Assembly: GCF_003315245.1 (NCBI RefSeq) | Contig: NZ_QNRT01000001.1 | Location: forward strand, 254,963 to 318,962 | Length of the DNA: 64,000 nt | Reading direction: 5' to 3' | Source of the DNA: Arenicella xantha | Lineage (GTDB): Bacteria > Pseudomonadota > Gammaproteobacteria > Arenicellales > Arenicellaceae | Shown: piece by piece, positions 1 to 64,000 of the stretch | Layout of the letters: each line of letters begins with the position of its first letter | How positions within the stretch are numbered: the first letter of the stretch is position 1 | Program-made: the position numbers and the translations under genes | The notes under the pieces: model-generated | What the model was told of the DNA's origin: nothing | Databases searched by the model: none | The model's input: the letters and a program-made list of their open reading frames with translations, nothing else

Positions 1-55
1 CACTGCACGGCAACAGAACTTAATCGAGCTATGCTATGCGAACGCCAAGCCTAAC

Positions 56-664
56 TCAAAGGCATATAGGCGCGACAAGATGCTTGGCATTCCCGTCCGT
101 TGACGGCTGGCGGTTTGGCACAATCAGCGGAAAGCAAAACCCTTCGTTGTAAAAGACCACACCATTAAGCACTCGATTAGGTATTGATCCAGAAAACGGC
201 TCACCACACACAGCATCGTTTGCGTAGACCGCAAGATCACTATTCTCAAGATAGGCTTCACTGTCCTCGCTATTGGAGTAAAACAAGGTATTGGAGCTCA
301 CTACCATAAGCCCCGTAGTCTCAAACGAGTCGACAATAAAATCACTTAAATCAAGCCGAGTAAATTTATCAAAGCCTTGAGATTGAATAGAAAAATCAGA
401 CACTTTCCGCCAACTCTCAGACCGAAGTTCGGACCCTAAATAACTGCCCTGCTTAGTAAAAATCCGCAATCGGTGAGTGCCCGGCGACAGTGATAAACCA
501 AGCGCATTGACCGTAATGGGCTTGGCTTTAGCCGTGATATCAAGATAGTTGCCAGTACAACTATTACCGCCTTGATTGCTAAGTAAAATACGCTCTGCCG
601 CTTGCACACCACAACATATGCCCAACCCCAGCGAGGCAAGCATCACCAACAATATGTTCTTCAT
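56..664 (-). CDS. Exported hypothetical protein with Cys-Leu C-terminus
   Basis: A 202-residue protein I do not recognise. It starts with a clear signal peptide (short basic start, hydrophobic core, cleavage near VQA-AE at residues 21-23), so it is probably periplasmic or outer-membrane/extracellular. The rest looks beta-rich, with no catalytic motif visible. The tail is odd: CFPLIVP lies about 26 residues before the end and the protein finishes in APICL. A similar ending is seen in the beta-helix protein at 12708-15749 and the broken one at 41075. It stands alone, with no close operon partner. Function unknown; the export call is solid. Confidence 0.7.
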   Translation of the reverse strand: MKNILLVMLASLGLGICCGVQAAERILLSNQGGNSCTGNYLDITAKAKPITVNALGLSLSPGTHRLRIFTKQGSYLGSELRSESWRKVSDFSIQSQGFDKFTRLDLSDFIVDSFETTGLMVVSSNTLFYSNSEDSEAYLENSDLAVYANDAVCGEPFSGSIPNRVLNGVVFYNEGFCFPLIVPNRQPSTDGNAKHLVAPICL

Positions 665-857
665 TTTTCAACCCTAAACCTAGACCCAGAAAACCAACAT
701 CCATTCTACTGCATCGACTAAATTTCGATTGAACGTACTCCGCCCCTCAATCGGCCTGCTCACAAACTTAGCACCACCATGCCATTAGCCTTTGCTCAGG
801 CTCAAAAGTAATAAGTACCTGAGCGAACCAGTGCTTGCTCACACACCGACTATACAA

Positions 858-897
858 CGAATCAATTCATTAAGCAGATATCGCTGTGATTGATTCG
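858..897 (-). terminator. Inverted repeat, possible terminator
   Basis: CGAATCAAT at 858-866 pairs perfectly with ATTGATTCG at 889-897, with a shorter CAG/CTG pairing inside the loop. It lies just past the stop of the small minus-strand gene at 912-1088. There is no strong T-run after the stem, so a Rho-independent terminator is only one reading; an RNA-stabilising hairpin is another. Confidence 0.4.
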
Positions 898-911
898 CTG
901 ACAGCCTATGA

Positions 912-1088
912 TTAGGTGAATTTCGACAATATCTGTGGACATGATTGAATCAAGCGAATTGCTCGGTTGATATCAACGTCTGGGTCGCACTCTTCACCGA
1001 CCACGATAAACATTGTAACTTCGATTTCAATACCATTGGGCAAACGACAAATAATCGACTCGTTAAGTTGACGGGCTTGAATTTTCAT
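912..1088 (-). CDS. Small hypothetical protein (58 aa)
   Basis: A short protein starting MKIQARQLNE, with no signal peptide, no membrane segment and no recognised domain. The start at 1088 is chosen over the ATG 12 bases upstream because a GGAGG Shine-Dalgarno lies at 1094-1098, five bases before it. The strong ribosome-binding site and the hairpin just past the stop argue that the gene is real despite its size. Residues 5-25 (beta-like, LNESIICRLPNG) could form a small beta-hairpin. Function unknown. Confidence 0.5.
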   Translation of the reverse strand: MKIQARQLNESIICRLPNGIEIEVTMFIVVGEECDPDVDINRAIRLIQSCPQILSKFT

Positions 1089-1277
1089 AGGAACCTCCAT
1101 GTTCTCAATTGAAATTCAGTGTAACCAGCAATACACTTCAGCGCCTCACCCAGTAGAGTGATTTGATGAGTGTTCGCATGAATAGTAACTCTCCCCCCAA
1201 GGGATGGGTCTATACGTCGGCGGCGCCGAGCCAACCGATCAACTGAAGACATTCCGTGCTTCACACCGAGTATAGTA

Positions 1278-2630
1278 ATGACGACATCCGCCAAGCAAAC
1301 TGCCGAGCTCACGCGACTTACGCAGGCATTAGTAACATTAAATGAGTCGTTACCGCAGCTGTTCAAAGATGCTTTCAATACTGAAAAATTGGCAGCGATC
1401 TCGAGTGAAGGACTATTTTCGCCTCAAGAAGACGAGCAAATGGGTTATTGGTTTGCACGCTTTATAACCATTCGTCGCAATTTGTGGTCCATCGTTGAAG
1501 CCGGCATTCAAACCACCGGCGGTATCAGCAAATTATCAGCCGAACGAGACTACCCTTTTTTCGTACTCGCCTATTCAGCGGTATGCTCACTAATAAGAAT
1601 GGATCGCTTTTTGGTCGGCAAAGTCGCCACACACACCATTATTCAACGTAAGCTCAATGAAGCCTTACCTCAGCACCGCATTGAGCGTAAACAGTTTAGC
1701 GAAATCTATCAGGCACTGGTTCAACCTGCGAACGCGTTGCGTATTCACCAAGCACATCGCACCTTAAAGCGACACGCCGAAACGATTCAACTCGCGGTTA
1801 GAGACTCTCCGGTGGAATCCGTTTTGTCACGCCTACCGCAGCAGGAACGCTATCTGAATCTAAGCCGCAGACACTATTTCTTAGCTTGGCTCAAGTCCCG
1901 CAAGCTGGTGTGGCGGCGACGTGGCGCATCGGCTAAACAAAAGTCTCTGTTCACCGTATTAGAGTACAGCGGTCGACTAGCCTCTGAATTGTCGCTACCT
2001 AGACCCAAGAAAGTCACACCGACAGTCCGCGACCAACTCGCTAAGCTCATTCAGCCAGGCGACATTTTCATAACCCGTCATAGCCGCGCGCTAACCAATT
2101 TGTTTTTGCCTGGCTATTGGCCACATGCGGCATTGTATGTCGGCTATGAGCACGATCGCGACCGCCTGCAGATACCGCACGACCCGATACATCATCGCTT
2201 CTGGTGTGAGTCTGCGTGTACGCTCGAGGCACTTAAAGACGGCGTACATTTTCGCTCCTTAGCATCCACCTTAAGTGTCGACGCATTTGTAGTAATTCGG
2301 CCGAACTTTAGTCAAACCGATATCGCCCAAGCGCTAGGCCGAGTCGCGGTACACGCCGGTAAAGCGTATAACTTTGACTTTGATTTCTTTCGCGCCGACC
2401 AACTGGTCTGCACCGAGGTAATTTATCGAGCGTTTGATGGTATTGCTGGACGCCGCATCCCACTGCATGAACGAGTCGGGCGTAAAACCCTGTCGGCCGA
2501 AGACATTCTAGACCTCACTATTGAGTCCGACTGGGCGCAAGCGATTGCTATTTTCGGGGTTGGCGACAGCAAGCATGAACTCATCACCGACCACCGAGTT
2601 AACGCGGTGTTGCAACAAAGTTACCGATAA
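1278..2630 (+). CDS. YiiX/YaeF-type permuted papain-like protein (C92 family)
   Basis: The last ~200 of 450 residues match the permuted NlpC/P60-like fold of the YiiX/YaeF (C92) family: QPGDIFITR, then the WPHAALYVG histidine (about residue 283), then the LVCTEVIYRAF cysteine (about residue 378). In this circularly permuted fold the His precedes the Cys. The first ~230 residues are helical with many Arg and Lys and have no domain I recognise; one hydrophobic stretch lies near residues 95-110 (FFVLAYSAVCSLI). There is no signal peptide, so it may act on the cytoplasmic face, possibly on lipids or amide bonds. The ATG at 1278 has a weak ribosome-binding site. The family call is firm; the substrate is unknown. 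Confidence 0.75.
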   Translation: MTTSAKQTAELTRLTQALVTLNESLPQLFKDAFNTEKLAAISSEGLFSPQEDEQMGYWFARFITIRRNLWSIVEAGIQTTGGISKLSAERDYPFFVLAYSAVCSLIRMDRFLVGKVATHTIIQRKLNEALPQHRIERKQFSEIYQALVQPANALRIHQAHRTLKRHAETIQLAVRDSPVESVLSRLPQQERYLNLSRRHYFLAWLKSRKLVWRRRGASAKQKSLFTVLEYSGRLASELSLPRPKKVTPTVRDQLAKLIQPGDIFITRHSRALTNLFLPGYWPHAALYVGYEHDRDRLQIPHDPIHHRFWCESACTLEALKDGVHFRSLASTLSVDAFVVIRPNFSQTDIAQALGRVAVHAGKAYNFDFDFFRADQLVCTEVIYRAFDGIAGRRIPLHERVGRKTLSAEDILDLTIESDWAQAIAIFGVGDSKHELITDHRVNAVLQQSYR

Positions 2631-2748
2631 ATGTTAGTTCAATCTCGCGAATCAAACACAAACTGGTTATGGTTTTTTTCAGCAGTACGTTATTCTATCT
2701 ACGGTATTTTTAGTATCGCGAAAAACCTTTACCACCTTTGACTAACTC

Positions 2749-3675
2749 ATGATTAATCAAATTCCAACCCTAGACATTTCTGACTTTGGCCACGACCCCG
2801 AGGGATTTACCAATGCCTTTAAACGAGCCTATACCGAATGGGGGTTTGCTGGCATTACCGGCCACGGTATTGACCCAGAGCAGATACGTAACGCATTCGC
2901 GGCGGCTCAAGCATTCTTCGCGCTGCCAGTTGAAAAAAAGACTCGCTACGAAACCGACGCCGTTGGTCGCTCCCGTGGTTATGTTCCCTTTGGCACGGAA
3001 AAAGCGAAAGACTCAGAATTTTCTGACCTAAAAGAGTTTTACCATGTTGGCCGCGAGGTTGCTGGCATCGCGCACCTCGCACCGAATGTGTGGCCGGCTG
3101 AAATTACCGCCTTCAGATCCAGTTTTGAGTCACTCTTTACATCACTTGATGACTTGGCTCACAGACTGCTACAAGTCTTCGCGCTGAGCTTGGAGCTCCC
3201 GCAGGATTATTTCGACACACGCGTCAATCACGGCGAAGCACTACTGCGGATTCTGCATTACCCACCAATATTGGATGGTAATGTTCCAAATTTAAGGGCC
3301 GCGGCACATGAAGATATCAACCTATTAACCTTGTTGGTCGGCTCGGAGCAAGAAGGTTTAGAAGTGTTGAGCCGGCAAGGCGAATGGGTACCGATCAGCA
3401 TGATTAAGGGCACGATTATCTGCAATGTCGGCGACATGCTGCAACGCCTCAGTAACGGAACATTACCATCAACGACACACCGAGTAGTTAATCCACAGGG
3501 CGACAAGGCCAAGTCAAGTCGTTACTCAATACCGTTTTTCATGCATCCCAACCCGACCATGCGCTTAGATTGCCTACCGCAATGCGTTACCGACGATCAA
3601 CCACTACAATACCCACCGATCACGGCTAGCGATTATTTAACCGAACGCCTTATCCAAATAGGGTTAATGAAATGA
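2749..3675 (+). CDS. 2-oxoglutarate/Fe(II)-dependent oxygenase, isopenicillin N synthase-like
   Basis: A 308-residue cytosolic dioxygenase of the isopenicillin N synthase-like family. The iron triad is intact: H187-x-D189 (in AAHEDIN) and H244 (in TTHRVVNP). The 2-oxoglutarate-binding R258-x-S260 follows. The N-terminal DIOX_N region is typical (IPTLDISDF, WGFAGITGHG). It overlaps the next gene, a PfkB kinase, by 4 bases (ATGA), so the two are translationally coupled; a nucleoside hydrolase and thymidine kinase follow. That context suggests oxidation of a purine, pyrimidine or nucleoside, as IPNS-like enzymes do in some base-catabolism pathways. The substrate is an inference. Confidence 0.85.
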   Translation: MINQIPTLDISDFGHDPEGFTNAFKRAYTEWGFAGITGHGIDPEQIRNAFAAAQAFFALPVEKKTRYETDAVGRSRGYVPFGTEKAKDSEFSDLKEFYHVGREVAGIAHLAPNVWPAEITAFRSSFESLFTSLDDLAHRLLQVFALSLELPQDYFDTRVNHGEALLRILHYPPILDGNVPNLRAAAHEDINLLTLLVGSEQEGLEVLSRQGEWVPISMIKGTIICNVGDMLQRLSNGTLPSTTHRVVNPQGDKAKSSRYSIPFFMHPNPTMRLDCLPQCVTDDQPLQYPPITASDYLTERLIQIGLMK

Positions 3676-4562
3676 GTCGACCAATCATCAATATTGGTTC
3701 GATCAATATCGACTACGTTTACCGAGTGCCACATTTTGTGCAACCTGGCGAAACGCTTGCGAGCCAAACCCTAAGCAAAGGGCTGGGCGGCAAAGGTGCC
3801 AACCAATCGGTCGCCATTGCGGCGGCCGGCGGTCATGTTCAACACGTCGGCCAAGTTCATCAATCAGATGTCTGGGCAGTTGAGCAACTCACCGCCGCAG
3901 GGGTTGGAACTGATGCGATTCAACTATCAAGCGAAGCCAGCGGCCACGCTATCATTCAAGTAGACGACGCTGGTGAAAATGCAATTGTATTGCATGGTGG
4001 CGCCAACCAAACGCTTAAGCCAGACACCGTAAGCTCGGTATTAACACAGCACTCTGAGGCCGCGTGTCTGTTGCTACAAAATGAATGCAACCTGCTAGCT
4101 GATTCGTTCGCAATAGCTCATGAATTAGGCGTCGCCGTGGTTTTAAACCCAGCACCGATGACGCAAGACATTATTGACCTGCCATTACACCTACTCGATA
4201 CGTTAATTGTGAATCAAGGCGAAGCCCAAGGCCTGACCGGTGAAATCGCGATAGATGACGTTGTACGTACGCTGCGTGACCGCTTACCGAATACTCGGCT
4301 AGTAATCACCTTAGGCGCTCAAGGTGCCCTCCTCGCGCATTCAGGGAAAATACTGGAATGCGCCGCTGAGCATGTCACTGCAGTAGACACGACTGGCGCT
4401 GGCGATACTTTTGTTGGATATTTTCTGGCTGGCGTAGTGGCGGGCTTGAGCGATCAAGACTCCTTAGCCAGAGCCTGCCTTGCCAGCGCAATTGCGGTTA
4501 CCCGATCGGGAGCCATTTCTTCCATACCAACCCTCGATGAACTGAGTCGATACAAGAACTGA
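3672..4562 (+). CDS. Ribokinase-like PfkB sugar kinase
   Basis: A 296-residue PfkB-family kinase. The N-terminal motif GSINIDYVYRVPHFVQPGET and the GGKGANQSVAIAAAGG signature match ribokinases. The C-terminal signature VDTTGAGDTFVGYF holds the catalytic Asp and the anion hole. The length is close to that of RbsK (about 305). Beside a nucleoside hydrolase, the natural role is to phosphorylate the ribose released from a nucleoside, feeding the pentose phosphate pathway. It begins inside the stop of the 2OG oxygenase gene and ends 3 bases before the hydrolase gene. Substrate could also be another sugar or a nucleoside itself, so no symbol is given. Confidence 0.85.
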   Translation: MSRPIINIGSINIDYVYRVPHFVQPGETLASQTLSKGLGGKGANQSVAIAAAGGHVQHVGQVHQSDVWAVEQLTAAGVGTDAIQLSSEASGHAIIQVDDAGENAIVLHGGANQTLKPDTVSSVLTQHSEAACLLLQNECNLLADSFAIAHELGVAVVLNPAPMTQDIIDLPLHLLDTLIVNQGEAQGLTGEIAIDDVVRTLRDRLPNTRLVITLGAQGALLAHSGKILECAAEHVTAVDTTGAGDTFVGYFLAGVVAGLSDQDSLARACLASAIAVTRSGAISSIPTLDELSRYKN

Positions 4563-4565
4563 AAC

Positions 4566-5537
4566 ATGCCAAAAATTATTCTAGATACCGACCCAGGTAT
4601 TGATGATGCACAAGCTATTGCCTTTGCCATTGCCCATCCGGATATCGAGCTGCTGGCACTCACTACCGTGTTCGGCAATGCCTCGGTAGCGCTAACAACA
4701 CGCAACGCGCTGTCGATTTTGAGCGTGTTCGGCCGGCCCGACATACCCGTTTCGGCAGGCGCTGAGGTGCCATTAGAAATGGCTCCGTTCCCGGCTCCCG
4801 ATTTTGTCCATGGGGCCGACGGTATCGGCAACATCGATCTACCCGAGCCCAGCACCAAAGCACTCAATGAGACTGCCGCGCAAACCATTGTGCGCCTTGC
4901 TAGAGCGCATCCCAGTGAGATCACGTTGGTAGCCATTGGCCCGTTAACTAACATCGCGCAGGCAGTCACATTAGACCCAGAATTACCAAGCCTATTGAAA
5001 GAACTAGTGGTTATGGGCGGCACGGTACATCAGGCTGGCAATGTAACGCCGCTGGCTGAAGCAAACTTCATCAATGATCCGCACGCGGCAGACATCGTGT
5101 GCGCGCACGACTGGCCACTATCAATTATTGGTCTAGATGTAACTCTGCAAACCGTTTTGCGCGACCATGATTTGGCCACAATCAGAGAATCTTCCGGCAA
5201 AGCAGGTCAGTTCTTGTGGGACAGTAGCCGCTTCTATATCGATTTTTATGCAAGCCGTTTAGAACGCGCTGGCGACCTAGACCGAGCCTGTGCAATGCAT
5301 GATGCCAGCGCATTAGTTTACACAGTCGAACCGAGCGCCTTTGGGTTTATCAGCGGACCAGCTCGAGTCATCCATGATGGCGTCGCACTGGGTCAACTCA
5401 CTATTGATACACAACGTGAACCTTATTTACTACCATATTGGAGCGATCTCCCCGACTGCCGAGCCGCGATTGAGGTCGATGCCGACCGCGTACAATCACT
5501 GTTTATTGAGACCCTCATCAATTTTCCATTTTCGTAA
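4566..5537 (+). CDS. Inosine-uridine-preferring nucleoside hydrolase family protein
   Basis: A 323-residue nucleoside N-ribohydrolase (IunH/Rih family). The N-terminal calcium-binding motif DTDPGIDDA is intact (residues 6-14), as are the mid-protein VAIGPLTNIAQA and the EANFINDPHAA region. It hydrolyses a nucleoside to ribose and free base. It is three bases downstream of a ribokinase-like gene and thirteen bases upstream of thymidine kinase, forming one compact run with the 2OG oxygenase. Base specificity (purine, pyrimidine or a modified base) cannot be read from the sequence. Confidence 0.9.
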   Translation: MPKIILDTDPGIDDAQAIAFAIAHPDIELLALTTVFGNASVALTTRNALSILSVFGRPDIPVSAGAEVPLEMAPFPAPDFVHGADGIGNIDLPEPSTKALNETAAQTIVRLARAHPSEITLVAIGPLTNIAQAVTLDPELPSLLKELVVMGGTVHQAGNVTPLAEANFINDPHAADIVCAHDWPLSIIGLDVTLQTVLRDHDLATIRESSGKAGQFLWDSSRFYIDFYASRLERAGDLDRACAMHDASALVYTVEPSAFGFISGPARVIHDGVALGQLTIDTQREPYLLPYWSDLPDCRAAIEVDADRVQSLFIETLINFPFS

Positions 5538-5550
5538 ATAGTATTAACGC

Positions 5551-6135
5551 ATGGCAAAACTCTACTTTTACTACTCGACCATGAATGCGGGTAAGTCTAC
5601 GACGCTGCTGCAGTCCAGTTTCAACTACCGAGAACGCGGCATGCATACCTTGTTGCTAACCGCGGCGTTTGATGATCGTTACGGCAAGGGCAAGGTCAGC
5701 TCACGAATTGGCTTGTCGCAAAGCGCCGACCTGTTTTCGGATGGTGATGACCTGTTTAAACACGTCACGCAACGTCACTCCGAAACACCCATCCATTGCG
5801 TGTTGGTTGACGAGGCACAATTCTTAAGTCAAGACCAAGTCTGGCAACTCAGCGAGGTGTGTGACGAATTAGGCATTCCTGTGTTGTGCTACGGCATCCG
5901 AACCGACTTCCAAGGGCATCTATTTAATGGCAGCCAGTGGTTACTGGCCTGGGCCGATGTACTGGTCGAGTTAAAGACGATTTGCCACTGTGGTAGCAAA
6001 GCCAATATGGTGGTACGCGTCGACCAACAAGGTGAAGTTATCCAGCAGGGCTCTCAAGTCGAAATTGGCGGCAATGATCGCTACGTTTCGCTGTGTCGCC
6101 GCCATTTTAAAAGCGCCTATAAAACAGTCGAGTAA
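5551..6135 (+). CDS. tdk: Thymidine kinase
   Basis: A 194-residue type II thymidine kinase, usual length for the family. The P-loop reads STMNAGKST (residues 9-17), and the Walker B-like VDEAQFL lies near residue 88. The lasso region ends in the zinc-site CHCGSKA and a second cysteine in SLCRRHF, so only part of the usual four-Cys zinc site is obvious. It phosphorylates thymidine to dTMP in the salvage pathway. It sits last in the nucleoside-salvage run, 13 bases after the nucleoside hydrolase gene, which fits co-transcription. Confidence 0.92.
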
Positions 6136-6243
6136 TCAGCTAAACAAAAAAAATCATTTTTTTGAATCCACTTTGGCCAGTCAGGCATCTAACTTTATAG
6201 AAACACCAATTACGGTATTTCGTAAATAGATTGGAGCAAAAAA

Positions 6244-6543
6244 ATGAAACACCTAGTTCTTAGCTTAACCATGATCTCAAGCTTACTTATTAGCGCCACG
6301 TCGATGGCAAGCGACATCACTAGCCATACGATCGCCGGCAACACTACGAGCGACCATAAAATTGACACTGTGTATGTCGTTTCAAATGGCGATGCTGCCA
6401 ACTTTGAAGTGTATAGCCTTAACATCGCACAATCAGCCATTGAAGACTCAGTCGAGCTTATGGTCGAAAGTTTTTCTGACAAGTTAGCAAAAGGCAACAC
6501 GAACAAAGTTAGCATTGACGCTAGCGCCGGCTCAGCAATCTAA
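6244..6543 (+). CDS. Small exported hypothetical protein
   Basis: A 99-residue protein with a clean signal peptide (MKHLVLSLTMISSLLISATSMA, cleavage before SDI). The mature part is about 75 residues, probably one small alpha/beta unit in the periplasm. A GGAG ribosome-binding site lies 7 bases before the ATG. No domain is recognised. It resembles short periplasmic proteins of the DUF3316/YhcN type in layout only. A strong hairpin follows 18 bases past the stop. Confidence 0.65.
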   Translation: MKHLVLSLTMISSLLISATSMASDITSHTIAGNTTSDHKIDTVYVVSNGDAANFEVYSLNIAQSAIEDSVELMVESFSDKLAKGNTNKVSIDASAGSAI

Positions 6544-6560
6544 TGCTGGTGGTTCAAAGC

Positions 6561-6594
6561 AGATGGCTGTCGATGATTTTAATCACAGCCATCT
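6561..6594. terminator. Strong hairpin between convergent genes
   Basis: AGATGGCTGT (6561-6570) and ACAGCCATCT (6585-6594) are perfect inverted copies, with a 14-base loop that can pair further (GAT/ATC). It lies between two convergent genes, so it could stop transcription from both sides. Neither side carries a run of T, so termination efficiency is doubtful. Confidence 0.5.
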
Positions 6595-6698
6595 AGCAGA
6601 GACACTCAATCAGAACTGACAACTAGCAATCCCACGCCTCAGCAAAACTTTCCAAGCGAAACCAATTCGCGCTTATTGCCTATCATCTACACGGCACG

Positions 6699-7229
6699 CT
6701 AATTCGCCACATAATTCGGATAAACATACGCCTCCTCCTTCTCGATACGCTCAAGAAGAGCATCACCAACCAGCTTCAAGCGCTCGACAAAATCCGCGTC
6801 GTAGTCAGTTTTTTTAATGGATTTATCCAAAAACTGCTTAATACCGCGCGCCAACTTATCCATTTCAGTTTTGATCGCGGTAACCGCTTCTTTCTGGCTC
6901 GGCTTACGCGCCGAGTTACGCAGATATATATAAAGCGAGGTGTTTTCCTGCAATAAGTGTCCGACTAAAAGATCCTTAAATTCGATTAGATATTGCCTGG
7001 TTAGCTCATTTTTATGGTTTTGCGCAGCCGTCAAAGTCTTCCAATAGACTGCCATTAAATCTCGGTGCTGTTGTTCAAGCAGCGGCACGAGCTTGGGTTT
7101 GTAGGCTATTTTAGTATTGGGGGCAAATTGGGTAGTTGAAGGAATTTGGCTTAATGGAGTATTAACCACTTCTCGACTAACCGGTGTGGCCTTGTCGGGA
7201 GAAAGGCGTTCTATCAATTTTTCTAACAT
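6699..7229 (-). CDS. Hemerythrin-like (HHE) domain protein with incomplete ligands
   Basis: A 176-residue all-helical cytosolic protein. From about residue 48 it follows the hemerythrin HHE pattern: LLEQQHRDL (H55), then HLLQE (H91 and E95), then RIEKEEAYVYP, which corresponds to the usual HI-EE-LYP helix but with Arg161 where a His ligand is expected. It may therefore bind a non-standard iron centre or none. The first ~45 residues are a Pro/Thr-rich lead without a signal peptide. Related four-helix proteins sense oxygen or nitric oxide or, like Rsd/AlgQ, bind regulators. An FNR-like box lies about 130 bases upstream. Confidence 0.6.
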   Translation of the reverse strand: MLEKLIERLSPDKATPVSREVVNTPLSQIPSTTQFAPNTKIAYKPKLVPLLEQQHRDLMAVYWKTLTAAQNHKNELTRQYLIEFKDLLVGHLLQENTSLYIYLRNSARKPSQKEAVTAIKTEMDKLARGIKQFLDKSIKKTDYDADFVERLKLVGDALLERIEKEEAYVYPNYVAN

Positions 7230-7358
7230 GGTTGGGTATCCTGTTTTTTCTGGTTAACTCGGACGCTGATCATGCAACACGCGCCGTGTAATTAAATCTA
7301 AAGCGAGCTTCCCAACCGAGCTCGTCAAACGAATATACACCAGAAATGTTCAAAAAAT

Positions 7359-7372
7359 GTGATAAAAATCAA
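7359..7372. promoter_or_regulatory. FNR/Crp-like binding site
   Basis: GTGAT-AAAA-ATCAA matches the FNR consensus TTGAT-N4-ATCAA at nine of ten positions. It is 130-143 bases upstream of the hemerythrin-like start at 7229, in the gap behind map. Oxygen- or NO-linked control of that gene would make sense, but no -10/-35 pair was fixed. Confidence 0.4.
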
Positions 7373-7431
7373 CATTTTGCAGGAACCACTATTGAACCGA
7401 AGGTCAACTATTAACCAACTATTTACAAAAC

Positions 7432-8226
7432 TCAGACTGAAATCGACTCTTCAGCACGCTGCGTCAATACCTCGAAACCACGATTGGTTACTAACACCGT
7501 ATGCTCCCATTGGGCTGACGGCTTGTTGTCACGCGTAACTACGGTCCAACCATCTTTCTGTAGCTTTGTATGTCGCCCACCCATATTGATCATGGGCTCA
7601 ATAGTGAACGTCATACCGGGCTTTAAAACTAGGCCCGTACTAGGTCGACCATAGTGTAAAACTTGAGGTTCCTCATGCATTTCACGCCCAATCCCATGGC
7701 CACAATATTCACGCACCACACTGTAGCCAGCTAACTCCGCGTGTCGCTGAATCGCAAAGCCTATGTCACCTAATGTTGCACCCGGACGCACTGACCGTAT
7801 GCCCTGCAACATCGCTTGATAAGTTTGCTCGACCAAGCGCACGGCATTATCTGGTGCGTCAGGTAGCGTATACATCTTGCTGGAATCGGCGATATACCCA
7901 TTCTTCTCTAGCGTAATATCAAAATTGACGATATCGCTCGATTGCAATTTGCGCTGAGCACTTGGCATGCCATGACATACCTCATGATTAATTGATGCAT
8001 TCAGCGCAAACGGGTAGTTGTACTGACCAATACTGGCCGGTCGCGCCCGCAGATGCTGCCGAATATAGTCAGTTGCCGCATCGTTTATCTGCATCGTGGT
8101 AACGCCCGGTGCAACTATCGAGTCTAACATTTCGAATACTTGCGCCAACAAACGGCCCGCCTCACGCATTTGTTCAATTTGCGCAGCCGACTTAATGATT
8201 GGCCGGTTTATATTATTTCTCATCAT
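7432..8226 (-). CDS. map: Type I methionine aminopeptidase
   Basis: A 264-residue MetAP removing N-terminal methionine from new proteins in the cytoplasm. The five metal ligands are visible: Asp in VNFDIT, Asp in IADSSKMY, His in CGHGIGREMHEEP, Glu in FTIEPMIN and Glu in QWEHTVLVT. The substrate-site His is in SINHEVCHGMPS. It starts three bases past the stop of a ParD-like gene, so the two form one operon; the start is one of two consecutive ATGs (8226 or 8223). This pairing with a ParD-like protein is typical of an extra Map paralog, whereas the housekeeping copy usually lies next to rpsB. Whether another map exists in the genome cannot be seen here. Confidence 0.93.
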   Translation of the reverse strand: MMRNNINRPIIKSAAQIEQMREAGRLLAQVFEMLDSIVAPGVTTMQINDAATDYIRQHLRARPASIGQYNYPFALNASINHEVCHGMPSAQRKLQSSDIVNFDITLEKNGYIADSSKMYTLPDAPDNAVRLVEQTYQAMLQGIRSVRPGATLGDIGFAIQRHAELAGYSVVREYCGHGIGREMHEEPQVLHYGRPSTGLVLKPGMTFTIEPMINMGGRHTKLQKDGWTVVTRDNKPSAQWEHTVLVTNRGFEVLTQRAEESISV

Positions 8227-8229
8227 GGT

Positions 8230-8433
8230 TTAGGCAGAAGCCTCAGCATCCGGCGCCACGGCCGGCAATAGGTATTGTTGTAAAATATCGTTGTATGTTA
8301 ACTCTGGGTTTAACTCACATAACCGCCCCAAACGAATCCAAAATTCAGCCTGAGCATTAATCGAACGCGACATGGACTTGCTCGATACTCTAATTTCGTC
8401 ATGAAGTTGATCACTAATCTTTAGTATTCCCAC
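8230..8433 (-). CDS. ParD-like antitoxin-family protein
   Basis: A 67-residue protein (GILKISDQLHDEIR, then MSRSINAQAEFWIRLGRL) that I recognise as the ParD-like family found beside map genes. This kind of protein forms a ribbon-helix-helix dimer that binds DNA. The start is GTG at 8433, with an AAGG-type ribosome-binding site about 8 bases upstream. No ParE-like toxin is present: the partner gene is map. A 26-base near-perfect palindrome lies 17 bases upstream, the expected place for an autoregulatory operator. Whether it restrains MetAP activity or only its expression is unknown. Confidence 0.8.
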   Translation of the reverse strand: MGILKISDQLHDEIRVSSKSMSRSINAQAEFWIRLGRLCELNPELTYNDILQQYLLPAVAPDAEASA

Positions 8434-8450
8434 AATTCAGCCTTACCCTT

Positions 8451-8476
8451 TATATGTTTCGTATACAAAACATATA
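8451..8476. promoter_or_regulatory. Palindromic operator upstream of parD-like/map operon
   Basis: A 26-base inverted repeat: the left arm TATATGTTT and right arm AAACATATA flank a central GTATAC, with one mismatched pair. It ends 17 bases upstream of the ParD-like start and overlaps the likely -10 area. Its length and symmetry suit a dimer-of-dimers ribbon-helix-helix repressor, so autoregulation by the ParD-like protein is likely. Binding is inferred, the palindrome is seen. Confidence 0.65.
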
Positions 8477-8645
8477 ATACTGATTTTTGCTAAATCGAGC
8501 TAGTTAAAAATTCTCTGGAAATAGACATTTTTGCCAGATGCCTGACGAACGACAAGCACTCGTCGCCTCCTGTTCAAGCAAATTTGGTTTATAATGACGC
8601 CGAGCCAATGAACCGAATTGTTAAAACAGTCAAAGAAGGCACTGC

Positions 8646-9140
8646 ATGCGTGGGTTGAGAACGATTAGCTATTTTTCTGAGGAAGCGGAAGTTTTGCATA
8701 AGCGAATACCGCCCCGCATTAATGTCGAGCGTGAAGCCTTGACTGATACTAATAAGCGCGCGATGCGCTCGTTTTTGAAACACATCGAGGCTGGAAATTG
8801 GGAACGTTCAATTAAGTATTTGCGCCGATTGTCAAAATCCAATTTGTTTCTGACTGCGGTCGCCCGTGCAGGGTTTGTGGTGAAACACGCATCGCACCTA
8901 AACCGTCGTGAAATCATTAATCGCGTAATTCTAGCAATAAACGAACGTAACCGTGCGCCATGGTTAAAAGGCGTGACTTACCACGGTTACGTCAATCAGG
9001 TTTCAAACGCGCTGTTTACCGAATTCCGCTGCGACAGCGTGGCGGCTTACTTTATTATCAAAGATAACAAGATTCGAATTAACCGCGGCTGGGCACAGGG
9101 CTGGACGCCTGAAAAAACGGCTCGCCAAATGCAGCGTTAA
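8646..9140 (+). CDS. Hypothetical basic protein
   Basis: A 164-residue protein that I cannot place. It is basic and helical through residues 30-110 (KRAMRSFLKHIE, SIKYLRRLSKSN), and ends with a short strand-rich part (AAYFIIKDNKIRINRGW). It has no signal peptide or membrane segment. AGAAGG lies six bases before the ATG, and TATAAT at 8590-8595 may be its -10 box. It is divergent from the parD-like/map operon and convergent with the DUF481 gene. A nucleic-acid-binding role is possible from charge alone. Confidence 0.6.
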   Translation: MRGLRTISYFSEEAEVLHKRIPPRINVEREALTDTNKRAMRSFLKHIEAGNWERSIKYLRRLSKSNLFLTAVARAGFVVKHASHLNRREIINRVILAINERNRAPWLKGVTYHGYVNQVSNALFTEFRCDSVAAYFIIKDNKIRINRGWAQGWTPEKTARQMQR

Positions 9141-9146
9141 CCACGC

Positions 9147-9902
9147 TTATTCAGCCTTGGGCTGATCACCGAAGTTATACACCAAACTCAGCATCGAAAT
9201 CGTATCAGTCTCATCAAGCATCGGCGCGGGGTCAGTATTGTGCCGCACTAACAGCTGTGCTTTAAGCGAGAATCGTGCGTTCATAGATACGAACAGCGCC
9301 GCATCGCTTTGCACAAAGGTATTGTCTGAGCCAATCTCACTCTTAATATTCCATTTAAACTTAGTGTTCTCAGTGATTTGCTTTTTGAACTTTGAACGAA
9401 GTACTCCCGTGGCACCACCAACATCGACAAACTGAATTTCATCAGTACTGCCAATTTCCGGCAAAATCACTTGCTCAGCATCTCGGTAGCCCACACCAAT
9501 ACTGGTTTCCCAGGTGAGCGTTTCGGTATCAAACACCTTATAACCGTAACCAGCCGACACACTGCTTTGCTCGTTAAAACCGTCGAATTCGTCATCCAAA
9601 TAGCTCAGACTAAAAAACAAATTACTACGCTCGGTCAATTCGCGTTTCAGCGTATAACCAGCTTCAACACTATTCGCTGAATCCAATCCGTTGTTAGATG
9701 ACTTATATACTGACAAATCAAATTCGTTAGACCAATCTTGATTAGTCCAAAGAAATGCTAAGCCAAGATTGACTGTCTCGCTGTCGGTATTACCGCTAGC
9801 CTTTTGTATACCAGCTTCGCCCTGACCAGACCAGCCGAGAGGTTCATTCGCCGCCGCCGCAGAGGCAACGGTAAGCAGTAGTAAAAACAAGTTAGTTCGC
9901 AT
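9147..9902 (-). CDS. DUF481 family outer-membrane protein (YdiY-like)
   Basis: A 251-residue exported beta-barrel. The signal peptide is MRTNLFLLLLTVASAAAA. The start at 9902 is preferred over one 87 bases upstream because only this one puts the signal peptide first. Alternating strands such as GWSGQGEAGIQKASGNTDSE and the terminal LSLVYNF, ending in an aromatic residue, are typical of the DUF481 (YdiY) family. The family is thought to sit in the outer membrane; function is unclear. Its end faces the end of the 8646 gene six bases away. Confidence 0.85.
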   Translation of the reverse strand: MRTNLFLLLLTVASAAAANEPLGWSGQGEAGIQKASGNTDSETVNLGLAFLWTNQDWSNEFDLSVYKSSNNGLDSANSVEAGYTLKRELTERSNLFFSLSYLDDEFDGFNEQSSVSAGYGYKVFDTETLTWETSIGVGYRDAEQVILPEIGSTDEIQFVDVGGATGVLRSKFKKQITENTKFKWNIKSEIGSDNTFVQSDAALFVSMNARFSLKAQLLVRHNTDPAPMLDETDTISMLSLVYNFGDQPKAE

Positions 9903-10188
9903 GATCTTTAATCTGTATGAGAGTTTCCCAAGTATCGAAATGACGCTTTGGGTAATTTTAGTCGGCGCGTAGTGTGCCACATCCGCCACAAAAATAAACC
10001 CGTGCGGGACGAAAGATCAATTGGTTTAGCGAACAGCTGGAACAAGCCACGTCAGATCCCAGCAGGGCAAACTAACCTGGACTCACTGACTGCATCGGTG
10101 CGCAGACACCCGAGCCTGATTTCAAGCCCTGCCCTCACAAACAGCAAAGACCTTTTACTTACGCCTTTCCGTGGCGAATCGGTTTCAG

Positions 10189-10512
10189 CTAATGCGGTTT
10201 CGACTGATTGGAATCTCGTCGACTGATAGCATCTTGATTTGCCAATAATTTTCGCAAAGCTGCGGCGCTCGATGGCGGCAACGAAGTTAAGAAATTTCGC
10301 TGCAACTCTACTCTCAAACGCTTGTATACCGCATGTAATCGATCGTCTTTGCCCTGCATCAACATGGCCTGCTCAGACACTCGAAACAACACATCATCGG
10401 CATCCACGTTGATAATAGTACGATTCAGTCGATATAGTGTTAAGGCAAACTCTGAAACCAACGCGAGTGCCTTTGCGGACAAATACTTTGTGTCCATTTC
10501 CTCAATATTCAT
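10189..10512 (-). CDS. Hypothetical helical protein
   Basis: A 107-residue protein of unknown function, starting MNIEEMDTKYLSAKAL. The start at 10512 follows a GGGGGG ribosome-binding site. It appears all-helical, with two Arg/Leu-rich helices (VYKRLRVELQRNF, AAALRKLLANQ). There is no signal peptide. It lies alone on the minus strand between the DUF481 gene and another small helical gene, with about 290-310 bases free on either side. Confidence 0.55.
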   Translation of the reverse strand: MNIEEMDTKYLSAKALALVSEFALTLYRLNRTIINVDADDVLFRVSEQAMLMQGKDDRLHAVYKRLRVELQRNFLTSLPPSSAAALRKLLANQDAISRRDSNQSKPH

Positions 10513-10826
10513 GTTTCCCCCCAACCTAAACTGTGTTGTCGCCTCATTTAGTATTGCACCACAATTAGGCAAACAACAAAATAGTCCTTAAAGACTAGTC
10601 CTGACCAAGAACAGTCTTAGCTCACTAATAGAAGTTTAGTAACAGAATCCGATATATCAACTTTTTATATTTATTAAATCGACGCCGCCGAGCAAGCAAG
10701 AAACTCAACTCACAGCTAACCAGCGATCGATACATCGATTAACTAATCTAGTCAGAGCGCTATACGATCAATGAAATACGAGGCCCAGATGTAATCGCTA
10801 GGCCTCTAGAAGGGTAATCCGAATAA
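10513..10826. other. Intergenic stretch, one weak hairpin
   Basis: 314 bases without a supported gene. The only structure seen is GAGGCC (10780-10785) pairing with GGCCTC (10801-10806), just past the end of the 10827-11099 gene. It could be a weak terminator, but there is no T-run. Confidence 0.4.
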
Positions 10827-11099
10827 CTAGAGCGCGCGTTTCAAGCGCTTATACGTTTCTTTAAGCTCAGAGCCTAAGATCGACACTGCGTCGCCTAATT
10901 CGTGGGCCGACTCGTCCGTCGCTTGGCCGAGCTGACGACCTTTGGACTGCAGGTGCTCCCATTTTTCCTCAACCCCCTTCCATTCGTCACGAACCTCCAT
11001 ACTGGCGAGGTGTACTTTTACATTTAACTCATCACGCTCGCGCTTGAGAGTGGAAATAAGCGATTGGTATTTATCTTTAACATCAGCGGTCGTTTTCAT
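10827..11099 (-). CDS. Small coiled-coil protein
   Basis: A 90-residue, highly charged protein (MKTTADVKDKYQSL to YKRLKRAL) predicted to be one or two long helices, probably coiled-coil; the pattern of Leu/Ala every 3-4 residues runs almost end to end. The start at 11099 has a GGAG site eight bases upstream. No domain is recognised, and there is no signal peptide. A TTGAC-N4-GTCAA palindrome 60 bases upstream suggests Crp/Fnr-type control. Proteins of this kind occur in stress or anaerobic regulons; that is an analogy only. Confidence 0.6.
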   Translation of the reverse strand: MKTTADVKDKYQSLISTLKRERDELNVKVHLASMEVRDEWKGVEEKWEHLQSKGRQLGQATDESAHELGDAVSILGSELKETYKRLKRAL

Positions 11100-11158
11100 A
11101 TTGAACTCCAAATAAAAGTAAACTAGGTTCTAGAATAACGAATGCTTGAACAATTAAA

Positions 11159-11172
11159 TTGACCCATGTCAA
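11159..11172. promoter_or_regulatory. Crp/Fnr-family (DNR-like) palindrome
   Basis: TTGAC-CCAT-GTCAA is a perfect inverted repeat that resembles the FNR/DNR class of sites (TTGAT-N4-ATCAA or -GTCAA). It is 60 bases upstream of the small coiled-coil gene on the minus strand and about 137 bases upstream of the QueC-like gene on the plus strand, so it could serve either. Confidence 0.4.
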
Positions 11173-11308
11173 ATAAATGTCATTCTGCTAAGCTTTGACA
11201 TCATTTTCAGCGGTACCCCGTAGCCCTTTACCCAAGCCTGTAGTCTCACTTACACTGCATGACTACAGATATTTACAACAACAAGCCACTTGTTAGGAAC
11301 ATGGATTA

Positions 11309-11950
11309 ATGAGCAAACCGAGCATCTTATGTATGTTTTCTGGCGGCATAGACTCGACCGGAGTACTGCACACGCTAATCACTGATGAAGACTTTCACGA
11401 CCGCGCATTGATTGTGCACCACATCATTCTGCAGAATCGAGAAAATCGCGCTCAGGCGGAGATGGAGTCAGTACGCAAAATCATCGATTTTTATCAAGCA
11501 GAACATCCACATAGAGGCTTCACGTACACCGAGAGCGTATTCAATACCACCGGATTTGCACCGCTAAAAGCTAGCCGCTTCCCTTTCGATATGGATGTGT
11601 GCGCATTCACCGCCGGCAATATCAGCGTGGCTCGCAAAGACGTTCGACAAGTAGCCATGGGCCGCACTAAGACCGATGTCGAATCAGGCGGTGATAATTT
11701 TCAAAAGAGAATGGAGCGCGCTCAAACTATTTATCGCGCGGTATATTCATTGGAGCCAGAGACTATTCCAGAGTATATCTTCCCAGTCATCAATATGACC
11801 AAAGAAGAGATTTGGGACAGCCTACCTGAGCCGGTTCAAAGCGCGACATGGTACTGTCGGCATCCACAATATCGCCCAGGTGGGCATGCTGAGCCATGCA
11901 AGAAATGCCCCACCTGCAAGGAAGTCAGCGAGTTTATAGCGCATGGCTGA
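11309..11950 (+). CDS. QueC-like PP-loop ATPase
   Basis: A 213-residue protein of the PP-loop (adenine nucleotide alpha-hydrolase) superfamily, closest to QueC, the 7-cyano-7-deazaguanine synthase. The PP-loop is SGGIDSTG (residues 11-18). A four-Cys zinc site sits at C183, C197, C200 and C203 (CRHP, then PCKKCPTC). The middle diverges from ordinary QueC and from the second copy at 16057: it has FPFDMDVCAFTAGNISVARK in place of the usual PGRN...LSLA motif, so a changed substrate is likely. It overlaps the following methyltransferase gene by eight bases. QueC-like proteins are also seen in phage-defence and conjugation systems. Confidence 0.8.
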   Translation: MSKPSILCMFSGGIDSTGVLHTLITDEDFHDRALIVHHIILQNRENRAQAEMESVRKIIDFYQAEHPHRGFTYTESVFNTTGFAPLKASRFPFDMDVCAFTAGNISVARKDVRQVAMGRTKTDVESGGDNFQKRMERAQTIYRAVYSLEPETIPEYIFPVINMTKEEIWDSLPEPVQSATWYCRHPQYRPGGHAEPCKKCPTCKEVSEFIAHG

Positions 11951-12686
11951 AAAATATTACGCGGAGATTTTTAAACAAAACGGCGCATCCTACCACCAAG
12001 CGATGCAACTCCAAACTAACGCTCGTGATCAAGAATTTCTCGCCGCTTTATCATATCTCGAGCTAAAAAAGGGCGATAACATTCTTGATGTTCCGGCTGG
12101 TGGCGGATATTTAAAAGCGTATCTCCCTGACGGGCTCGATTACTTGGGCTATGATTTCGCAGGCGCATTCGGGCATGGTCAAACGAATGTGACTACCTGC
12201 GATGAAACCCTAATCGAACTGCCGAATAACAGTGTCGACAACATAATCTGCCTAGCAGCACTACACCACGTTGAGGACCGGCTTGGATTTTATCAAGAGC
12301 TAAAACGTATATTAAAACCAGAAGGGAAATTGATCATCGGTGATATTTTACAACATAGCCCGCAGGACGCCTTCTTAAACAACTTTGTTGACCAGTGGAA
12401 TAGCCTAGGCCATCAAGGCGACTTTCTTCAGCCACAACGAGAACAACAAGAACTCGTTAGCGTCGGCTTCAGAAGTGAATTAACTCAAGAAAATTTTGAT
12501 TGGATCTTCAGCAACCGAGAACAGGCCAGAGACTATTTTCGGCTGCTCTTTAGTATGGACAAACACCCTGAGGATAGTGCGATAGATGACGCAATGGAAA
12601 AATTGGGGACAAAAAGCACCAGCACACATTTTTATGTGAACTGGTGCTTAGGGTTTATCAGCGCAACGATAAGCAGAAACGACTAG
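11943..12686 (+). CDS. Class I SAM-dependent methyltransferase
   Basis: A 247-residue methyltransferase of the class I fold. Motif I is ILDVPAGGGYL (residues 47-57), and the NIICLAALHHVEDR stretch with LKRILKPEGKLIIGDIL is the usual Methyltransf_11 core. The C-terminal ~90 residues are a helical substrate cap. The eight-base overlap with the QueC-like gene says the two are co-translated and may act on the same molecule. Acceptor unknown. Its end faces the giant beta-helix gene 21 bases away. Confidence 0.85.
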   Translation: MAEKYYAEIFKQNGASYHQAMQLQTNARDQEFLAALSYLELKKGDNILDVPAGGGYLKAYLPDGLDYLGYDFAGAFGHGQTNVTTCDETLIELPNNSVDNIICLAALHHVEDRLGFYQELKRILKPEGKLIIGDILQHSPQDAFLNNFVDQWNSLGHQGDFLQPQREQQELVSVGFRSELTQENFDWIFSNREQARDYFRLLFSMDKHPEDSAIDDAMEKLGTKSTSTHFYVNWCLGFISATISRND

Positions 12687-12707
12687 ATCACTTCCTAGAC
12701 ACTAACT

Positions 12708-15700
12708 CTATAAGCAAAACACGACTGCTTTACCACCTGCAATCGGTACGACAAAGCAAGCGTCCTTCACATACTCAATTGAGCCAATATCACAGGCACC
12801 GTCATTGCGATAAAAATCTCGTTGATCACGAGGCAAATCAAACTCGCCTCCACAAAGGAACTGTTGGCCTGCATCAATAGCCGGACTATTGTTGACTAAG
12901 TTGTGTGTAAAGGTTCGCCCGCCGTTATTACGCAGCGGACCAATAATGGACCTCAATGCCGTTGCATCAGGGTTAGGCGCACCACCGGAAACATCGCTAG
13001 TCGCTACAAAGCTCGTATCAGAATTATAAAAGCCAGCCGTACTACTCGACGTGAATACCGAGTCAACATATGTGTTACTGGCTTCCCCCAAAATACTACC
13101 GAAGAACACCGTGTTAGCGAAGTCATTCACCGATACCTCTTTACCGACCAGCCCACTTCGGTTGCCCGAAACAATACTATTCAGCACGAAAAGCTCGCCG
13201 CCATTAACGACATTAACACCACCACCTTGGCTCATGGCGTAATTGTTTGAAATAGTGGAATTATAGCTGGCCATTTCACCTCCTTGAGTAACATAGACTC
13301 CCCCACCATTATCTGCACGATTACCAGATATCGTACTGTTACGCACAGAGGCGATAGCTGCAGAACTCAGCGCGATACCACCGCCTTGCAGCCCAACTGT
13401 GCCGCTGAATGTGCCGACCGAGTTGCTTGAAATAGTAGATTTGTCAATAATAAGTCTACTAAAATATGCAGCACTTATTCCCGCGCCTTCCCCACCACTT
13501 GCACTATAACTAGTGCCTGTTAAATAGTTCGCCGACACCGTAGTGTTGGTAAGCGATGCGGTGGACTGATACGAAATGCGCAAACCTGCCCCTGCCTGGG
13601 TGGCGGTGTTATTCGACACCATCACATTACTGAGGGTTAATGCGCTCGCGTACACTGCAATACCACCACCAGCAAAACCGCTAGAACCATTAGATATAGT
13701 TAAATTACTCAGCTGTAAATCCGCATTGTAAGCTCGCATTACTTGAACCCCATCATTACCGCTAATACTTAGGGCACCCACTTTTTGACTTGGGCCTTGA
13801 ACACTCACAGCAGAGACTATTATCGGAAGCTCATCACCTAAGGTGATCATAGAACTGCCATTGGGTGGAAATACAGCGGAATCAAATCGAATATTAGTCA
13901 GGTCGTAGGCTACGTCGCAGGTACTACCTGTACGAGGTATTTCGCCGCCCTCCCCACCTTCCCCGCCAATAATACTGGTACTGATCAACGCATCTCTGAG
14001 CGTACAGGCGCTGATAGCATCGCTTATCTCATCACCAGTGTTATCGACCAACAGCGTTCCAATCGAGACATCAATCGAGCCAATATCGCATGCCCCCGAA
14101 GAATGAGCCTGGCCCCGCTGATCAAAACCAGAAACCGGGCTAGCCCCGCATACGGTGACATCGCCAGCGTTTAACAATGGGCTGCCAAACAGAGGCATAT
14201 AAAATGATTGATATACAGGGTATACCGTCTGTGTTGCGCGCCCATAATTCACGTAGCTCGTATTCACGCTTGCACCAGCAATAGCGAACTCACCACCATC
14301 GTTCGCGGATTTAACCTTTAGTCGGCTTAATTTAGCGTCTCCATCGGCAACGCCATCGCAACTCTCATCGGAGAAGAAATTATTGATATTTTGGCTAAGA
14401 CTTGATCCAGCTTCAAAGTCACATAAACTGAGTTCACCGCCGTAAGAATTACCCAGCACGCCGCCTATACTAGCGAAATTTGACTTAGAAATAACTGTAT
14501 TGATCAGCGCGACTGAAGAGTTATCGTAGGCGAAGATTCCCTCTGCTTTCGCGTCGGGACCAAATTCTCCGCCTTCACCACCAACGATCGTGCTGTTTAC
14601 AATTGACAGGCTACTTCCACCAAGCAATATAGCTCCGCCATAAAGCGCAACTGAGTTTGCTCGAACTAGATTCCCAGACACCGTACTGTTACTGATCGTA
14701 TTACTGGAATTAATGGACGCCGATAAGGCAATTGCAGCACCACCTACCAACGAAGGACTACCATATTCACCACCAATAAAGTTGTCTGAGAGAGCCGTCT
14801 TGTCCATCGAAAAAGTAGTACTTCCATTCACGTCAATGGCGCCACCTTGCTCATACGCTTCATTAGCAGTAAAGTTTGAATCAGAAATAACTAACGGACC
14901 TGGACCCGCTATAATCGCACCGCCGTTTGTTCCTGCTCGATTACGACTGAAATAGCTCGATGCAATTGTGGTATCCGTAACACTGCTGATTGCACCACCT
15001 GAATATCCCGCTGTATTTCGACGAATATCCGAGCCCGAGATCGACATACCCAACGTCCCGGTAGTGTGGATAGCGCCGCCGTGGTATGTAGCAGAGTTAC
15101 GTTTAACGGACGACTGAGTCACGGTTAAACTGGAGCCGCCAACCAAAGATATCGCACCGCCAATACCGGCCGAATTACGATAGAGATTTACATAATTCAG
15201 CTCAACGTGTGACCCGCTAGCCAAGATACCACCACCCGATTCAGGTGGGTCACTTGGATTAACTCGATTATCAGTCACCGAGCTATTATTGAGAGTCAAA
15301 CTTGCGTCTGTGACACGTATTCCAGCACCGCCACCATCGCCAGCTTGCAAAAGCCCTTCATCGAGCGCCAAATCATTAATCGTCACCACTGCTCCTGCGG
15401 CAATATCAATCAGCCTTTTCGCCGTCAACGTAGCAGTGTCTCGAGTGATGATAGAGTTGTTACCATTGATAGTAACCGCGCTGTTAATAAGTAAGCCTTC
15501 GGTACCAGGATTGTCCAATACAAAGCGAGCATTCGCGTACAACTCGATAGTGTCTGCACCACTACCGGCAACACAAAACCCTACCGCAGAATCCGTATTC
15601 GCAGAGGCAATAGCATCGTACAAGTTGCACTCGTCAATGGAGCCTGGCGCATCAACCGTGATAGTTGCCGCACGTAAATTTGTTGGAATTAGCGCCTGAC

Positions 15701-15749
15701 CGACGGCGAGAGCAATACAGCTTTTCTGGAAATTATTTAAGGGGGGCAT
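12708..15749 (-). CDS. Giant exported right-handed beta-helix protein (two CSLREA/choice-of-anchor Q modules)
   Basis: A 1013-residue exported protein with signal MPPLNNFQKSCIALAVGQALIPTNLRA. It consists of two successive modules. Each begins with a CSLREA-like segment (SIDECNLYDAIASAN; ACTLRDAL). Each continues with Asn/Ser/Gly-rich beta-helix coils (GGAI and GGGI repeats, NNSTVSGN-like). Each ends with a choice-of-anchor Q type segment (AGDVTVCGASPV...GACDIGSIDV; AGQQFLCGGEFDLPRDQRD...GACDIGSIEY). An internal duplication is the simplest reading. The last 16 residues, CFVVPIAGGKAVVFCL, form a distinctive tail. Probably a surface or secreted carbohydrate-binding or adhesin-like protein. It lies on the opposite strand between two plus-strand Que gene groups. 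Confidence 0.8.
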   Translation of the reverse strand: MPPLNNFQKSCIALAVGQALIPTNLRAATITVDAPGSIDECNLYDAIASANTDSAVGFCVAGSGADTIELYANARFVLDNPGTEGLLINSAVTINGNNSIITRDTATLTAKRLIDIAAGAVVTINDLALDEGLLQAGDGGGAGIRVTDASLTLNNSSVTDNRVNPSDPPESGGGILASGSHVELNYVNLYRNSAGIGGAISLVGGSSLTVTQSSVKRNSATYHGGAIHTTGTLGMSISGSDIRRNTAGYSGGAISSVTDTTIASSYFSRNRAGTNGGAIIAGPGPLVISDSNFTANEAYEQGGAIDVNGSTTFSMDKTALSDNFIGGEYGSPSLVGGAAIALSASINSSNTISNSTVSGNLVRANSVALYGGAILLGGSSLSIVNSTIVGGEGGEFGPDAKAEGIFAYDNSSVALINTVISKSNFASIGGVLGNSYGGELSLCDFEAGSSLSQNINNFFSDESCDGVADGDAKLSRLKVKSANDGGEFAIAGASVNTSYVNYGRATQTVYPVYQSFYMPLFGSPLLNAGDVTVCGASPVSGFDQRGQAHSSGACDIGSIDVSIGTLLVDNTGDEISDAISACTLRDALISTSIIGGEGGEGGEIPRTGSTCDVAYDLTNIRFDSAVFPPNGSSMITLGDELPIIVSAVSVQGPSQKVGALSISGNDGVQVMRAYNADLQLSNLTISNGSSGFAGGGIAVYASALTLSNVMVSNNTATQAGAGLRISYQSTASLTNTTVSANYLTGTSYSASGGEGAGISAAYFSRLIIDKSTISSNSVGTFSGTVGLQGGGIALSSAAIASVRNSTISGNRADNGGGVYVTQGGEMASYNSTISNNYAMSQGGGVNVVNGGELFVLNSIVSGNRSGLVGKEVSVNDFANTVFFGSILGEASNTYVDSVFTSSSTAGFYNSDTSFVATSDVSGGAPNPDATALRSIIGPLRNNGGRTFTHNLVNNSPAIDAGQQFLCGGEFDLPRDQRDFYRNDGACDIGSIEYVKDACFVVPIAGGKAVVFCL

Positions 15750-16056
15750 TTTTGTATCCGCTGCTTTTATTCTTAAATTTTATTTATATTATGACAATAA
15801 TTACCGAGTAGATAGACAGATTTGGCAGTTTTGTAGCAAATCAGCTTACGACTGCCTACTATTTTTGCTAGTTCAAGCGCGAAGATTACCAATCGATAAT
15901 GATTCGAGCAATGTCAGCCACGTTGACTCATCAAGCGATATGGTTAAAAATCGTCAGGCAAATGAAACAAATACTGGCTTTGGTCTACTACAGCACACAT
16001 ATTAGCCAGACCTAATTGAGACGCCGTCATAATAAATATAGGGTTGGTTATATTGA
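15750..16056. other. Intergenic, divergent promoter region
   Basis: 307 bases between the start of the beta-helix gene (minus) and queC (plus), so both promoters should lie here. It is AT-rich close to the beta-helix start. I looked for a preQ1 riboswitch ahead of queC and could not identify one. Confidence 0.4.
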
Positions 16057-16722
16057 ATGGATAATTCTGCAGTGACTGACGTCGCCGTTCTTGTTAGTGG
16101 CGGACTTGACAGCAGCGTTCTTGCCGTTCATTTAAGCGATTCGAACTACCATGTCTACCCGATTTACATACAGCACGGTCTCTACTGGGAAGCCACCGAA
16201 CGTGACCATCTAACACGATTTCTATGCGCGGTTGCACGACCTAATATCGCCGAACTAAAAATTCTTGAGCTTCCAGTGACTGATATGTACGAGTCACACT
16301 GGAGCGTTTCTGGCAATAATGTGCCTGACGAGAACACACAAGATGATGCGGTTTTCCTGCCTGGTCGAAATCTACTATTGTTGGCAAAAGCCAGCGTCTG
16401 GTGCTCTTTAACTGGAATACGCACAATTGCTCTTGCGCCCTTGTCCGGAAACCCTTTTGCGGATAACTCCAATGCGTTTTATCGAGCAATCGAGCAATCC
16501 ATACAAATTTCTTCAGGCCAGAACATGGACATAATCAGACCGTTCTCCAATATGAGCAAAGACCAAGTGTTGCAGCTTGGGGGCAAGCTTCCGCTACATT
16601 TAACGTTTTCCTGTATCAGGCCACATAAAGGGTTACACTGTGGTCGGTGTAATAAATGCGCAGAGCGAAAGTTGGCGTACCACCGGCTTGGCATTGAAGA
16701 TGCCACACCTTATGCCACTTGA
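16057..16722 (+). CDS. queC: 7-cyano-7-deazaguanine synthase (QueC)
   Basis: A 221-residue QueC of ordinary length. The PP-loop is SGGLDSS (residues 14-20), FLPGRNLLLLAKAS gives the family core motif, and the zinc Cys are C186, C195, C198 and C201 (CIRP, HCGRCNKC). QueC converts 7-carboxy-7-deazaguanine to preQ0 with ammonia and ATP. It heads a plus-strand series queC-queD-adenylating enzyme-sulfotransferase-methyltransferase with short gaps. No queE or folE is in the window, so it either draws intermediates from elsewhere in the genome or has been recruited to a dedicated pathway. Confidence 0.88.
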   Translation: MDNSAVTDVAVLVSGGLDSSVLAVHLSDSNYHVYPIYIQHGLYWEATERDHLTRFLCAVARPNIAELKILELPVTDMYESHWSVSGNNVPDENTQDDAVFLPGRNLLLLAKASVWCSLTGIRTIALAPLSGNPFADNSNAFYRAIEQSIQISSGQNMDIIRPFSNMSKDQVLQLGGKLPLHLTFSCIRPHKGLHCGRCNKCAERKLAYHRLGIEDATPYAT

Positions 16723-16757
16723 ACTAAACTGAAATTATTCAATAAATAATAAAGTGT

Positions 16758-17159
16758 ATGTATCAAATTCTGAAATCAATCTCCTTTTGCTACGGCCACC
16801 GCTTACTTAAGTATCAGGGCCCCTGCGCAAACCTGCATGGTCATAACGCCAGAGCAGAAATAACGCTCGCGAGCGAACAACTAGACGAACGCGGCATGGT
16901 GATGGATTTCGGCGATATCAAATCAGTAATCAAAACCTGGATCGATGACAACCTTGATCACACCATGCTGCTATGCAAAGACGATCCCCTTGTCGCCGTG
17001 CTGACCGACAATCAAGAAAAATTCTACTTAATGGACAAAAACCCGACCGCTGAGAATATCGCAGAGCTTATTTTCAACTATGCTGAACAACAGAATTTTC
17101 CAGTAGAGTCCGTCACACTTTGGGAGTCCGATACAAGCTTCGCTCGATTCTTGCGCTGA
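16758..17159 (+). CDS. queD: 6-carboxytetrahydropterin synthase (QueD/PTPS family)
   Basis: A 133-residue member of the 6-pyruvoyltetrahydropterin synthase family. Zinc ligands H14, H27 and H29 (YGHRL, NLHGH) and the catalytic Cys23 (GPCANLHGH) are present, as are D67-H68 in the LDHTM catalytic dyad and E123 in WESDTSFARF. QueD makes 6-carboxy-5,6,7,8-tetrahydropterin from dihydroneopterin triphosphate, one step before QueE. It lies 35 bases after queC and 15 bases before the adenylating enzyme, so one operon is likely. Confidence 0.88.
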   Translation: MYQILKSISFCYGHRLLKYQGPCANLHGHNARAEITLASEQLDERGMVMDFGDIKSVIKTWIDDNLDHTMLLCKDDPLVAVLTDNQEKFYLMDKNPTAENIAELIFNYAEQQNFPVESVTLWESDTSFARFLR

Positions 17160-17174
17160 GGCGTGTTTGACGCT

Positions 17175-18575
17175 ATGTCCTACGCAGAATATCAGCGTTC
17201 AGAATTGCGCAAATGGAAGTTATGGCCTAAACATCAACACTTAACTCAGTTTTCGACCCTGCTAGAAAACGAGTTTATCCATCACCACACAAGACGAAAC
17301 AACCTCAATAATAGACTGGCTGAGCTAGTACGGTATTGCGCCACTACCGTGCCCTACTATCGCGCGGCCTTTGCACAACACGACATTGACGTTCAATCGT
17401 TCAGCGGAATGGATAACCTGAAAATTCTGCCAATAATCGACCGAGCAACCATTAAGGACAACTCCGACCAATTACAGTCAACCCAGCTTCCGGTTGACCA
17501 GTCACTCTATGGCTTCGCAAGCACCTCAGGGAGCACGGGGCAACCGATTAAGGTGCTACACACCGATCTAAGCATCATGTGGTTCAGCATCTTAAAACAA
17601 CGCGAATACCGCAGTTGGGGCTTTAACCCCGCGCACGCCATGGCCGTTGTTCGCCCAGCGGTCGACTTACCCAGACCAAGCGGTGAGTTAATCAACGCTA
17701 AATCGTCGTTCACACTTGGAGGCTGGCAATATGTTGACCGCTACTTTCAGACTGGCGATATGGTTATGTTGCCTGATACCAGCGGTACCGACTACATCGT
17801 GGAATGGCTACAAGGCCAATCTGCAAGCTATATAATGGCCATGGCCGCGGTTCTCGAACAAATTGCACTAGGCTTTACTAACACCGAGCACCGTTCCAAA
17901 TTAGTTAGCGCAGTGTCAATTTCGCAGCAACTCACAAACGGAATGCGCAGCCTTGTGGAACAACATGTAGCGCCATCAGTACACCAAAACTATGGTTTAA
18001 ATGAAATCGGCTTAGTGGCCATGCAGTGCCCCGAAAGTGGTCAATATCATGTGCATAACGAAAACTGCTTAATCGAAATTGTCGATTCAAACGGCGAACC
18101 CTGCGAACCGGGCAAGCCTGGCAAACTGCTGGTCACGGCATTACAAAACCTCGCCATGCCATTGTTGCGCTACGATACCGACGATCTTGCGGAATACCCC
18201 AGCGAACAATGTCCGTGCGGCCGATCGATGCAAAGCTTTATGAATCTACAAGGCCGTTACCGACGAACCGCCCACCTGCCAGCTGGCACTTGGGATTACT
18301 GGGATGGGTTACTAAGAGTTTTCGGTCAAGCTTCGGCAGAAGAAATGAGCACGATTAAGCAATATCAGTTACATCAGTTAGCGGCCGATAATTTCAGTCT
18401 TAAGTTGAAAGTTGACGGCACAATCAGCCAAACACTAAAGACTAAAATTCACCAAAAATGGCGTGCTGTTGCAAAAGGCAAACCCGCAAAATTAACAATT
18501 CTAGAGTTGGACAAGATTGAGCAGCCCGGCAAAAAATTTCAGAATTTCATTTCTGACGTCACACCACAGGACTGA
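17175..18575 (+). CDS. PaaK/CapK-type adenylate-forming enzyme
   Basis: A 466-residue adenylating enzyme of the phenylacetate-CoA ligase (PaaK/CapK) type. The ATP motif FASTSGSTGQPIKVLHTD lies near residues 115-132, NYGLNEIG gives the A5-like motif, and LLRYDTDDLAEY gives the adenylate-binding Asp. CPCGR nearby is the short Cys site common in this family. It should activate a carboxylic acid as an acyl-AMP. Within a queC/queD set the carboxylate might be 7-carboxy-7-deazaguanine or a partner acid; that is inference. An upstream GTG (17163) is an alternative start. The neighbouring genes face the same way with gaps of 15 and 59 bases. Confidence 0.8.
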   Translation: MSYAEYQRSELRKWKLWPKHQHLTQFSTLLENEFIHHHTRRNNLNNRLAELVRYCATTVPYYRAAFAQHDIDVQSFSGMDNLKILPIIDRATIKDNSDQLQSTQLPVDQSLYGFASTSGSTGQPIKVLHTDLSIMWFSILKQREYRSWGFNPAHAMAVVRPAVDLPRPSGELINAKSSFTLGGWQYVDRYFQTGDMVMLPDTSGTDYIVEWLQGQSASYIMAMAAVLEQIALGFTNTEHRSKLVSAVSISQQLTNGMRSLVEQHVAPSVHQNYGLNEIGLVAMQCPESGQYHVHNENCLIEIVDSNGEPCEPGKPGKLLVTALQNLAMPLLRYDTDDLAEYPSEQCPCGRSMQSFMNLQGRYRRTAHLPAGTWDYWDGLLRVFGQASAEEMSTIKQYQLHQLAADNFSLKLKVDGTISQTLKTKIHQKWRAVAKGKPAKLTILELDKIEQPGKKFQNFISDVTPQD

Positions 18576-18634
18576 GTCAAAGTGAGTTTTCACACACAAC
18601 AACATGCCTTAAGTGACACAGGAGTAGCATTAAC

Positions 18635-19522
18635 GTGACGATGCCAAACTTCTTGATTGTTGGCGCCGTTAAAGCCGGCACAACATCGCTGTATCACTAC
18701 CTAAGCCAACATCCTGACATCTTTCTGCCTAACCAAAAAGAGCCGCATCATTTCGCTCCGACCAAATGGTGCGGATACCCTGCCATGGCGCTAGACGACT
18801 ATGAAACGCTTTTTGAAAAAACAGATACTTATACTGCCCGAGGCGAAGCGTCGACTGGCTATTTGTACTACCCCGAATCGCCAAACCTTATTCACCAAGC
18901 CCTACCCGATTGCAAGATTGTGGTAATTTTACGAGACCCCACTGTGCGGGCTTATTCCGGTTATATGCATGAAGTACGGGAAGGCTTAGAGCAGCACAGC
19001 TTTGAACAGGCATTAGCTCAGGAACAACAAGCCACTCGCTTTGTCCGTGGCGGCGAATTCAGCTTCAACTATCTAAAACAGGGCCTCGTTTGCGACAACA
19101 TACAACGCTACATCGAATTGTTCGGCACGCACCAAGTTCATGTCTGTTGGTTTGATGACTTAGTTAATAAACCGCACACATTGATGCAGGCGCTATTTGA
19201 TTTTCTGAACGTTGACGAGCACTTTCAAGGTGAATGGGACTATCGTTACAACCCATCTGGCCAGCCAAAGTTCAAAGCCCTACATACACTCATTGATGGG
19301 GAAGGCACTGTCGCCAACTGGCTACGCGCACGCTTTAGCGGTAACCGAAAAAGCCATAGGCAAGCCTCACTATGGCACAGAGTCAGAGATTGGAACCTAG
19401 CATCTGGCGAGCGGCCGACACTTGACCCAAGCACTGAACGCTTGTTACGCAGCTATTTTCAAAGCGAAGTCCGAAACTTAGAAGCCCTCCTTAATAGAGA
19501 CCTTTCTGAATGGCTAAATTGA
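18635..19522 (+). CDS. PAPS-dependent sulfotransferase
   Basis: A 295-residue sulfotransferase of the heparan-sulfate/NodH-like group. The 5'-phosphosulfate-binding loop is VGAVKAGTTSLYHYL (residues 8-22) and the 3'-phosphate site is VVILRDPTVRAYSGY. KEPHHF marks the expected catalytic/acceptor side. It transfers sulfate from PAPS to a hydroxyl or amine on a small molecule or glycan. The GTG at 18635 is preferred (AGGAG 10 bases upstream); ATG at 18641 is the alternative. It sits between the adenylating enzyme and a methyltransferase, hinting at tailoring of a shared product. Confidence 0.85.
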   Translation: MTMPNFLIVGAVKAGTTSLYHYLSQHPDIFLPNQKEPHHFAPTKWCGYPAMALDDYETLFEKTDTYTARGEASTGYLYYPESPNLIHQALPDCKIVVILRDPTVRAYSGYMHEVREGLEQHSFEQALAQEQQATRFVRGGEFSFNYLKQGLVCDNIQRYIELFGTHQVHVCWFDDLVNKPHTLMQALFDFLNVDEHFQGEWDYRYNPSGQPKFKALHTLIDGEGTVANWLRARFSGNRKSHRQASLWHRVRDWNLASGERPTLDPSTERLLRSYFQSEVRNLEALLNRDLSEWLN

Positions 19523-19565
19523 GAGTTCAGCATAGTCACAATAAAACCAACCAGCTAAGCAACAC

Positions 19566-20627
19566 ATGAAGACATCATTAATCAATTCTATCCAATGCCC
19601 AAAATGTGAATCGATGCTGACCGTAGATGAAGCGGCCACCAAGCCGGTTTATCGAGAGTCCAACAATGAGCTGCATGAGGGCATACTGGTGTGCACTAGC
19701 TGTGCTAAGCAATACCCCGTCATTTGTGGCATCGCCATATTGCTGGCTAATCCTAATTCATGGTTGCGCTCGAACTACAGTTATATTGTTGAAGGCGCAT
19801 TCAACAGCGGCGGCATAAGTGAACCATTAAGGAAGTACTTAGATCAGCATGGCTGGCGAATGTCCGCCTCACCGGCTAATAATTACTACGAGTTACCACG
19901 CTGGGTAGATATATTTCTTGCTACACACTACGATCCCGTACCCGCCGGGTCCGATGACAATTCAGAACTTGGCGCACTATTAGCAAAGCAACCCTCAGTG
20001 TTTGAATATGTTGCCAACACACTTAAGCGCCTCCAGCCCGAAGGTATCAAACGTGCGCTCGACGTTGGTGCAAATGTCGGAGGCATGACATGGCGATTAG
20101 CCTCGCAAGCTGAGTCAGTCTTGGCGATTGACACAGCATTCAATCCATTACTTGCTGCGCGCAAACTTCAATTAGGTCTACCCAGCGCAAAAACAACGGT
20201 GCGCCGATATATCGATGGTCTGCGGCATGAAGAAATTACCGTCGGTCCTTTTAACACCAACGTCGAGTTTCTGGTCGCTTCGTTATTTGAACTGCCCGTG
20301 GCCGGAAAATTTGATGTTATTACCGCGCTCAACGTTATTGATGTCGTGCCAGACCCAGAAGCATTTTTGGACGTGTTGATTGATCGCTTAGAACCCGGTG
20401 GGCTACTAATACTCACGTCACCCTACTCTTGGGGGTCAGACGATGTTCCAATTGATAACTGGATTGGAGATGCCGATACGCCATCCAATGAAGCCGTTAA
20501 CAGGCTGCTAATCGACAAAAAGTTGAGCATTCAAGACGAGACTGATTTCGTACCTTGGATACTACGGGAGCACTCCAGATGGTATCGGGTGTTTCATAAT
20601 CATTGCGTGATCGCGAGAAAGGGATAG
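19566..20627 (+). CDS. Methyltransferase with N-terminal Trm112-like zinc ribbon
   Basis: A 353-residue protein in two parts. Residues 9-60 form a Trm112p-like zinc ribbon (CPKCESM, then CTSCAKQYPV, then a GIAILL strand). Residues ~160-353 are a class I methyltransferase with motif I RALDVGANVGGMTWRLA and motif II VLAIDTAFNPL, followed by KFDVITALNVIDVV and the LEPGGLLILTSPY segment. Fusions of a Trm112-like ribbon to a methyltransferase occur in secondary-metabolite clusters. It is the last plus-strand gene of the Que-linked set. Acceptor unknown. Confidence 0.8.
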   Translation: MKTSLINSIQCPKCESMLTVDEAATKPVYRESNNELHEGILVCTSCAKQYPVICGIAILLANPNSWLRSNYSYIVEGAFNSGGISEPLRKYLDQHGWRMSASPANNYYELPRWVDIFLATHYDPVPAGSDDNSELGALLAKQPSVFEYVANTLKRLQPEGIKRALDVGANVGGMTWRLASQAESVLAIDTAFNPLLAARKLQLGLPSAKTTVRRYIDGLRHEEITVGPFNTNVEFLVASLFELPVAGKFDVITALNVIDVVPDPEAFLDVLIDRLEPGGLLILTSPYSWGSDDVPIDNWIGDADTPSNEAVNRLLIDKKLSIQDETDFVPWILREHSRWYRVFHNHCVIARKG

Positions 20628-20740
20628 GTCGAATAATTAACAATAGCCCGTATTCAAAACGCGCAATCTGAGTGTACCCTGATATTTCGAATCGCCAACT
20701 TGATAGGCTAAAAATGGCTTAGCTAAAACCGTTCAGCACC

Positions 20741-21679
20741 TTAATTAACCGGGCTTAGAAGTTTACCGAACAATGCGTGCAGCCCAGATGAGATACGTCC
20801 GCTGTTTTTTTCTACTTTGTAACGGCGCCAGGATGCGGAGTTATCTTTTAAGTACAGATGGCGGCGAAAAGCTTTGTCGATTGTGCTGTAGAGGTCTTCG
20901 TTGCTTATAGGGTACGCGAGATACTTGAATACTTGACCTTGATTGATCAGGTTAACCGCCGTATCGGCGTCATATTCCTTGGTCAGGGTAATGGCTACCA
21001 ATTCAGGTCGAGCCTGTTTGAGCAGATTGATGGTCTGTAGCGTTTGCTCTTCGCCACTCAATTCCACAATCACCACACCGACGTTGTCTCGGGTGGTCGC
21101 GGCAGTAATCGCCTGCTCCACGTTTTGAGTGCTGTAGGCCATAATCTCACGCTGCGAGCAAAAGCGCCGAATCTGATTGCGAACATCTTTATTCTGCTCA
21201 ATCAGTACAATAGCTTTACCGCGTGTCGCAGACAGAAAAGCTTCGTCTTCGCCACCTTGAACCACCGTGCCATCGCCCAAAAAAACGGTGCCGGCCGGAA
21301 GCTCTGAGGCTTCTGAGGCCTCGGCCACTACCTCTTTGATTTCAACATTGTCCCACGGCTTATTGATAAATCGGTAGACCTCGCCTTCGTTGATCGAGTC
21401 GACAATAGCCTGACGATCCATAAAGCCGGTCAATAGAATTCGTATGGTTTGCGGGTACAGTTGACTGACTTGAGTAAGGAGCTCGCTACCCAACATACCA
21501 GGCATCCGCTGATCGCTGAGCAGTACGTTTACCGTACAGTCTTCAAGGATTTCTAGGGCTTCTTGCCCACTGTTTGCAGTCAATACCGAGTACTCGCGTC
21601 GAAACAAAGCCTTGAGCGCGCTGGTAATGCGGGGTTCGTCATCGACACACAATATAGTGTATTTTTTATTCGACTTCAT
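20741..21679 (-). CDS. Response regulator with two receiver domains (second degenerate)
   Basis: A 312-residue regulator. Receiver 1 (residues ~7-120) is complete: acidic pair D13-D14-E15, phosphoacceptor D56 in LLSDQRMP, T84 in LLTGF and the NKPW lysine. Receiver 2 (about residues 155-275) keeps the fold, but its acceptor reads VVIVELSGEE, with Glu at the Asp position, so it is probably a pseudo-receiver. There is no DNA-binding or GGDEF/HD-GYP output domain. It lies 36 bases after the histidine kinase gene, its likely partner; the output is likely protein-protein. Confidence 0.85.
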   Translation of the reverse strand: MKSNKKYTILCVDDEPRITSALKALFRREYSVLTANSGQEALEILEDCTVNVLLSDQRMPGMLGSELLTQVSQLYPQTIRILLTGFMDRQAIVDSINEGEVYRFINKPWDNVEIKEVVAEASEASELPAGTVFLGDGTVVQGGEDEAFLSATRGKAIVLIEQNKDVRNQIRRFCSQREIMAYSTQNVEQAITAATTRDNVGVVIVELSGEEQTLQTINLLKQARPELVAITLTKEYDADTAVNLINQGQVFKYLAYPISNEDLYSTIDKAFRRHLYLKDNSASWRRYKVEKNSGRISSGLHALFGKLLSPVN

Positions 21680-21715
21680 ATGCTGACATCCCTAACTTTT
21701 CTTAAATCGGTCACG

Positions 21716-23428
21716 TTATGTGGTGGGCAAAAAAACCGATACCGTGGTGCCCTGATTCAACTGTGAACTGACCTCAATACGGCCATTATGTTCTTCAATG
21801 ATTTTATACGCAATCGACATTCCCATGCCGGTGCCTTCACCAATATCTTTGGTGGTGAAAAATGGATCAAACATTTTTTGCTGTGTCGCCTCATCCATTC
21901 CGCCGCCTTGGTCGATGAAATCTATGCGGATTTCCTGGTTCTCAACCTCGGTGCGAACCGTCAGTGAACCTTGTCGTTCATGCATCGCCTGACACGCGTT
22001 GGTGATGATATTCAAAAATAGCTGGTTCAGTTTAGACGGTGCGCATTCAATGGTAGGTAGCGTACCGAATTCACGTACCACAGTAACATCATTTTCCTTA
22101 ATAGGGTTACTGGCAATGGTTAAAGAGCTATCTAGACAATCGTGAATATCGATATTCTCAGTTGACTGACGGTCAAGTCGCGCGAAGTTTTTCAAGCTTT
22201 GAACCAGTTTTGAAATCTCACTTAGACCGAACATGCCATCGTTCAACAATTGCTGACTCTCTTCGATCAATTCATTCGCCTCTAGCTCGCGTTCTTCTTC
22301 AATCAACTCTTCGAGTTTGGCCGCAATGGTCTCTGCACTTTGGTCTTGAGCGGTGTAATCATTGGCTAGATCATGCAATTTGTTCAACAGCGTATTGAGC
22401 TCAGACAGGTTCAGTTTGAGTGACCCAGCATTGCTGGTAACGTAGCCCAGCGGCGTATTGATTTCATGCGCGACCCCAGCCACCATCTGACCGAGCGACG
22501 CCATCTTTTCACTTTGAATCAGCTGTTGTTGAGATTCTCGCAATTCCTCGTACGCTTTCTTAATCTCTTCGGTGCGTTCAGCTACTTGGTGCTCCAATGA
22601 CTCATAGTTGCGCCAAATTTTATAAGCGAAAAATACTAATACCAACAACGATAGCAGCGCATAAGCAACCAGCGCGTTACGCAGCAAGTTAGAGCTCTTT
22701 ATCGCGTCATTATGATACGCCGCATAATCGGATTCGATCTGATTTAGCAAATCACCGGTCTCGATTGAGGTCAACTGTTGGTACTGCGCGTCGGCCATAG
22801 GGTAGAGCTCAGCAATGCCGAGCACTGCCGCCCGGTAGCGCTGCAATGAACGTCCGGTCGCAAGCAGCAACTCTTGTGTAGGATTCTCTTCGGTCAGGCT
22901 TAGCTCGCCAATCATGCCGCTGCCCAAGGTTAGGCTAAACAATTGAGATTGCGCATTAATGATTGAATCGTACAAATCGCTTTGTTCCTTCAACTCCGCG
23001 TTCGACATCAACACCGGAGCGGTCGTATTGACTCGCAGCAGATTCTTAATAATTTGCGTATTGGCCGATATATATTGCTCTAACAACTCATTACGATTGG
23101 TAAACGCGCGCTCAAAAGCGGTCACCGTCTCACTTAGTTGTTGGCTACTTTCAATCTCTTCAAACAGTGCCTCAAAGCGTAAATTGTCAAATTCAGCGCT
23201 CAGCTCCAGGTTCACGTCACGCAAACGGTGATGATCAAACTGACTATTAAAGCGTGACTGATTCAGCAACAACCGCAGATTTTTGTCGAGGGTCTGCAGG
23301 TTACGAATCGATTCGGTAGTTTGCAGATACACCGTTTGATCCAGCTTCTTTTCTTGCGTCAGAAAATAAACGGTTAAACCGATTCCGATCAGGCCCAGCC
23401 CCAGCAGTATAATTATGTATTTGCGCAT
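21716..23428 (-). CDS. Membrane sensor histidine kinase
   Basis: A 570-residue kinase with a periplasmic all-helical sensor (residues ~25-250) held by two membrane segments (4-23 and 251-268). A coiled-coil linker with AERTEEIKKAYEEL precedes HisKA with phospho-His321 (GVAHEINTPLGY). The ATP lid has the N box (LNIITNACQAM), G1 (DQGGGMD) and G2 (GTGMGMSIAYKI). The sensor resembles the all-alpha periplasmic type (DAHL-like). Its partner is the double-receiver regulator directly downstream, and a lipoprotein gene lies 33 bases upstream. Signal unknown. Confidence 0.9.
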   Translation of the reverse strand: MRKYIIILLGLGLIGIGLTVYFLTQEKKLDQTVYLQTTESIRNLQTLDKNLRLLLNQSRFNSQFDHHRLRDVNLELSAEFDNLRFEALFEEIESSQQLSETVTAFERAFTNRNELLEQYISANTQIIKNLLRVNTTAPVLMSNAELKEQSDLYDSIINAQSQLFSLTLGSGMIGELSLTEENPTQELLLATGRSLQRYRAAVLGIAELYPMADAQYQQLTSIETGDLLNQIESDYAAYHNDAIKSSNLLRNALVAYALLSLLVLVFFAYKIWRNYESLEHQVAERTEEIKKAYEELRESQQQLIQSEKMASLGQMVAGVAHEINTPLGYVTSNAGSLKLNLSELNTLLNKLHDLANDYTAQDQSAETIAAKLEELIEEERELEANELIEESQQLLNDGMFGLSEISKLVQSLKNFARLDRQSTENIDIHDCLDSSLTIASNPIKENDVTVVREFGTLPTIECAPSKLNQLFLNIITNACQAMHERQGSLTVRTEVENQEIRIDFIDQGGGMDEATQQKMFDPFFTTKDIGEGTGMGMSIAYKIIEEHNGRIEVSSQLNQGTTVSVFLPTT

Positions 23429-23461
23429 AAGTCCACATCAGAACTGTGAGGCAGCCCGATA

Positions 23462-25207
23462 TTAATCCTTCGGTTTATTGTCTTTCTTTTTGAATAGGCC
23501 ACTGAACCAACCACCTAAGGTTTTTTTCTTCTTAGGCTGCTCTGCAATGGCTTCTTGGGATTGCTCTGCGGCAAGTCTTTCGGCTTCTGTCGGCGTCATA
23601 ATCGCAGTATCGGGTGTGTCTTTCAGCTGTGTCAAAAGCGCTTGCGACGGCCTAACCGCGCTGTTATCACCTAACTGCTTTTTCACGTAATCCATAGCCC
23701 AATATGTCTGCTCTCCGGCAATACCGTCAATCTCTGCGGTATACACATTGAGTCGCTTTAACTCGGTTTGAATCGCTTTGACCATCTCGGTTTCGGCCGA
23801 AGGTGGTGCACTATCAATGGCTTTGTTCTTGTTACTTTCTGCATTGTTCTCGCCCACCGTCGGCGCCACACTGAGCTGCACGGCATCGCTTGACGTTTCA
23901 TCGACGGCTTGACTCAAACTACTTACGTCTATCAACTCTTCTTGTGGAATCTCTCCGAGTCCGGCTGCCACGTAGTCGGTTGCGCCAGTGTACTCAAGGC
24001 GTAGCAATTCTTCTTTATTATCACTCGATTTGACTAATCTAAATGCAGGCCGATTATGGCTTGCCAGATCAAACGGTTGCTCGAGAAAAACCACACGTTG
24101 TCGGTCACTGTAGCGCGCTAATTCATTTTCCTCACGCTGAAAGTATGATTCTTGAAAAATTAATTCGCCGGTACTGGCTCCGCCAATCTCAAACTCAACC
24201 AAGGCGTCGAATTCATTTGTTTCATTTAGCAGTGAAGCCAGCAACACCTTAATTGGGTACTGCTTGCCAAACTCGCAATAGTGCTCAAAATTAGCTTTGC
24301 TGTGCTTAAGTTCTCGAGCGAAACCAGTTGGCCGCAAACACGTGGCAATGCCATCAGTGGTGTAGCTGCCCAGTTCAAAGAAGTTTGAGGCATGCGGCGT
24401 ATTAAACTGCACCGGCTTAATATTTGAAATACGATAAACACCGCGCCAATCGGTGTATTCCTGCAATTGAGCACGCTCACTCGCCGACAAGTTTTCGTCG
24501 CCTAAATACGGTACTTTACGATTCCAAACAACCAAGCCATGCTCGTTGTCCCAAAGCTTAGTCAACACCGCGCTACTGGCTTTCATTAATTCGTGATAGC
24601 GGGCCTGTTCTGCCAACACGGCCTCAACGGCTTTGTCTACCAGCTTTGTGTCATCCACCACTGGGTTGGTGAACTTCACCAAACGCGAACCTTGCAATTT
24701 AGGATGGTTAACCAAACCGTCAAGCACGTAACCATTTGCGCCTTTACTGTAGATCAGATCAGCAGAAAAATTGATCATATAACCCGGCGCATACTCTTCT
24801 TTTAAGAAAGTGTAATACTCGTTTTCACGACCCTCTATGCGAGCCATTGCACGGATCACACGGTCATAGATTTCATGATTTATCTCACGTTCTGAGAAAC
24901 GGTTGCGCCGCAGTACTTTTTCAACTCGCTCGCGGAACTCCGTGTTCCCAAGGTCTTCGATATATAACGGGTGACGCAGTTCTAACTTTCCTGACACCCG
25001 AATGCTACCCGAATCACCGCTCTGACTGGGCTCAACATCGTAGTCCATCAACGCTACTTTGTAGTCGTGGGTAACCTGGTAATTCTCAATGTAAGCTTGA
25101 ATCTCAACATCGGTAGGTTGTGATCGCCCACAAGCACTCAGATGCAGCGCGGAAACAAGCAACGCTAGCCATAAAAAATAACGAGAAATGTACTTATGCT
25201 TTAACAA
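23462..25207 (-). CDS. Lipoprotein with C-terminal peptidoglycan-binding domain
   Basis: A 581-residue lipoprotein: LHLSAC gives the lipobox, with Cys26 of the mature protein. The main part is unrecognised, beta-rich and charged. Near residues 500-540 the segment KAIQTELKRLNVYTAEIDGIAGEQTYWAMDYVKK matches a PG_binding_1 helix bundle. The end is a Lys-rich tail (KKKKTLGGWFSGLFKKKDNKPKD). It heads the operon with the histidine kinase and regulator, so it may sense or report on cell-wall state. An FNR-like box is about 210 bases upstream. Confidence 0.75.
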   Translation of the reverse strand: MLKHKYISRYFLWLALLVSALHLSACGRSQPTDVEIQAYIENYQVTHDYKVALMDYDVEPSQSGDSGSIRVSGKLELRHPLYIEDLGNTEFRERVEKVLRRNRFSEREINHEIYDRVIRAMARIEGRENEYYTFLKEEYAPGYMINFSADLIYSKGANGYVLDGLVNHPKLQGSRLVKFTNPVVDDTKLVDKAVEAVLAEQARYHELMKASSAVLTKLWDNEHGLVVWNRKVPYLGDENLSASERAQLQEYTDWRGVYRISNIKPVQFNTPHASNFFELGSYTTDGIATCLRPTGFARELKHSKANFEHYCEFGKQYPIKVLLASLLNETNEFDALVEFEIGGASTGELIFQESYFQREENELARYSDRQRVVFLEQPFDLASHNRPAFRLVKSSDNKEELLRLEYTGATDYVAAGLGEIPQEELIDVSSLSQAVDETSSDAVQLSVAPTVGENNAESNKNKAIDSAPPSAETEMVKAIQTELKRLNVYTAEIDGIAGEQTYWAMDYVKKQLGDNSAVRPSQALLTQLKDTPDTAIMTPTEAERLAAEQSQEAIAEQPKKKKTLGGWFSGLFKKKDNKPKD

Positions 25208-25553
25208 AGTTTACGGGGCACGGGGCGCATGCAGGGTTAGTTTTAATAATTATCGTTATGCGCTTTTCGCATCGATCTACGCCGTTATTTTGGCGAATAA
25301 GTCTCTGTTCGGCAACCATGCCTAATGATAAATCAGAGAGGTGGCTTTATTGCCCATAAGAAAACGAACATTATTCTTAAGTATAGCGGTATTTTAGCTT
25401 CAGATTGTGAAAACTGATCAACATCAATGAATGTGGGCACTCGTTTATCGTTGCGCACTTCTTTGTGAGTTTGAACCAACGTGGTAAAAGGTCAGTCAAG
25501 AGTCTCTCGCTAATCTAAACAGTGACGCCACGATTTCACTCGCATATCCGTAA
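25208..25553. other. Intergenic with FNR-like site
   Basis: 346 bases with no supported gene. CTGAT-CAAC-ATCAA at 25414-25427 fits the FNR consensus at nine of ten positions. It lies about 207 bases upstream of the lipoprotein start at 25207, rather far for direct control, so the site may be chance. Confidence 0.35.
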
Positions 25554-26093
25554 TTAACGCTCGCCTAAGCGCTGCTGCGGCACCTTGCGTAACAGTTCAG
25601 GGTCATATCCTAAGCGTTCAGATTCTCGCACTAGGGCTTGGTAGTCGGCGTCACTTATTTGTGGGGTTCGCGCCATCAGCCAAAGGTAGTCTCGTGCTTT
25701 GCGCCCAATAATCACTTGGCTGTAATCTTGGTTGAGATAAACAATTCGATAATCCGCTTTGATTGGCCAAATAAACTGCATACCCCAAAGCGAATTGTTG
25801 GTCTTGTCTTTAACAAAGCCCTTCGGATTGTAAGTTCTCAACGGGCCATCAAAACTGCCCTTATTGAAGGTAAAGGTCGTTGCAATATTGCCATCACTAT
25901 CAAGCTCATAGCTCTCAATCGCATTGTAGGCTTCACGCTCGATAAACGTAGGGATATTGGCAATAACATACCAATCACCCATAAATTTAGTCAGATCAAC
26001 CGATTCCACAGTAGGCATCGGCGCGCGGGTAGCACAGGCCGCGACAGAAAGCGCCACCAAGCCCGCCATAACTAGTTTTGAGATAATTTTCAT
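25554..26093 (-). CDS. blc: Outer-membrane lipocalin lipoprotein (Blc-like)
   Basis: A 179-residue bacterial lipocalin. The signal peptide ends at a lipobox VAAC, so the protein is a membrane-anchored lipoprotein. The first lipocalin signature is KFMGDWYVIANIPTFIER (GxW), and the third is present in LWLMARTP. Bacterial Blc proteins bind lysophospholipids or fatty acids and rise under membrane stress. Length is typical (about 177). It is a single gene with no operon partner. Confidence 0.9.
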   Translation of the reverse strand: MKIISKLVMAGLVALSVAACATRAPMPTVESVDLTKFMGDWYVIANIPTFIEREAYNAIESYELDSDGNIATTFTFNKGSFDGPLRTYNPKGFVKDKTNNSLWGMQFIWPIKADYRIVYLNQDYSQVIIGRKARDYLWLMARTPQISDADYQALVRESERLGYDPELLRKVPQQRLGER

Positions 26094-26218
26094 ACCCGTG
26101 AGGCTAACAGATGGCGGCTGGCGTTAGTGTCAACGAACGAGTATAGCGAGAGCTTTGCATTTAGAGGGCTATTCTCATTGTTAAAAATAGTTAGATACCG
26201 AATCTTGTACCGATACCG

Positions 26219-27529
26219 TCAGTTTTTCTTACGGCTTTTGTATCCGGCAAGCTCAACAACATACACATCAACTGAACCACTATTATTCCAGTCGGAATTA
26301 AATAGCACCCGCGTGCCACTCCGGCTGAGCACCGGATGCGGCTCAGCAAAATAACCGACCAAACCATAGCGGGCTGCCGAACGGTGATGCGCAATTCGAC
26401 ATACTTCCGCTTGGTTTGGGTCTGAGTTAACCAAATACAACTCCTGTTCGAGAGCGGTGTCGCCTTCATCGCCATAGCCGACACTCGACACTGCAGCCCA
26501 ACCGGGGCGCTGATGCGCAAGTGCGCTAATGTGCGTGCCAGACAGCGTATACGGATAGCCGTTGGCTTGGCCTACCAGCACTCTGCATTGACCGGTAGAG
26601 GCATCATTACCATTGGCTAAACGCCCCACGCTAGAGTGCTCATTCGCGCTGGCTAGGTCAAAGCTACGAACCGCTGCGAGTTGTTGGTTTAACACATGAC
26701 CTTGGTGATAAAACAGCTTGCCACTGGGAAACACCGATGGCGCATTCCCGCCCGCGGCTATCGGCAGCAGCGTAATCGTGTCATTGGAGCGTTGATAACT
26801 GAAGGCTTTGGTGCCGCAACGCAAGCCAAATACGTCATCGTCGTACGACATCATTTGCACATCACCGCCGGCAGTCACGGCATCGGCACCAGGGCATACT
26901 GCGTTAAAATCTTTGATAACCGAATGCTGCTGTGAGGCTACGTTGTAACTCATCAACTCATTACCCTTGAGACGATATGGTCCTTGTGCGGTGCTCACCG
27001 TTTGGCCAATCGCTCCGTTCGGGTAGTACACTAAATCAGGGTTCGAGGTACTCCAAAATAGTTCCTCAATATCAACCGGTGACACCGGCAGCTGGCTTAG
27101 CAGCCTATAGTTTTGACCATCATATAAATAATGGCCTGCGCCTCGATGCCACAAAATCATCAAAGATTCGTCGGCATTCCACGCTTGAATGGTGCTGTAG
27201 AGCGTTTTAATAATGCCACTACTAATCTGCGATGAATCACTAATGCGCGTGATAGTGCTCCCAAACACCGCATCAACATAGCTCGCGCCAGCAGACGGTT
27301 TAAGCATTGAACGCATAGGCCGATTCTGCTTATCGTTGACGGTAAAACCACGACACAGAGACACCGAACTTGGCGTGCTAGCCGCTCTTTTTGCAAGAAT
27401 CGACGGCAAGAATAATAGCTCGTCATCGTCCGAAACCGGCTGAGCAAACGCTGAGCTAACGGTCCATAGAATCAGAAACAATGCGCACAACCTCTGCGCG
27501 AACGCTCGTCTAGTATATCTATATCGCAT
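26219..27529 (-). CDS. Exported TolB/PD40-like beta-propeller protein
   Basis: A 436-residue exported protein. The signal peptide runs to about residue 29 (SSAFAQP). The rest forms beta-propeller blades; the last is clear, PVLSRSGTRVLFNSDWNNSG, a PD40 (TolB-like) repeat. Just after cleavage is DDDELLFLPSILAKR, loosely like the motif in neighbours at 27667 and 38602. It has four Cys that may pair. Function unknown; perhaps ligand or glycan binding. It shares its strand and a 137-base gap with the G8 protein. Confidence 0.65.
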   Translation of the reverse strand: MRYRYTRRAFAQRLCALFLILWTVSSAFAQPVSDDDELLFLPSILAKRAASTPSSVSLCRGFTVNDKQNRPMRSMLKPSAGASYVDAVFGSTITRISDSSQISSGIIKTLYSTIQAWNADESLMILWHRGAGHYLYDGQNYRLLSQLPVSPVDIEELFWSTSNPDLVYYPNGAIGQTVSTAQGPYRLKGNELMSYNVASQQHSVIKDFNAVCPGADAVTAGGDVQMMSYDDDVFGLRCGTKAFSYQRSNDTITLLPIAAGGNAPSVFPSGKLFYHQGHVLNQQLAAVRSFDLASANEHSSVGRLANGNDASTGQCRVLVGQANGYPYTLSGTHISALAHQRPGWAAVSSVGYGDEGDTALEQELYLVNSDPNQAEVCRIAHHRSAARYGLVGYFAEPHPVLSRSGTRVLFNSDWNNSGSVDVYVVELAGYKSRKKN

Positions 27530-27592
27530 CGTGTAGTAGCCTTATTGGATCAGGACCGAGAGCAAAATGATAGCAAGAAACTAATCAGAGAC

Positions 27593-27625
27593 CGTCCACC
27601 TTCGATCAATCGAACTCGTGCTCAC
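27593..27625. repeat. Partial copy of dispersed MITE-like repeat
   Basis: The stretch AGACCGTCCACC through ATCGAACTCGTGCTCA resembles the left half of the elements at 42227-42321 and 51031-51123 (core CGATCGAACTCGTG). The right half is not found here. This is a degraded copy at best. Confidence 0.35.
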
Positions 27626-27666
27626 TCTGAGTCGTTTATTGGTTATTCAAACGTAGACTTATAAAG

Positions 27667-30102
27667 TCAGTCATCCAATAACAACATAATTGTGGGGACA
27701 ACGAATGAGCCTTGCGAGTCAGCTGGAGGCGTTGGATAAGACGGTGGACCATCGCCATTATTACCGACCACATTACCAGCATAATCTAAGACATTGCCAG
27801 TTAGAACGTCTCTATAAGTGAGTGTCCCATCTGGGGTTTTAGCCGTTGTCTTGTATTGAGATAAGTATGAATTGGTAAAACCGGAAAGCTGTACCTCAAT
27901 TACTATTGGCGTATGAGTTGCTGTAAAGCGATCAGTCACCCAGAAAACAACTTGCATGACCCAACTGCCATTTGGTTTTTGGAATGCGCCGTGCATCTCA
28001 AGAAGCTCTTCAGCAGTCGTGTATCCACTATTACCTACGATGTTCGTTGAGATTGTTTTATCGCTATTATTGGTATAACCGAGTTTGTAGCTCTCAATAA
28101 AATAAACACCGTTTCTTTGTGAGAGCCAAACATTCTCGCCTAAGGGATAACTTCCGAGGCTATCGGTGATCGTGCCTGAAATAAAAATTTTATTGTCGTT
28201 TGGACTTAACGTTAGATCAGACTCTGCATCTAATACGACCGCTATAGCTTGGTTCAGATTTACCCCGCTTGTGTTTCTAAACGGGTGATTAAAAACTCGC
28301 CCTTCTATATTTTCGCCATAATTTTCAGCCCGCAAATTTGTATTATTGTCTTTAAATGACACATTCACGTATTCACCTAGATTGTTTAACCCAGAGTCCT
28401 TGATCGCCACATTGAAATTTTCAAAATGCACATCAATCAAAGACGTACCTTCTGATTTTTTATCTAATTTCACTCCAGAGCCAGCACCACTATCAGCGCC
28501 AATTAGAAGCGAGTCTTTAATAACGTAATCAGCGGTGTATGAAAAAAAGTCGAACGCTTTATCAGTCACTTCCCATGCAGTAAAGTCCACGATATCACTG
28601 CGAACATCGGACGTTAAAGAAAAGCCTCTTCGATGCCCTGAATCGAGCGCTATGCTAACACCTATGGCCGTATTGCCGTGAAAACCAATAAAATTACCAG
28701 TCGTACCAACTGATGTTTTTAGCAGTGGTGTGGGGTTAAACTTATCAAGTATGCTCGCATAAGAATCATACGAAGCATCGCTTTGCAAAGCCGTAAACTT
28801 CCAACCATAAGTAGAGTTCGCGGCGATATTATCTTTTTGTAAAAGCGATCTAGCGGTTGAAGAATAGGCCTCACCGGAATGACCAAAATCCCCTAATTTT
28901 TCATCACGATTAATCGACGCATCATCACCGTCTCCGTATATTCCCGTGACTAAATTACCCACCCATTGACCCGTTTCGTTACCATCTTCAGCAACAATTC
29001 CGGCACCTTTGACATTAAACACCACATTAAAATCAATGGCCGCATTCGAGCTATGATGTGTGATTCCCCAACCGGGGTTATCGTGAACAGAATTCCCGTA
29101 GGCAATCGCTAACGGATAATCATCACCAACACCGATTTCATGGAAATGAATAGAATACCGCCCAGTAATGTTGTCGCTGCCGTCGAGCGCGTTGCCGTCT
29201 GCATCCAGCGGGATGCCTTTATCTGTTCGACCTAAACCTAAAAATTCCGCAAAACGAATGTCGGTACTTTCATTCATAAACATCGTATGCCCACGAATGC
29301 CATTCACATTTTCAGAACGAAACTCAATATTTCGTGATGTATTTGCAACATACAGGGGCAAATCGTCATATCCTTGCGGCGGTCGGTGGTCGTAATCTAG
29401 AGGGCTATCCAAACTCACCGTTCCGTTATCTGAAATTTGCACAATGCGCCTAATTTCATCTTCCGCTTTAGTGTCACCGTTGGTACCAACAATCAAAATA
29501 TCGTCCCCGACTCGCCAAGTACTTAGGTCGCCGTTCAAACGTATCGAAGACATGCCCCGTAATGCTGGCGCACCCAATGTGGAATACGGCAACTTCGCAG
29601 CACCATGAATATCAACCTGACCGATCGCAACTAAGCCGTGCCCCATTTGACTGGGGTCAATATTTTTATCGATTGCGTCATCAATAAAGATAATTTCGCT
29701 CTTAACGTTTCCCCCAATAGGCTGATTAACTGTGCCAATTTTAAGGCTTGATTTCATCCCTGTTATCATTGTTTGCAAGACGATTTTCGTATTCACAGAA
29801 CGATCAAAACTTAACGTTCCATCAATTCGTACAACGTCTAATTTAGAATTGCTATTAGCATCATAAGAAACGGAAATATCTTCTGGAATATACACATCGG
29901 CACCAGTCCCTGGCACACTACCGCTCGACCACGTTGACGGATTAGACCAATCCTGACTATTTACCGCTATGTGCGAAGCCTGATCTGGCGTTAAAAGACT
30001 CAGAACAGCCATATGTTCTGCATGCGTTCCTCCGGCCATTAATACCGCGGAATACAACGAAGTAACAACAATGCCAATTATCAATCGAGCCATTAGAATC
30101 AC
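27667..30102 (-). CDS. Exported G8-domain / right-handed beta-helix protein
   Basis: An 811-residue exported protein. Signal MILMARLIIGIVVTSLYSAVLMAG. Residues ~48-180 form a G8 domain (WSNPSTWSSGSVPGTGADVYIP, then VVRIDGTLSF), as in animal CEMIP/TMEM2/PKHD1L1 proteins. A right-handed beta-helix follows, with His-rich YSIHFHEIG and GWGITHHSSNAAIDFNVVFN turns like those animal proteins. C-terminal strands end in the odd SFVVPTIMLLLDD. In animals the family includes hyaluronan depolymerases; a polysaccharide-binding or cleaving role here is inferred. It is far longer than the neighbouring propeller protein and shares its orientation. Confidence 0.75.
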   Translation of the reverse strand: MILMARLIIGIVVTSLYSAVLMAGGTHAEHMAVLSLLTPDQASHIAVNSQDWSNPSTWSSGSVPGTGADVYIPEDISVSYDANSNSKLDVVRIDGTLSFDRSVNTKIVLQTMITGMKSSLKIGTVNQPIGGNVKSEIIFIDDAIDKNIDPSQMGHGLVAIGQVDIHGAAKLPYSTLGAPALRGMSSIRLNGDLSTWRVGDDILIVGTNGDTKAEDEIRRIVQISDNGTVSLDSPLDYDHRPPQGYDDLPLYVANTSRNIEFRSENVNGIRGHTMFMNESTDIRFAEFLGLGRTDKGIPLDADGNALDGSDNITGRYSIHFHEIGVGDDYPLAIAYGNSVHDNPGWGITHHSSNAAIDFNVVFNVKGAGIVAEDGNETGQWVGNLVTGIYGDGDDASINRDEKLGDFGHSGEAYSSTARSLLQKDNIAANSTYGWKFTALQSDASYDSYASILDKFNPTPLLKTSVGTTGNFIGFHGNTAIGVSIALDSGHRRGFSLTSDVRSDIVDFTAWEVTDKAFDFFSYTADYVIKDSLLIGADSGAGSGVKLDKKSEGTSLIDVHFENFNVAIKDSGLNNLGEYVNVSFKDNNTNLRAENYGENIEGRVFNHPFRNTSGVNLNQAIAVVLDAESDLTLSPNDNKIFISGTITDSLGSYPLGENVWLSQRNGVYFIESYKLGYTNNSDKTISTNIVGNSGYTTAEELLEMHGAFQKPNGSWVMQVVFWVTDRFTATHTPIVIEVQLSGFTNSYLSQYKTTAKTPDGTLTYRDVLTGNVLDYAGNVVGNNGDGPPSYPTPPADSQGSFVVPTIMLLLDD

Positions 30103-30289
30103 ACTATTTCACAACAGTCAGACTTTTTAAGGTAACACTGAATACCTTTTCTTGCCTACAACTATATGTTCACACCACCTTGGCATAGCAAACCTCTGTT
30201 TTTTATTATGAACTAGCAGATCGAGAGCAAGCACTCATTTAAGTCCATCAGTAACCGTGAAGCCCTATTTCTAAGCGTGGATCGGCGCG

Positions 30290-30778
30290 CTACTGACAGT
30301 TGGTACCTTGATTCGTGCTGCAACGCCAATTGCTTGCGATTTGTTCGCCGTTAGCTGGCATGATCGTGCCGCTCGGTAGTTCGACCGTGGCGACCAGAAA
30401 ATCGCAGTTACCGGTAGAAGTTGGTACAGTCACACTTAGTGACGTGTCGCCTGCCGTGACATCGACGATGTGAGATTGCACGCCGTCACTGTCAGCAAAC
30501 ACGCGATAAGTTCCTGCGGGTAGATTCTCCGCTGATGCGGTGCCACCACTCTCTCCGCAATTTGCCAACACATTATCATTGTCGTCGACAATCAAAACAA
30601 AGCGAGAGAAAGGATTTTCACTATCCAAAGAGGCCGCAATGATATTACTGACCCCGGAGCTAGAAGTCTGTGCATGAGCAGGCAGAACAATGGCGTTGAC
30701 CAAAGGTTTGTGCCACAAAGGTAATGTCGCACCACCGGCTAGCGCGATTTTAAGTGAACGTCGTTTAGAATTATTCAT
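30290..30778 (-). CDS. Exported protein with twin-arginine-type leader
   Basis: A 162-residue protein starting MNNSKRRSLKIALAGG, a possible Tat leader (RR near residue 6), with PLVNAIVLPAHAQTS at the cleavage region. This kind of leader is repeatedly found before short Cys-containing secreted proteins. The mature part has a small Ig-like/carboxypeptidase-regulatory-like unit (LPAGTYRVFADSDGVQSHIVDVTAGDTSLSVTV) and five Cys. It is divergent from the collagen-like gene. Exact role unknown. Confidence 0.6.
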   Translation of the reverse strand: MNNSKRRSLKIALAGGATLPLWHKPLVNAIVLPAHAQTSSSGVSNIIAASLDSENPFSRFVLIVDDNDNVLANCGESGGTASAENLPAGTYRVFADSDGVQSHIVDVTAGDTSLSVTVPTSTGNCDFLVATVELPSGTIMPANGEQIASNWRCSTNQGTNCQ

Positions 30779-30878
30779 TGTATTGTGTGTTGCTATTCAG
30801 AGGATATCGTGTGGGCAAACTGTTAATTTATGTTAACATTTCATTGACTGATTGATATATAGAAAAAGGTATGGGTTG

Positions 30879-32087
<1,209 letters not shown>

Positions 32088-32118
32088 CACGCGACGGCAA
32101 GGTCTCTTCAAACGCAAA

Positions 32119-33753
32119 ATGAAATCTGCTTTTTGGGTGGCGGTGACAAGCATAGTTGCCGCCGTGATTCCTCATGGTGTGACGAGTGCATCGACGTTTT
32201 CAGATTTGCCTATTGTCATTGCCATCGTCGACGACGGCTTTAATCATAACCACCGTCTGTTCCAAGGCATGGTGTGGCGAAACCCGGGGGAAGTCCCCAA
32301 CAACACGATCGATGACGACGCAAACGGTGTGGTGGATGATCTCGTCGGCTGGGACGTCTCCGACATGGATGGGACCGTATTGCCCGCTGTCGATCGGCAG
32401 TCGAAGCTGTATCACGGTACCTTTATTGCCGGGGTAATCGCCGAGATAATTCGAGATCAACTTGGTGAGCGAGATGATTATCCCATCAAACTGATGTTTG
32501 TTAAAGCCGTGTCCGATGCGTCTATCCGCGACACCGTCGAAGATGGCTACCGAGGCTTGGACTACGCGCTCAAAAGCGGCGCAAACGTGGTGAACTTGAG
32601 TTGGAGTGGTGGTCTCGTCGACGATCAAGCCAAAAGCGCGTTAGCAGGTATTGCTGATAGTCATGCATTCGTGGTGGCTGCCATGGGCAATCACTACCAG
32701 GACGAACAGATTTACCCAGCTGCACACAGTCAAGTATTCGCGGTGACTGGTGTTGATGAGAGGGGTATTTCGATTGACGGAAACCTAGGTGAGGAGGCGG
32801 ACCTAACAGCCATGGGCGCAGAGACGGAGTCGGCGGACGTGGCCAGTAATAACGGCGTTCGCCGAGACCGAGGCACCTCGATAGCCACCGCACGTGTCTC
32901 GGCTGCGGTGGCATTGATGAAACTGGCACGCCCTTCAATCACTAAGCTCGAGATAGAATCATGCCTGAGTATGACGTCGTATGCTGTCGACAAGCTGAAT
33001 CCACTTTTTCCTGGCCAGTTTGGTGCTGGTGCGTTGAATATTTCGGCGGCAATAAATTGTGTTAAAGCAGGGTTGCCGCTCAACCACACGTTTAGCAACC
33101 CAGAAGGCGTGCTGCTATTTACCAAAGGTAAGGCACGCAAACCTGAGCTGAACTGGCGAATACAGCCTGAAGGCGCATATTCTGGTGTTGTGCTCAAGCC
33201 CTTCTTCGAAGGCAAGAATAAGTCTGTGCAGGTGACGATCTCCTCGTTAGACGGTGAACACTTATGGCAAGGCAAAGCCGATGCGCTGCCGCATGAGTTG
33301 GAGTTTTCCAGTCACGCTATTCAGATCAAGTTACAAGCCAAAGGTCGCAAAGATTTTCGCTTTGGTATGCGCTATGCGTTCAAGTTGGTTCAACTCTCTA
33401 AACGCTATTGCCAGGGGCTTCAGCGCATCGAAGCTGAAGGCGTGTACACTGATGGCAGCGTAGGCAGTGACTATGCGCATTTGAGTGATTGTCAGTGGCT
33501 GGTGGTTCCGCCTGAAGGTGAAAACGCGCAGATCACATTCACCAAGCTCGACACGGAACTGCATCATGACATCATTCACCTATTTGCCGGTGAGACCACA
33601 GAACAGCGCAACTTACTGTTGAAATTGAGCGGACGTGAACTTCCGCCGCCACTGTTGGTGAAAGGCGGGCATCCGGCATTACTTTGGTTTGTAAGCACCC
33701 GTGAGAACAGTGGGACCGGTTTTGAATTCAAGGTAGACTACGTCGAACCCTAA
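32119..33753 (+). CDS. Exported subtilisin-like (S8) protease with CUB-like tail
   Basis: A 544-residue exported S8 protease. Signal MKSAFWVAVTSIVAAVIPHGVTSA. The catalytic triad is in place: Asp38/39 in IAIVDDG, His99 in LYHGTFIAG and Ser254 in RGTSIATARVSAAVA; the oxyanion Asn is in AAMGNHYQ. The last ~110 residues form a CUB-like domain (YCQGLQRIEAEG through CQWLVVPP). It is 31 bases downstream of the collagen-like gene, so the two may be co-transcribed; the protease could process or share a surface with it. A good terminator follows. Confidence 0.85.
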   Translation: MKSAFWVAVTSIVAAVIPHGVTSASTFSDLPIVIAIVDDGFNHNHRLFQGMVWRNPGEVPNNTIDDDANGVVDDLVGWDVSDMDGTVLPAVDRQSKLYHGTFIAGVIAEIIRDQLGERDDYPIKLMFVKAVSDASIRDTVEDGYRGLDYALKSGANVVNLSWSGGLVDDQAKSALAGIADSHAFVVAAMGNHYQDEQIYPAAHSQVFAVTGVDERGISIDGNLGEEADLTAMGAETESADVASNNGVRRDRGTSIATARVSAAVALMKLARPSITKLEIESCLSMTSYAVDKLNPLFPGQFGAGALNISAAINCVKAGLPLNHTFSNPEGVLLFTKGKARKPELNWRIQPEGAYSGVVLKPFFEGKNKSVQVTISSLDGEHLWQGKADALPHELEFSSHAIQIKLQAKGRKDFRFGMRYAFKLVQLSKRYCQGLQRIEAEGVYTDGSVGSDYAHLSDCQWLVVPPEGENAQITFTKLDTELHHDIIHLFAGETTEQRNLLLKLSGRELPPPLLVKGGHPALLWFVSTRENSGTGFEFKVDYVEP

Positions 33754-33782
33754 GAGTTACGTTTAAGTAAGGACATGCTTAA

Positions 33783-33806
33783 GACAGCTTCAGGCTGTCC
33801 CCTTTT
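33783..33806 (+). terminator. Rho-independent terminator
   Basis: GACAGC (33783-33788), a five-base loop and GCTGTC (33794-33799) form a perfect stem, followed by CCC then TTTT. It lies 30 bases past the end of the subtilase gene. Confidence 0.75.
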
Positions 33807-33896
33807 GTTGAGTATCAAACAGAAATACAACCCAAGTAGCACTCAATGAGTCGAACGTCTTCTAACGCCCGAAGTGCTTCGATGTATTCGCAATGG

Positions 33897-34712
33897 TTAA
33901 CCGGATTGTTGAATATGGTTAAGTTTTTCTCGCATAATTTTTGTGTACTGCTTTTCCGCATGTGCATCTTTTGGATACAACAGCTCCACGCGCAGCTCAC
34001 TTAGCGCACCCTGTTTCACGCTTTCGAAGCGCAACACAGTCATAAAAAATTCTGTCTCATAACCAAAAGCCTTGAGAATCGGGAATAACACCATGTCGTC
34101 TGAAGATTGTAACTCCGCACTGGGTTTTTCGCGCCGGTCAATGTATCGTCTGGTTTGATCGCTTAACGATTTCAGGTCATGGTCGCCAGTTCGTATGGAC
34201 TCGAATAATCGACGTTGATAGAACGCATCGGCAATCTCCTGCCAATTCACTAGACAATTTTTGACTTCGGGGTCGGCAAAGAACGCATCGATAGATTCCT
34301 CTGCAGAGTCCCGGATGAGGTTTGAAAAAAAGGCCGAGAATGGGGTATTCACATATTTGATACGAGAATACACATCGACCACACACCCAGGAAATGGCTC
34401 GTGATCTCGAAGAATCGATTTTATCGATTTCTCGATAAACTGACTGTTGGATTCCTTGCGGTCAAACTTTACTTCCTCGACAGGCAACCCTGCCGAGGCC
34501 AACAAACTGTTTTTTTCAACACTCGATATATTGAACGCGTTGGCAATTCTGCCAACCATGCCGGGTCGAGGGCGAGATCGCCCTGTTTCGAGAAAGGAGA
34601 CATGCCGTGCCGTTGTACCAACGCGATCCGCTAAATCTGCCTGTGTAAGACCATATTGCTTTCTCATTGCCCGCAGCAACTGTGAAAAATAACTTTGAGA
34701 TCCTTGATTCAC
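33897..34712 (-). CDS. XRE-family regulator with MmyB-like ligand domain
   Basis: A 271-residue regulator. Residues ~8-65 are an XRE helix-turn-helix (LLRAMRKQYGLTQADLADRVGTTARHVSFLETGRSRP). The rest follows the MmyB-like pattern (PFPGCVVDVYSRIKYVNTPFSAFFSNL and similar), a fatty-acid-binding PAS-like fold known from Streptomyces and other bacteria. It sits 98 bases past the start of the region's giant cytochrome gene, on the same strand and downstream of it. Target unknown. Confidence 0.8.
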   Translation of the reverse strand: MNQGSQSYFSQLLRAMRKQYGLTQADLADRVGTTARHVSFLETGRSRPRPGMVGRIANAFNISSVEKNSLLASAGLPVEEVKFDRKESNSQFIEKSIKSILRDHEPFPGCVVDVYSRIKYVNTPFSAFFSNLIRDSAEESIDAFFADPEVKNCLVNWQEIADAFYQRRLFESIRTGDHDLKSLSDQTRRYIDRREKPSAELQSSDDMVLFPILKAFGYETEFFMTVLRFESVKQGALSELRVELLYPKDAHAEKQYTKIMREKLNHIQQSG

Positions 34713-34810
34713 GACTTAAAACCTTATGGGGATGAAGAAGATTAACCTGATTGTTTGATTCGTGTTTGAGCACGAACCGCATCATTAATAGCATAGCGTT
34801 CAACCCACTA

Positions 34811-37800
34811 TCACGGCGTAAAAGGTTGATCATCATCAATATATAAGTCACGATCAATCGACAACAAAAATTGAATTAGGTCGGCGCGCTCGTCACTCGT
34901 TAAATTCACCGCGTGACTGCCGGCCGAAAGCACATCTTGAAGCGTCGCAGCGGAACCATCATGAAAATACGGCGCACTTTGCCATAACTCAATTAGGCTT
35001 GGCGTGCGAATGGATGTGAGAACGCCGCCCAGGCGGCTTCCAGATCCGGACTTAATGGTACCAACGTCATGGCTGAGTCCATCTCGATATGCACTGCCAC
35101 TATGACAGCTCGCGCAGCCTTGAGCAGCGAACACGGCTTGTCCTCGTTGGGCGGCATCCGTCAGTTGGCCTGTATATGTTCGATGAGGCGATCGAGCAAC
35201 GCTGCGTTTTCCTAAGCTGGCAAGGTAGTCCGCTAATGCATCAAGATCTGCACTTCGCCCACGGGTTTGCTCGTCCAACGGCGACTGACCAAAAAACGTA
35301 ACGCCATCAATCAATCCAACGCCTTTGTTGAGCTGTTCAATTTGCAGCTCAAAATCTTGCACCTCATCGAAATTAGACGACCAGTGTAACGCGCCAAACC
35401 GTGTGCCCATGGCGCCATTAAGGCTGAGTGTGTTGCGCAGCCCTTCTCCCAAAGCCGTCATGTCCCACACACGTCCATCGTCGCCGCTATCCACGTGACA
35501 ACCCGAACAGCTGATGTAGCCCTCTGGCCCCATGGCCGGCATCGAAGCATGATAGAAAACTTGCTTGCCGCGTTTTTCAACTTCAGTAAACAGTTCGTCC
35601 TGTACGGTGTTAATCGTCACAATACGTGGTTGATTGCGACCGTCATGAATAAAGCCCGCCACATCAATGGCACTTACCGAGCGCGTGGTTAGGTTTTTTA
35701 CGTAAAGTTGTCGAACCGTTGCACACATTGCCTGTGGTGCTCCGCCGGCAAGAAATTGCGCGGCAGTATTATTCTGCGCGTTTTCAGCAAACACTAGGTT
35801 GTTGCCTTGCATAGCGACAACACGGGTAGTCCCGTCAACCAAATAGGTAACAAAGGTTGGGTCAGCGGCGTTGTCAAAATCAACCGTCCCAGCGCGTGAG
35901 CTGGGTTGCGTATTCGCGTCACGGTGATTAACTAGGTCAATCTCAACCAGCATTGGACGAACCGTATTATCGTCATCCAGCGGCAAACCATTTCTAAACA
36001 GTCCGCGGTCAGTGTTGGCCTTAATTGCCGATACATACGCGCGAGTGCCATCTCTGTTAATGACAATGCTCGACAGAATATTCGGCACGCCTGAACCATG
36101 GTCGATGTCATCTGGCACGGTGACCTTATTAATCCGAATCCGGCGCTGCAAAGTCAGTTCTTGGCCGACTCGCAGATCATAAACTTCGCCGTATTGGTCA
36201 GCCGAAATCTCCCGCGTGACCAGCAGTCGATCGTCGAACATGGCCATGGCCCTGGGTGTAGGGCCCACCGCCAAGCGTTGCATAATCTGTTGTGAAGCGA
36301 CGTCAATGCGAATAACCTCGCCGGTTCCGTAGGTCGCCACCAGTAAGTCGCCACCGTGTTCGATCGCCGCGACGGGCTGCGAGCCATGGCCGGTATCAAT
36401 GGCGAACACAGGGTACGTCGTATCAGCGTCGTGAAAAACTACTTTGTCATCTGCACGATAGGTAATGGCAACATACGCTCCAACGCGCGTTGCGGAAGTT
36501 GGATTTTGGTAATCTAGATACAGCTCCTGTTGAGACGACACGCTCAGTTCAAACGACGTCGAATCAATTGATGTATCAACAATGGTGACACTGTCATTGT
36601 CAGGGTTGACTGCCCAAATATTGTTGGTTTGAGATTCGTCATCACAGGTCAATTGGCTCGACTGGCGAGGCATGTATGGGGTACCAGGAAAACTGGGTGC
36701 CGGTGTCTCATCACCGGGATCCGGGTCTGGGTTCGTTGGCAATTCATTGCCGGTGGTGAATATAAAGCTATAAGGCGACAGCGTGTTGCCCATAAAGTCC
36801 TGCACGCCGTCCACCGAAACACGGTAACTGGTATCTTGCTTCAAGTACGAGTTAGGCCATATTGACCACGTGCCAGTATGCGTAAATTGATGTCGAAATG
36901 ACACGCTGGCGACCGGATTGCCTGAAGCATCCAACTCTTGCACCTGCAATGCGTTAACCATGCTCTCTGAGCGCAGTGTTTCGGGAATGTGTAAGTGAAT
37001 GTACCCGTCAATCGGGTAATTGGTTTGATTTGCCGTTGGCCGATGCCCAGACACGAAAGGCGGACGGGTATCCGGCTCGTCATGGATCACATAAAAGCAC
37101 ATGCCCTGCTCGTTAATGGATTCGTCGCGCTGCAAATCCGTGATGGTGTAGGTTTGTGATGTCGCCGAATTGGTAAGCACATCCCCAACACTCATGTCGC
37201 GGCTGGTAATCACGTAGTCGCCCGAGGGAGTTCGCCATAACGGATTGAAACCTTGTCCAGACTGATTGGTATGCCAGCGATTCAACTCCAACTCACCACC
37301 ACTGACACGAATTTTTGCCTGTGTTTCCCACCAATCGTAACCGCCAAAGATCCCCACCTGCCCCAGTGGACGAAAGTACTGGCTGCCGTCACAACTGTTT
37401 TGTATGTCGTTGTACCGCACCACAATCTGGTCGAACTCCGTACTGTCGATTTGCCCATCAGCGTAGGCCGTCTCACAGCGCTCCAAGTCGACGCGAAAAT
37501 GATCGACAAACGCATACTGATCTTGAAAGTTCACGTACATGGGGTCGCTCGATGCATCGCCATCGTGAGGACTTTGCTGATCTTGATCAAAATAAATCTC
37601 GCAGCTCAAAAACGGTGACTCAGGATCGCTGAAGTCTACAACGTAGATCGCAGGATAGTGACGCTCAGGCAAAACTCCTACGCGCTCGCGCGCGGCCCAA
37701 ACCATTTTGTTGGTGCCGTACGGTTCAACCCAGTACCCGCCGATGCCGATACGATTACCATCAGGTTCGGTTTGAGTCGGGTTAAACACACTGAGCAACC

Positions 37801-38602
37801 TAGGTCGTTGACCATCGCGTACACCGGCCATATCGTAGATCGCCATTCCGGTCGACATTTGGTCCGATGCCATCACAAATAAATTGCCAAGCCACGAGCC
37901 AAACCCAGTCACGCCTGTCTCTGCCAAATGATCCCATTCAACAACGACCTCACCTAACCAGTATTCGTCAGGGTCTTGCGTTGAATCACCCAAGACATCC
38001 GCATTGCGAATTTGTTGTAAGCGCCCCGGTGCATTGCCATAGTTCCAAAAACTATGTGCAAAATACGGCGAGAACATCAAGGTGTAGGCAAAGGGCTCGC
38101 GGCCTCGAGTGTACAAATTCCGTGAGACTGCCTGGCTATTCGAGTCAACGCCAGCGGGATCGTATGTCATCCAATCACCGTCTTCGGCCGGGCTTCCATT
38201 ACGGGTATACAAATACCCGCGCGTCTCATCAAAACGCGTCACGGTAGCATGTGCGCCAATCGGCTGGCCTAGATAACAATTGTCGCATGTGAGCGAGCGG
38301 ATCATTACGGGATTGGTTAAATCGGTGATGTCCCAAACCGTATCTTCAGAGCGGTATGGAATGCCATCTGAGGTGCTGCCTGGGCCTTCGGGCAAATTCA
38401 CCAAGAGAGGGCCAACCACACCTAAATCGGCAGTGCGGCCAAATGCGGTACCCCGTTTAGCAAGGAAATCACCCTGCGTTCCATAGTCTCGGTTTTCTGG
38501 GTAGTCGGCAGCGAACGCATTTGCATTTAACACCAAACTCAGCGTCAGGCAGACCGCCAGTGTGCGACACGCCCTCAGGGTATTTTCAACTTGTAGTAAC
38601 AT
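34811..38602 (-). CDS. Giant exported di-heme cytochrome c / beta-propeller protein
   Basis: A 1263-residue exported protein. It begins with a signal peptide (VCLTLSLVLNANAFA). The first ~500 residues look like beta-propeller (LVIVP-like repeats), then an SbsA-type Ig-like segment (about residues 545-620: SMVNALQVQELD...PYSFIFTTG) and a YncE-like propeller to about residue 1000. The last part is a di-heme cytochrome c with CSGCH (1032-1036) and CASCH (1163-1167), in the style of MauG/CcpA peroxidases. One-base overlap (TAATG) with the TSP3-type gene upstream couples them. Likely an extracellular or periplasmic redox enzyme. Confidence 0.8.
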   Translation of the reverse strand: MLLQVENTLRACRTLAVCLTLSLVLNANAFAADYPENRDYGTQGDFLAKRGTAFGRTADLGVVGPLLVNLPEGPGSTSDGIPYRSEDTVWDITDLTNPVMIRSLTCDNCYLGQPIGAHATVTRFDETRGYLYTRNGSPAEDGDWMTYDPAGVDSNSQAVSRNLYTRGREPFAYTLMFSPYFAHSFWNYGNAPGRLQQIRNADVLGDSTQDPDEYWLGEVVVEWDHLAETGVTGFGSWLGNLFVMASDQMSTGMAIYDMAGVRDGQRPRLLSVFNPTQTEPDGNRIGIGGYWVEPYGTNKMVWAARERVGVLPERHYPAIYVVDFSDPESPFLSCEIYFDQDQQSPHDGDASSDPMYVNFQDQYAFVDHFRVDLERCETAYADGQIDSTEFDQIVVRYNDIQNSCDGSQYFRPLGQVGIFGGYDWWETQAKIRVSGGELELNRWHTNQSGQGFNPLWRTPSGDYVITSRDMSVGDVLTNSATSQTYTITDLQRDESINEQGMCFYVIHDEPDTRPPFVSGHRPTANQTNYPIDGYIHLHIPETLRSESMVNALQVQELDASGNPVASVSFRHQFTHTGTWSIWPNSYLKQDTSYRVSVDGVQDFMGNTLSPYSFIFTTGNELPTNPDPDPGDETPAPSFPGTPYMPRQSSQLTCDDESQTNNIWAVNPDNDSVTIVDTSIDSTSFELSVSSQQELYLDYQNPTSATRVGAYVAITYRADDKVVFHDADTTYPVFAIDTGHGSQPVAAIEHGGDLLVATYGTGEVIRIDVASQQIMQRLAVGPTPRAMAMFDDRLLVTREISADQYGEVYDLRVGQELTLQRRIRINKVTVPDDIDHGSGVPNILSSIVINRDGTRAYVSAIKANTDRGLFRNGLPLDDDNTVRPMLVEIDLVNHRDANTQPSSRAGTVDFDNAADPTFVTYLVDGTTRVVAMQGNNLVFAENAQNNTAAQFLAGGAPQAMCATVRQLYVKNLTTRSVSAIDVAGFIHDGRNQPRIVTINTVQDELFTEVEKRGKQVFYHASMPAMGPEGYISCSGCHVDSGDDGRVWDMTALGEGLRNTLSLNGAMGTRFGALHWSSNFDEVQDFELQIEQLNKGVGLIDGVTFFGQSPLDEQTRGRSADLDALADYLASLGKRSVARSPHRTYTGQLTDAAQRGQAVFAAQGCASCHSGSAYRDGLSHDVGTIKSGSGSRLGGVLTSIRTPSLIELWQSAPYFHDGSAATLQDVLSAGSHAVNLTSDERADLIQFLLSIDRDLYIDDDQPFTP

Positions 38603-39147
38603 TACGCACCTACCTCCATGTTCATCGGCTCAGAAAAAAGACTGTTCCCCAAATTGTCGTAGCACTCGATGAATATTTGATACTGCCCGACTTGGTTGGC
38701 GTTTAAGAGAAGTTGATACTCCGTCGCTCGCCCTAACCCATTAACGTGCACACGCTCTGGCCGCTGACGGTTGTGACTCGATAAAACTCGACAGCCACTT
38801 GGGAGGTTGGTGAACCAGTGTAAGGCAATACTCGATTGCTGCTGTTCAGCCGTAAAAACGATGATGCTCTCGGCTGTATTAGGACGCGGGTCTCGGTTGT
38901 CGCCAAGGCCATCGCCGTCGCTATCGCTTTGTTCGTTCGGATCAAAAGGAAAGGCATCTAAATGATCGGGCACGCCGTCATTATCACTGTCGACGATCGA
39001 TTGCTCGCCATCGTCATCCAGTAACAGCCCAATGATTGGAACCAACAGAGAAGCATGTTCTTGTGAGGCGACCATCGCGTTGGCAAGCCCAACGGTCGTG
39101 AGTCCGGTGGCCAGCACTAAGAAAAGGTTGAGTTTTATTTTTAGCAT
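38602..39147 (-). CDS. Exported protein with TSP3-type calcium-binding repeats
   Basis: A 181-residue exported protein. The signal peptide ends near residue 22; just after is LLVPIIGLLLDDD. Residues ~50-90 form thrombospondin type 3 repeats (DSDNDGVPDHLD, DSDGDGLGDNRD). A fibronectin-type-III-like beta-sandwich follows (ALHWFTNLPSGC, YQIFIECYDNLGN). Its stop and the start of the cytochrome gene share one base, so both are made from one mRNA and the two products may act together. Calcium binding is inferred from the repeats. Confidence 0.75.
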   Translation of the reverse strand: MLKIKLNLFLVLATGLTTVGLANAMVASQEHASLLVPIIGLLLDDDGEQSIVDSDNDGVPDHLDAFPFDPNEQSDSDGDGLGDNRDPRPNTAESIIVFTAEQQQSSIALHWFTNLPSGCRVLSSHNRQRPERVHVNGLGRATEYQLLLNANQVGQYQIFIECYDNLGNSLFSEPMNMEVGA

Positions 39148-39367
39148 GTGGTGTGAGCAATGATTAGGTACAGATCAACAAAGGCAGGATTGATTGCGTG
39201 GTTGGAGTGAGTTCCACATTTACCCTAATCAAAATAACGAGGCAAACCGTTTGCTGACGAGCGGTCTATTTTCACCGCAGAACGGCACTATTAACGCGTT
39301 CAGCGTTTAAAATATTCCCCTTAAGGGAAAATCGCAGACTGATGATGCGGCCTAGCGCAAGGTATCG

Positions 39368-39385
39368 TAAACGGGGTCTGTCCCG
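39368..39385. repeat. Right-end fragment of MITE-like repeat
   Basis: TAAACGGGGTCTGTCCCG resembles the right end of the complete element at 42227-42321 (TAAAACGTGGTCTGTCCC). It sits between the TSP3-type gene and the next minus-strand gene. Left end not found. Confidence 0.35.
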
Positions 39386-39399
39386 CTTTTTGAAAATGT

Positions 39400-40995
39400 T
39401 TATTCCGGCTGGAAATGGATTTCCAAGTCTTGGACAAACGGAGCCTTAGACGAGTTAATAAAATCCTTAAACTGCACTATATTTCGAGGCTTACTTAAGC
39501 GTGAAGGCCCGTCGCCGTCTACCCATAGTCCGGCAAAATATGTTTTGCCGTCTCTGACCACGCGTTCAACATCAACCAATTGCTTACCTTTCTTGACAAG
39601 CTCATCTCTGGTCGTTCGAAATTGCTTTGTCTCGAGCGCTGGCATAAATTGAGCTGGTTTAGACAATATGGTCGAATCATTTGTCGGCGGATTCGAACTA
39701 GATTGACGCCACAATGCGGCGTAGCGAATGTCCCCGTCGTTGACGAGCATCTCTATATCAACGGGATATAAACCCGTTTTCTTTAGCGTCGCATTGCGTT
39801 GCTTGAACCCTTTAGCGCTCATGTTCGGTGAAAATTGTTCGTCTAACTTGCCGGACTGCCACAGGCTCACCACACGGGTATCTTGGTTGATTTGCAACAA
39901 TTCAAAATCGGCGAGACGTAGCCCTTTATTAATATTTTTTTGATGAAGCTTATTAAATTTTGCAACTGTCAGTGGTTTTACAAACAGGCTGGTTCCGTTG
40001 CCTTTTTGCCAGAGCCCAACATAATATTGTCGCTGGTTCATGCGCAGTGTTTCAAAGTCGACTAAACGCATCTGCCTAGCGGACGTCATTGTGGCGCCGT
40101 ATTCAAGAAAGTCGTCGAATAGTTTTGGCGGTGATACAACTCGCTTCTCATGTCCAGAGTTGATTAACCCTTGATAAAGAAGCTCACCATCAACCGCCGT
40201 CTTTGGGTTGGTGCGTTTTGCTTGTTTTGACGAGGTAGGCTTGCGTTTCTTTGCTAGCGCCTTTTTGATGTCATCATGACTTGCGCTACTGGCGCTGGTA
40301 CTTCTACTTGTTTTTGCGAACTGCTTACCGTAATCGGAGTCACCGACACAATGAACAAAGAGTGGTTGCCAAGCGCTAAGCTTTTTAGACCGAGTAGGAT
40401 TAAAAAGATTTCTTTTTCTTTTCTTAGTTCTGACACAGGAATAGCGTAACCCGACCTTATATGCCTGATCGATCTTAGTCCAAAACCCTTTTTTTAGAAG
40501 CGAGGCCGTGTCTAATCCAGCATTAGCGCGATCGTCGACAATCGTGTTGCACGCGTGTTGCGGTGACGACGAAAGAGTCGGTTCAAAGCTTGTCATTCTT
40601 GACGTCATATGTGAATACTGAGAGTTGGCAGACAACACACCAAGATTTTCTGCCGTAACGTGTTCCGAGTTCCCGAAGACCGACAGCAGAGGATCTTTCT
40701 CTAGTTGCCATTTATTTCCACAATCGATACTGAACGATGTTTTGAAGTGAACGTCTTTATCCCTAAGAATCACCGCGAATCTCCCGTCAGATTGATGCAC
40801 CTCCACTATCGGTGATTCATTTACCCGCGTTGGAACGGAAAAAGAGTAATCACCGTTTTTAACACCGGCCTTAACTGAGTAAGGGTAAGCGCGAAGCGTT
40901 GACTCAGCGGCAGCAACCACATTAGGCATCACAAGAAAGCTCGCGACAAACGCAGATATAAGACAATGTGCAGCGGCAAGATTTCTAATAAACAT
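39400..40995 (-). CDS. Exported protein with bacterial tandem repeat domains (BTRD1-like)
   Basis: A 531-residue exported protein; signal peptide to about residue 29 (NVVAA). The C-terminal half carries at least four ~45-residue repeats of the form LVDFE-x(3)-N-x(4)-YYVGLW (MRLVDFETLRM, LRLADFELLQI, LYPVDIEMLVN, KQLVDVERVVR). I recognise these as the bacterial tandem repeat domain 1 type. The N-terminal part has several Cys. In other bacteria such repeats decorate secreted beta-lactamase-fold proteins, but no such catalytic domain is seen here. Confidence 0.65.
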   Translation of the reverse strand: MFIRNLAAAHCLISAFVASFLVMPNVVAAAESTLRAYPYSVKAGVKNGDYSFSVPTRVNESPIVEVHQSDGRFAVILRDKDVHFKTSFSIDCGNKWQLEKDPLLSVFGNSEHVTAENLGVLSANSQYSHMTSRMTSFEPTLSSSPQHACNTIVDDRANAGLDTASLLKKGFWTKIDQAYKVGLRYSCVRTKKRKRNLFNPTRSKKLSAWQPLFVHCVGDSDYGKQFAKTSRSTSASSASHDDIKKALAKKRKPTSSKQAKRTNPKTAVDGELLYQGLINSGHEKRVVSPPKLFDDFLEYGATMTSARQMRLVDFETLRMNQRQYYVGLWQKGNGTSLFVKPLTVAKFNKLHQKNINKGLRLADFELLQINQDTRVVSLWQSGKLDEQFSPNMSAKGFKQRNATLKKTGLYPVDIEMLVNDGDIRYAALWRQSSSNPPTNDSTILSKPAQFMPALETKQFRTTRDELVKKGKQLVDVERVVRDGKTYFAGLWVDGDGPSRLSKPRNIVQFKDFINSSKAPFVQDLEIHFQPE

Positions 40996-41074
40996 GCGAT
41001 ACCTCTATAAATTATTTAAGCTTTTATGCTCTGCTTATGCCAAGTTTTCTTAACACTGCGCTAACAAAATATCG

Positions 41075-41923
41075 CTACAAGCAAAACGTGACGACATTAG
41101 TGTTTTGCGCAATGTTATCGGCCACCGTTGATTCAGAGATTGTGCCGCTTGCGGCATCGCTGCCGGCATAAATGGCAAAGCTACCGCCAGTGGCAGCTGA
41201 ATTTCCCCGTAGCTCAGTGTCGAGTACGGTCAGCGTTCCAGAGTCGAGGTGTACGCCACCGCCGAAACCACGCCTTAGGGTGACGTGCTCGTTGAACACC
41301 GTATCAATACCTTCAGAAAGGTTATTTTCGATAATGCTCTCGCTTATCTCAGATAGCGAATTTGATATATAAATACCACCGCCCTCGGTGATAGGGGGGC
41401 TGACCGTCCCCATCCCGCTAAAATCGTCGGGGTTAGCGTAGACCCGATTGTTGGTGATTCTGCTGTTCCGACTAATTTGCAGGCGACCGTAGGTTCGCAT
41501 GCCAATACCGCCACCAAGCTCCGTGGCATGATTATTGTCAATAACCGCCTCAGAAAAAATATACACCTGCGAGGAGTCAATTGCTCCCACGCCGCCGCCA
41601 GCTACGGCGCTATTCTCGCCAACCAGACTGGCATAAATCGACAAAGCACTGCTCATGTCCGCGCCGAGACCGCCGCCAATATCCGCACGGTTATTCCGAA
41701 TAATACATCTACCCACCCGCACACTTGCGCCGTTGCTAGCATAGACACCGCCGCCAAGCTCCTGATCGTCGAGGTAGTTCACATGCTCAACAAAACCATA
41801 ACTAATTGTGAAATTAAGAATGCTGACACTCGCTCCATCGACATGAATGATGCGATGCAAAGCACCGACGCCGAACAGCATCCACTCTGCCTCACGCGCA
41901 AAGAACAACAAGTCCTGCATCAA
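41075..41923 (-). pseudogene. 5'-truncated beta-helix protein gene
   Basis: The open frame encodes GGG-rich right-handed beta-helix coils (GGGVYASNGASV, GGGLGADMSS, GGGIGMRTYG) ending in VVTFCL, as in the giant beta-helix protein at 12708. It lacks a signal peptide, and beta-helix sequence only begins near IIHVDGAS (about base 41850). Upstream in the frame the sequence is antisense to a LuxR-type HTH. So the 5' end was lost, most likely by a rearrangement. It may be non-functional. Confidence 0.6.
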
Positions 41924-42085
41924 ATACTGGAAGGTCGCTCAAACGCCGAAATATCCGCCAACTTCTCACGTTCTATTCGCACCATCGAAGCCCATGTGTC
42001 ATCGATTCTGTCGAAATTCAATGCCCAAAATCGTTTGGAAGTGATTATTCGCACACAGAATGAACCATGGTTGAATCCGGCGTAA
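41843..42085 (+). pseudogene. LuxR-type HTH fragment
   Basis: The ATG at 41843 gives 80 residues that are a nearly complete GerE/LuxR helix-turn-helix (LTRKEQQVLHQILEGRSNAEISANFSRSIRTIEAHVSSILSKFNAQNR). A receiver or ligand domain is missing. The frame continues upstream but there it is antisense to the broken beta-helix gene. Either a stand-alone small HTH protein (some are functional) or the 3' remnant of a regulator. Both neighbours being truncated at one junction supports the remnant reading. Confidence 0.5.
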
Positions 42086-42226
42086 GCTCGTGACGTTAAG
42101 TGCATGCACTTTCACCTTCGCAATACGTAGAACACCACAGACCTGATCAAACACGCATCGAGCACATTCAACTCGATGCTGTTGCGGGCGGAGAGTTAAC
42201 TGAATTGAGTAGTTTGAATTCAGTAC

Positions 42227-42321
42227 GGACAGACCACGCTTAATCGATCGAACTCGTGGTTGAACGCGTAAATGTCGAGTAAAGATCGACGCACGACTTG
42301 ACGCTAAAACGTGGTCTGTCC
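42227..42321. repeat. MITE-like element with 12-bp terminal inverted repeats
   Basis: A 95-base element bounded by perfect inverted ends GGACAGACCACG (42227-42238) and CGTGGTCTGTCC (42310-42321). The inside contains CGATCGAACTCGTGG. A second full copy lies at 51031-51123 and fragments at 27593 and 39368. There is no coding capacity, as expected of a non-autonomous element or a large REP-type repeat. Confidence 0.65.
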
Positions 42322-42394
42322 CGACTCACTTGGCTAATCTCAAGGAGTTCATTCGGTCTTTTGTGATGCTTTGGCACGACGTTGCACTCGATTT

Positions 42395-43405
42395 ATGACT
42401 ATAATTGTCCAGAAAATTCAACCCCACTACGTTTTTTTGAATTTAATGGCTCACCTCAAGTATTCAGAAACTCAAGATATTGCCTATCTTCGTGCTTATC
42501 ACACAATCGGGCGAAGACGAAACCAGGTCAATACTTGTTTGGAATTTGATTTTGTTTCAAAGTTACATAGCCTAATCGAATGGAAGGGTGAGTGCTGGAT
42601 GATTCGAGATATGTCCGCGAATGGAACGTGGGTAAATGGAGAGCGGATTGATTCCTTCACATCGTATTTGTTAAAAAAAGGAGACGTCATTGAAATTGCT
42701 GGGCAAGACGGCGTCAAGTTTGAGTTTTGTGACGAATCGCCACCGCACGACATGATCTATCAAGTAGAGCAAAAGCTAAATGTCTGCTCCTTGACTGAAG
42801 ATTGCATGTTACCTAACGACGAAACGCCTGAAGTCGAATTGTATAAATGTCCGGAGCGTCAGCAATGGTTTGCTACTCGAGTCGGTGCCGAGCAAGGTCA
42901 TCAAAGCGAACTAGGGCCTTTTGAACACGACAGCGAACTTAACGTGGGCGGGAATCACTGGCGATTTTTTTTAGGCAGCGAACAATCAAAGACCGTCGTG
43001 ATAGAGTCAATTAAGCCAGAGATGTCGGCCGTTGAATTCAGGTTTGATATCAGTCAAGACGAAGAATCTACCAAGTTGACATTAATTCAGGGTACGCAAG
43101 AGCAAGACCTTTTCGAGCGTGGGCATCACTACATTTTGGCACATCTGCTCAGGCATAAACATGCACAGCTGATGGATTCAATTGACTTACTCGACGCAGG
43201 CTGGATGAGTTGTAGCGATCTAGGCCGCGACATGGGGGTTGATGAAAAATACCTAAATATCATGATATTTCGCGCGCGAAAGCAGATTGGGCAAGCTTTA
43301 CTTGGCTACTCTGGAAGCGCCAAATTGTTTGAGAGGCGTCGCGGTGCCATTCGCACAGGGATTAGTAAGTACTCGATCTACAAAGGCTCGAAACGAGAAA
43401 TTTAG
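42395..43405 (+). CDS. FHA-domain protein with C-terminal winged-helix-like region
   Basis: About 336 residues; the start is uncertain (TTG 42371, ATG 42395 or ATG 42446, none with a good ribosome-binding site). The first domain is FHA with its conserved residues: IGRRR, the S-x-x-H of VSKLHSLI, and SANGTWVNG. Such domains bind phosphothreonine. The last ~100 residues (GWMSCSDLGRDMGVDEKYLNIMIFRARKQIG, then RRRGAIRTGISKYSIY) have the shape of an OmpR-type winged helix. With a Ser/Thr kinase gene 19 bases downstream, it looks like an EmbR/PknH-style regulator. The winged helix is a pattern call only. Confidence 0.75.
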   Translation: MTIIVQKIQPHYVFLNLMAHLKYSETQDIAYLRAYHTIGRRRNQVNTCLEFDFVSKLHSLIEWKGECWMIRDMSANGTWVNGERIDSFTSYLLKKGDVIEIAGQDGVKFEFCDESPPHDMIYQVEQKLNVCSLTEDCMLPNDETPEVELYKCPERQQWFATRVGAEQGHQSELGPFEHDSELNVGGNHWRFFLGSEQSKTVVIESIKPEMSAVEFRFDISQDEESTKLTLIQGTQEQDLFERGHHYILAHLLRHKHAQLMDSIDLLDAGWMSCSDLGRDMGVDEKYLNIMIFRARKQIGQALLGYSGSAKLFERRRGAIRTGISKYSIYKGSKREI

Positions 43406-43424
43406 CGCCGACTTATAATAATAA

Positions 43425-46019
43425 ATGCAACCTACACTTGATTACAGCAATACCCGAATAGGCAGATATGAGCTTAAGCGTTTACTTGGCGTGGGAGGTA
43501 CTAGCAAAGTATACCTAGCCATTGATACTGAGTTGCATCGACAAGTTGCGGTCAAGTGCATCGACATTAATGTAGATGATCAAAGTGTTACGCAATCCAT
43601 TGAACGAGAAGCCGCATTAACAGCGCAACTCAACCATCAGAATATAGTGCAGTTGTACGACGTGGTTAAGACCGAGACAGTACTCGGACTTGTAATGGAA
43701 TACGTTGACGGTGTGACGCTTTCCGATAAACTCGGACAAAGCAAACCCACCACAGAACAGGCCTTAGAGTGGTCGATACAAGTCGCTCAGGGTTTGTGTC
43801 ACGCCCATCAGTCTGGAATTGTGCATTGCGACCTCAAGCCAGACAATATTATTGTCACCAACCACAACATTCTTAAGATTGCCGACTTTGGAATTGCCAA
43901 ACTACAATTGCCAACGACATCACTTGACGTTGACACTGCAGCCGCAATCAGTGGCAGTTACCACGCGGTTTCGCCAGAACAGGCTCAAGGCCAGAAGATC
44001 GACTTTAGAAGTGATGTTTTTTCTTTCGGCCTATTGCTCTATCAGTTGTTGACCGGCCGCCACCCGTTTGGCTCATCGGAAAACAGCCAAACAATTATGC
44101 ACCGGATTGTGCATCAGCGTTTTGAATTCAACGCGTTAGACCGCGTTGAAATGTCCAATGAGTTAATGGAATTAATCAGCGCCCTACTAGAAAAAAAGGC
44201 GCAGAACAGACCGACTAATATGGACAAAGTCACCACGACGCTACAACAAATTTTGCACAGTCAAAATTCGTCGTTCGACACGGAAGACCACACTCGTGTT
44301 CTAACACCGATTACACCGCAAGCAAGTTGGCAAAAGTCACGGGGAATTTGGTTCGCCGCGGCGGCGCTGATATCAATAATTGGCGCCGCCACCTTAGCGC
44401 TTTTGGCATGGCAGTGGTGGCCCGAAAAAGCAGTGCCATCGCTTTATGTCGCCGTTTTAGAGCCAGTAATTGAAACACAGGGCGAATTCGATGAGGAGTT
44501 TAAGCGGCAGATAACAACAACGCTAAAGACATCGATGCAAGAGGGCGTTATTAATTTGGAGCATGTAAACCTAATTGTACAGAACGATCTTGAGTCATTT
44601 GATAATAACTATCAAAATTTTGCCGATGCCATGGCCGCCGACGTTATATTGAGAATCGAAGCTAGCTGCTCGCGCTCACAATGTCAGCTTAATTTGCAAC
44701 GATTATCGGGGCCTCAATGGATCGTACAGACTCAAAAAAATTGGCCTGCCATTGCCACTTCGCTAAGCGATATTCGACATACAACCTTGTCGGAGTTATA
44801 TCAATTATTTGATGGCGAGCAAGTCTCCGGCGAGAGTCAAAATGTTGATGAGGCCGCGTATCGGGAATACCTCGACATATACAAAGAGAGTGGAGCAGGA
44901 GTTGACGCAACAGCTGAGCACTTAAGGCAACTCGAGAGAATTTATCGGGACTTAGACTTCTTTCCGCTTTATGAGCTTTATGTTACAGCGGCTCTCGATC
45001 TTTATAAGGAATCAAACGAATCGGTCTACCTTAAAGATGCATCAAACTTTTTGCAGCGGGCATCGTTGTCCACTAGAGCCCGGCCTGAGTTCAAATCCTT
45101 GGAGTTCGATCTATTATTGCTTCGAGGTCAGGTTGCAGAGGCCCAAGAAATAATAGATCAGCTAACAACTTCGGGTGCCGAGCGACTCTTAGTCAACGAG
45201 CTCCGCGCCGACTTAGCAGCACACAATAACGATTACGAGTCTGCGGTGCTATTTGAGCGGGAGAATGCACAACTTAGGCCGACGCTGTCTCGCTTATATA
45301 ACCTTGCTGCATCAGAGTTTTATTTAGGTAATTTTGAGTTGGCAAGTCGCTCAGCAAATCTGGCACTCAACATAAACCCTGAAGACACAGACACCCATAA
45401 TCTATTGGGAGCCATTGCGTTAACGCAAGGCAATCTAGAACAAGCAATAAGTTCGTACTTGGCCTTAGTGTCTAAAATTCCAAACGGCGATAACTTAAGT
45501 AATTTGGGTTTGTCACTGATGCTAAAAAGAGACTATAAAAGAGCAATAGAATATCAGCAACGCGCACTAAGTCTAAATCCAACCAGCCCAAGCGCCCTAC
45601 TCAATTTGGCCGACAGTTACAATTTACAGGGCGATCTAGCGACAGCAAAAAGCATATACCAACAGGTTTTGGCCGCCACCGATAACAAGTCTAACGTAAT
45701 GCAATATACTGGGCGAGCACAAGCTCAAGCGCACTTGGGTCTGCACATTGAGGCGATTAGAACATTGCAGGACGCAAAAAAGCAGTATTCTGATTCACCC
45801 GACCTATCGTATTCATCAGCCATCGTTCATTCCATCGCTGGAAACTACGGAGCGGCCATTGTCGAAACTGAAGATGCTATATCACAAGGGATGGGCACAA
45901 TTTGGTTTTCCATGAAGTGGTTTGAAAAGTTGTGCTCTTACCCTCGCTTTACAGCCCTATTTGATACTGATTCAACGCCACAGGTTTGTGTCCAGTTACG
46001 AGATACGGCGGTCAATTAG
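43425..46019 (+). CDS. Membrane Ser/Thr protein kinase with TPR-rich extracytoplasmic region
   Basis: An 864-residue Hanks-type kinase. Kinase domain about residues 14-275: glycine loop LGVGGTSKV (21-29), Lys44, Glu62, HCDLKPDN (134-141) and DFG (154-156). One membrane segment (307-331) follows. Beyond it is a large domain of TPR-like helices (LNPTSPSALLNLADSYNLQGDLATAK, LNINPEDTDTHNLLGAIALTQGNL). It should phosphorylate partners in the cytoplasm in response to a periplasmic cue; the FHA protein directly upstream is an obvious candidate. Its stop overlaps the end of the minus-strand gene at 46012 by eight bases. Confidence 0.9.
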   Translation: MQPTLDYSNTRIGRYELKRLLGVGGTSKVYLAIDTELHRQVAVKCIDINVDDQSVTQSIEREAALTAQLNHQNIVQLYDVVKTETVLGLVMEYVDGVTLSDKLGQSKPTTEQALEWSIQVAQGLCHAHQSGIVHCDLKPDNIIVTNHNILKIADFGIAKLQLPTTSLDVDTAAAISGSYHAVSPEQAQGQKIDFRSDVFSFGLLLYQLLTGRHPFGSSENSQTIMHRIVHQRFEFNALDRVEMSNELMELISALLEKKAQNRPTNMDKVTTTLQQILHSQNSSFDTEDHTRVLTPITPQASWQKSRGIWFAAAALISIIGAATLALLAWQWWPEKAVPSLYVAVLEPVIETQGEFDEEFKRQITTTLKTSMQEGVINLEHVNLIVQNDLESFDNNYQNFADAMAADVILRIEASCSRSQCQLNLQRLSGPQWIVQTQKNWPAIATSLSDIRHTTLSELYQLFDGEQVSGESQNVDEAAYREYLDIYKESGAGVDATAEHLRQLERIYRDLDFFPLYELYVTAALDLYKESNESVYLKDASNFLQRASLSTRARPEFKSLEFDLLLLRGQVAEAQEIIDQLTTSGAERLLVNELRADLAAHNNDYESAVLFERENAQLRPTLSRLYNLAASEFYLGNFELASRSANLALNINPEDTDTHNLLGAIALTQGNLEQAISSYLALVSKIPNGDNLSNLGLSLMLKRDYKRAIEYQQRALSLNPTSPSALLNLADSYNLQGDLATAKSIYQQVLAATDNKSNVMQYTGRAQAQAHLGLHIEAIRTLQDAKKQYSDSPDLSYSSAIVHSIAGNYGAAIVETEDAISQGMGTIWFSMKWFEKLCSYPRFTALFDTDSTPQVCVQLRDTAVN

Positions 46020-46506
46020 TCTTGCGTGTTATTTTAATTTGTGGGTCGGCAAGAAAGGTCTTAGAAGAAGCCCCCCTTTTGACATTAAAGCTCACGCTGA
46101 AGGGTTTTTCAATGGAAACTTTATCAGTAAAAGCTACCTGTAGTACACTATTAGTTCGCCCATCCGTGTCATAAAGTTTTACTGCTTTGACATCATTTTT
46201 GCATTTCATATTTGAGGGCTTAAACGTCAAACCCTTATTTGCAAAGCTGTAGTCGGGCGTCGAGATTTGAAAATTAACCTTGTAAGTAGGATCGCCCGTT
46301 TCGGGAAAAGTAACGACGATTTCTGAAATTGATTGAGTCAGATTGCTGTCCTTATACGGCGTGGTTTTAAAGCACCACCTGCAAAAGAAACGGCAGTGCC
46401 TGCACAAGAAACAAAAGAAACGTCTCTTTGTCACTTTGAGGTAGACAACCGGCGGACTTTTCGATGCTGTAGAAGAAATGGGAATATGTAAGATTGTTTC
46501 AGTCAT
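46012..46506 (-). CDS. Small protein, paralog of 46653 gene, with Cys-rich insert
   Basis: A 164-residue protein related to its upstream neighbour: shared KTTPY (YK/SD), the ISEI-x-FP region and the C-terminal FLADPQ-(I/V)-KITRKT. No signal peptide, so probably cytosolic; beta-rich. Between the N-terminal strand (VVYLKVTK) and KTTPY it has an extra stretch with five Cys (C32, C35, C38, C42, C45; pattern CxxCxxCxxxCxxC) mixed with Phe, Arg and Trp. The paralog has only a short Ala/Pro linker there. The insert could bind a metal or be a local sequence accident. Confidence 0.6.
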   Translation of the reverse strand: MTETILHIPISSTASKSPPVVYLKVTKRRFFCFLCRHCRFFCRWCFKTTPYKDSNLTQSISEIVVTFPETGDPTYKVNFQISTPDYSFANKGLTFKPSNMKCKNDVKAVKLYDTDGRTNSVLQVAFTDKVSIEKPFSVSFNVKRGASSKTFLADPQIKITRKTN

Positions 46507-46545
46507 TGTAGAATCCTATTTAAGAAAAATATTAACAATAATATT

Positions 46546-46567
46546 GCCCGACATCCGTTAGTCGGGC
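46546..46567 (-). terminator. Hairpin between the two paralogs
   Basis: GCCCGAC (46546-46552) pairs perfectly with GTCGGGC (46561-46567). On the minus strand the stem is followed by an AT-rich run. It lies between the paralogs, so it may reduce read-through from the 46653 gene into the 46012 gene. Confidence 0.45.
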
Positions 46568-46602
46568 CTTATCATTCACTACGAAAAAGAGAATCGAAAA
46601 AT

Positions 46603-46634
46603 AAACCATCCTGAGATTAGCGCTAGAATGGTTT
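46603..46634 (-). terminator. Terminator-like hairpin past the 46653 gene
   Basis: AAACCAT and ATGGTTT form a seven-base stem with a long loop. On the minus strand the stem is followed by ATTTTT. It lies 19 bases past the stop of the 46653-47108 gene, the right place for its terminator. Confidence 0.5.
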
Positions 46635-46652
46635 TAGGGCCGTAAACAATAC

Positions 46653-47108
46653 TTAACTTGTTTTCCGCGTAATCTTAACCTGGGGGTCGGCCAAAAAACT
46701 CTTACCAGACGAGCCCTCAGTCACATTGAAGCTTAAGCTGACTGCGTTAGAAATGGTGACTACGTCTGTGAAAGTAACAGGTAGAATATTGTCAGTCCGA
46801 CCAACGGAGCCAGTAAGTTCCCCCGCTGAAACATCGGAACTATCATCACTAGGAAAGTTGAGGCTGTTGTTGGAAAATTGGTAGTCAGCCGTCACAATTT
46901 GAAAGTTCAGTGTGTAGCCAGGTCTACCGTTTGCTGGAAATGAAAAGTCAATTTCTGAAATTTCTTCTTTAAGCGTGATATCACTATACGGCGTGGTTTT
47001 ATAGGTGGGGGGCGCATTTCCCACGACTTTCTTTTCAACTTTAAGGTAAATAGTTGTTGATCCGCCAGTGGATGGTACATCAATGGTCTTTGTGCTGATT
47101 TCAGTCAT
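46653..47108 (-). CDS. Small beta-rich protein (paralog of 46012 gene)
   Basis: A 151-residue protein starting MTEISTKTIDVPSTGG, beta-rich and free of a signal peptide or Cys. It shares the KTTPYSD, ISEIDFSFP, FQIVTADY and SFLADPQVKITRKT segments with the protein at 46012, so the two arose by duplication. I do not recognise the family. The gap to the next minus gene holds two hairpins. Possibly a target or effector of the kinase locus, but the evidence is only proximity. Confidence 0.6.
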   Translation of the reverse strand: MTEISTKTIDVPSTGGSTTIYLKVEKKVVGNAPPTYKTTPYSDITLKEEISEIDFSFPANGRPGYTLNFQIVTADYQFSNNSLNFPSDDSSDVSAGELTGSVGRTDNILPVTFTDVVTISNAVSLSFNVTEGSSGKSFLADPQVKITRKTS

Positions 47109-47433
47109 CTAAATATCCTCTAAAATAAAATTAGTTAAGATTGCTCGACATCCCACCTTTGCATCGTAACAGCATTTCCTTACCTGGAACCTTGTGTGTA
47201 ATAAGATGATATAAAAGTGGCGCAGTGAATTAATACGGGCGGCCCCTCAGTCAGTAATGTCACCAGCTGGGTCCTTGCCGTTGCGATGGCCGTCTTGAGT
47301 TCGATATTTCCCCCGACAGATAACCCGGTGTAATAAAAAGAAATCACATTTTCATCCACTGAGGAATATATTAAATGGGTAGCTTGTTTATACGGAGCCA
47401 GCAATCACATCATCGCAATAGTGGAGAAATATT

Positions 47434-47898
47434 ATGTCAGCATTAGACTATATTAAATGGGTAGGCCAAGACAAAACTGAGACGTTTCAAGATGGTCCGT
47501 TAAAAATTGAACACACGTATCGTATATCTGCCGTAGACCGCAGCGGGCCAGACACAGTTGTTCATACAATTAAAGTAACCAACACCTGCTGCAACAAAAC
47601 GAAACTTAAAGACGTAATGGTGTTAGTAGATTTAGATGTTTCAGGTACCAGTTGGGATGCGCACCTTTGCGATATTTATGGACGTCGAGTAAGCAGGGAA
47701 GACGAGTACCTTAAATTCGGCGAGATTGAACCTGACGGTATTCGCACAAAAACCTACCGCTGGACCGCAGCGTCAGTCACTGAAGGTGAGCGACTAGACG
47801 TGAAGTTTAACCTGATACCAAGTTATCAAGTTGTTTATGACAGAACTAACGCCTTTAGTCATAGCTGCCCTGTTAGCTTTCATAGTGCAATGATCTGA
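47434..47898 (+). CDS. Hypothetical beta-rich protein
   Basis: A 154-residue protein with no signal peptide and no recognised domain. GGAG lies about nine bases before the ATG. It appears beta-sandwich-like (HTIKVTNTCC, KDVMVLVDLDVSGTSWDAHL, DVKFNLIPSYQ) and has four Cys. A 15-base direct repeat (ATATTAAATGGGTAG) occurs both in its start region and about 80 bases upstream. It is divergent from the paralogous small proteins. A G-quadruplex motif starts four bases past its stop. Confidence 0.6.
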   Translation: MSALDYIKWVGQDKTETFQDGPLKIEHTYRISAVDRSGPDTVVHTIKVTNTCCNKTKLKDVMVLVDLDVSGTSWDAHLCDIYGRRVSREDEYLKFGEIEPDGIRTKTYRWTAASVTEGERLDVKFNLIPSYQVVYDRTNAFSHSCPVSFHSAMI

Positions 47899-47901
47899 TC
47901 C

Positions 47902-47929
47902 GGGTTGGGTTGGTTTGGGTTGGCTTGGG
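47902..47929 (+). other. G-quadruplex-forming sequence
   Basis: Four GGG runs (47902, 47907, 47917, 47927) with loops of 2, 7 and 7 bases meet the usual G3-N1-7 rule. It starts four bases after the stop of the 47434 gene, so it would also be in the mRNA 3' end. It may affect RNA stability or termination. Confidence 0.6.
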
Positions 47930-48384
47930 TGGCTCAAGTACGGTTGGAGTCGAGGTTGGTTAAACAGAAATAAATCACGTTTAATTAGTCAGACTAGTAT
48001 TGAGCCACCTAACCCTTCTCAACTTAACTGGGTTAACAGACATCTCTCGCGCCTAATGCGAGCTCTTCTCCAAACCGAGTATACCGTTTAGGCACTCCGA
48101 TTCTGGCGAGCTGATTGTCTTATTTCATTGATCATTATCTAGGAGCGAAGCGTGGCACCCCAAGTGGCAACTTGTGACCCATCGCTCCGGCAACTTGTGA
48201 CCCATCGCTCCGCTCTGAAGCGCGTAGCCTGCGTTTGAGGTATGACATGGGGCGTGCTGGTTTAGGCTAATAGAGGCTGAAATAGTTGCCATGTTACTTT
48301 TCCCTCCTCAACAAAACTGATCAATTCGAGTTGGCAGTCTTCGATTTTAAGCGCTAAGCAGTGTTTATGAGTTACCGCTAACTC
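47930..48384. other. Intergenic with a 23-base tandem repeat
   Basis: This stretch has no supported gene. A 23-base unit (GGCAACTTGTGACC followed by CATCGCTCC) is present twice in a row at 48166-48188 and 48189-48211, a recent duplication. Confidence 0.6.
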
Positions 48385-49515
48385 CTACTCTTGCGACCAG
48401 CCTCTGTCAGTCATTAGATACGTGGCAAAACTGGCAAGCCAGTGTGACCCCGAATAGTGTTCATCTGACACCGCGGCAACGCCCGTGTCGGCATGAATTT
48501 TGGCGGCGGCGACCAAGCTGCCTCTACGCGGATCGTTGTCAGGCAGAGCCCTTGCGATATTGTAGAGGTTCCACGCACGTGAAGAGTTCACACCATCAAG
48601 ATGCACTAGCTTGCCGTCGGTCGGGTCGTCTACTAGTCCCGGCGCAAGCCAATTGCCCGAGCCATCTGTCGGCACGGTGGGTAAAAATAGACTAAACCAT
48701 GTAGAGAACGCTTTACTGGGTAATATGCGCCGCATTAAGTCGGCTTCCATTAAGCAGGGAGACAAGAAGTCTTCGCCACTGGGCTCGTAAGCCAACGGGC
48801 AATCAACATCATTTTTATGGAACGCCAGCGAACGCTCGATAATAAGCGTTTCCATTTCTTGGTCGTTCGCTTCACGAGCCCAATCAAGCATTAAGCCGAA
48901 GGCAAAGGCGCTTTGATTGTGCGTGCCTAGGCGAATCGGGTAAACCAGTTTTGGTAACCATACCTTTAGGCTATCGGCAATGTCGTTTTCCAGCGGAGCA
49001 AGTATCGCCAACCATTCTTTGGCTTGCGGATCGTCCCATTGCCGTAACTCAGTGGTGAGCTGCAAATACCACGCTAAGCCGTAGGGGCGCTCCCATGAGC
49101 CGCGCGCAGGGCGCGCAAAGTTAGCGATTTCGCCTGCGATATTTTCTTGGGTGAAATTTTCGTTTAACTTTGTAATAGCATCCTGCCGCCAAGCGGCATC
49201 TTGTTGCCCTACTCGCAGCAAACGAACCAATAGCCAATGCCCGTGCACCGCGCTGTGCCAATCGAAACATCCGTAAAACGTTGGAAAAAGTTCACGAGGC
49301 CGACCAATGGCCTCAGCGTTGTCGGTGGTTCTAGAAATCTTATTGGGGAACTCCTGCTGCACACAAGCGATGGCCAAAGCCGAAAAACGGTTCGCTAAAT
49401 CTGGTGAAATAGAGCTCGGATAACTGAGCGTCTCTGTTTGCCCGCCATGTGCCAATGGCATACAAATAACTAGGCTCAACAGACCAGCAGAGAGTGTCGC
49501 CTTTAGGTTGATCAT
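48385..49515 (-). CDS. DUF2891 family exported protein
   Basis: A 376-residue exported protein (signal to about residue 24, AHGG). FYGCFDWHSAVHGHWLLVRLL, the family mark, and RGSWERPYGLAWYLQLTTEL are present; I recognise it as DUF2891. The fold is thought to be an all-helical barrel similar to some glycan-active enzymes. The Asp, His and Trp-rich first motif suggests a catalytic or binding site. No operon partner. Confidence 0.85.
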   Translation of the reverse strand: MINLKATLSAGLLSLVICMPLAHGGQTETLSYPSSISPDLANRFSALAIACVQQEFPNKISRTTDNAEAIGRPRELFPTFYGCFDWHSAVHGHWLLVRLLRVGQQDAAWRQDAITKLNENFTQENIAGEIANFARPARGSWERPYGLAWYLQLTTELRQWDDPQAKEWLAILAPLENDIADSLKVWLPKLVYPIRLGTHNQSAFAFGLMLDWAREANDQEMETLIIERSLAFHKNDVDCPLAYEPSGEDFLSPCLMEADLMRRILPSKAFSTWFSLFLPTVPTDGSGNWLAPGLVDDPTDGKLVHLDGVNSSRAWNLYNIARALPDNDPRRGSLVAAAKIHADTGVAAVSDEHYSGSHWLASFATYLMTDRGWSQE

Positions 49516-49584
49516 AAAGTGAAGCCAATAAAGAATTTAATATGGGCTTACTCTAACAAGAAAAGTCTAACTAAGGCTAAATTT

Positions 49585-49648
49585 AATCTAGGTACGCGAG
49601 GATTTGGTGACCATACCCCCAGTAGTAAAAATGGGGGCTGCCTAGATT
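49585..49648 (-). terminator. Nested hairpin, possible terminator
   Basis: AATCTAGG (49585-49592) pairs with CCTAGATT (49641-49648), and within it CCCCCA (49616-49621) pairs with TGGGGG (49632-49637). It is 14 bases past the stop of the DoxX-like gene on the minus strand. It could end that transcript or be a structured RNA element. Confidence 0.45.
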
Positions 49649-49662
49649 TTGTTACCGACTCG

Positions 49663-50076
49663 CTAGCGACCTCGCTTCGCGTCGACAGAGAGCGAATCAT
49701 ACTCACGAAATGCAATGAGTATTAACGACGCGAACAGCAAGGTGGTAGATGGAAAAAAGGTCAGTTTCGCTTCATCGGTCAAGTATCGGCCAAACGGATC
49801 AAGAATATAGACCATGATAGGCACAATGCCGGCGATATACCAAACGAGTTGAGCGGTGTATGAGAATGCGCGAGCGAAACCAATACAAACCAACGCCCCT
49901 AACAAAACTTGTAAGCTACCAAGGCCCAAGTTGATCATGTCGCCCGACAGAAACCCGCCGTAGTATTTGTCAGATACCGCGTTTGCCTTATCGGTCGCGG
50001 CCAACTTAACGATCCCCCAAAGGATGAGATAAATTCCAGTCGATAAACGCAGTAGCAGTAAACTCAGTGCTTTCAT
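49663..50076 (-). CDS. DoxX-like small membrane protein
   Basis: A 137-residue inner-membrane protein with four hydrophobic segments (about 5-22, 48-66, 74-93 and 107-125). The arrangement (LLLLRLSTGIYLILWGIVKL near the start, a Gly-rich second segment) suggests the DoxX superfamily of small four-helix membrane proteins. Roles vary (redox, transport, stress). It is a single gene, with a structured element just past its stop. Confidence 0.6.
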   Translation of the reverse strand: MKALSLLLLRLSTGIYLILWGIVKLAATDKANAVSDKYYGGFLSGDMINLGLGSLQVLLGALVCIGFARAFSYTAQLVWYIAGIVPIMVYILDPFGRYLTDEAKLTFFPSTTLLFASLILIAFREYDSLSVDAKRGR

Positions 50077-50468
50077 AATTGTTTCCTCTAGAGTGTGACG
50101 GGTTTTGTTGAGACAGTTCAGGCCTTAGCTCAAAGACCGTATGATAGAGCAAAACCTTGCAGCGCTGGAAGAGTTAGGGGTAGGCTAGGTTTAATGGCTT
50201 TACTACCGGCGCGCCTTGGACTTAAGCGTCCGGTTTCACTTTGTCACTGGGGCGAGACCTTTAAACGTGCCCTGTCCAGATATTCAGTACGTGGCGCGCT
50301 GGGGGATTTGAATGGTGTAACTTAAGGTCCAACTTAAGGAGGTAAAGCCCTTTACCAAAACTTCTATTTTAGGCTGGTAATCTAGGCCGCTCTCAAAGCG
50401 ACTGCTCTACATTGCATGCCAGCTGACTCTATTAGCTTCGAAAAAGAGCTTGTCACCCTTAGGTTTTA
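50077..50468. other. Intergenic, short palindrome only
   Basis: 392 bases with no supported gene. GGTAAAGCCCTTTACC at 50341-50356 is a short palindrome, and AACTTAAGG occurs twice just before it (50319, 50331). A short plus-strand open frame here has no family signal. Confidence 0.4.
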
Positions 50469-50999
50469 CTAGCTTGCTATCCGTATACAGTCTGTTGCAT
50501 GTACCAGCCCCTTCAGGAACCGAATGGCCTTTTCAAGCTCATCTCTTTTTACGATATGAGGTTGTCCAAGCATGGTACTAGCTTGATGTGCGGCATCTCC
50601 TCGTTTTGAGACAAGTTCATCAAGAACCTTTTTCGCTTGAGCTGGGTTGTAGTTGTCCCACTTCCAACCCGAAGTAATATCGATTTCAAAATAGCTCATA
50701 AATAGCTGTTTGGTTTTCGCGCTATTAGGATTAAAAAACCGCTTCATATCATCATCGATACGCCGCTGTACGAAATTCCCCAACTGACTCCCACTGACAG
50801 CCAATAGCCAAGTTCCAATTTCGTCTTTAAACCTATCTTTCACATACGTTTCCCACGCGGCTAATGCCATTACCATCCCAGCTCTCTTTAAGGCTTCAGA
50901 ATTTCCTTCAGCGTCTGAGTTATTTTCACTGTCAAAACGACTCAATAAGCCTTCCGCGTCTTTAATCGCTTGATCAAATAGTTTTGCTGCTTTCGTCAT
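50469..50999 (-). CDS. HEPN-domain protein (RiboL-PSP-HEPN-like)
   Basis: A 176-residue helical protein with the HEPN pattern: LAAWETYVKDRFKDE early on and R133-GDAA-H138 (Rx4H) in VSKRGDAAHQ. HEPN proteins are often ribonucleases of toxin-antitoxin or phage-defence systems. It resembles the RiboL-PSP-HEPN type. No nucleotidyltransferase (MNT) partner lies next to it, but a possible exonuclease gene does, separated by a MITE-like element. It is the left edge of the defence region. Confidence 0.65.
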   Translation of the reverse strand: MTKAAKLFDQAIKDAEGLLSRFDSENNSDAEGNSEALKRAGMVMALAAWETYVKDRFKDEIGTWLLAVSGSQLGNFVQRRIDDDMKRFFNPNSAKTKQLFMSYFEIDITSGWKWDNYNPAQAKKVLDELVSKRGDAAHQASTMLGQPHIVKRDELEKAIRFLKGLVHATDCIRIAS

Positions 51000-51030
51000 A
51001 TTTTTTATGGTGCTGTTTTAGATTTTCAAA

Positions 51031-51123
51031 GACAGACCACGTTCACTCGATCGAACTTGTGCTCGGATGCGTAAAGTTCGAATAATAAGTGACGCACGAT
51101 TTGACTCTAAATAGTGGTCTTTC
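51031..51123. repeat. MITE-like element, second copy
   Basis: A 93-base copy of the element at 42227. Ends GACAGACCAC and GTGGTCTTTC are near-inverted (one mismatch), and the inside shares CGATCGAACT, GCGTAAA and GACGCACGA. It sits between the HEPN gene and the possible exonuclease gene, and its right end supplies the stop codon of the latter (51122-51124). Confidence 0.6.
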
Positions 51124-51841
51124 ACGATTTGCTTTTAAATTTAACTAATAATTTTTCCAAATTCTGAATACGCCGTTCGTGCTTTTTAGATTGGCGAAAA
51201 TCTCTAAGGATGCTGCTATATAATTTTAATGTGTAAAGCACCTCAGCATGTGTTCTCTCCTCAATTTCAGACAAGCACTGCCTCTCATAAAGATCCCACA
51301 CACTTCTTCCATCATCAAAAACGTTCGAGCCAAAATATTTGGTTGTGAGATTACCCTTTGTTTTAGGGTATAAGAAATCGTGTTTATGATTAAAGACTCC
51401 AATAGCTACTTGCGACAAGTCTATAGACCGAAACTGACTCTGAAATTGAAACGCCTCCGCATTAGACAGAATCTTATAACGTTTAAAAAGTTCGAATAGC
51501 ACCGGCACATCCGATGTCGTTATCCCAATACCGCAAAGCAGAGGTGACACGCTTGGTGAATTATCTTTAGAGACAAATTGGAGTATTTTTTCCATGTAAC
51601 CAAATATATTTTCAAGCAGAGATCTTTCCGAATCATGGTTCCAAAGCCATAGCGGTTGAATCATCTCATTTAGATACGAGTCCTCTTGGGTAAAATCGTT
51701 TGTCGGCGATAGTGAGAGAAAGGAACCGCCGAGTAACTTACTCTTTTTGTCCCATGGGTTATAGCAGAACCCGCCTTCTCTCCTACTTTCGGTTGGTACA
51801 TAAAACTCCAGGTCGAAGAAGATAATCCTGCAACGCTCCAT
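51122..51841 (-). CDS. Possible 3'-5' exonuclease-like (RNase H fold) protein
   Basis: About 239 residues from the ATG at 51841; an upstream ATG (51925) is possible but no ribosome-binding site decides. IIFFDLEFYVP gives an exonuclease-I-like DxE motif, and LLCGIGITTSDVPVLFELF looks like motif II. The third motif (EERTHAEVLYTLKLY) lacks the usual Asp, so activity is doubtful. It is next to a HEPN gene, a common defence pairing. The stop falls inside a MITE-like repeat, so its C-terminus may be altered. Low-certainty call. Confidence 0.4.
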   Translation of the reverse strand: MERCRIIFFDLEFYVPTESRREGGFCYNPWDKKSKLLGGSFLSLSPTNDFTQEDSYLNEMIQPLWLWNHDSERSLLENIFGYMEKILQFVSKDNSPSVSPLLCGIGITTSDVPVLFELFKRYKILSNAEAFQFQSQFRSIDLSQVAIGVFNHKHDFLYPKTKGNLTTKYFGSNVFDDGRSVWDLYERQCLSEIEERTHAEVLYTLKLYSSILRDFRQSKKHERRIQNLEKLLVKFKSKS

Positions 51842-51992
51842 ATTGATATTAATTCTGCGCATTGTCATCATTATCAACTTTGGTTTAATAACTGTCCACC
51901 TAAGAGACCGCAACTCGGGACTCATTATTGTGCATACCCTAATGCTCTTCAGTGAGGCATTAAAAGGTGCTGGTCAAATAAAAAGGGTCGTG

Positions 51993-52048
51993 ATTGTGTA
52001 AAAGGGCTCTGACACCTTAAATTGTGTAAAAGGGCTCTGACACCTTAA
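51993..52048. repeat. Tandem pair of REP-like units
   Basis: Two perfect 28-base copies (51993-52020, 52021-52048) of ATTGTGTAAAAGGGCTCTGA-CACCTTAA. They contain the core GGGCTCTGAC shared with the REP-like sequences at 54521, 56262 and 57084. Together with 51926-52318 this makes a 393-base gap with no gene; a GCAAACTATAGGC duplication near 52148 is the only other repeat. Confidence 0.7.
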
Positions 52049-52318
52049 ATTTGTCAATCCCAAATATTGACCAGTAAAGAATCACTCCTTGCTTGAGAGA
52101 TTCTCTCTACTGGCTACACCAACCTTCTGCTAGCTGCCTGAATCGACGCAAACTATAGGCGCAAACTATAGGCGCGATCTTACAAGCTGCAGGTTATGGA
52201 ATCGATGGTGCTGACACGGCAACTGAGCAGCAACTCATTGCCTAAATCAACCATTCGACTTGATAGGTCACTAGGCTAAGTGATTAGCCAATGACACTCA
52301 CCCACGGAGAACGGAACC

Positions 52319-54358
52319 ATGTTTAAAAAAGGACTACAATTTACCCACCCTACCCTGGCCGCTATACGGCGGCTGCAGCCTAAAATCGGTTTGTGCCTTT
52401 TGGCCACGGCGATGCTTAACCTACCAGGAATTGCCAGCGCTGACACACCCGAGCCAAATGAAGAACCTCGCAAGCAGTTAGCAGAATTTTTAAATGCCAC
52501 CGACGCGAAATACGCTAAGCCGATGCAAACGGTTGATCTGCGTGAAACCCAAGACCCACTTAATCTGATTTACAGCGTTGAGCTTGAAAAGGCTCGCCCC
52601 AGCACACTGGTGGTTGATGAGATTAGCGAGAAGCAGATTACACGGGGCAATCGTTTTGAACCGAAAAAACAACCCAAACCGAACGATTCAACCGGCACAC
52701 GAAATAAGATTGATGCGGAATTGTTGGCCTTATTAAAAGACAAGGGCGAGGCGCATCGAGACCGAGTAATGATCTCCTTTGCTAGCCAAGTGCGTGTGCC
52801 ACGGTTTCCGGAACCGGCTGCCAATGAGCCGCGTAAGGGCAAGGCCAACCAGCAAGCAATGGAACGCACTCAAGCGCTGATTCGCGATCTGCAAGAACAA
52901 CGTTCTAAATTCTATAATCCGCGTTATGAGATGCTCAAAAAGTACGAGATCGAGGTACTGCAAGAATTTTGGCTAATTGATGCGATGTTAGTCGACATGC
53001 CACTCGGCGCACTTAAAGCCCTAGCCAAGCGGCCAGATACGGTGTTCTTTGGCCTGAATCAAACGCAATATCTACCACCTGCGCCCGATGGCAATAGCAA
53101 TAACGACGTGCAAGATGGCCGGGCAATAATTCGCAGTGACCCGTACTTTAATTTGGGTTTGAACGGCGGCTACATCGGTCTACTCGACACCGGAGTCCGC
53201 GATACACACGAAGTGTTCTCGTCACCCGACAATCTCGACTTTTTACGCGACTGCATTGACGGTGGTGCGAACTGCCGAACGGGTGCGATCACCACCACCG
53301 ACATCTGGCCACATGGCACTTCGTCGGCGGCGATTATCTCAGGTGGATCAGGCGTCAGTGCGCCGCACCGTGGCGTGACCGACATCACCTTAGACAGCTT
53401 CCGAGTCTACCCTGCGCGAGGCGCCGGTGGCTCAACGCGCAGCGCCTCAGTTAATGCGTTCCAACAAGCCTTGGCGGTACTAGATCGTGTCATTGTTGGC
53501 GAACTGCAACTAGGTGGCGATCACTGGAGTGACGTGAGCTTAGCGGCCGATGCGGCATTTGATGCTGGCGCGGTGGTAGTCTCGGCTAATGGCAACGTAA
53601 GCAATGGCCCAGCGAACATTGCATCACCGGGCAATGCCCATCGCGGCATTGGTACGGGTCGTACTGACCTAGGGAGTAATGTGCCGAGCAATGATCAAAT
53701 CGATGGCCCTACCGGCGATGGCCGCATAAAGCCAGACGTGCAAGCACCCTCGGTCACAGAGACCGCACGCGGTAGTGGTGACTCGAGCTACCGCACCTTC
53801 AGCGGCACCAGCGGTGCAACCCCCTATGCTGCCGGCGCAGCGGCACTTCTACGTAACTGGTTACGCAGAACTTCGTTCTCAATCGACCCAGGTCAGGTCT
53901 ATGCACAATTGATTCTGTCTGGCCAACTGACCGGCCCAATGGACAACAATAACGGTGCTGGCATGCTTGGCTTACCAGTCAACGGCCGCGCCAGCTGGGG
54001 TAAAACCACAGTGTCCAAAGGCGACGTTATTCGTATTCCAGTCAATGTAAATGGCAACAATAATGTGGTGGTCGACGCCGCTCTATGGTGGCCAGAAGGT
54101 CACGAGGGACCGGTTTTAGGTAACAATGCAATGATTGCTGGCATGTTCGATAACTTTCACAGTGACATCGATTTACGCATTATTGATCCCAACGGAACGC
54201 TGCGCGGGGTATCGCAGAATGTGAACAGTGTGTTTGAGCGCGCGCGCGCTACTGGCACAATTCAAACTGGCCAATGGTTCATCGAGATACGTGGCTTTGA
54301 TACCTGGGCGAGCAACCGCCCAGTGTATTGGGCCACCCACGTGTCCCGCACACGGTAA
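52319..54358 (+). CDS. Large exported subtilisin-like (S8) protease
   Basis: A 679-residue exported S8 peptidase. A long basic start and hydrophobic stretch (LCLLATAMLNLPGIASA) give the signal. The triad is visible: GLLDTGVRDTHEVF (Asp), DIWPHGTSSAAII (His) and FSGTSGATPYAAGAAALL (Ser). A long propeptide-like region precedes (residues ~40-280), with an AQ/KAL-type strand (MVDMPLGALKALAKRPDTVFFGL). The C-terminal ~120 residues form a beta-sandwich like the P-domain/PPC type (DIDLRIIDPNG). Likely secreted; substrate unknown. Confidence 0.88.
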   Translation: MFKKGLQFTHPTLAAIRRLQPKIGLCLLATAMLNLPGIASADTPEPNEEPRKQLAEFLNATDAKYAKPMQTVDLRETQDPLNLIYSVELEKARPSTLVVDEISEKQITRGNRFEPKKQPKPNDSTGTRNKIDAELLALLKDKGEAHRDRVMISFASQVRVPRFPEPAANEPRKGKANQQAMERTQALIRDLQEQRSKFYNPRYEMLKKYEIEVLQEFWLIDAMLVDMPLGALKALAKRPDTVFFGLNQTQYLPPAPDGNSNNDVQDGRAIIRSDPYFNLGLNGGYIGLLDTGVRDTHEVFSSPDNLDFLRDCIDGGANCRTGAITTTDIWPHGTSSAAIISGGSGVSAPHRGVTDITLDSFRVYPARGAGGSTRSASVNAFQQALAVLDRVIVGELQLGGDHWSDVSLAADAAFDAGAVVVSANGNVSNGPANIASPGNAHRGIGTGRTDLGSNVPSNDQIDGPTGDGRIKPDVQAPSVTETARGSGDSSYRTFSGTSGATPYAAGAAALLRNWLRRTSFSIDPGQVYAQLILSGQLTGPMDNNNGAGMLGLPVNGRASWGKTTVSKGDVIRIPVNVNGNNNVVVDAALWWPEGHEGPVLGNNAMIAGMFDNFHSDIDLRIIDPNGTLRGVSQNVNSVFERARATGTIQTGQWFIEIRGFDTWASNRPVYWATHVSRTR

Positions 54359-54690
54359 GCAACGCCGTCACGGTTAGATTCTGAGCGCGCGATGAATCAC
54401 CTCCATTGCCCGCTTGTTGTTGTGTGTAGTTTAGACGCAAACACAACACCTAGTCCAAATGGCCCATTGTTTAACTTTATTAGTCGGCGCTAGACTAGTC
54501 CTCACATTGAAGACAGCAGTGGGTCAGAGCCCTTAAATTCGTTACAGCTTGGACACTTCATAGTTTCATAGTTTCCTCATTATTCTGTTCATATCATCGA
54601 TTCGCTATACACTGGCTCGTGGTTGAGTAACTCCTTCACAACCAGCGGCGGTGTTAGGTTAAGCCCTAATCAAATAATCATGGCTAAAAA
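54359..54690. other. Intergenic with a REP-like copy
   Basis: 332 bases with no gene. GGGTCAGAGCCCTT at 54521-54534 is one REP-like copy, in the opposite orientation to the pair at 51993. It is about 1.8 kb from the left end of the transposase unit. Confidence 0.5.
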
Positions 54691-56163
54691 CTAGTCACTC
54701 AATAACAAATCATAAATCGGCGAGATAGTTGGCAAGTCGGCCAAGATCAATTCATGCAGTGAAAAATCGACCTTTTCCACATTACCGTTCTCCGACTCTT
54801 CTCTTCTGGATTTCAAGACAAATAAACTGCTCCCAAGCTCAACGAACTGTGTTAATCCACTCTCATATCCGCTTCCAAATACCTTAGTATTGGTATTGGT
54901 CAGAAGGTCGTAAATTGATCTTTGCCCTCCGTTTGACGTAAGCACCAACTTATTATTCAGACAAGAATAGATTCCGGTTTCCGTATCGAGGGGAATCTCA
55001 ACACGGTTAAATCGTTCATCGATGTAATTTATTGATGAGGCAGGAGAATAAGATGATCCTGAAAACCGCTCATAAAACAGCTTACCCCAAGTCTCACACC
55101 CCAAATATAAGTAAGTATTTTTATTGTATTCCAGATAAGTTGGAGACCGCAATGTGCCATCTGACAATACGAATATGTTCCGAGTATCGGGCTCCCAAAT
55201 AAGGTGGTCTTGATATTCCTTGATGTGATCACAGCCGGCATCCGGATAATTTGGCATAACATCCACGCTCAAATTATTTGCTATTCGGATGACGTTATCG
55301 TGCGAGCAAACAAAAATGCCTTTTGAGGTCTTAGCGCTGCCACTAAATCTGGAATAATAAAAGACCATACTATCTTCTTTTAATAGACGCGTTTTCTTTG
55401 ACTCGGGGTCTATTTCCCAATATTGCATTACTTGGGGGGCGTCACCGTTTTCTGGCGTTAAGTACACGCCAATTGCAGTCTTATCAGACTGTAAAGGGTT
55501 ATCGAATACAAATTTTCTACCCCAATATTCCTCGCCATCCGGAAGAAAATCGTAAGTGATTGGCGAAAGTGTCTGTCTGCTGTGGTCAAAAATAAAATTA
55601 CGTGAATCACCCGGTTGAACTTCACAGTAATCGCTTACTGAAATGTAAGAAAAGTTATTGACCACAAAGATCTCTGACCCGAACCCCAAACATGATTGCC
55701 ACGGCCCCAAGCTCCCCCCGTATTCCACGCCAAAGTAGTTGATGAGTTTAACGCTTCCAGTTTGTGAATTGGCTAAAAACAGGTTCCCCATGACATCGAC
55801 CCAAACTTCACGACTATTTGCCCTCGTAACACGAATAGACGTATCCCCTGGAGATTGGAGGCTGGCTACTTTGGATGCCTGCTTAGTCACTGCATCAAAG
55901 ACGTACAAACCCTCTTCCCGGTAAGATCCAAAAACACCACCTTCTTCACTAGTTGGGACAACGAAAACCGCATGCCGCGGACCAATTTTATGTAGCCCAT
56001 CAGTATAGCGATAGTCCAAATTATTGGGGTTTGGCGGATAATAGATTTCTTTACTCTTATAAACAGTCGCTGCCTGAATAGGCGAAGCGATTAACAAGGC
56101 TGTAAGGGCACACAGCAAAAAATGCCCGACTCTGGTTACTGTAGACTTTTGTTTTTTCATCAT
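54691..56163 (-). CDS. Exported beta-propeller-like hypothetical protein
   Basis: A 490-residue exported protein. AGGAG before a double ATG (56163/56160) marks the start; the signal peptide is FLLCALTALLIASPIQAA. Alternating VFV/VWV strands (AVFVVPTSEE, EVWVDVMGNLFLAN, IFVVNNFS) suggest a beta-propeller, with at least four Cys. Ending PIYDLLLSD recalls the LLLDD-type tails of 27667 and 38602. Unknown function. It is minus-strand, between the S8 gene and the transposase. Confidence 0.6.
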   Translation of the reverse strand: MMKKQKSTVTRVGHFLLCALTALLIASPIQAATVYKSKEIYYPPNPNNLDYRYTDGLHKIGPRHAVFVVPTSEEGGVFGSYREEGLYVFDAVTKQASKVASLQSPGDTSIRVTRANSREVWVDVMGNLFLANSQTGSVKLINYFGVEYGGSLGPWQSCLGFGSEIFVVNNFSYISVSDYCEVQPGDSRNFIFDHSRQTLSPITYDFLPDGEEYWGRKFVFDNPLQSDKTAIGVYLTPENGDAPQVMQYWEIDPESKKTRLLKEDSMVFYYSRFSGSAKTSKGIFVCSHDNVIRIANNLSVDVMPNYPDAGCDHIKEYQDHLIWEPDTRNIFVLSDGTLRSPTYLEYNKNTYLYLGCETWGKLFYERFSGSSYSPASSINYIDERFNRVEIPLDTETGIYSCLNNKLVLTSNGGQRSIYDLLTNTNTKVFGSGYESGLTQFVELGSSLFVLKSRREESENGNVEKVDFSLHELILADLPTISPIYDLLLSD

Positions 56164-56261
56164 GATCTCTCCTGCAATCATTAACTCTGTTGCGTTTGAT
56201 AATATCCCTTTCCATGTTGTAGTTTACTACAGATGTCCATTAAACCTAAGGGGTGAAACCT

Positions 56262-56310
56262 AAGGGGTCAGAGCCCTTTTTAAGAAATCTAAGGGGTCAG
56301 AGCCCTTTTG
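56262..56310. repeat. REP-like sequences on one side of the transposase
   Basis: Two near copies of AAGGGGTCAGAGCCCTTTT (56262-56280 and 56291-56309) lie 22 bases beyond the end of the RAYT gene. Each is an imperfect palindrome and is inverted relative to the copies on the other side at 57084-57136. Confidence 0.7.
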
Positions 56311-56330
56311 AGCCCTTTCGAGCTCTTTTC

Positions 56331-57026
56331 CTACTCTGACTTTCGTATTCTAGGCCGCCCTCGGCGCGCTTGACCCACCTTGCAAACCAGCTGACGCTCC
56401 ACTTGCTCCAAAAAATAGTCATTCCCGAGTGGTGTTCCAGTCTGCCAACTGTCTCGAATTCGTCGCATATCTTGTGCACAAAGATCATATTTAAAGAGCT
56501 CTATGTAAGCGTCAGTCCGTTCACTCTTAGATGACCCTAAGCTTAAATAGATATCGTGACAGGTTAAAAACTCAATCGCCTTAGCGCCACCGTTGTGACA
56601 GAAGCTGGACCAACGATACAAATTTGGCGCATCAACCATGCTAGCCCTTACCGGATTGAGTTCAATGTACTTCATTACTTTTAGAAAGTAACCTTCCTCT
56701 TGAACTAAGCTAGCTTTGTATCGCCCCTCCCAAAGTGATCCGCTGCGGCCATATTTATGGTTGATGTAAGGCACATAGCGACGGCCAATATACTGCATAA
56801 ATAAGCTTGGGTTATTTACCTCGCTGGGAGTAATAAGAAAATGCACATGATTCGTCATCAACACAAAGGCATGCACCGATACTTCATATTTTTTCGCAGA
56901 CACTTTTACCCAATGTAGGTACGTTACGTAATCCTGACGATCAAAAAAGACAGGCTCGCGGCAGTGACCACGTTGAACAATATGAACCGGCACACCCGGC
57001 AAATAAAACCTCGATTTCCTTGGCAT
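56331..57026 (-). CDS. REP-associated tyrosine transposase (RAYT, Y1 family)
   Basis: A 231-residue RAYT/IS200-related HUH transposase. TNHVHFL gives the two metal His, and the YFLKVMKYIELNP segment the catalytic Tyr. The PRKSRF start and VPVHIVQRGHCREPVFF are typical, as is the SLWEGRYKASLV segment. These enzymes nick and mobilise REP-type palindromes. Related repeats flank it on both sides in inverted orientation, so the locus is a plausible autonomous source for the solitary copies at 51993 and 54521. Confidence 0.9.
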   Translation of the reverse strand: MPRKSRFYLPGVPVHIVQRGHCREPVFFDRQDYVTYLHWVKVSAKKYEVSVHAFVLMTNHVHFLITPSEVNNPSLFMQYIGRRYVPYINHKYGRSGSLWEGRYKASLVQEEGYFLKVMKYIELNPVRASMVDAPNLYRWSSFCHNGGAKAIEFLTCHDIYLSLGSSKSERTDAYIELFKYDLCAQDMRRIRDSWQTGTPLGNDYFLEQVERQLVCKVGQARRGRPRIRKSE

Positions 57027-57083
57027 AGAATCCTCCTTGATTCTGTTTTTTCTCCGCTTGTCAGCGTATCACTTAACAAGTGG

Positions 57084-57136
57084 TTGTGTAAAAGGGCTCT
57101 GACCCCTTAAATTCCTTAAATTCTGACCCCTTAAAT
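57084..57136. repeat. REP-like sequences on the hsdR side of the transposase
   Basis: TTGTGTAAAAGGGCTCTGAC followed by CCCTTAAATT (57084-57113), then a partial copy CTGACCCCTTAAATT (57122-57136). They are inverted relative to those at 56262. The partial copy meets the stop of hsdR at 57136, so the transposase unit may have inserted right at that gene's end. Confidence 0.7.
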
Positions 57137-60100
57137 TAATTTTTCTCATACAAAACAGTCTTCGGAATCCTAGAGTAAACCTGCTGGCCAAGCCATTCAG
57201 CTGCAACCGATTTAAACTCAGGATCGTTCATATAGCGGGCAAAAAGATCCTCGTTCAGATCCATTCGCTCTATGAATAAAGACTCAAGAATCTCTCCAAA
57301 GACAAGCTGAAATTTACCAATTGGATTATTCTCAGCAGCTTGCCTGATGGCGTCGACTTGAGTTGCTGCTTCGGTAATTTGATCAAAGAACAATTGATCG
57401 GCTTCATTCAGGTTCTCACCAAATCGCTCATTAATCAGATCGATAAGGCGGGAGAGTGGAACGGCCTCCTCCCTAACCATGCCGCTTCCAACTTCTTTTG
57501 GGCCATCGAGAGGTTTTGCATAGCCCTCGTTTAAGCTAATTGATCCTTCGCTAATCTTCTGCAGGCGGTAGTATTCGAGCTGCACCTCGTCGTCGAACTG
57601 GTAATCTGGTCCCGACTTCCTCTTGGGCAGTTTGAGCGCAAGGTGTTTCAGATAGATGTAGAGTCGCTCGAGATCACTATCTTGATAAGGAATGACTTGG
57701 CTTAGGAATGCGTAGAGATTTCTAATCGCGTGAAGTTTTCCACGCCAAAGCTCGGCTTCTTCTTCAGCGCTCCTTTGTAAATCCTCGAATCGAGCCGAAG
57801 CTTTGTCCAGAATTGCATTCATAGCTTTATGATCGTTGGCACTTTGACGCTTGCGCGGGGCGAAAAAGACTCTGCAAAACTCCTCTACTTCATCGTTGCG
57901 ATAAATGCCGGATTCATCCAACTCTGCTTTGATCTCATAGAGCCTCTCTGGTTCGACCTCCTCCCCGAGCGTGGCGCCGTCGAAATAGACTTTAAATGCC
58001 TCTTGGATTTCAGCGGGGTCATTAACAAAATCGAGAACGAACGTGTCCTCTTTGAGTGGATGGGTTCGGTTCAAGCGGGACAGCGTCTGCACAGCTTGAA
58101 TACCTGCCAATCGCTTGTCCACATACATGGTGTGGAGCAATGGTTGATCAAATCCAGTTTGATACTTCTCTGCCACCAAAAGTACCTTGTATTCATTCCC
58201 TGAAAATTCTTCCGGCAAATCCTTCTCACGGATGCCATTATTCATCTCTACTTCGGTGTAAGTCTTATCCGGAATCTTGTCGTCGATCACACTTCCAGAG
58301 AACGCAACCAAGCTCTTTATTTCGTATCCCTTTTTCTTGATGTATTTATCAAAAGACTGCTTGTAGCGTACGGCTTCAAGCCTAGACCCAGTAACAACCA
58401 TTCCCTTCGCGCGCCCACCAATTTTATGGCGACTGTAATTCTGGAAGTGCTCTACCATCACCTCTGTTTTCTGCGAGATGTTGTGCGGATGGAGTCGCAT
58501 GTAGCGACTCAGAGCACGGGCTGCCTTCTTGCGTTCTACATTCGGGTCATCCTCACACGCTTTCAGCAATTTGTAGTAGGTCTTGTAGCTGACATAGTTC
58601 TTGAGCACGTCCTCGATGAAGCCTTCCTCGATGGCCTGGCGCATCGTGTATTTGCTAAAGGTCTTCCCATCTCGGCCAAATACTTTCAAGGTCTTGTGCT
58701 TCGGTGTCGCTGTAAAGGCAAAAAAACTAAGATTCGGCTGTTGACCTCGCTTGGCCATGCTGCGGAACATCTTCTCAAGATTTGATTCACCGTCATCTTC
58801 GGCTAACTCCTTCGCGGTCTCTCGCAACGCCTCACCACCTAGCACTTCCTTTAGGTCAGTGGCTGTTTCTCCGGATTGCGAGCTGTGCGCTTCGTCGATA
58901 ATGACGGCGCAATTTCGGGTTGGCAGGTAACTGCGCTCTTCTCCGCGCTCCTCCGACATTTTGAGAAGCTGTTTTGAAACGAAAGGAAACTTTTGCAGCG
59001 TGGTAATAATGATCGGCACCGCATTTTCAAGCGCCTCTGCTAGCTGCCGTGAGTTCTCCTCGATTTTTTCGACCACACCTTGACGGTGGTCGAACTGGTA
59101 TATCGTGTTCTGAAGCTGCTGATCGAGCACTAAACGATCGGTCACAACAATCACGCTATCGAACACTCGTTCATCTGAAGTGTTGTGTAGATTCGAGAGC
59201 CTATGCGCAAGCCAGCCAATTGTATTACTCTTACCGCTCCCAGCAGAATGCTCTACCAGATAATTGTTTCCAGTTCCCTCCACAGCCGAGGCCTCTACAA
59301 TTTCTCGTACCGCCCGCAGTTGGTGGTAGCGAGGAAAGATCATAGTCTCCTTCTTTACTTTTTTACCCTCGTCCGTGCGCTTCTCCTCGACTTGCAAATG
59401 AAGAAAGCGTGCGAGTAGATCGAGCAGACTGTGACGCTCAAGAACTTCTTCCCAGAGGTAGGCCGTCCGGTAATTCCGGCCTTCCGGGTCAGGTGAATTT
59501 CCTGCACCGCCATCTCGGCCTCGATTAAAGGGCAGAAAATAAGTTGAGCCTCCCGCTAACCGTGTCGTCATGTGGACTACTTCGGTATCCACAGCAAAAT
59601 GGACTAGCGAGCGTTTCTTAAACTCAAATATCTTCTCTCTGTGATCACGATCATGGCGATACTGGTGTATTGCATTCTCTGCCGTCTGTCTGGTTAACGG
59701 GTTCTTCAGCTCCAATGTGGCTATAGGCAATCCGTTTAGGCTTAAGGTCATGTCTAGGCTGTCTTTAGGGCGTTTGGTACTAAAATACAACTGCCTTGTG
59801 ATGCCTAGAGCGTTCTCTGCGTAGCGTGCCTCCAATTCAGGGTTCAAGCCGTGTGCTGGTTTGAAAAAAGCGATTCGCAGCGTTTTACCGTAACACTTAA
59901 AACCATGTCGCAGTGTTGTCAGAACGCCGTGCGTATCCATCCACTTACACAGTGCAGCAATTACGCGTTCGCCGGTTTTTTCATTATGCAAGGTCTCGAG
60001 CTTAGCCCAAACATTGGGTTGGGTTTTCTGAATAAAGCTTAAGGCTACTTCGGGGAAAATTGCCAGTTCAGCATCAAACTGCTTCGACTTGTGCTTCACA

Positions 60101-60165
60101 TAACCGTTCGACAGCAGAACTGCTTCAATAGCCGTCTCAAATGTTAATTCAGAGGTTGTTTTCAT
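57136..60165 (-). CDS. hsdR: Type I restriction enzyme, restriction/translocation subunit HsdR
   Basis: A 1009-residue HsdR, usual size. The PD-(D/E)xK nuclease is near the N-terminus (Asp138, LELKNP at 151-156). Walker A is SAGSGKS (307-313) and Walker B DEAH (424-427), with the SFFAFTATPK segment of the SF2 motor. The motor domain drags DNA until it is cut. Its start overlaps the end of the HNH gene by four bases, so it is translated with the embedded Septu pair. The stop is in a REP-like repeat. Confidence 0.95.
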   Translation of the reverse strand: MKTTSELTFETAIEAVLLSNGYVKHKSKQFDAELAIFPEVALSFIQKTQPNVWAKLETLHNEKTGERVIAALCKWMDTHGVLTTLRHGFKCYGKTLRIAFFKPAHGLNPELEARYAENALGITRQLYFSTKRPKDSLDMTLSLNGLPIATLELKNPLTRQTAENAIHQYRHDRDHREKIFEFKKRSLVHFAVDTEVVHMTTRLAGGSTYFLPFNRGRDGGAGNSPDPEGRNYRTAYLWEEVLERHSLLDLLARFLHLQVEEKRTDEGKKVKKETMIFPRYHQLRAVREIVEASAVEGTGNNYLVEHSAGSGKSNTIGWLAHRLSNLHNTSDERVFDSVIVVTDRLVLDQQLQNTIYQFDHRQGVVEKIEENSRQLAEALENAVPIIITTLQKFPFVSKQLLKMSEERGEERSYLPTRNCAVIIDEAHSSQSGETATDLKEVLGGEALRETAKELAEDDGESNLEKMFRSMAKRGQQPNLSFFAFTATPKHKTLKVFGRDGKTFSKYTMRQAIEEGFIEDVLKNYVSYKTYYKLLKACEDDPNVERKKAARALSRYMRLHPHNISQKTEVMVEHFQNYSRHKIGGRAKGMVVTGSRLEAVRYKQSFDKYIKKKGYEIKSLVAFSGSVIDDKIPDKTYTEVEMNNGIREKDLPEEFSGNEYKVLLVAEKYQTGFDQPLLHTMYVDKRLAGIQAVQTLSRLNRTHPLKEDTFVLDFVNDPAEIQEAFKVYFDGATLGEEVEPERLYEIKAELDESGIYRNDEVEEFCRVFFAPRKRQSANDHKAMNAILDKASARFEDLQRSAEEEAELWRGKLHAIRNLYAFLSQVIPYQDSDLERLYIYLKHLALKLPKRKSGPDYQFDDEVQLEYYRLQKISEGSISLNEGYAKPLDGPKEVGSGMVREEAVPLSRLIDLINERFGENLNEADQLFFDQITEAATQVDAIRQAAENNPIGKFQLVFGEILESLFIERMDLNEDLFARYMNDPEFKSVAAEWLGQQVYSRIPKTVLYEKN

Positions 60166-60878
60166 GCTTCTAGATACTGTTTCGCCACTGAGGCAATTAC
60201 GAATGAGAATTCAGGAAGTTTGTCGTTTGAAGACTGCTCTACAGCTTGGACCACCCGTTCAAAATCTTCTCGTGTCACAATGACTTCGGGGTCGAGAAAA
60301 CTATCGAGCGCTGCTTTTCTCCAGCCTTTCAGTGTATCGTGATTAAGGTGTAATACCTCTACCGCGTGTTTAGCATCTGGATCGAGTGCACTTACCCCGC
60401 CGTCGACCTCATGAAATCGAAATCTTTCTTCGCATCCATCTTGTGTTGGCCATATACGAAGTTCATTGTCAGCTTTATAAACAGCACCAAAATGTTCCTC
60501 CTTCACACCCCGAACCTCGAGGGCCGCAATCATATTGTGATAGGCTAAATCATCGCAAAGATCGCAGCCGTACTCCAACCCAGCGGCATCGAGTTCGGCC
60601 TTGCATGCTTCCTGGCACTTCAGGTGCTCGATATGATTGGAATATGCGATCTTAGGTCGCGGAACCTGAAGATTTTCGATTCGTTCGTCAATGGGGGCTC
60701 CAGTGTAACCACAGATTCCAAACTGCTCCCGCGTGAGTAGTTCATGAAGCTGCTTCTTTCCAGGGTTCTTAAACTCCGGATAGCAAAGATTTACCACAGG
60801 AGGGCCCGACTGCAGCTGCAGCTCGATAAATTCGCTCAAGCAATCGGGTGTGCCAGCTTGTTTTTCAATCCGCCTCAT
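60162..60878 (-). CDS. ptuB: PtuB-like HNH endonuclease (Septu effector)
   Basis: A 238-residue HNH nuclease of the TIGR02646/PtuB type. FGICGYTGAP is followed by YSNHIEHLKC (His82, His85), the zinc-site CDLC (105-108) and LAYHNMIAAL (YHN at 113-115), the usual layout of an HNH with extra Cys. Septu pairs a PtuA ATPase with such a PtuB and cuts phage DNA. Four-base overlaps on both sides bind it to the ATPase and to hsdR. A retron-associated version is possible but no reverse transcriptase is present. Confidence 0.8.
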   Translation of the reverse strand: MRRIEKQAGTPDCLSEFIELQLQSGPPVVNLCYPEFKNPGKKQLHELLTREQFGICGYTGAPIDERIENLQVPRPKIAYSNHIEHLKCQEACKAELDAAGLEYGCDLCDDLAYHNMIAALEVRGVKEEHFGAVYKADNELRIWPTQDGCEERFRFHEVDGGVSALDPDAKHAVEVLHLNHDTLKGWRKAALDSFLDPEVIVTREDFERVVQAVEQSSNDKLPEFSFVIASVAKQYLEA

Positions 60879-62278
60879 TTTCCAAGCAGGCGTATGCGGT
60901 CTAAGCTTGAAGCGGCTCGTTGGATCGCCGCGGTATTGCCAATGGTGTCGCGAAGTGCTGCGATTTTTTTAGCTGCCGATTCGAGATTTTTTTCTGCGAG
61001 AAGTTTGGAAATCTCGCCGATAGCTTGTTCCACCTCCGCGTTCTGGTCGTCGGCATCCATCAAGACATCTAGAATCCAATTGGAGTCCGCTCCGAATGCC
61101 ATACCTGGGGTTTCGGCCAAGATTTTCCCTTCTCGCTTGTAAAAAAGCTTTACCCCCCTCGACTCAACTTCCCCGATTATTTGCGGCGAATGTGTAGTGG
61201 CGATAAACTGGCAATTCTCAAAGGTAGACTCCAGTCGGCGAAGCACTTCCCGCTGCCATTTCGGGTGGAGGTGCAGTTCAACTTCATCAATCAGGACAAT
61301 TGCCTTTCCTTCAGCGATAGGGTTCTCGCTTTCTGGGTTAGCAAGTGAAAGGCGGCGTGTCAAATCAAAAACCATTGCCAAAAGGCCGCGTTCACCGTCT
61401 GACAACTGTGTCAGTTGCAATGTTGCCCCACCTTTATCGACAAGGAATCGAAGTGGCCCTTTATCGGACAATCGGAGATTGCTGAACTCGGGAATGAACT
61501 CTGAAATAACCTCGACCATTCGACCAGCAATTCTGACTCCCTTCTCACTTTCGGAGGCGAAGTGAAACCAGTGGGCAAATTCCTTCAAGCTGACGTCTAG
61601 GTCTTCGAGGGCGTTTGAGTATGCCTTGGCTATCGTAAACGGGCGGGTTTTCGGAATCGATTTGAACTCATCGTTGAAAAAACGCTTGGTCGAGTAGTAG
61701 ACCGCCACTGGCTGTCCTTCGCGATTCCGCAGGCCCGCCATGAATGCTTTTTCAGCCCTTGTCTGTGCTGTTGAATCATCGACTGCTGGCGTAACGTCCA
61801 TGCCGCTCACAATGAGGTTTAGGATGTCTTCACCCTCGGTGAGGGTTCGTTTCAACGATACGATATTCCGCTGGATCTTCGCCTGTTCCTTCTCGCGGTC
61901 GCGCTTGTTGCCGCCCTCAACCTTTCGCAGTTCGTTTAGTCGATCGCTCAATTCATTAACGAGTGTGTTTGTCTTCTCTCTGTTCTCTAGAGATCGCCTG
62001 ATCGAGTAATCCAGAACCTTTCCTTCAACCTCCATCTTGGCAGAAGCAATTAATGATTCTGATCCAAATCGGACGTCCGCATCTGAAAATTTCAGTTCAC
62101 TACTTCGTGCAGGAGTTGTGTCCCGTACAGCATGAGAGAGTATAGTTGCCAGCACACAGAGGACCGACGATTTACCAATCCCATTCTCACCAGCAATAAC
62201 GTTAACATCGTCTTCAAAGCTGAAATCAACCTGTTCAAAGCCACGGAAATTCGCCAAACTTATTGATTTGAGCTTCAT
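60875..62278 (-). CDS. ptuA: PtuA-like AAA/ABC-type ATPase (Septu)
   Basis: A 467-residue SMC/ABC-like ATPase. Walker A is GENGIGKSS (30-38), a coiled-coil-like insertion runs over about 95-160, the signature is LSDGERG (292-298), Walker B is IVLIDEVELHLHP (327-339), and TTHSPQII (361-368) has the switch His. This is the typical PtuA/OLD-like core without a Toprim nuclease. It overlaps hsdS upstream and ptuB downstream by four bases. In Septu, PtuA assembles around PtuB and controls it by nucleotide level. Confidence 0.85.
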   Translation of the reverse strand: MKLKSISLANFRGFEQVDFSFEDDVNVIAGENGIGKSSVLCVLATILSHAVRDTTPARSSELKFSDADVRFGSESLIASAKMEVEGKVLDYSIRRSLENREKTNTLVNELSDRLNELRKVEGGNKRDREKEQAKIQRNIVSLKRTLTEGEDILNLIVSGMDVTPAVDDSTAQTRAEKAFMAGLRNREGQPVAVYYSTKRFFNDEFKSIPKTRPFTIAKAYSNALEDLDVSLKEFAHWFHFASESEKGVRIAGRMVEVISEFIPEFSNLRLSDKGPLRFLVDKGGATLQLTQLSDGERGLLAMVFDLTRRLSLANPESENPIAEGKAIVLIDEVELHLHPKWQREVLRRLESTFENCQFIATTHSPQIIGEVESRGVKLFYKREGKILAETPGMAFGADSNWILDVLMDADDQNAEVEQAIGEISKLLAEKNLESAAKKIAALRDTIGNTAAIQRAASSLDRIRLLGK

Positions 62279-63567
62279 GCGACCATTTCCTCCAATGGAA
62301 TTTCTCCGTTCACGGCAGCGGTGATGAGTGCGGAACGACGCTCTTTAAGAAGCCTTATGGAGTCAATAAGTGCCTCCGTAAGCTTTGTAGTCTTATCTCG
62401 AAAAACGGCGACTTCGGCAACAATTGCTTCCTGTTCTTCGTGAGGTGGAACGGGGAAACGAATCTCGAAAAAGTTCTCAGGGTAGAGCCTCAAGCGCGAA
62501 GACCAAACGCCTTTTGACCATCTTGTCACTTCCGCTACAAAGGGTTTGGAGCGGCAAAGAAGCTCCATGAACTCTGGAAGAATTTTTCCTTTCGATTCAT
62601 AGACATGGTAGTCGGGACTGACAATGCCATCAAGCGGGCTGATTCCCATAGCACCCATCCACGCCCAGAGCGTATTGGTCACAAAGTCGTCTTTCTGGCA
62701 CTTTTTATAGCCCGTCATGCTCTCAGCCAAGAACATATTGACTTCCTTTGAAGCCCGAGAGGTCACTCCCGTGATATGAGAAACACTGAGCAACTCTTCA
62801 TCGCCTTCTTTGGATCGCTCATCGCGCACTGAGAAGAGATTCTTTGCCCGCTCGATTTCCCAATGCTGCGGAATGTCGCGGAGCCAGTCGAGTCCAGAGG
62901 ATTTGATCGGAGCTTCCGGATTGAGCCCTCTAGTAACCAAATTATTGATCAGAGCCGAGCGTTTTTGCCCTATAAGATCTAGCATTGATTCTTTTGCTTC
63001 GACCAAGCTGTCGATTCGAGCGGTCTCTGAATCAAGAAAGTCTGCAATCTTTAACTGATTTGGAAGTGGTGGAAGAGGAATCTTGGCAGCACCAATCGCT
63101 CCTTTAGGAAGCCCGCAACGTGTGACCCCAGTAGACGCTAGCTCAAGTTGGAGGGCGACTGGTCGCGATTGTATAGCGCGAAACAAGTATCGTCCTGACA
63201 AGACTCCGGGCTTGGAGCGGATAAAAGCAAGATGGTAGCCGCAAACGAGATCATCGGCAGTTTCTGAAATAAGCGCTGGAACCGCAATGTCACTCCACTC
63301 TTCTGAATCCTTCGTAATCACGACATCCTCTTCTTCGAGGTGAAATTTAGAAATCTCATTTTCCGTAGCAGTTGCCCACATCAGCTCCATATCTAGAGTG
63401 ATACGTTCGTTTTTATAGACATCGGTGTAGTTGCAAAGCCGAACGGCTAATTCGTCGTCATGCGCGTGTTTATCAACATTGCTTACCTCGTAAGTAGCTA
63501 CTGATTTCAAAGGCACCGACTTCCAAGAGACTGGAAGTGTTGAGCAAAGCAGCATTGAAGAGGTCAC
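62275..63567 (-). CDS. hsdS: Type I restriction enzyme, specificity subunit HsdS
   Basis: A 430-residue HsdS with two target-recognition domains, each followed by a conserved helix (IPLPPLPNQLKIADFLDSETARIDSLVEAKE; VPPHEEQEAIVAEVAVFRDKTTKL). The start is a GTG (63567) that overlaps the hsdM stop; an ATG 12 bases on is an alternative. It sets which DNA sequence is methylated or cut. The two domains differ, so the recognition site should be two-part. Overlap of four bases with ptuA at the far end. Confidence 0.93.
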   Translation of the reverse strand: MTSSMLLCSTLPVSWKSVPLKSVATYEVSNVDKHAHDDELAVRLCNYTDVYKNERITLDMELMWATATENEISKFHLEEEDVVITKDSEEWSDIAVPALISETADDLVCGYHLAFIRSKPGVLSGRYLFRAIQSRPVALQLELASTGVTRCGLPKGAIGAAKIPLPPLPNQLKIADFLDSETARIDSLVEAKESMLDLIGQKRSALINNLVTRGLNPEAPIKSSGLDWLRDIPQHWEIERAKNLFSVRDERSKEGDEELLSVSHITGVTSRASKEVNMFLAESMTGYKKCQKDDFVTNTLWAWMGAMGISPLDGIVSPDYHVYESKGKILPEFMELLCRSKPFVAEVTRWSKGVWSSRLRLYPENFFEIRFPVPPHEEQEAIVAEVAVFRDKTTKLTEALIDSIRLLKERRSALITAAVNGEIPLEEMVA

Positions 63568-64000
63568 TGCGTCACCTCTTGAAGCATTTCAAGAATTTTG
63601 CTTTCGACGGTAGCTAACTCCTTATCGATTTCCTCCAAGCTGCGCGGTTCCTGATAGCTGAAGAACTCCCGGTTAAAATTGAGCTCGTAACCGACCTTGC
63701 CGATGCCTCCGTCCTTTTCGTCGCAGAGTTTAGCATCGGCATTTATCCAGGAGTCGGCAAAATATGGGCGGACTTCACGGAGAAAGAAGGCGACGATGTT
63801 TTCGTCTAACGGCACGTTCTCGTTATCGCGTAGTTTCGGGTCGGCTTCGTATTGAATTGCCTGGCCATTCTTGCCTTTGCTCTCATTAACAACACCAAAG
63901 ACTTGATCGAGCTCACTCAATTCGAGATTGCCAATGAGCTTTTGTCCAGGGAACTCCCCTTTGCCTACGATGCCGGAGAAACTGCCGCGTTTAGCGATGA
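63564..64000 (-). CDS. hsdM: Type I restriction enzyme, methylase subunit HsdM (3' part)
   Basis: The open frame runs from the right edge of the window to 63564, about 145 codons. It is the C-terminal part of HsdM: the edge part reads KRGSFSGIVGKGEFPGQ, then LDQVFGVVNESKGKNG, with KVGYELNFNREFFSYQEPRSLEEIDKELATVESKI as the usual HsdM tail helices. The methylase catalytic motif NPPF is outside the window. GTGA overlap with hsdS; it leads the restriction operon. Confidence 0.88.
   Translation of the reverse strand, partial: IAKRGSFSGIVGKGEFPGQKLIGNLELSELDQVFGVVNESKGKNGQAIQYEADPKLRDNENVPLDENIVAFFLREVRPYFADSWINADAKLCDEKDGGIGKVGYELNFNREFFSYQEPRSLEEIDKELATVESKILEMLQEVTQ

Follow-up and report, generated by a model that had tools for sequence, protein, structure and literature searches.

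A QueC-family paralogue, QueD and three tailoring enzymes in a five-gene cassette of Arenicella xantha: a candidate operon for a pterin- or deazapurine-derived metabolite

Natural-product clusters built on preQ0 (toyocamycin/tubercidin type) carry their own QueE, and often FolE, beside QueD and QueC. The locus described here resembles them in joining QueD and a QueC-family enzyme (hereafter QueC2) to tailoring genes, but it lacks QueE and FolE, its QueC falls outside the canonical clade and it adds a sulfotransferase, a CapK ligase and an OvoM-like methyltransferase. Canonical QueC and QueC2 have in common the PP-loop SGGxDS, the PGRN loop, K165, the C(x)8CxxCxxC site and the aromatic-x-Asp of the substrate loop; QueC2 differs in that Y35, C134 and Y189 are changed and Y131 is replaced by Phe, in a YxxHWSxxG stretch and in forming a separate clade. 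With Cap9 of type IV CBASS it shares RN and aromatic-x-Asp, yet it lies beside QueD, and neither a CD-NTase nor a target with a Gly N-terminus is found among the cassette proteins. The cassette methyltransferase has a catalytic domain related to those of OvoM/OvsM (5-thio/selenohistidine N-methyltransferases), from which it departs by a Trm112-like N-terminal stretch and by the lack of an OvoA sulfoxide synthase in the cassette. Our literature search turned up no description of such a gene set, in agreement with the initial annotation of this DNA.

The window, i.e. the whole 64,000-nucleotide stretch analysed, contains every gene named in that annotation at the positions and strands given there (Table 1). 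The five genes at 16057-20627 run in one direction with intergenic gaps of 35, 3, 59 and 43 bases. The absence of QueE from the window, also claimed initially, is borne out by tblastn with three QueE queries, and six SDR and one FolE queries likewise returned no match. Pfam scans of 17 window proteins show neither a DpdA/TGT-type transferase nor the dpd-island combination of such a transferase with DpdB/DpdC. Scans for promoters and terminators gave counts within one standard deviation of those in shuffled sequences.

Table 1. Cassette genes and left-hand neighbours (window coordinates)
Feature	Coordinates	Strand	Support or remark
QueC2, ATP-pyrophosphatase from a non-canonical clade of the QueC family	16057..16722	+	PF06508 99 bits
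QueD-type 6-carboxytetrahydropterin synthase	16758..17159	+	PF01242 115 bits; CxxxHGH
PaaK/CapK-type adenylate-forming ligase	17163..18575	+	PF00501, PaaK structures
PAPS-type sulfotransferase	18635..19522	+	PF13469, PF00685
SAM methyltransferase, N-terminal Trm112-like zinc domain; catalytic part OvoM/OvsM-like, OvoA C-terminus-like	19566..20627	+	
QC1, second QueC-like protein, phage-type; outside cassette	11309..11950	+	PF06508 39 bits (cut-off 22)
MT1, SAM methyltransferase; outside cassette	11943..12686	+	overlaps QC1 by 8 bases
Choice-of-anchor-Q protein, 1013 aa; outside cassette	12708..15749	-	between QC1-MT1 and the five-gene run

The initial annotation had treated QC1-MT1 and the five-gene run as a single system. 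This view is not supported: the pair is missing from the stretch read in G144, a genome of the same class and another family, QC1 is found in only 1 of 369 class genomes (E 1e-15), and the opposite-strand choice-of-anchor-Q gene, which that annotation did not mention, splits the two groups. We therefore place QC1-MT1 outside the cassette. On the right-hand side, where an insertion boundary was sought, a response regulator recurs in 10 of 21 genomes (counting that of the window itself); across the regulator stretches of four relatives, this regulator and its kinase are the only window ORFs with a match. Base composition gives no sign of a genomic island, the GC content of the cassette genes (46.5-48.4%) being close to that of the window (47.5%). 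A phage or plasmid origin was rejected: the window has no near DNA match in phages; viral contigs gave just two 19-residue zinc-site matches to QueC2 and no relative of the methyltransferase, QC1 or CapK; in tblastn the best 20 of 158 plasmid matches to QueC2 fall below 30% identity and QC1 has none; and the methyltransferase matches 20 plasmid records at 32% identity or less, the annotated ones being OvoA or general methyltransferases.

All five cassette genes occur together again in G144, at 42-56% identity (42% for the CapK ligase, 52% for the sulfotransferase), in a rearranged order and with the sulfotransferase on the opposite strand. The recurrence of the whole set in so distant a relative indicates clustering beyond chance, and co-inheritance of the five-gene run is well supported. 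The two QueC2 proteins are sisters (SH-aLRT 96), and a search of 369 class genomes at E 1e-35 detected their type in two, both with the five-gene set; at E 1e-20, these two were also the only ones among 274 class genomes to have the cassette methyltransferase. As to whether the genes stay together in relatives, a check proposed at the outset, G144 answers positively, while the QueC2 type is missing from all 17 congeners. A sample of 398 genomes from the phylum yielded only the window's own cassette, and two genomes of the G144 family only that of G144. Since relatives of the CapK ligase, sulfotransferase and methyltransferase were found in none of 80 QueC2 loci (E 1e-4), the cassette rests on two genomes.

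QueC2 is a paralogue of a canonical QueC encoded outside the window, which scores 201.8 bits with TIGR00364 (cut-off 150.3), and next to the latter lies a QueE above its own cut-off (TIGR04349, 346 bits). The initial annotation had asked for queE elsewhere in the genome and held that its reading would fail if the QueC/QueD described here were the genome's only copies serving tRNA queuosine; QueC2 is not the only QueC. QueC2 itself stays below the TIGR00364 cut-off (69.5 bits) and belongs to a separate clade, mostly of Planctomycetota, in which the ATP-loop, zinc and ring-edge residues are retained. Its motifs are SGGxDS, LPGRN, NPFxD and FSCx8CGRCNKC, so that both the SGGxDS loop and the C(x)8CxxCxxC zinc site are present. 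The accessible part of a study of E. coli QueC reports Y35, R99, Y131 and Y189 as essential and Y131F as partially active (PMC13329287). Relative to the residues listed in that part, three of the four positions are altered in QueC2, one of them merely from Tyr to Phe: the window protein has H, F and I at 35, 131 and 189 and keeps R99. Among 81 readable family rows, Y131 is Phe in all, C134 and Y189 are retained in none and Y35 in one (this stretch being aligned with a one-residue gap), while P97, N100, D133, K165 and the four zinc cysteines are retained in all 81 and R99 in 77. All 12 canonical QueC rows keep every position compared, Y35, R99, Y131 and Y189 among them. The YxxHWSxxG stretch is invariant or almost so in a 30-sequence alignment of the QueC2 family. 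The AlphaFold model (pLDDT 94.7) has Cap9 as its nearest solved fold and QueC as the second, and the order is the same for PDB sequence matches (36.6 and 30.9 bits). A canonical QueC is co-resident in 15 of 20 QueC2 genomes.

QueD shares the locus with QueC2 in 58 of 80 cases. The window QueD carries CANLHGH, which fits CxxxHGH, the QueD/PTPS-I motif according to the portion of PMC5041015 available to us, and scores just below the TIGR03367 cut-off (88.5 against 89.25 bits); the motif is found in all 59 QueDs adjoining QueC2. The genome's two other PTPS genes have no clean CxxxHGH, so the cassette QueD may share in tRNA queuosine synthesis. In 12 of 80 loci, from seven phyla, a pteridine-reductase-like SDR adjoins QueC2/QueD, a count that leaves out weak SDR-like matches 3′ of QueD in L020 (62 bits) and L024 (55 bits). 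Nine of these are tight, with gaps of 670 bases or less, and FolE is added in one SDR locus. The best NCBIfam model for the five SDRs scanned is pteridine reductase NF006598, at 154-251 bits and under the cut-off of 288. No SDR or FolE was recognised beside the cassette in the window or in G144.

QueE went undetected in 5 of 8 genomes with the tight SDR module against 2 of 24 others (including L033, which has its SDR on the other strand and a QueE), in genomes of unstated completeness and with a single query that barely picks up the TIGR04508 type (E 2.9e-5 in G342). Three genomes (G335, G347 and G348) have QueE matches and no detected canonical QueC; there QueC2 may make preQ0, or these MAGs may be gapped. 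In two Gemmatales loci, L022 (TIGR04508, 333 bits) and L058, QueE directly follows QueC2-QueD. Both cassette genomes have a QueE, and none was recognised beside the G144 cassette.

Regarding the tailoring genes, the PaaK/CapK ligase passes the PF00501 cut-off (33.4 against 29.9 bits) and matches PaaK structures; it is a putative ATP-dependent acyl-activating enzyme. The methyltransferase stays under the TIGR04345 cut-off (85.5 against 170 bits) and matches the OvoM/OvsM-type structure 9bxh at 59 bits.

We read 16057-20627 as a co-inherited small-molecule operon in which QueC2 acts most probably on a pterin and the product would be both sulfated and methylated, a reading for which we see even chances. 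Judging from its motif, QueD would convert dihydroneopterin triphosphate, supplied by the cell's FolE, to 6-carboxytetrahydropterin. QueC2 would adenylate a ring carboxylate for attack by ammonia or an amine, giving an amide or conjugate; gene context suggests this pterin itself as its substrate, with no QueE step, and less probably CDG from the genome's own QueE. A further carboxylate may then be activated by the ligase for coupling; methylation, perhaps of a nitrogen in a ring or an imidazole, would fall to the OvoM-like enzyme, and sulfation to the sulfotransferase; the order of these later steps and the product are guesses. A bolder version, on which we are tentative and lean towards doubt, makes QueC2 a QueE-independent QueC branch acting on the QueD product to give the 6-carboxamide, the 6-nitrile or an amide conjugate of tetrahydropterin. 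A core route of QueD, pteridine reductase and QueC2 (with FolE) to a reduced pterin would then extend over seven phyla or more, and from this pterin the cassette would build a conjugate bearing sulfate and methyl groups.

The initial annotation favoured a deazapurine metabolite. On this view QueD would boost supply, the chromosomal QueE would provide CDG, QueC2 would form an amide, nitrile or conjugate, and tailoring would finish it. We regard this as a serious candidate, if a doubtful one. It draws on the QueE of both cassette genomes, on its adjacency to QueC2-QueD in the two Gemmatales loci, on Cap9 and then QueC as nearest folds, and on F134 and D136 of QueC2, at positions where the Cap9 residues stack against the deazaguanine edge and recognise it, as described in the part of PMC13279940 at hand. 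The same Asp could, however, read a pterin edge, QueE is neither in the window nor recognised beside the G144 cassette, and QueC2 relatives occur with the SDR, once with FolE, in genomes several of which have no detected QueE. Because QueC2 forms a separate clade, and some relatives have the SDR with QueE often undetected there, a pterin is no less likely to be the product than a deazapurine.

That QueC2 instead joins deazaguanine or a pterin to a protein, as Cap9 does and as is proposed for QatC, which would make the cassette a system for defence or for modifying proteins, appears very improbable, even with Cap9 as the top PDB match in sequence and fold. None of the four other cassette proteins begins with Met-Gly-Gly, unlike the CBASS target in the available text of PMC13279940, and no CD-NTase or Qat partner is present among the window proteins scanned. 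PADLOC assigned QueC2 to QueC (72 bits) and weakly to QatC (18), the methyltransferase to mad2 (48) and the other three to nothing; with generic matches only, a defence system was rejected. Sulfotransferases and CapK are not known to act in CBASS or Qat systems. Polysaccharide loci commonly contain members of the CapK, sulfotransferase and methyltransferase families, and a neighbouring gene encodes a surface-type repeat protein; hence a loose cell-envelope cluster, these three acting on surface polysaccharide with QueC and QueD as unrelated passengers, was also weighed. It too seems highly unlikely, given that the five genes stay joined in another family despite reordering and that no glycosyltransferase is found among the 17 window proteins scanned.

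At five genes, the cassette is small enough for expression in E. coli. QueC homologues are routinely called preQ0 synthases, a name that may be wrong in many genomes for the QueC2 clade, which often coexists with canonical QueC and alters three of the four residues given as essential in the accessible part of the E. coli study. If QueC2 uses 6-carboxytetrahydropterin, it would mark a point at which pterin and deazapurine metabolism diverge, leading to a reduced pterin not seen before.

All genes named in the initial annotation are present according to the ORF table and Pfam/NCBIfam scans. The five genes of the cassette (QueC2, QueD, the PaaK/CapK-type ligase CapK, a sulfotransferase and a Trm112/OvoM-like methyltransferase) are separated by gaps of 35, 3, 59 and 43 bases. 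When 274 class genomes were searched with the cassette methyltransferase (E 1e-20), matches came from the window's genome and from G144, a genome of another family (51%), and the same two genomes are the only ones with QueC2 among 369 of the class (E 1e-35). The G144 locus holds the methyltransferase (50% by tblastn), QueC2 (54.5%), QueD (56%) and CapK (42%), all in one direction, and a sulfotransferase (52%) on the opposite strand whose open frame overlaps the CapK end; gene order differs from the window and all five genes are retained. Given that all five recur in G144 and that the same two genomes share QueC2, the cassette genes form a single unit, represented in two genomes.

Coordinates of the features discussed, in the window and in loci of relatives
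Feature	Source	Coordinates	Layout
QC1-MT1 pair	window	11309-12686	8-base overlap between both genes
Choice-of-anchor-Q repeat protein, 1013 aa	window	12708-15749	opposite strand; between QC1-MT1 and cassette
Five-gene cassette	window	16057-20627	all five genes on the same strand
PTPS-like protein, 289 aa	L102, window's genome	1429-2298	
Protein with weak CofF match	L105, G144	12368-13321	adjoins the sulfotransferase
Pteridine-reductase-like SDR, QueD, QueC2, FolE	L091, Chloroflexota	8800-11266	one direction
QueC2 and QueD, then Cx14CxxC-type QueE	L022, Gemmatales-type	383-2131	
QueC2 and QueD, then Cx14CxxC-type QueE	L058, Gemmatales-type	10001-11774	

The expectation that these genes are kept together in relatives is thus borne out by G144, but not within the genus: 16 of the 17 congeners gave one weak match to the QueC2 query (24-29% identity, canonical type where aligned) and the remaining one gave none. 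Screening 398 sampled genomes from the phylum yielded no further cassette methyltransferase (E 1e-15), and the 80 QueC2 loci contain no relatives of the ligase, sulfotransferase or methyltransferase (E 1e-4). The G144 locus also encodes a protein that weakly matches CofF, the F420 ligase (30 bits against a cut-off of 300), to which no window ORF corresponds.

QC1-MT1, a phage-type QueC-like protein paired with a SAM methyltransferase, had been assigned to the same system. It most likely lies outside the cassette, since QC1 occurs in one of 369 class genomes, the window's own (E 1e-15), and neither gene has a match in the G144 stretch. blastp (E 1e-3) gave no match between QC1 and QueC2, nor between MT1 and the cassette methyltransferase. 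Nine records of a phage collection matched QC1 at 26-30% identity, from mycobacteriophages and one Saccharomonospora phage.

A genome collection in which each species is represented once yielded 109 QueC2 relatives, of which 80 were kept; 60 of these are from Planctomycetota and the others from ten further named phyla, apart from one that is unplaced. In a quick tree, QueC2 is a clade apart from 12 canonical QueC sequences (support 100), with the window and G144 proteins as sisters inside it (SH-aLRT 96). Residue counts cover 81 loci (82 family rows, of which one is gapped at each position) and follow the numbering of E. coli QueC. Every readable row (81/81) retains P97, N100, D133, K165 and the zinc cysteines, and 77/81 retain R99; C134 and Y189 are kept in 0/81, Y35 in 1/81 (its stretch needs a one-residue gap), and the Y131 position is F throughout (81/81). 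In E. coli QueC, alanine at Y35, R99, Y131 or Y189 abolishes function and Y131F is partly active, according to the accessible part of PMC13329287 (2026), where we found no description of the QueC2 clade, which could fall inside one of its clusters. The structure model of the window QueC2 (pLDDT 94.7) has Cap9 as best fold match and QueC as second. Cap9 stacks a Tyr on the base and reads its Watson-Crick edge with an Asp (PMC13279940, seen in part), and QueC2 has an aromatic residue and the Asp at these positions. A Watson-Crick-type edge is common to deazaguanine and pterin, so the site cannot decide between them.

Canonical QueC (at least 230 bits) is also present in 15 of 20 QueC2 genomes tested. 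The window's genome encodes one elsewhere (PF06508, 254 bits), adjoining a QueE of the TIGR04349 'gams' type, which is one of the signs that the class is probably Gammaproteobacteria; the queE gene that was to be sought elsewhere is therefore there, and the cassette QueC is not the genome's only copy for queuosine, as had been considered. For QueD the same idea partly survives: of two other PTPS genes, one is without CxxxHGH and the other has variant spacing, so that the cassette QueD may also contribute to tRNA queuosine. The 289-aa PTPS-like protein, with the spacing variant CxxxxHGH, is possibly the genus QueD. The 16 congeners with a queC match lack QueC2, which suggests that the queuosine pathway is independent of the cassette.

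QueD lies on the QueC2 locus in 58/80 cases, some contigs ending too early to tell. All 59 QueD sequences beside QueC2, G144 included, carry CxxxHGH, the PTPS-I motif (PMC5041015, seen in part), and the predicted QueD product therefore carries a carboxylate. QueC2 could act on this product, 6-carboxytetrahydropterin, or on CDG from QueE, as in a deazapurine pathway; we lean, not firmly, towards the pterin. An SDR adjoins QueC2/QueD in 12/80 loci; nine of these loci form tight modules whose genes lie 7 to 670 bases apart, spread over Planctomycetota, Nitrospirota, Acidobacteriota, Nitrospinota, Coatesiibacteriota, Chloroflexota and Omnitrophota. The best NCBIfam model for the SDRs of L071, L052, L091, L084 and L029, from four phyla, is pteridine reductase (154-251 bits, under the cut-off of 288), and those of L088, L090, L092, L094 and L096, found by sequence search outside that scan, share 50-62% identity with a query SDR. 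The Chloroflexota locus additionally encodes FolE (over the model cut-off), seen in no other QueC2 locus examined, and QueE was not detected in its genome.

The distribution of QueE bears on both substrates. The QueE of the window's genome, a weak query for some QueE types, found matches in 25/32 genomes; QueE was missed in 5/8 tight-module genomes vs 2/24 others (Fisher p 0.005; genome completeness not given), counting L033 (SDR on the other strand, QueE present) among the 24 and leaving out the genome of L090. In L018 a QueD over the TIGR03367 cut-off overlaps QueC2 and no QueE was detected in the genome. Against these cases, which disfavour CDG as substrate, QueE directly follows QueC2-QueD in the two Gemmatales-type loci, is present in both cassette genomes, and is matched in three genomes without canonical QueC (G335, G347 and G348), all of which argues for the deazapurine.

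As for tailoring, the structures nearest to the ligase are PaaK, those nearest to the sulfotransferase are 3rnl and then heparan sulfotransferases, and those nearest to the methyltransferase are OvsM, OvoA and OvoM; the methyltransferase N-terminal stretch is Trm112-like (NF038101, 36.5 bits, under the cut-off of 77). Any order or acceptor assigned to the three steps would be a guess.

No description of the five-gene set was found in the open-licence papers surveyed on QueC/QueD relatives, deazapurine mining and nitrile synthetases; one study (PMC11996544) reportedly describes deazaguanylation in type IV CBASS. The GATOR-GC paper (PMC11888242) deals with dpd islands, and the term sulfotransferase is absent from its accessible part; PMC13060819 indicates that further ATP-dependent nitrile synthetases exist. 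The cassette is real, is built on a non-canonical QueC clade and is found here in two genomes, and its product may be of the pterin or the deazapurine class.
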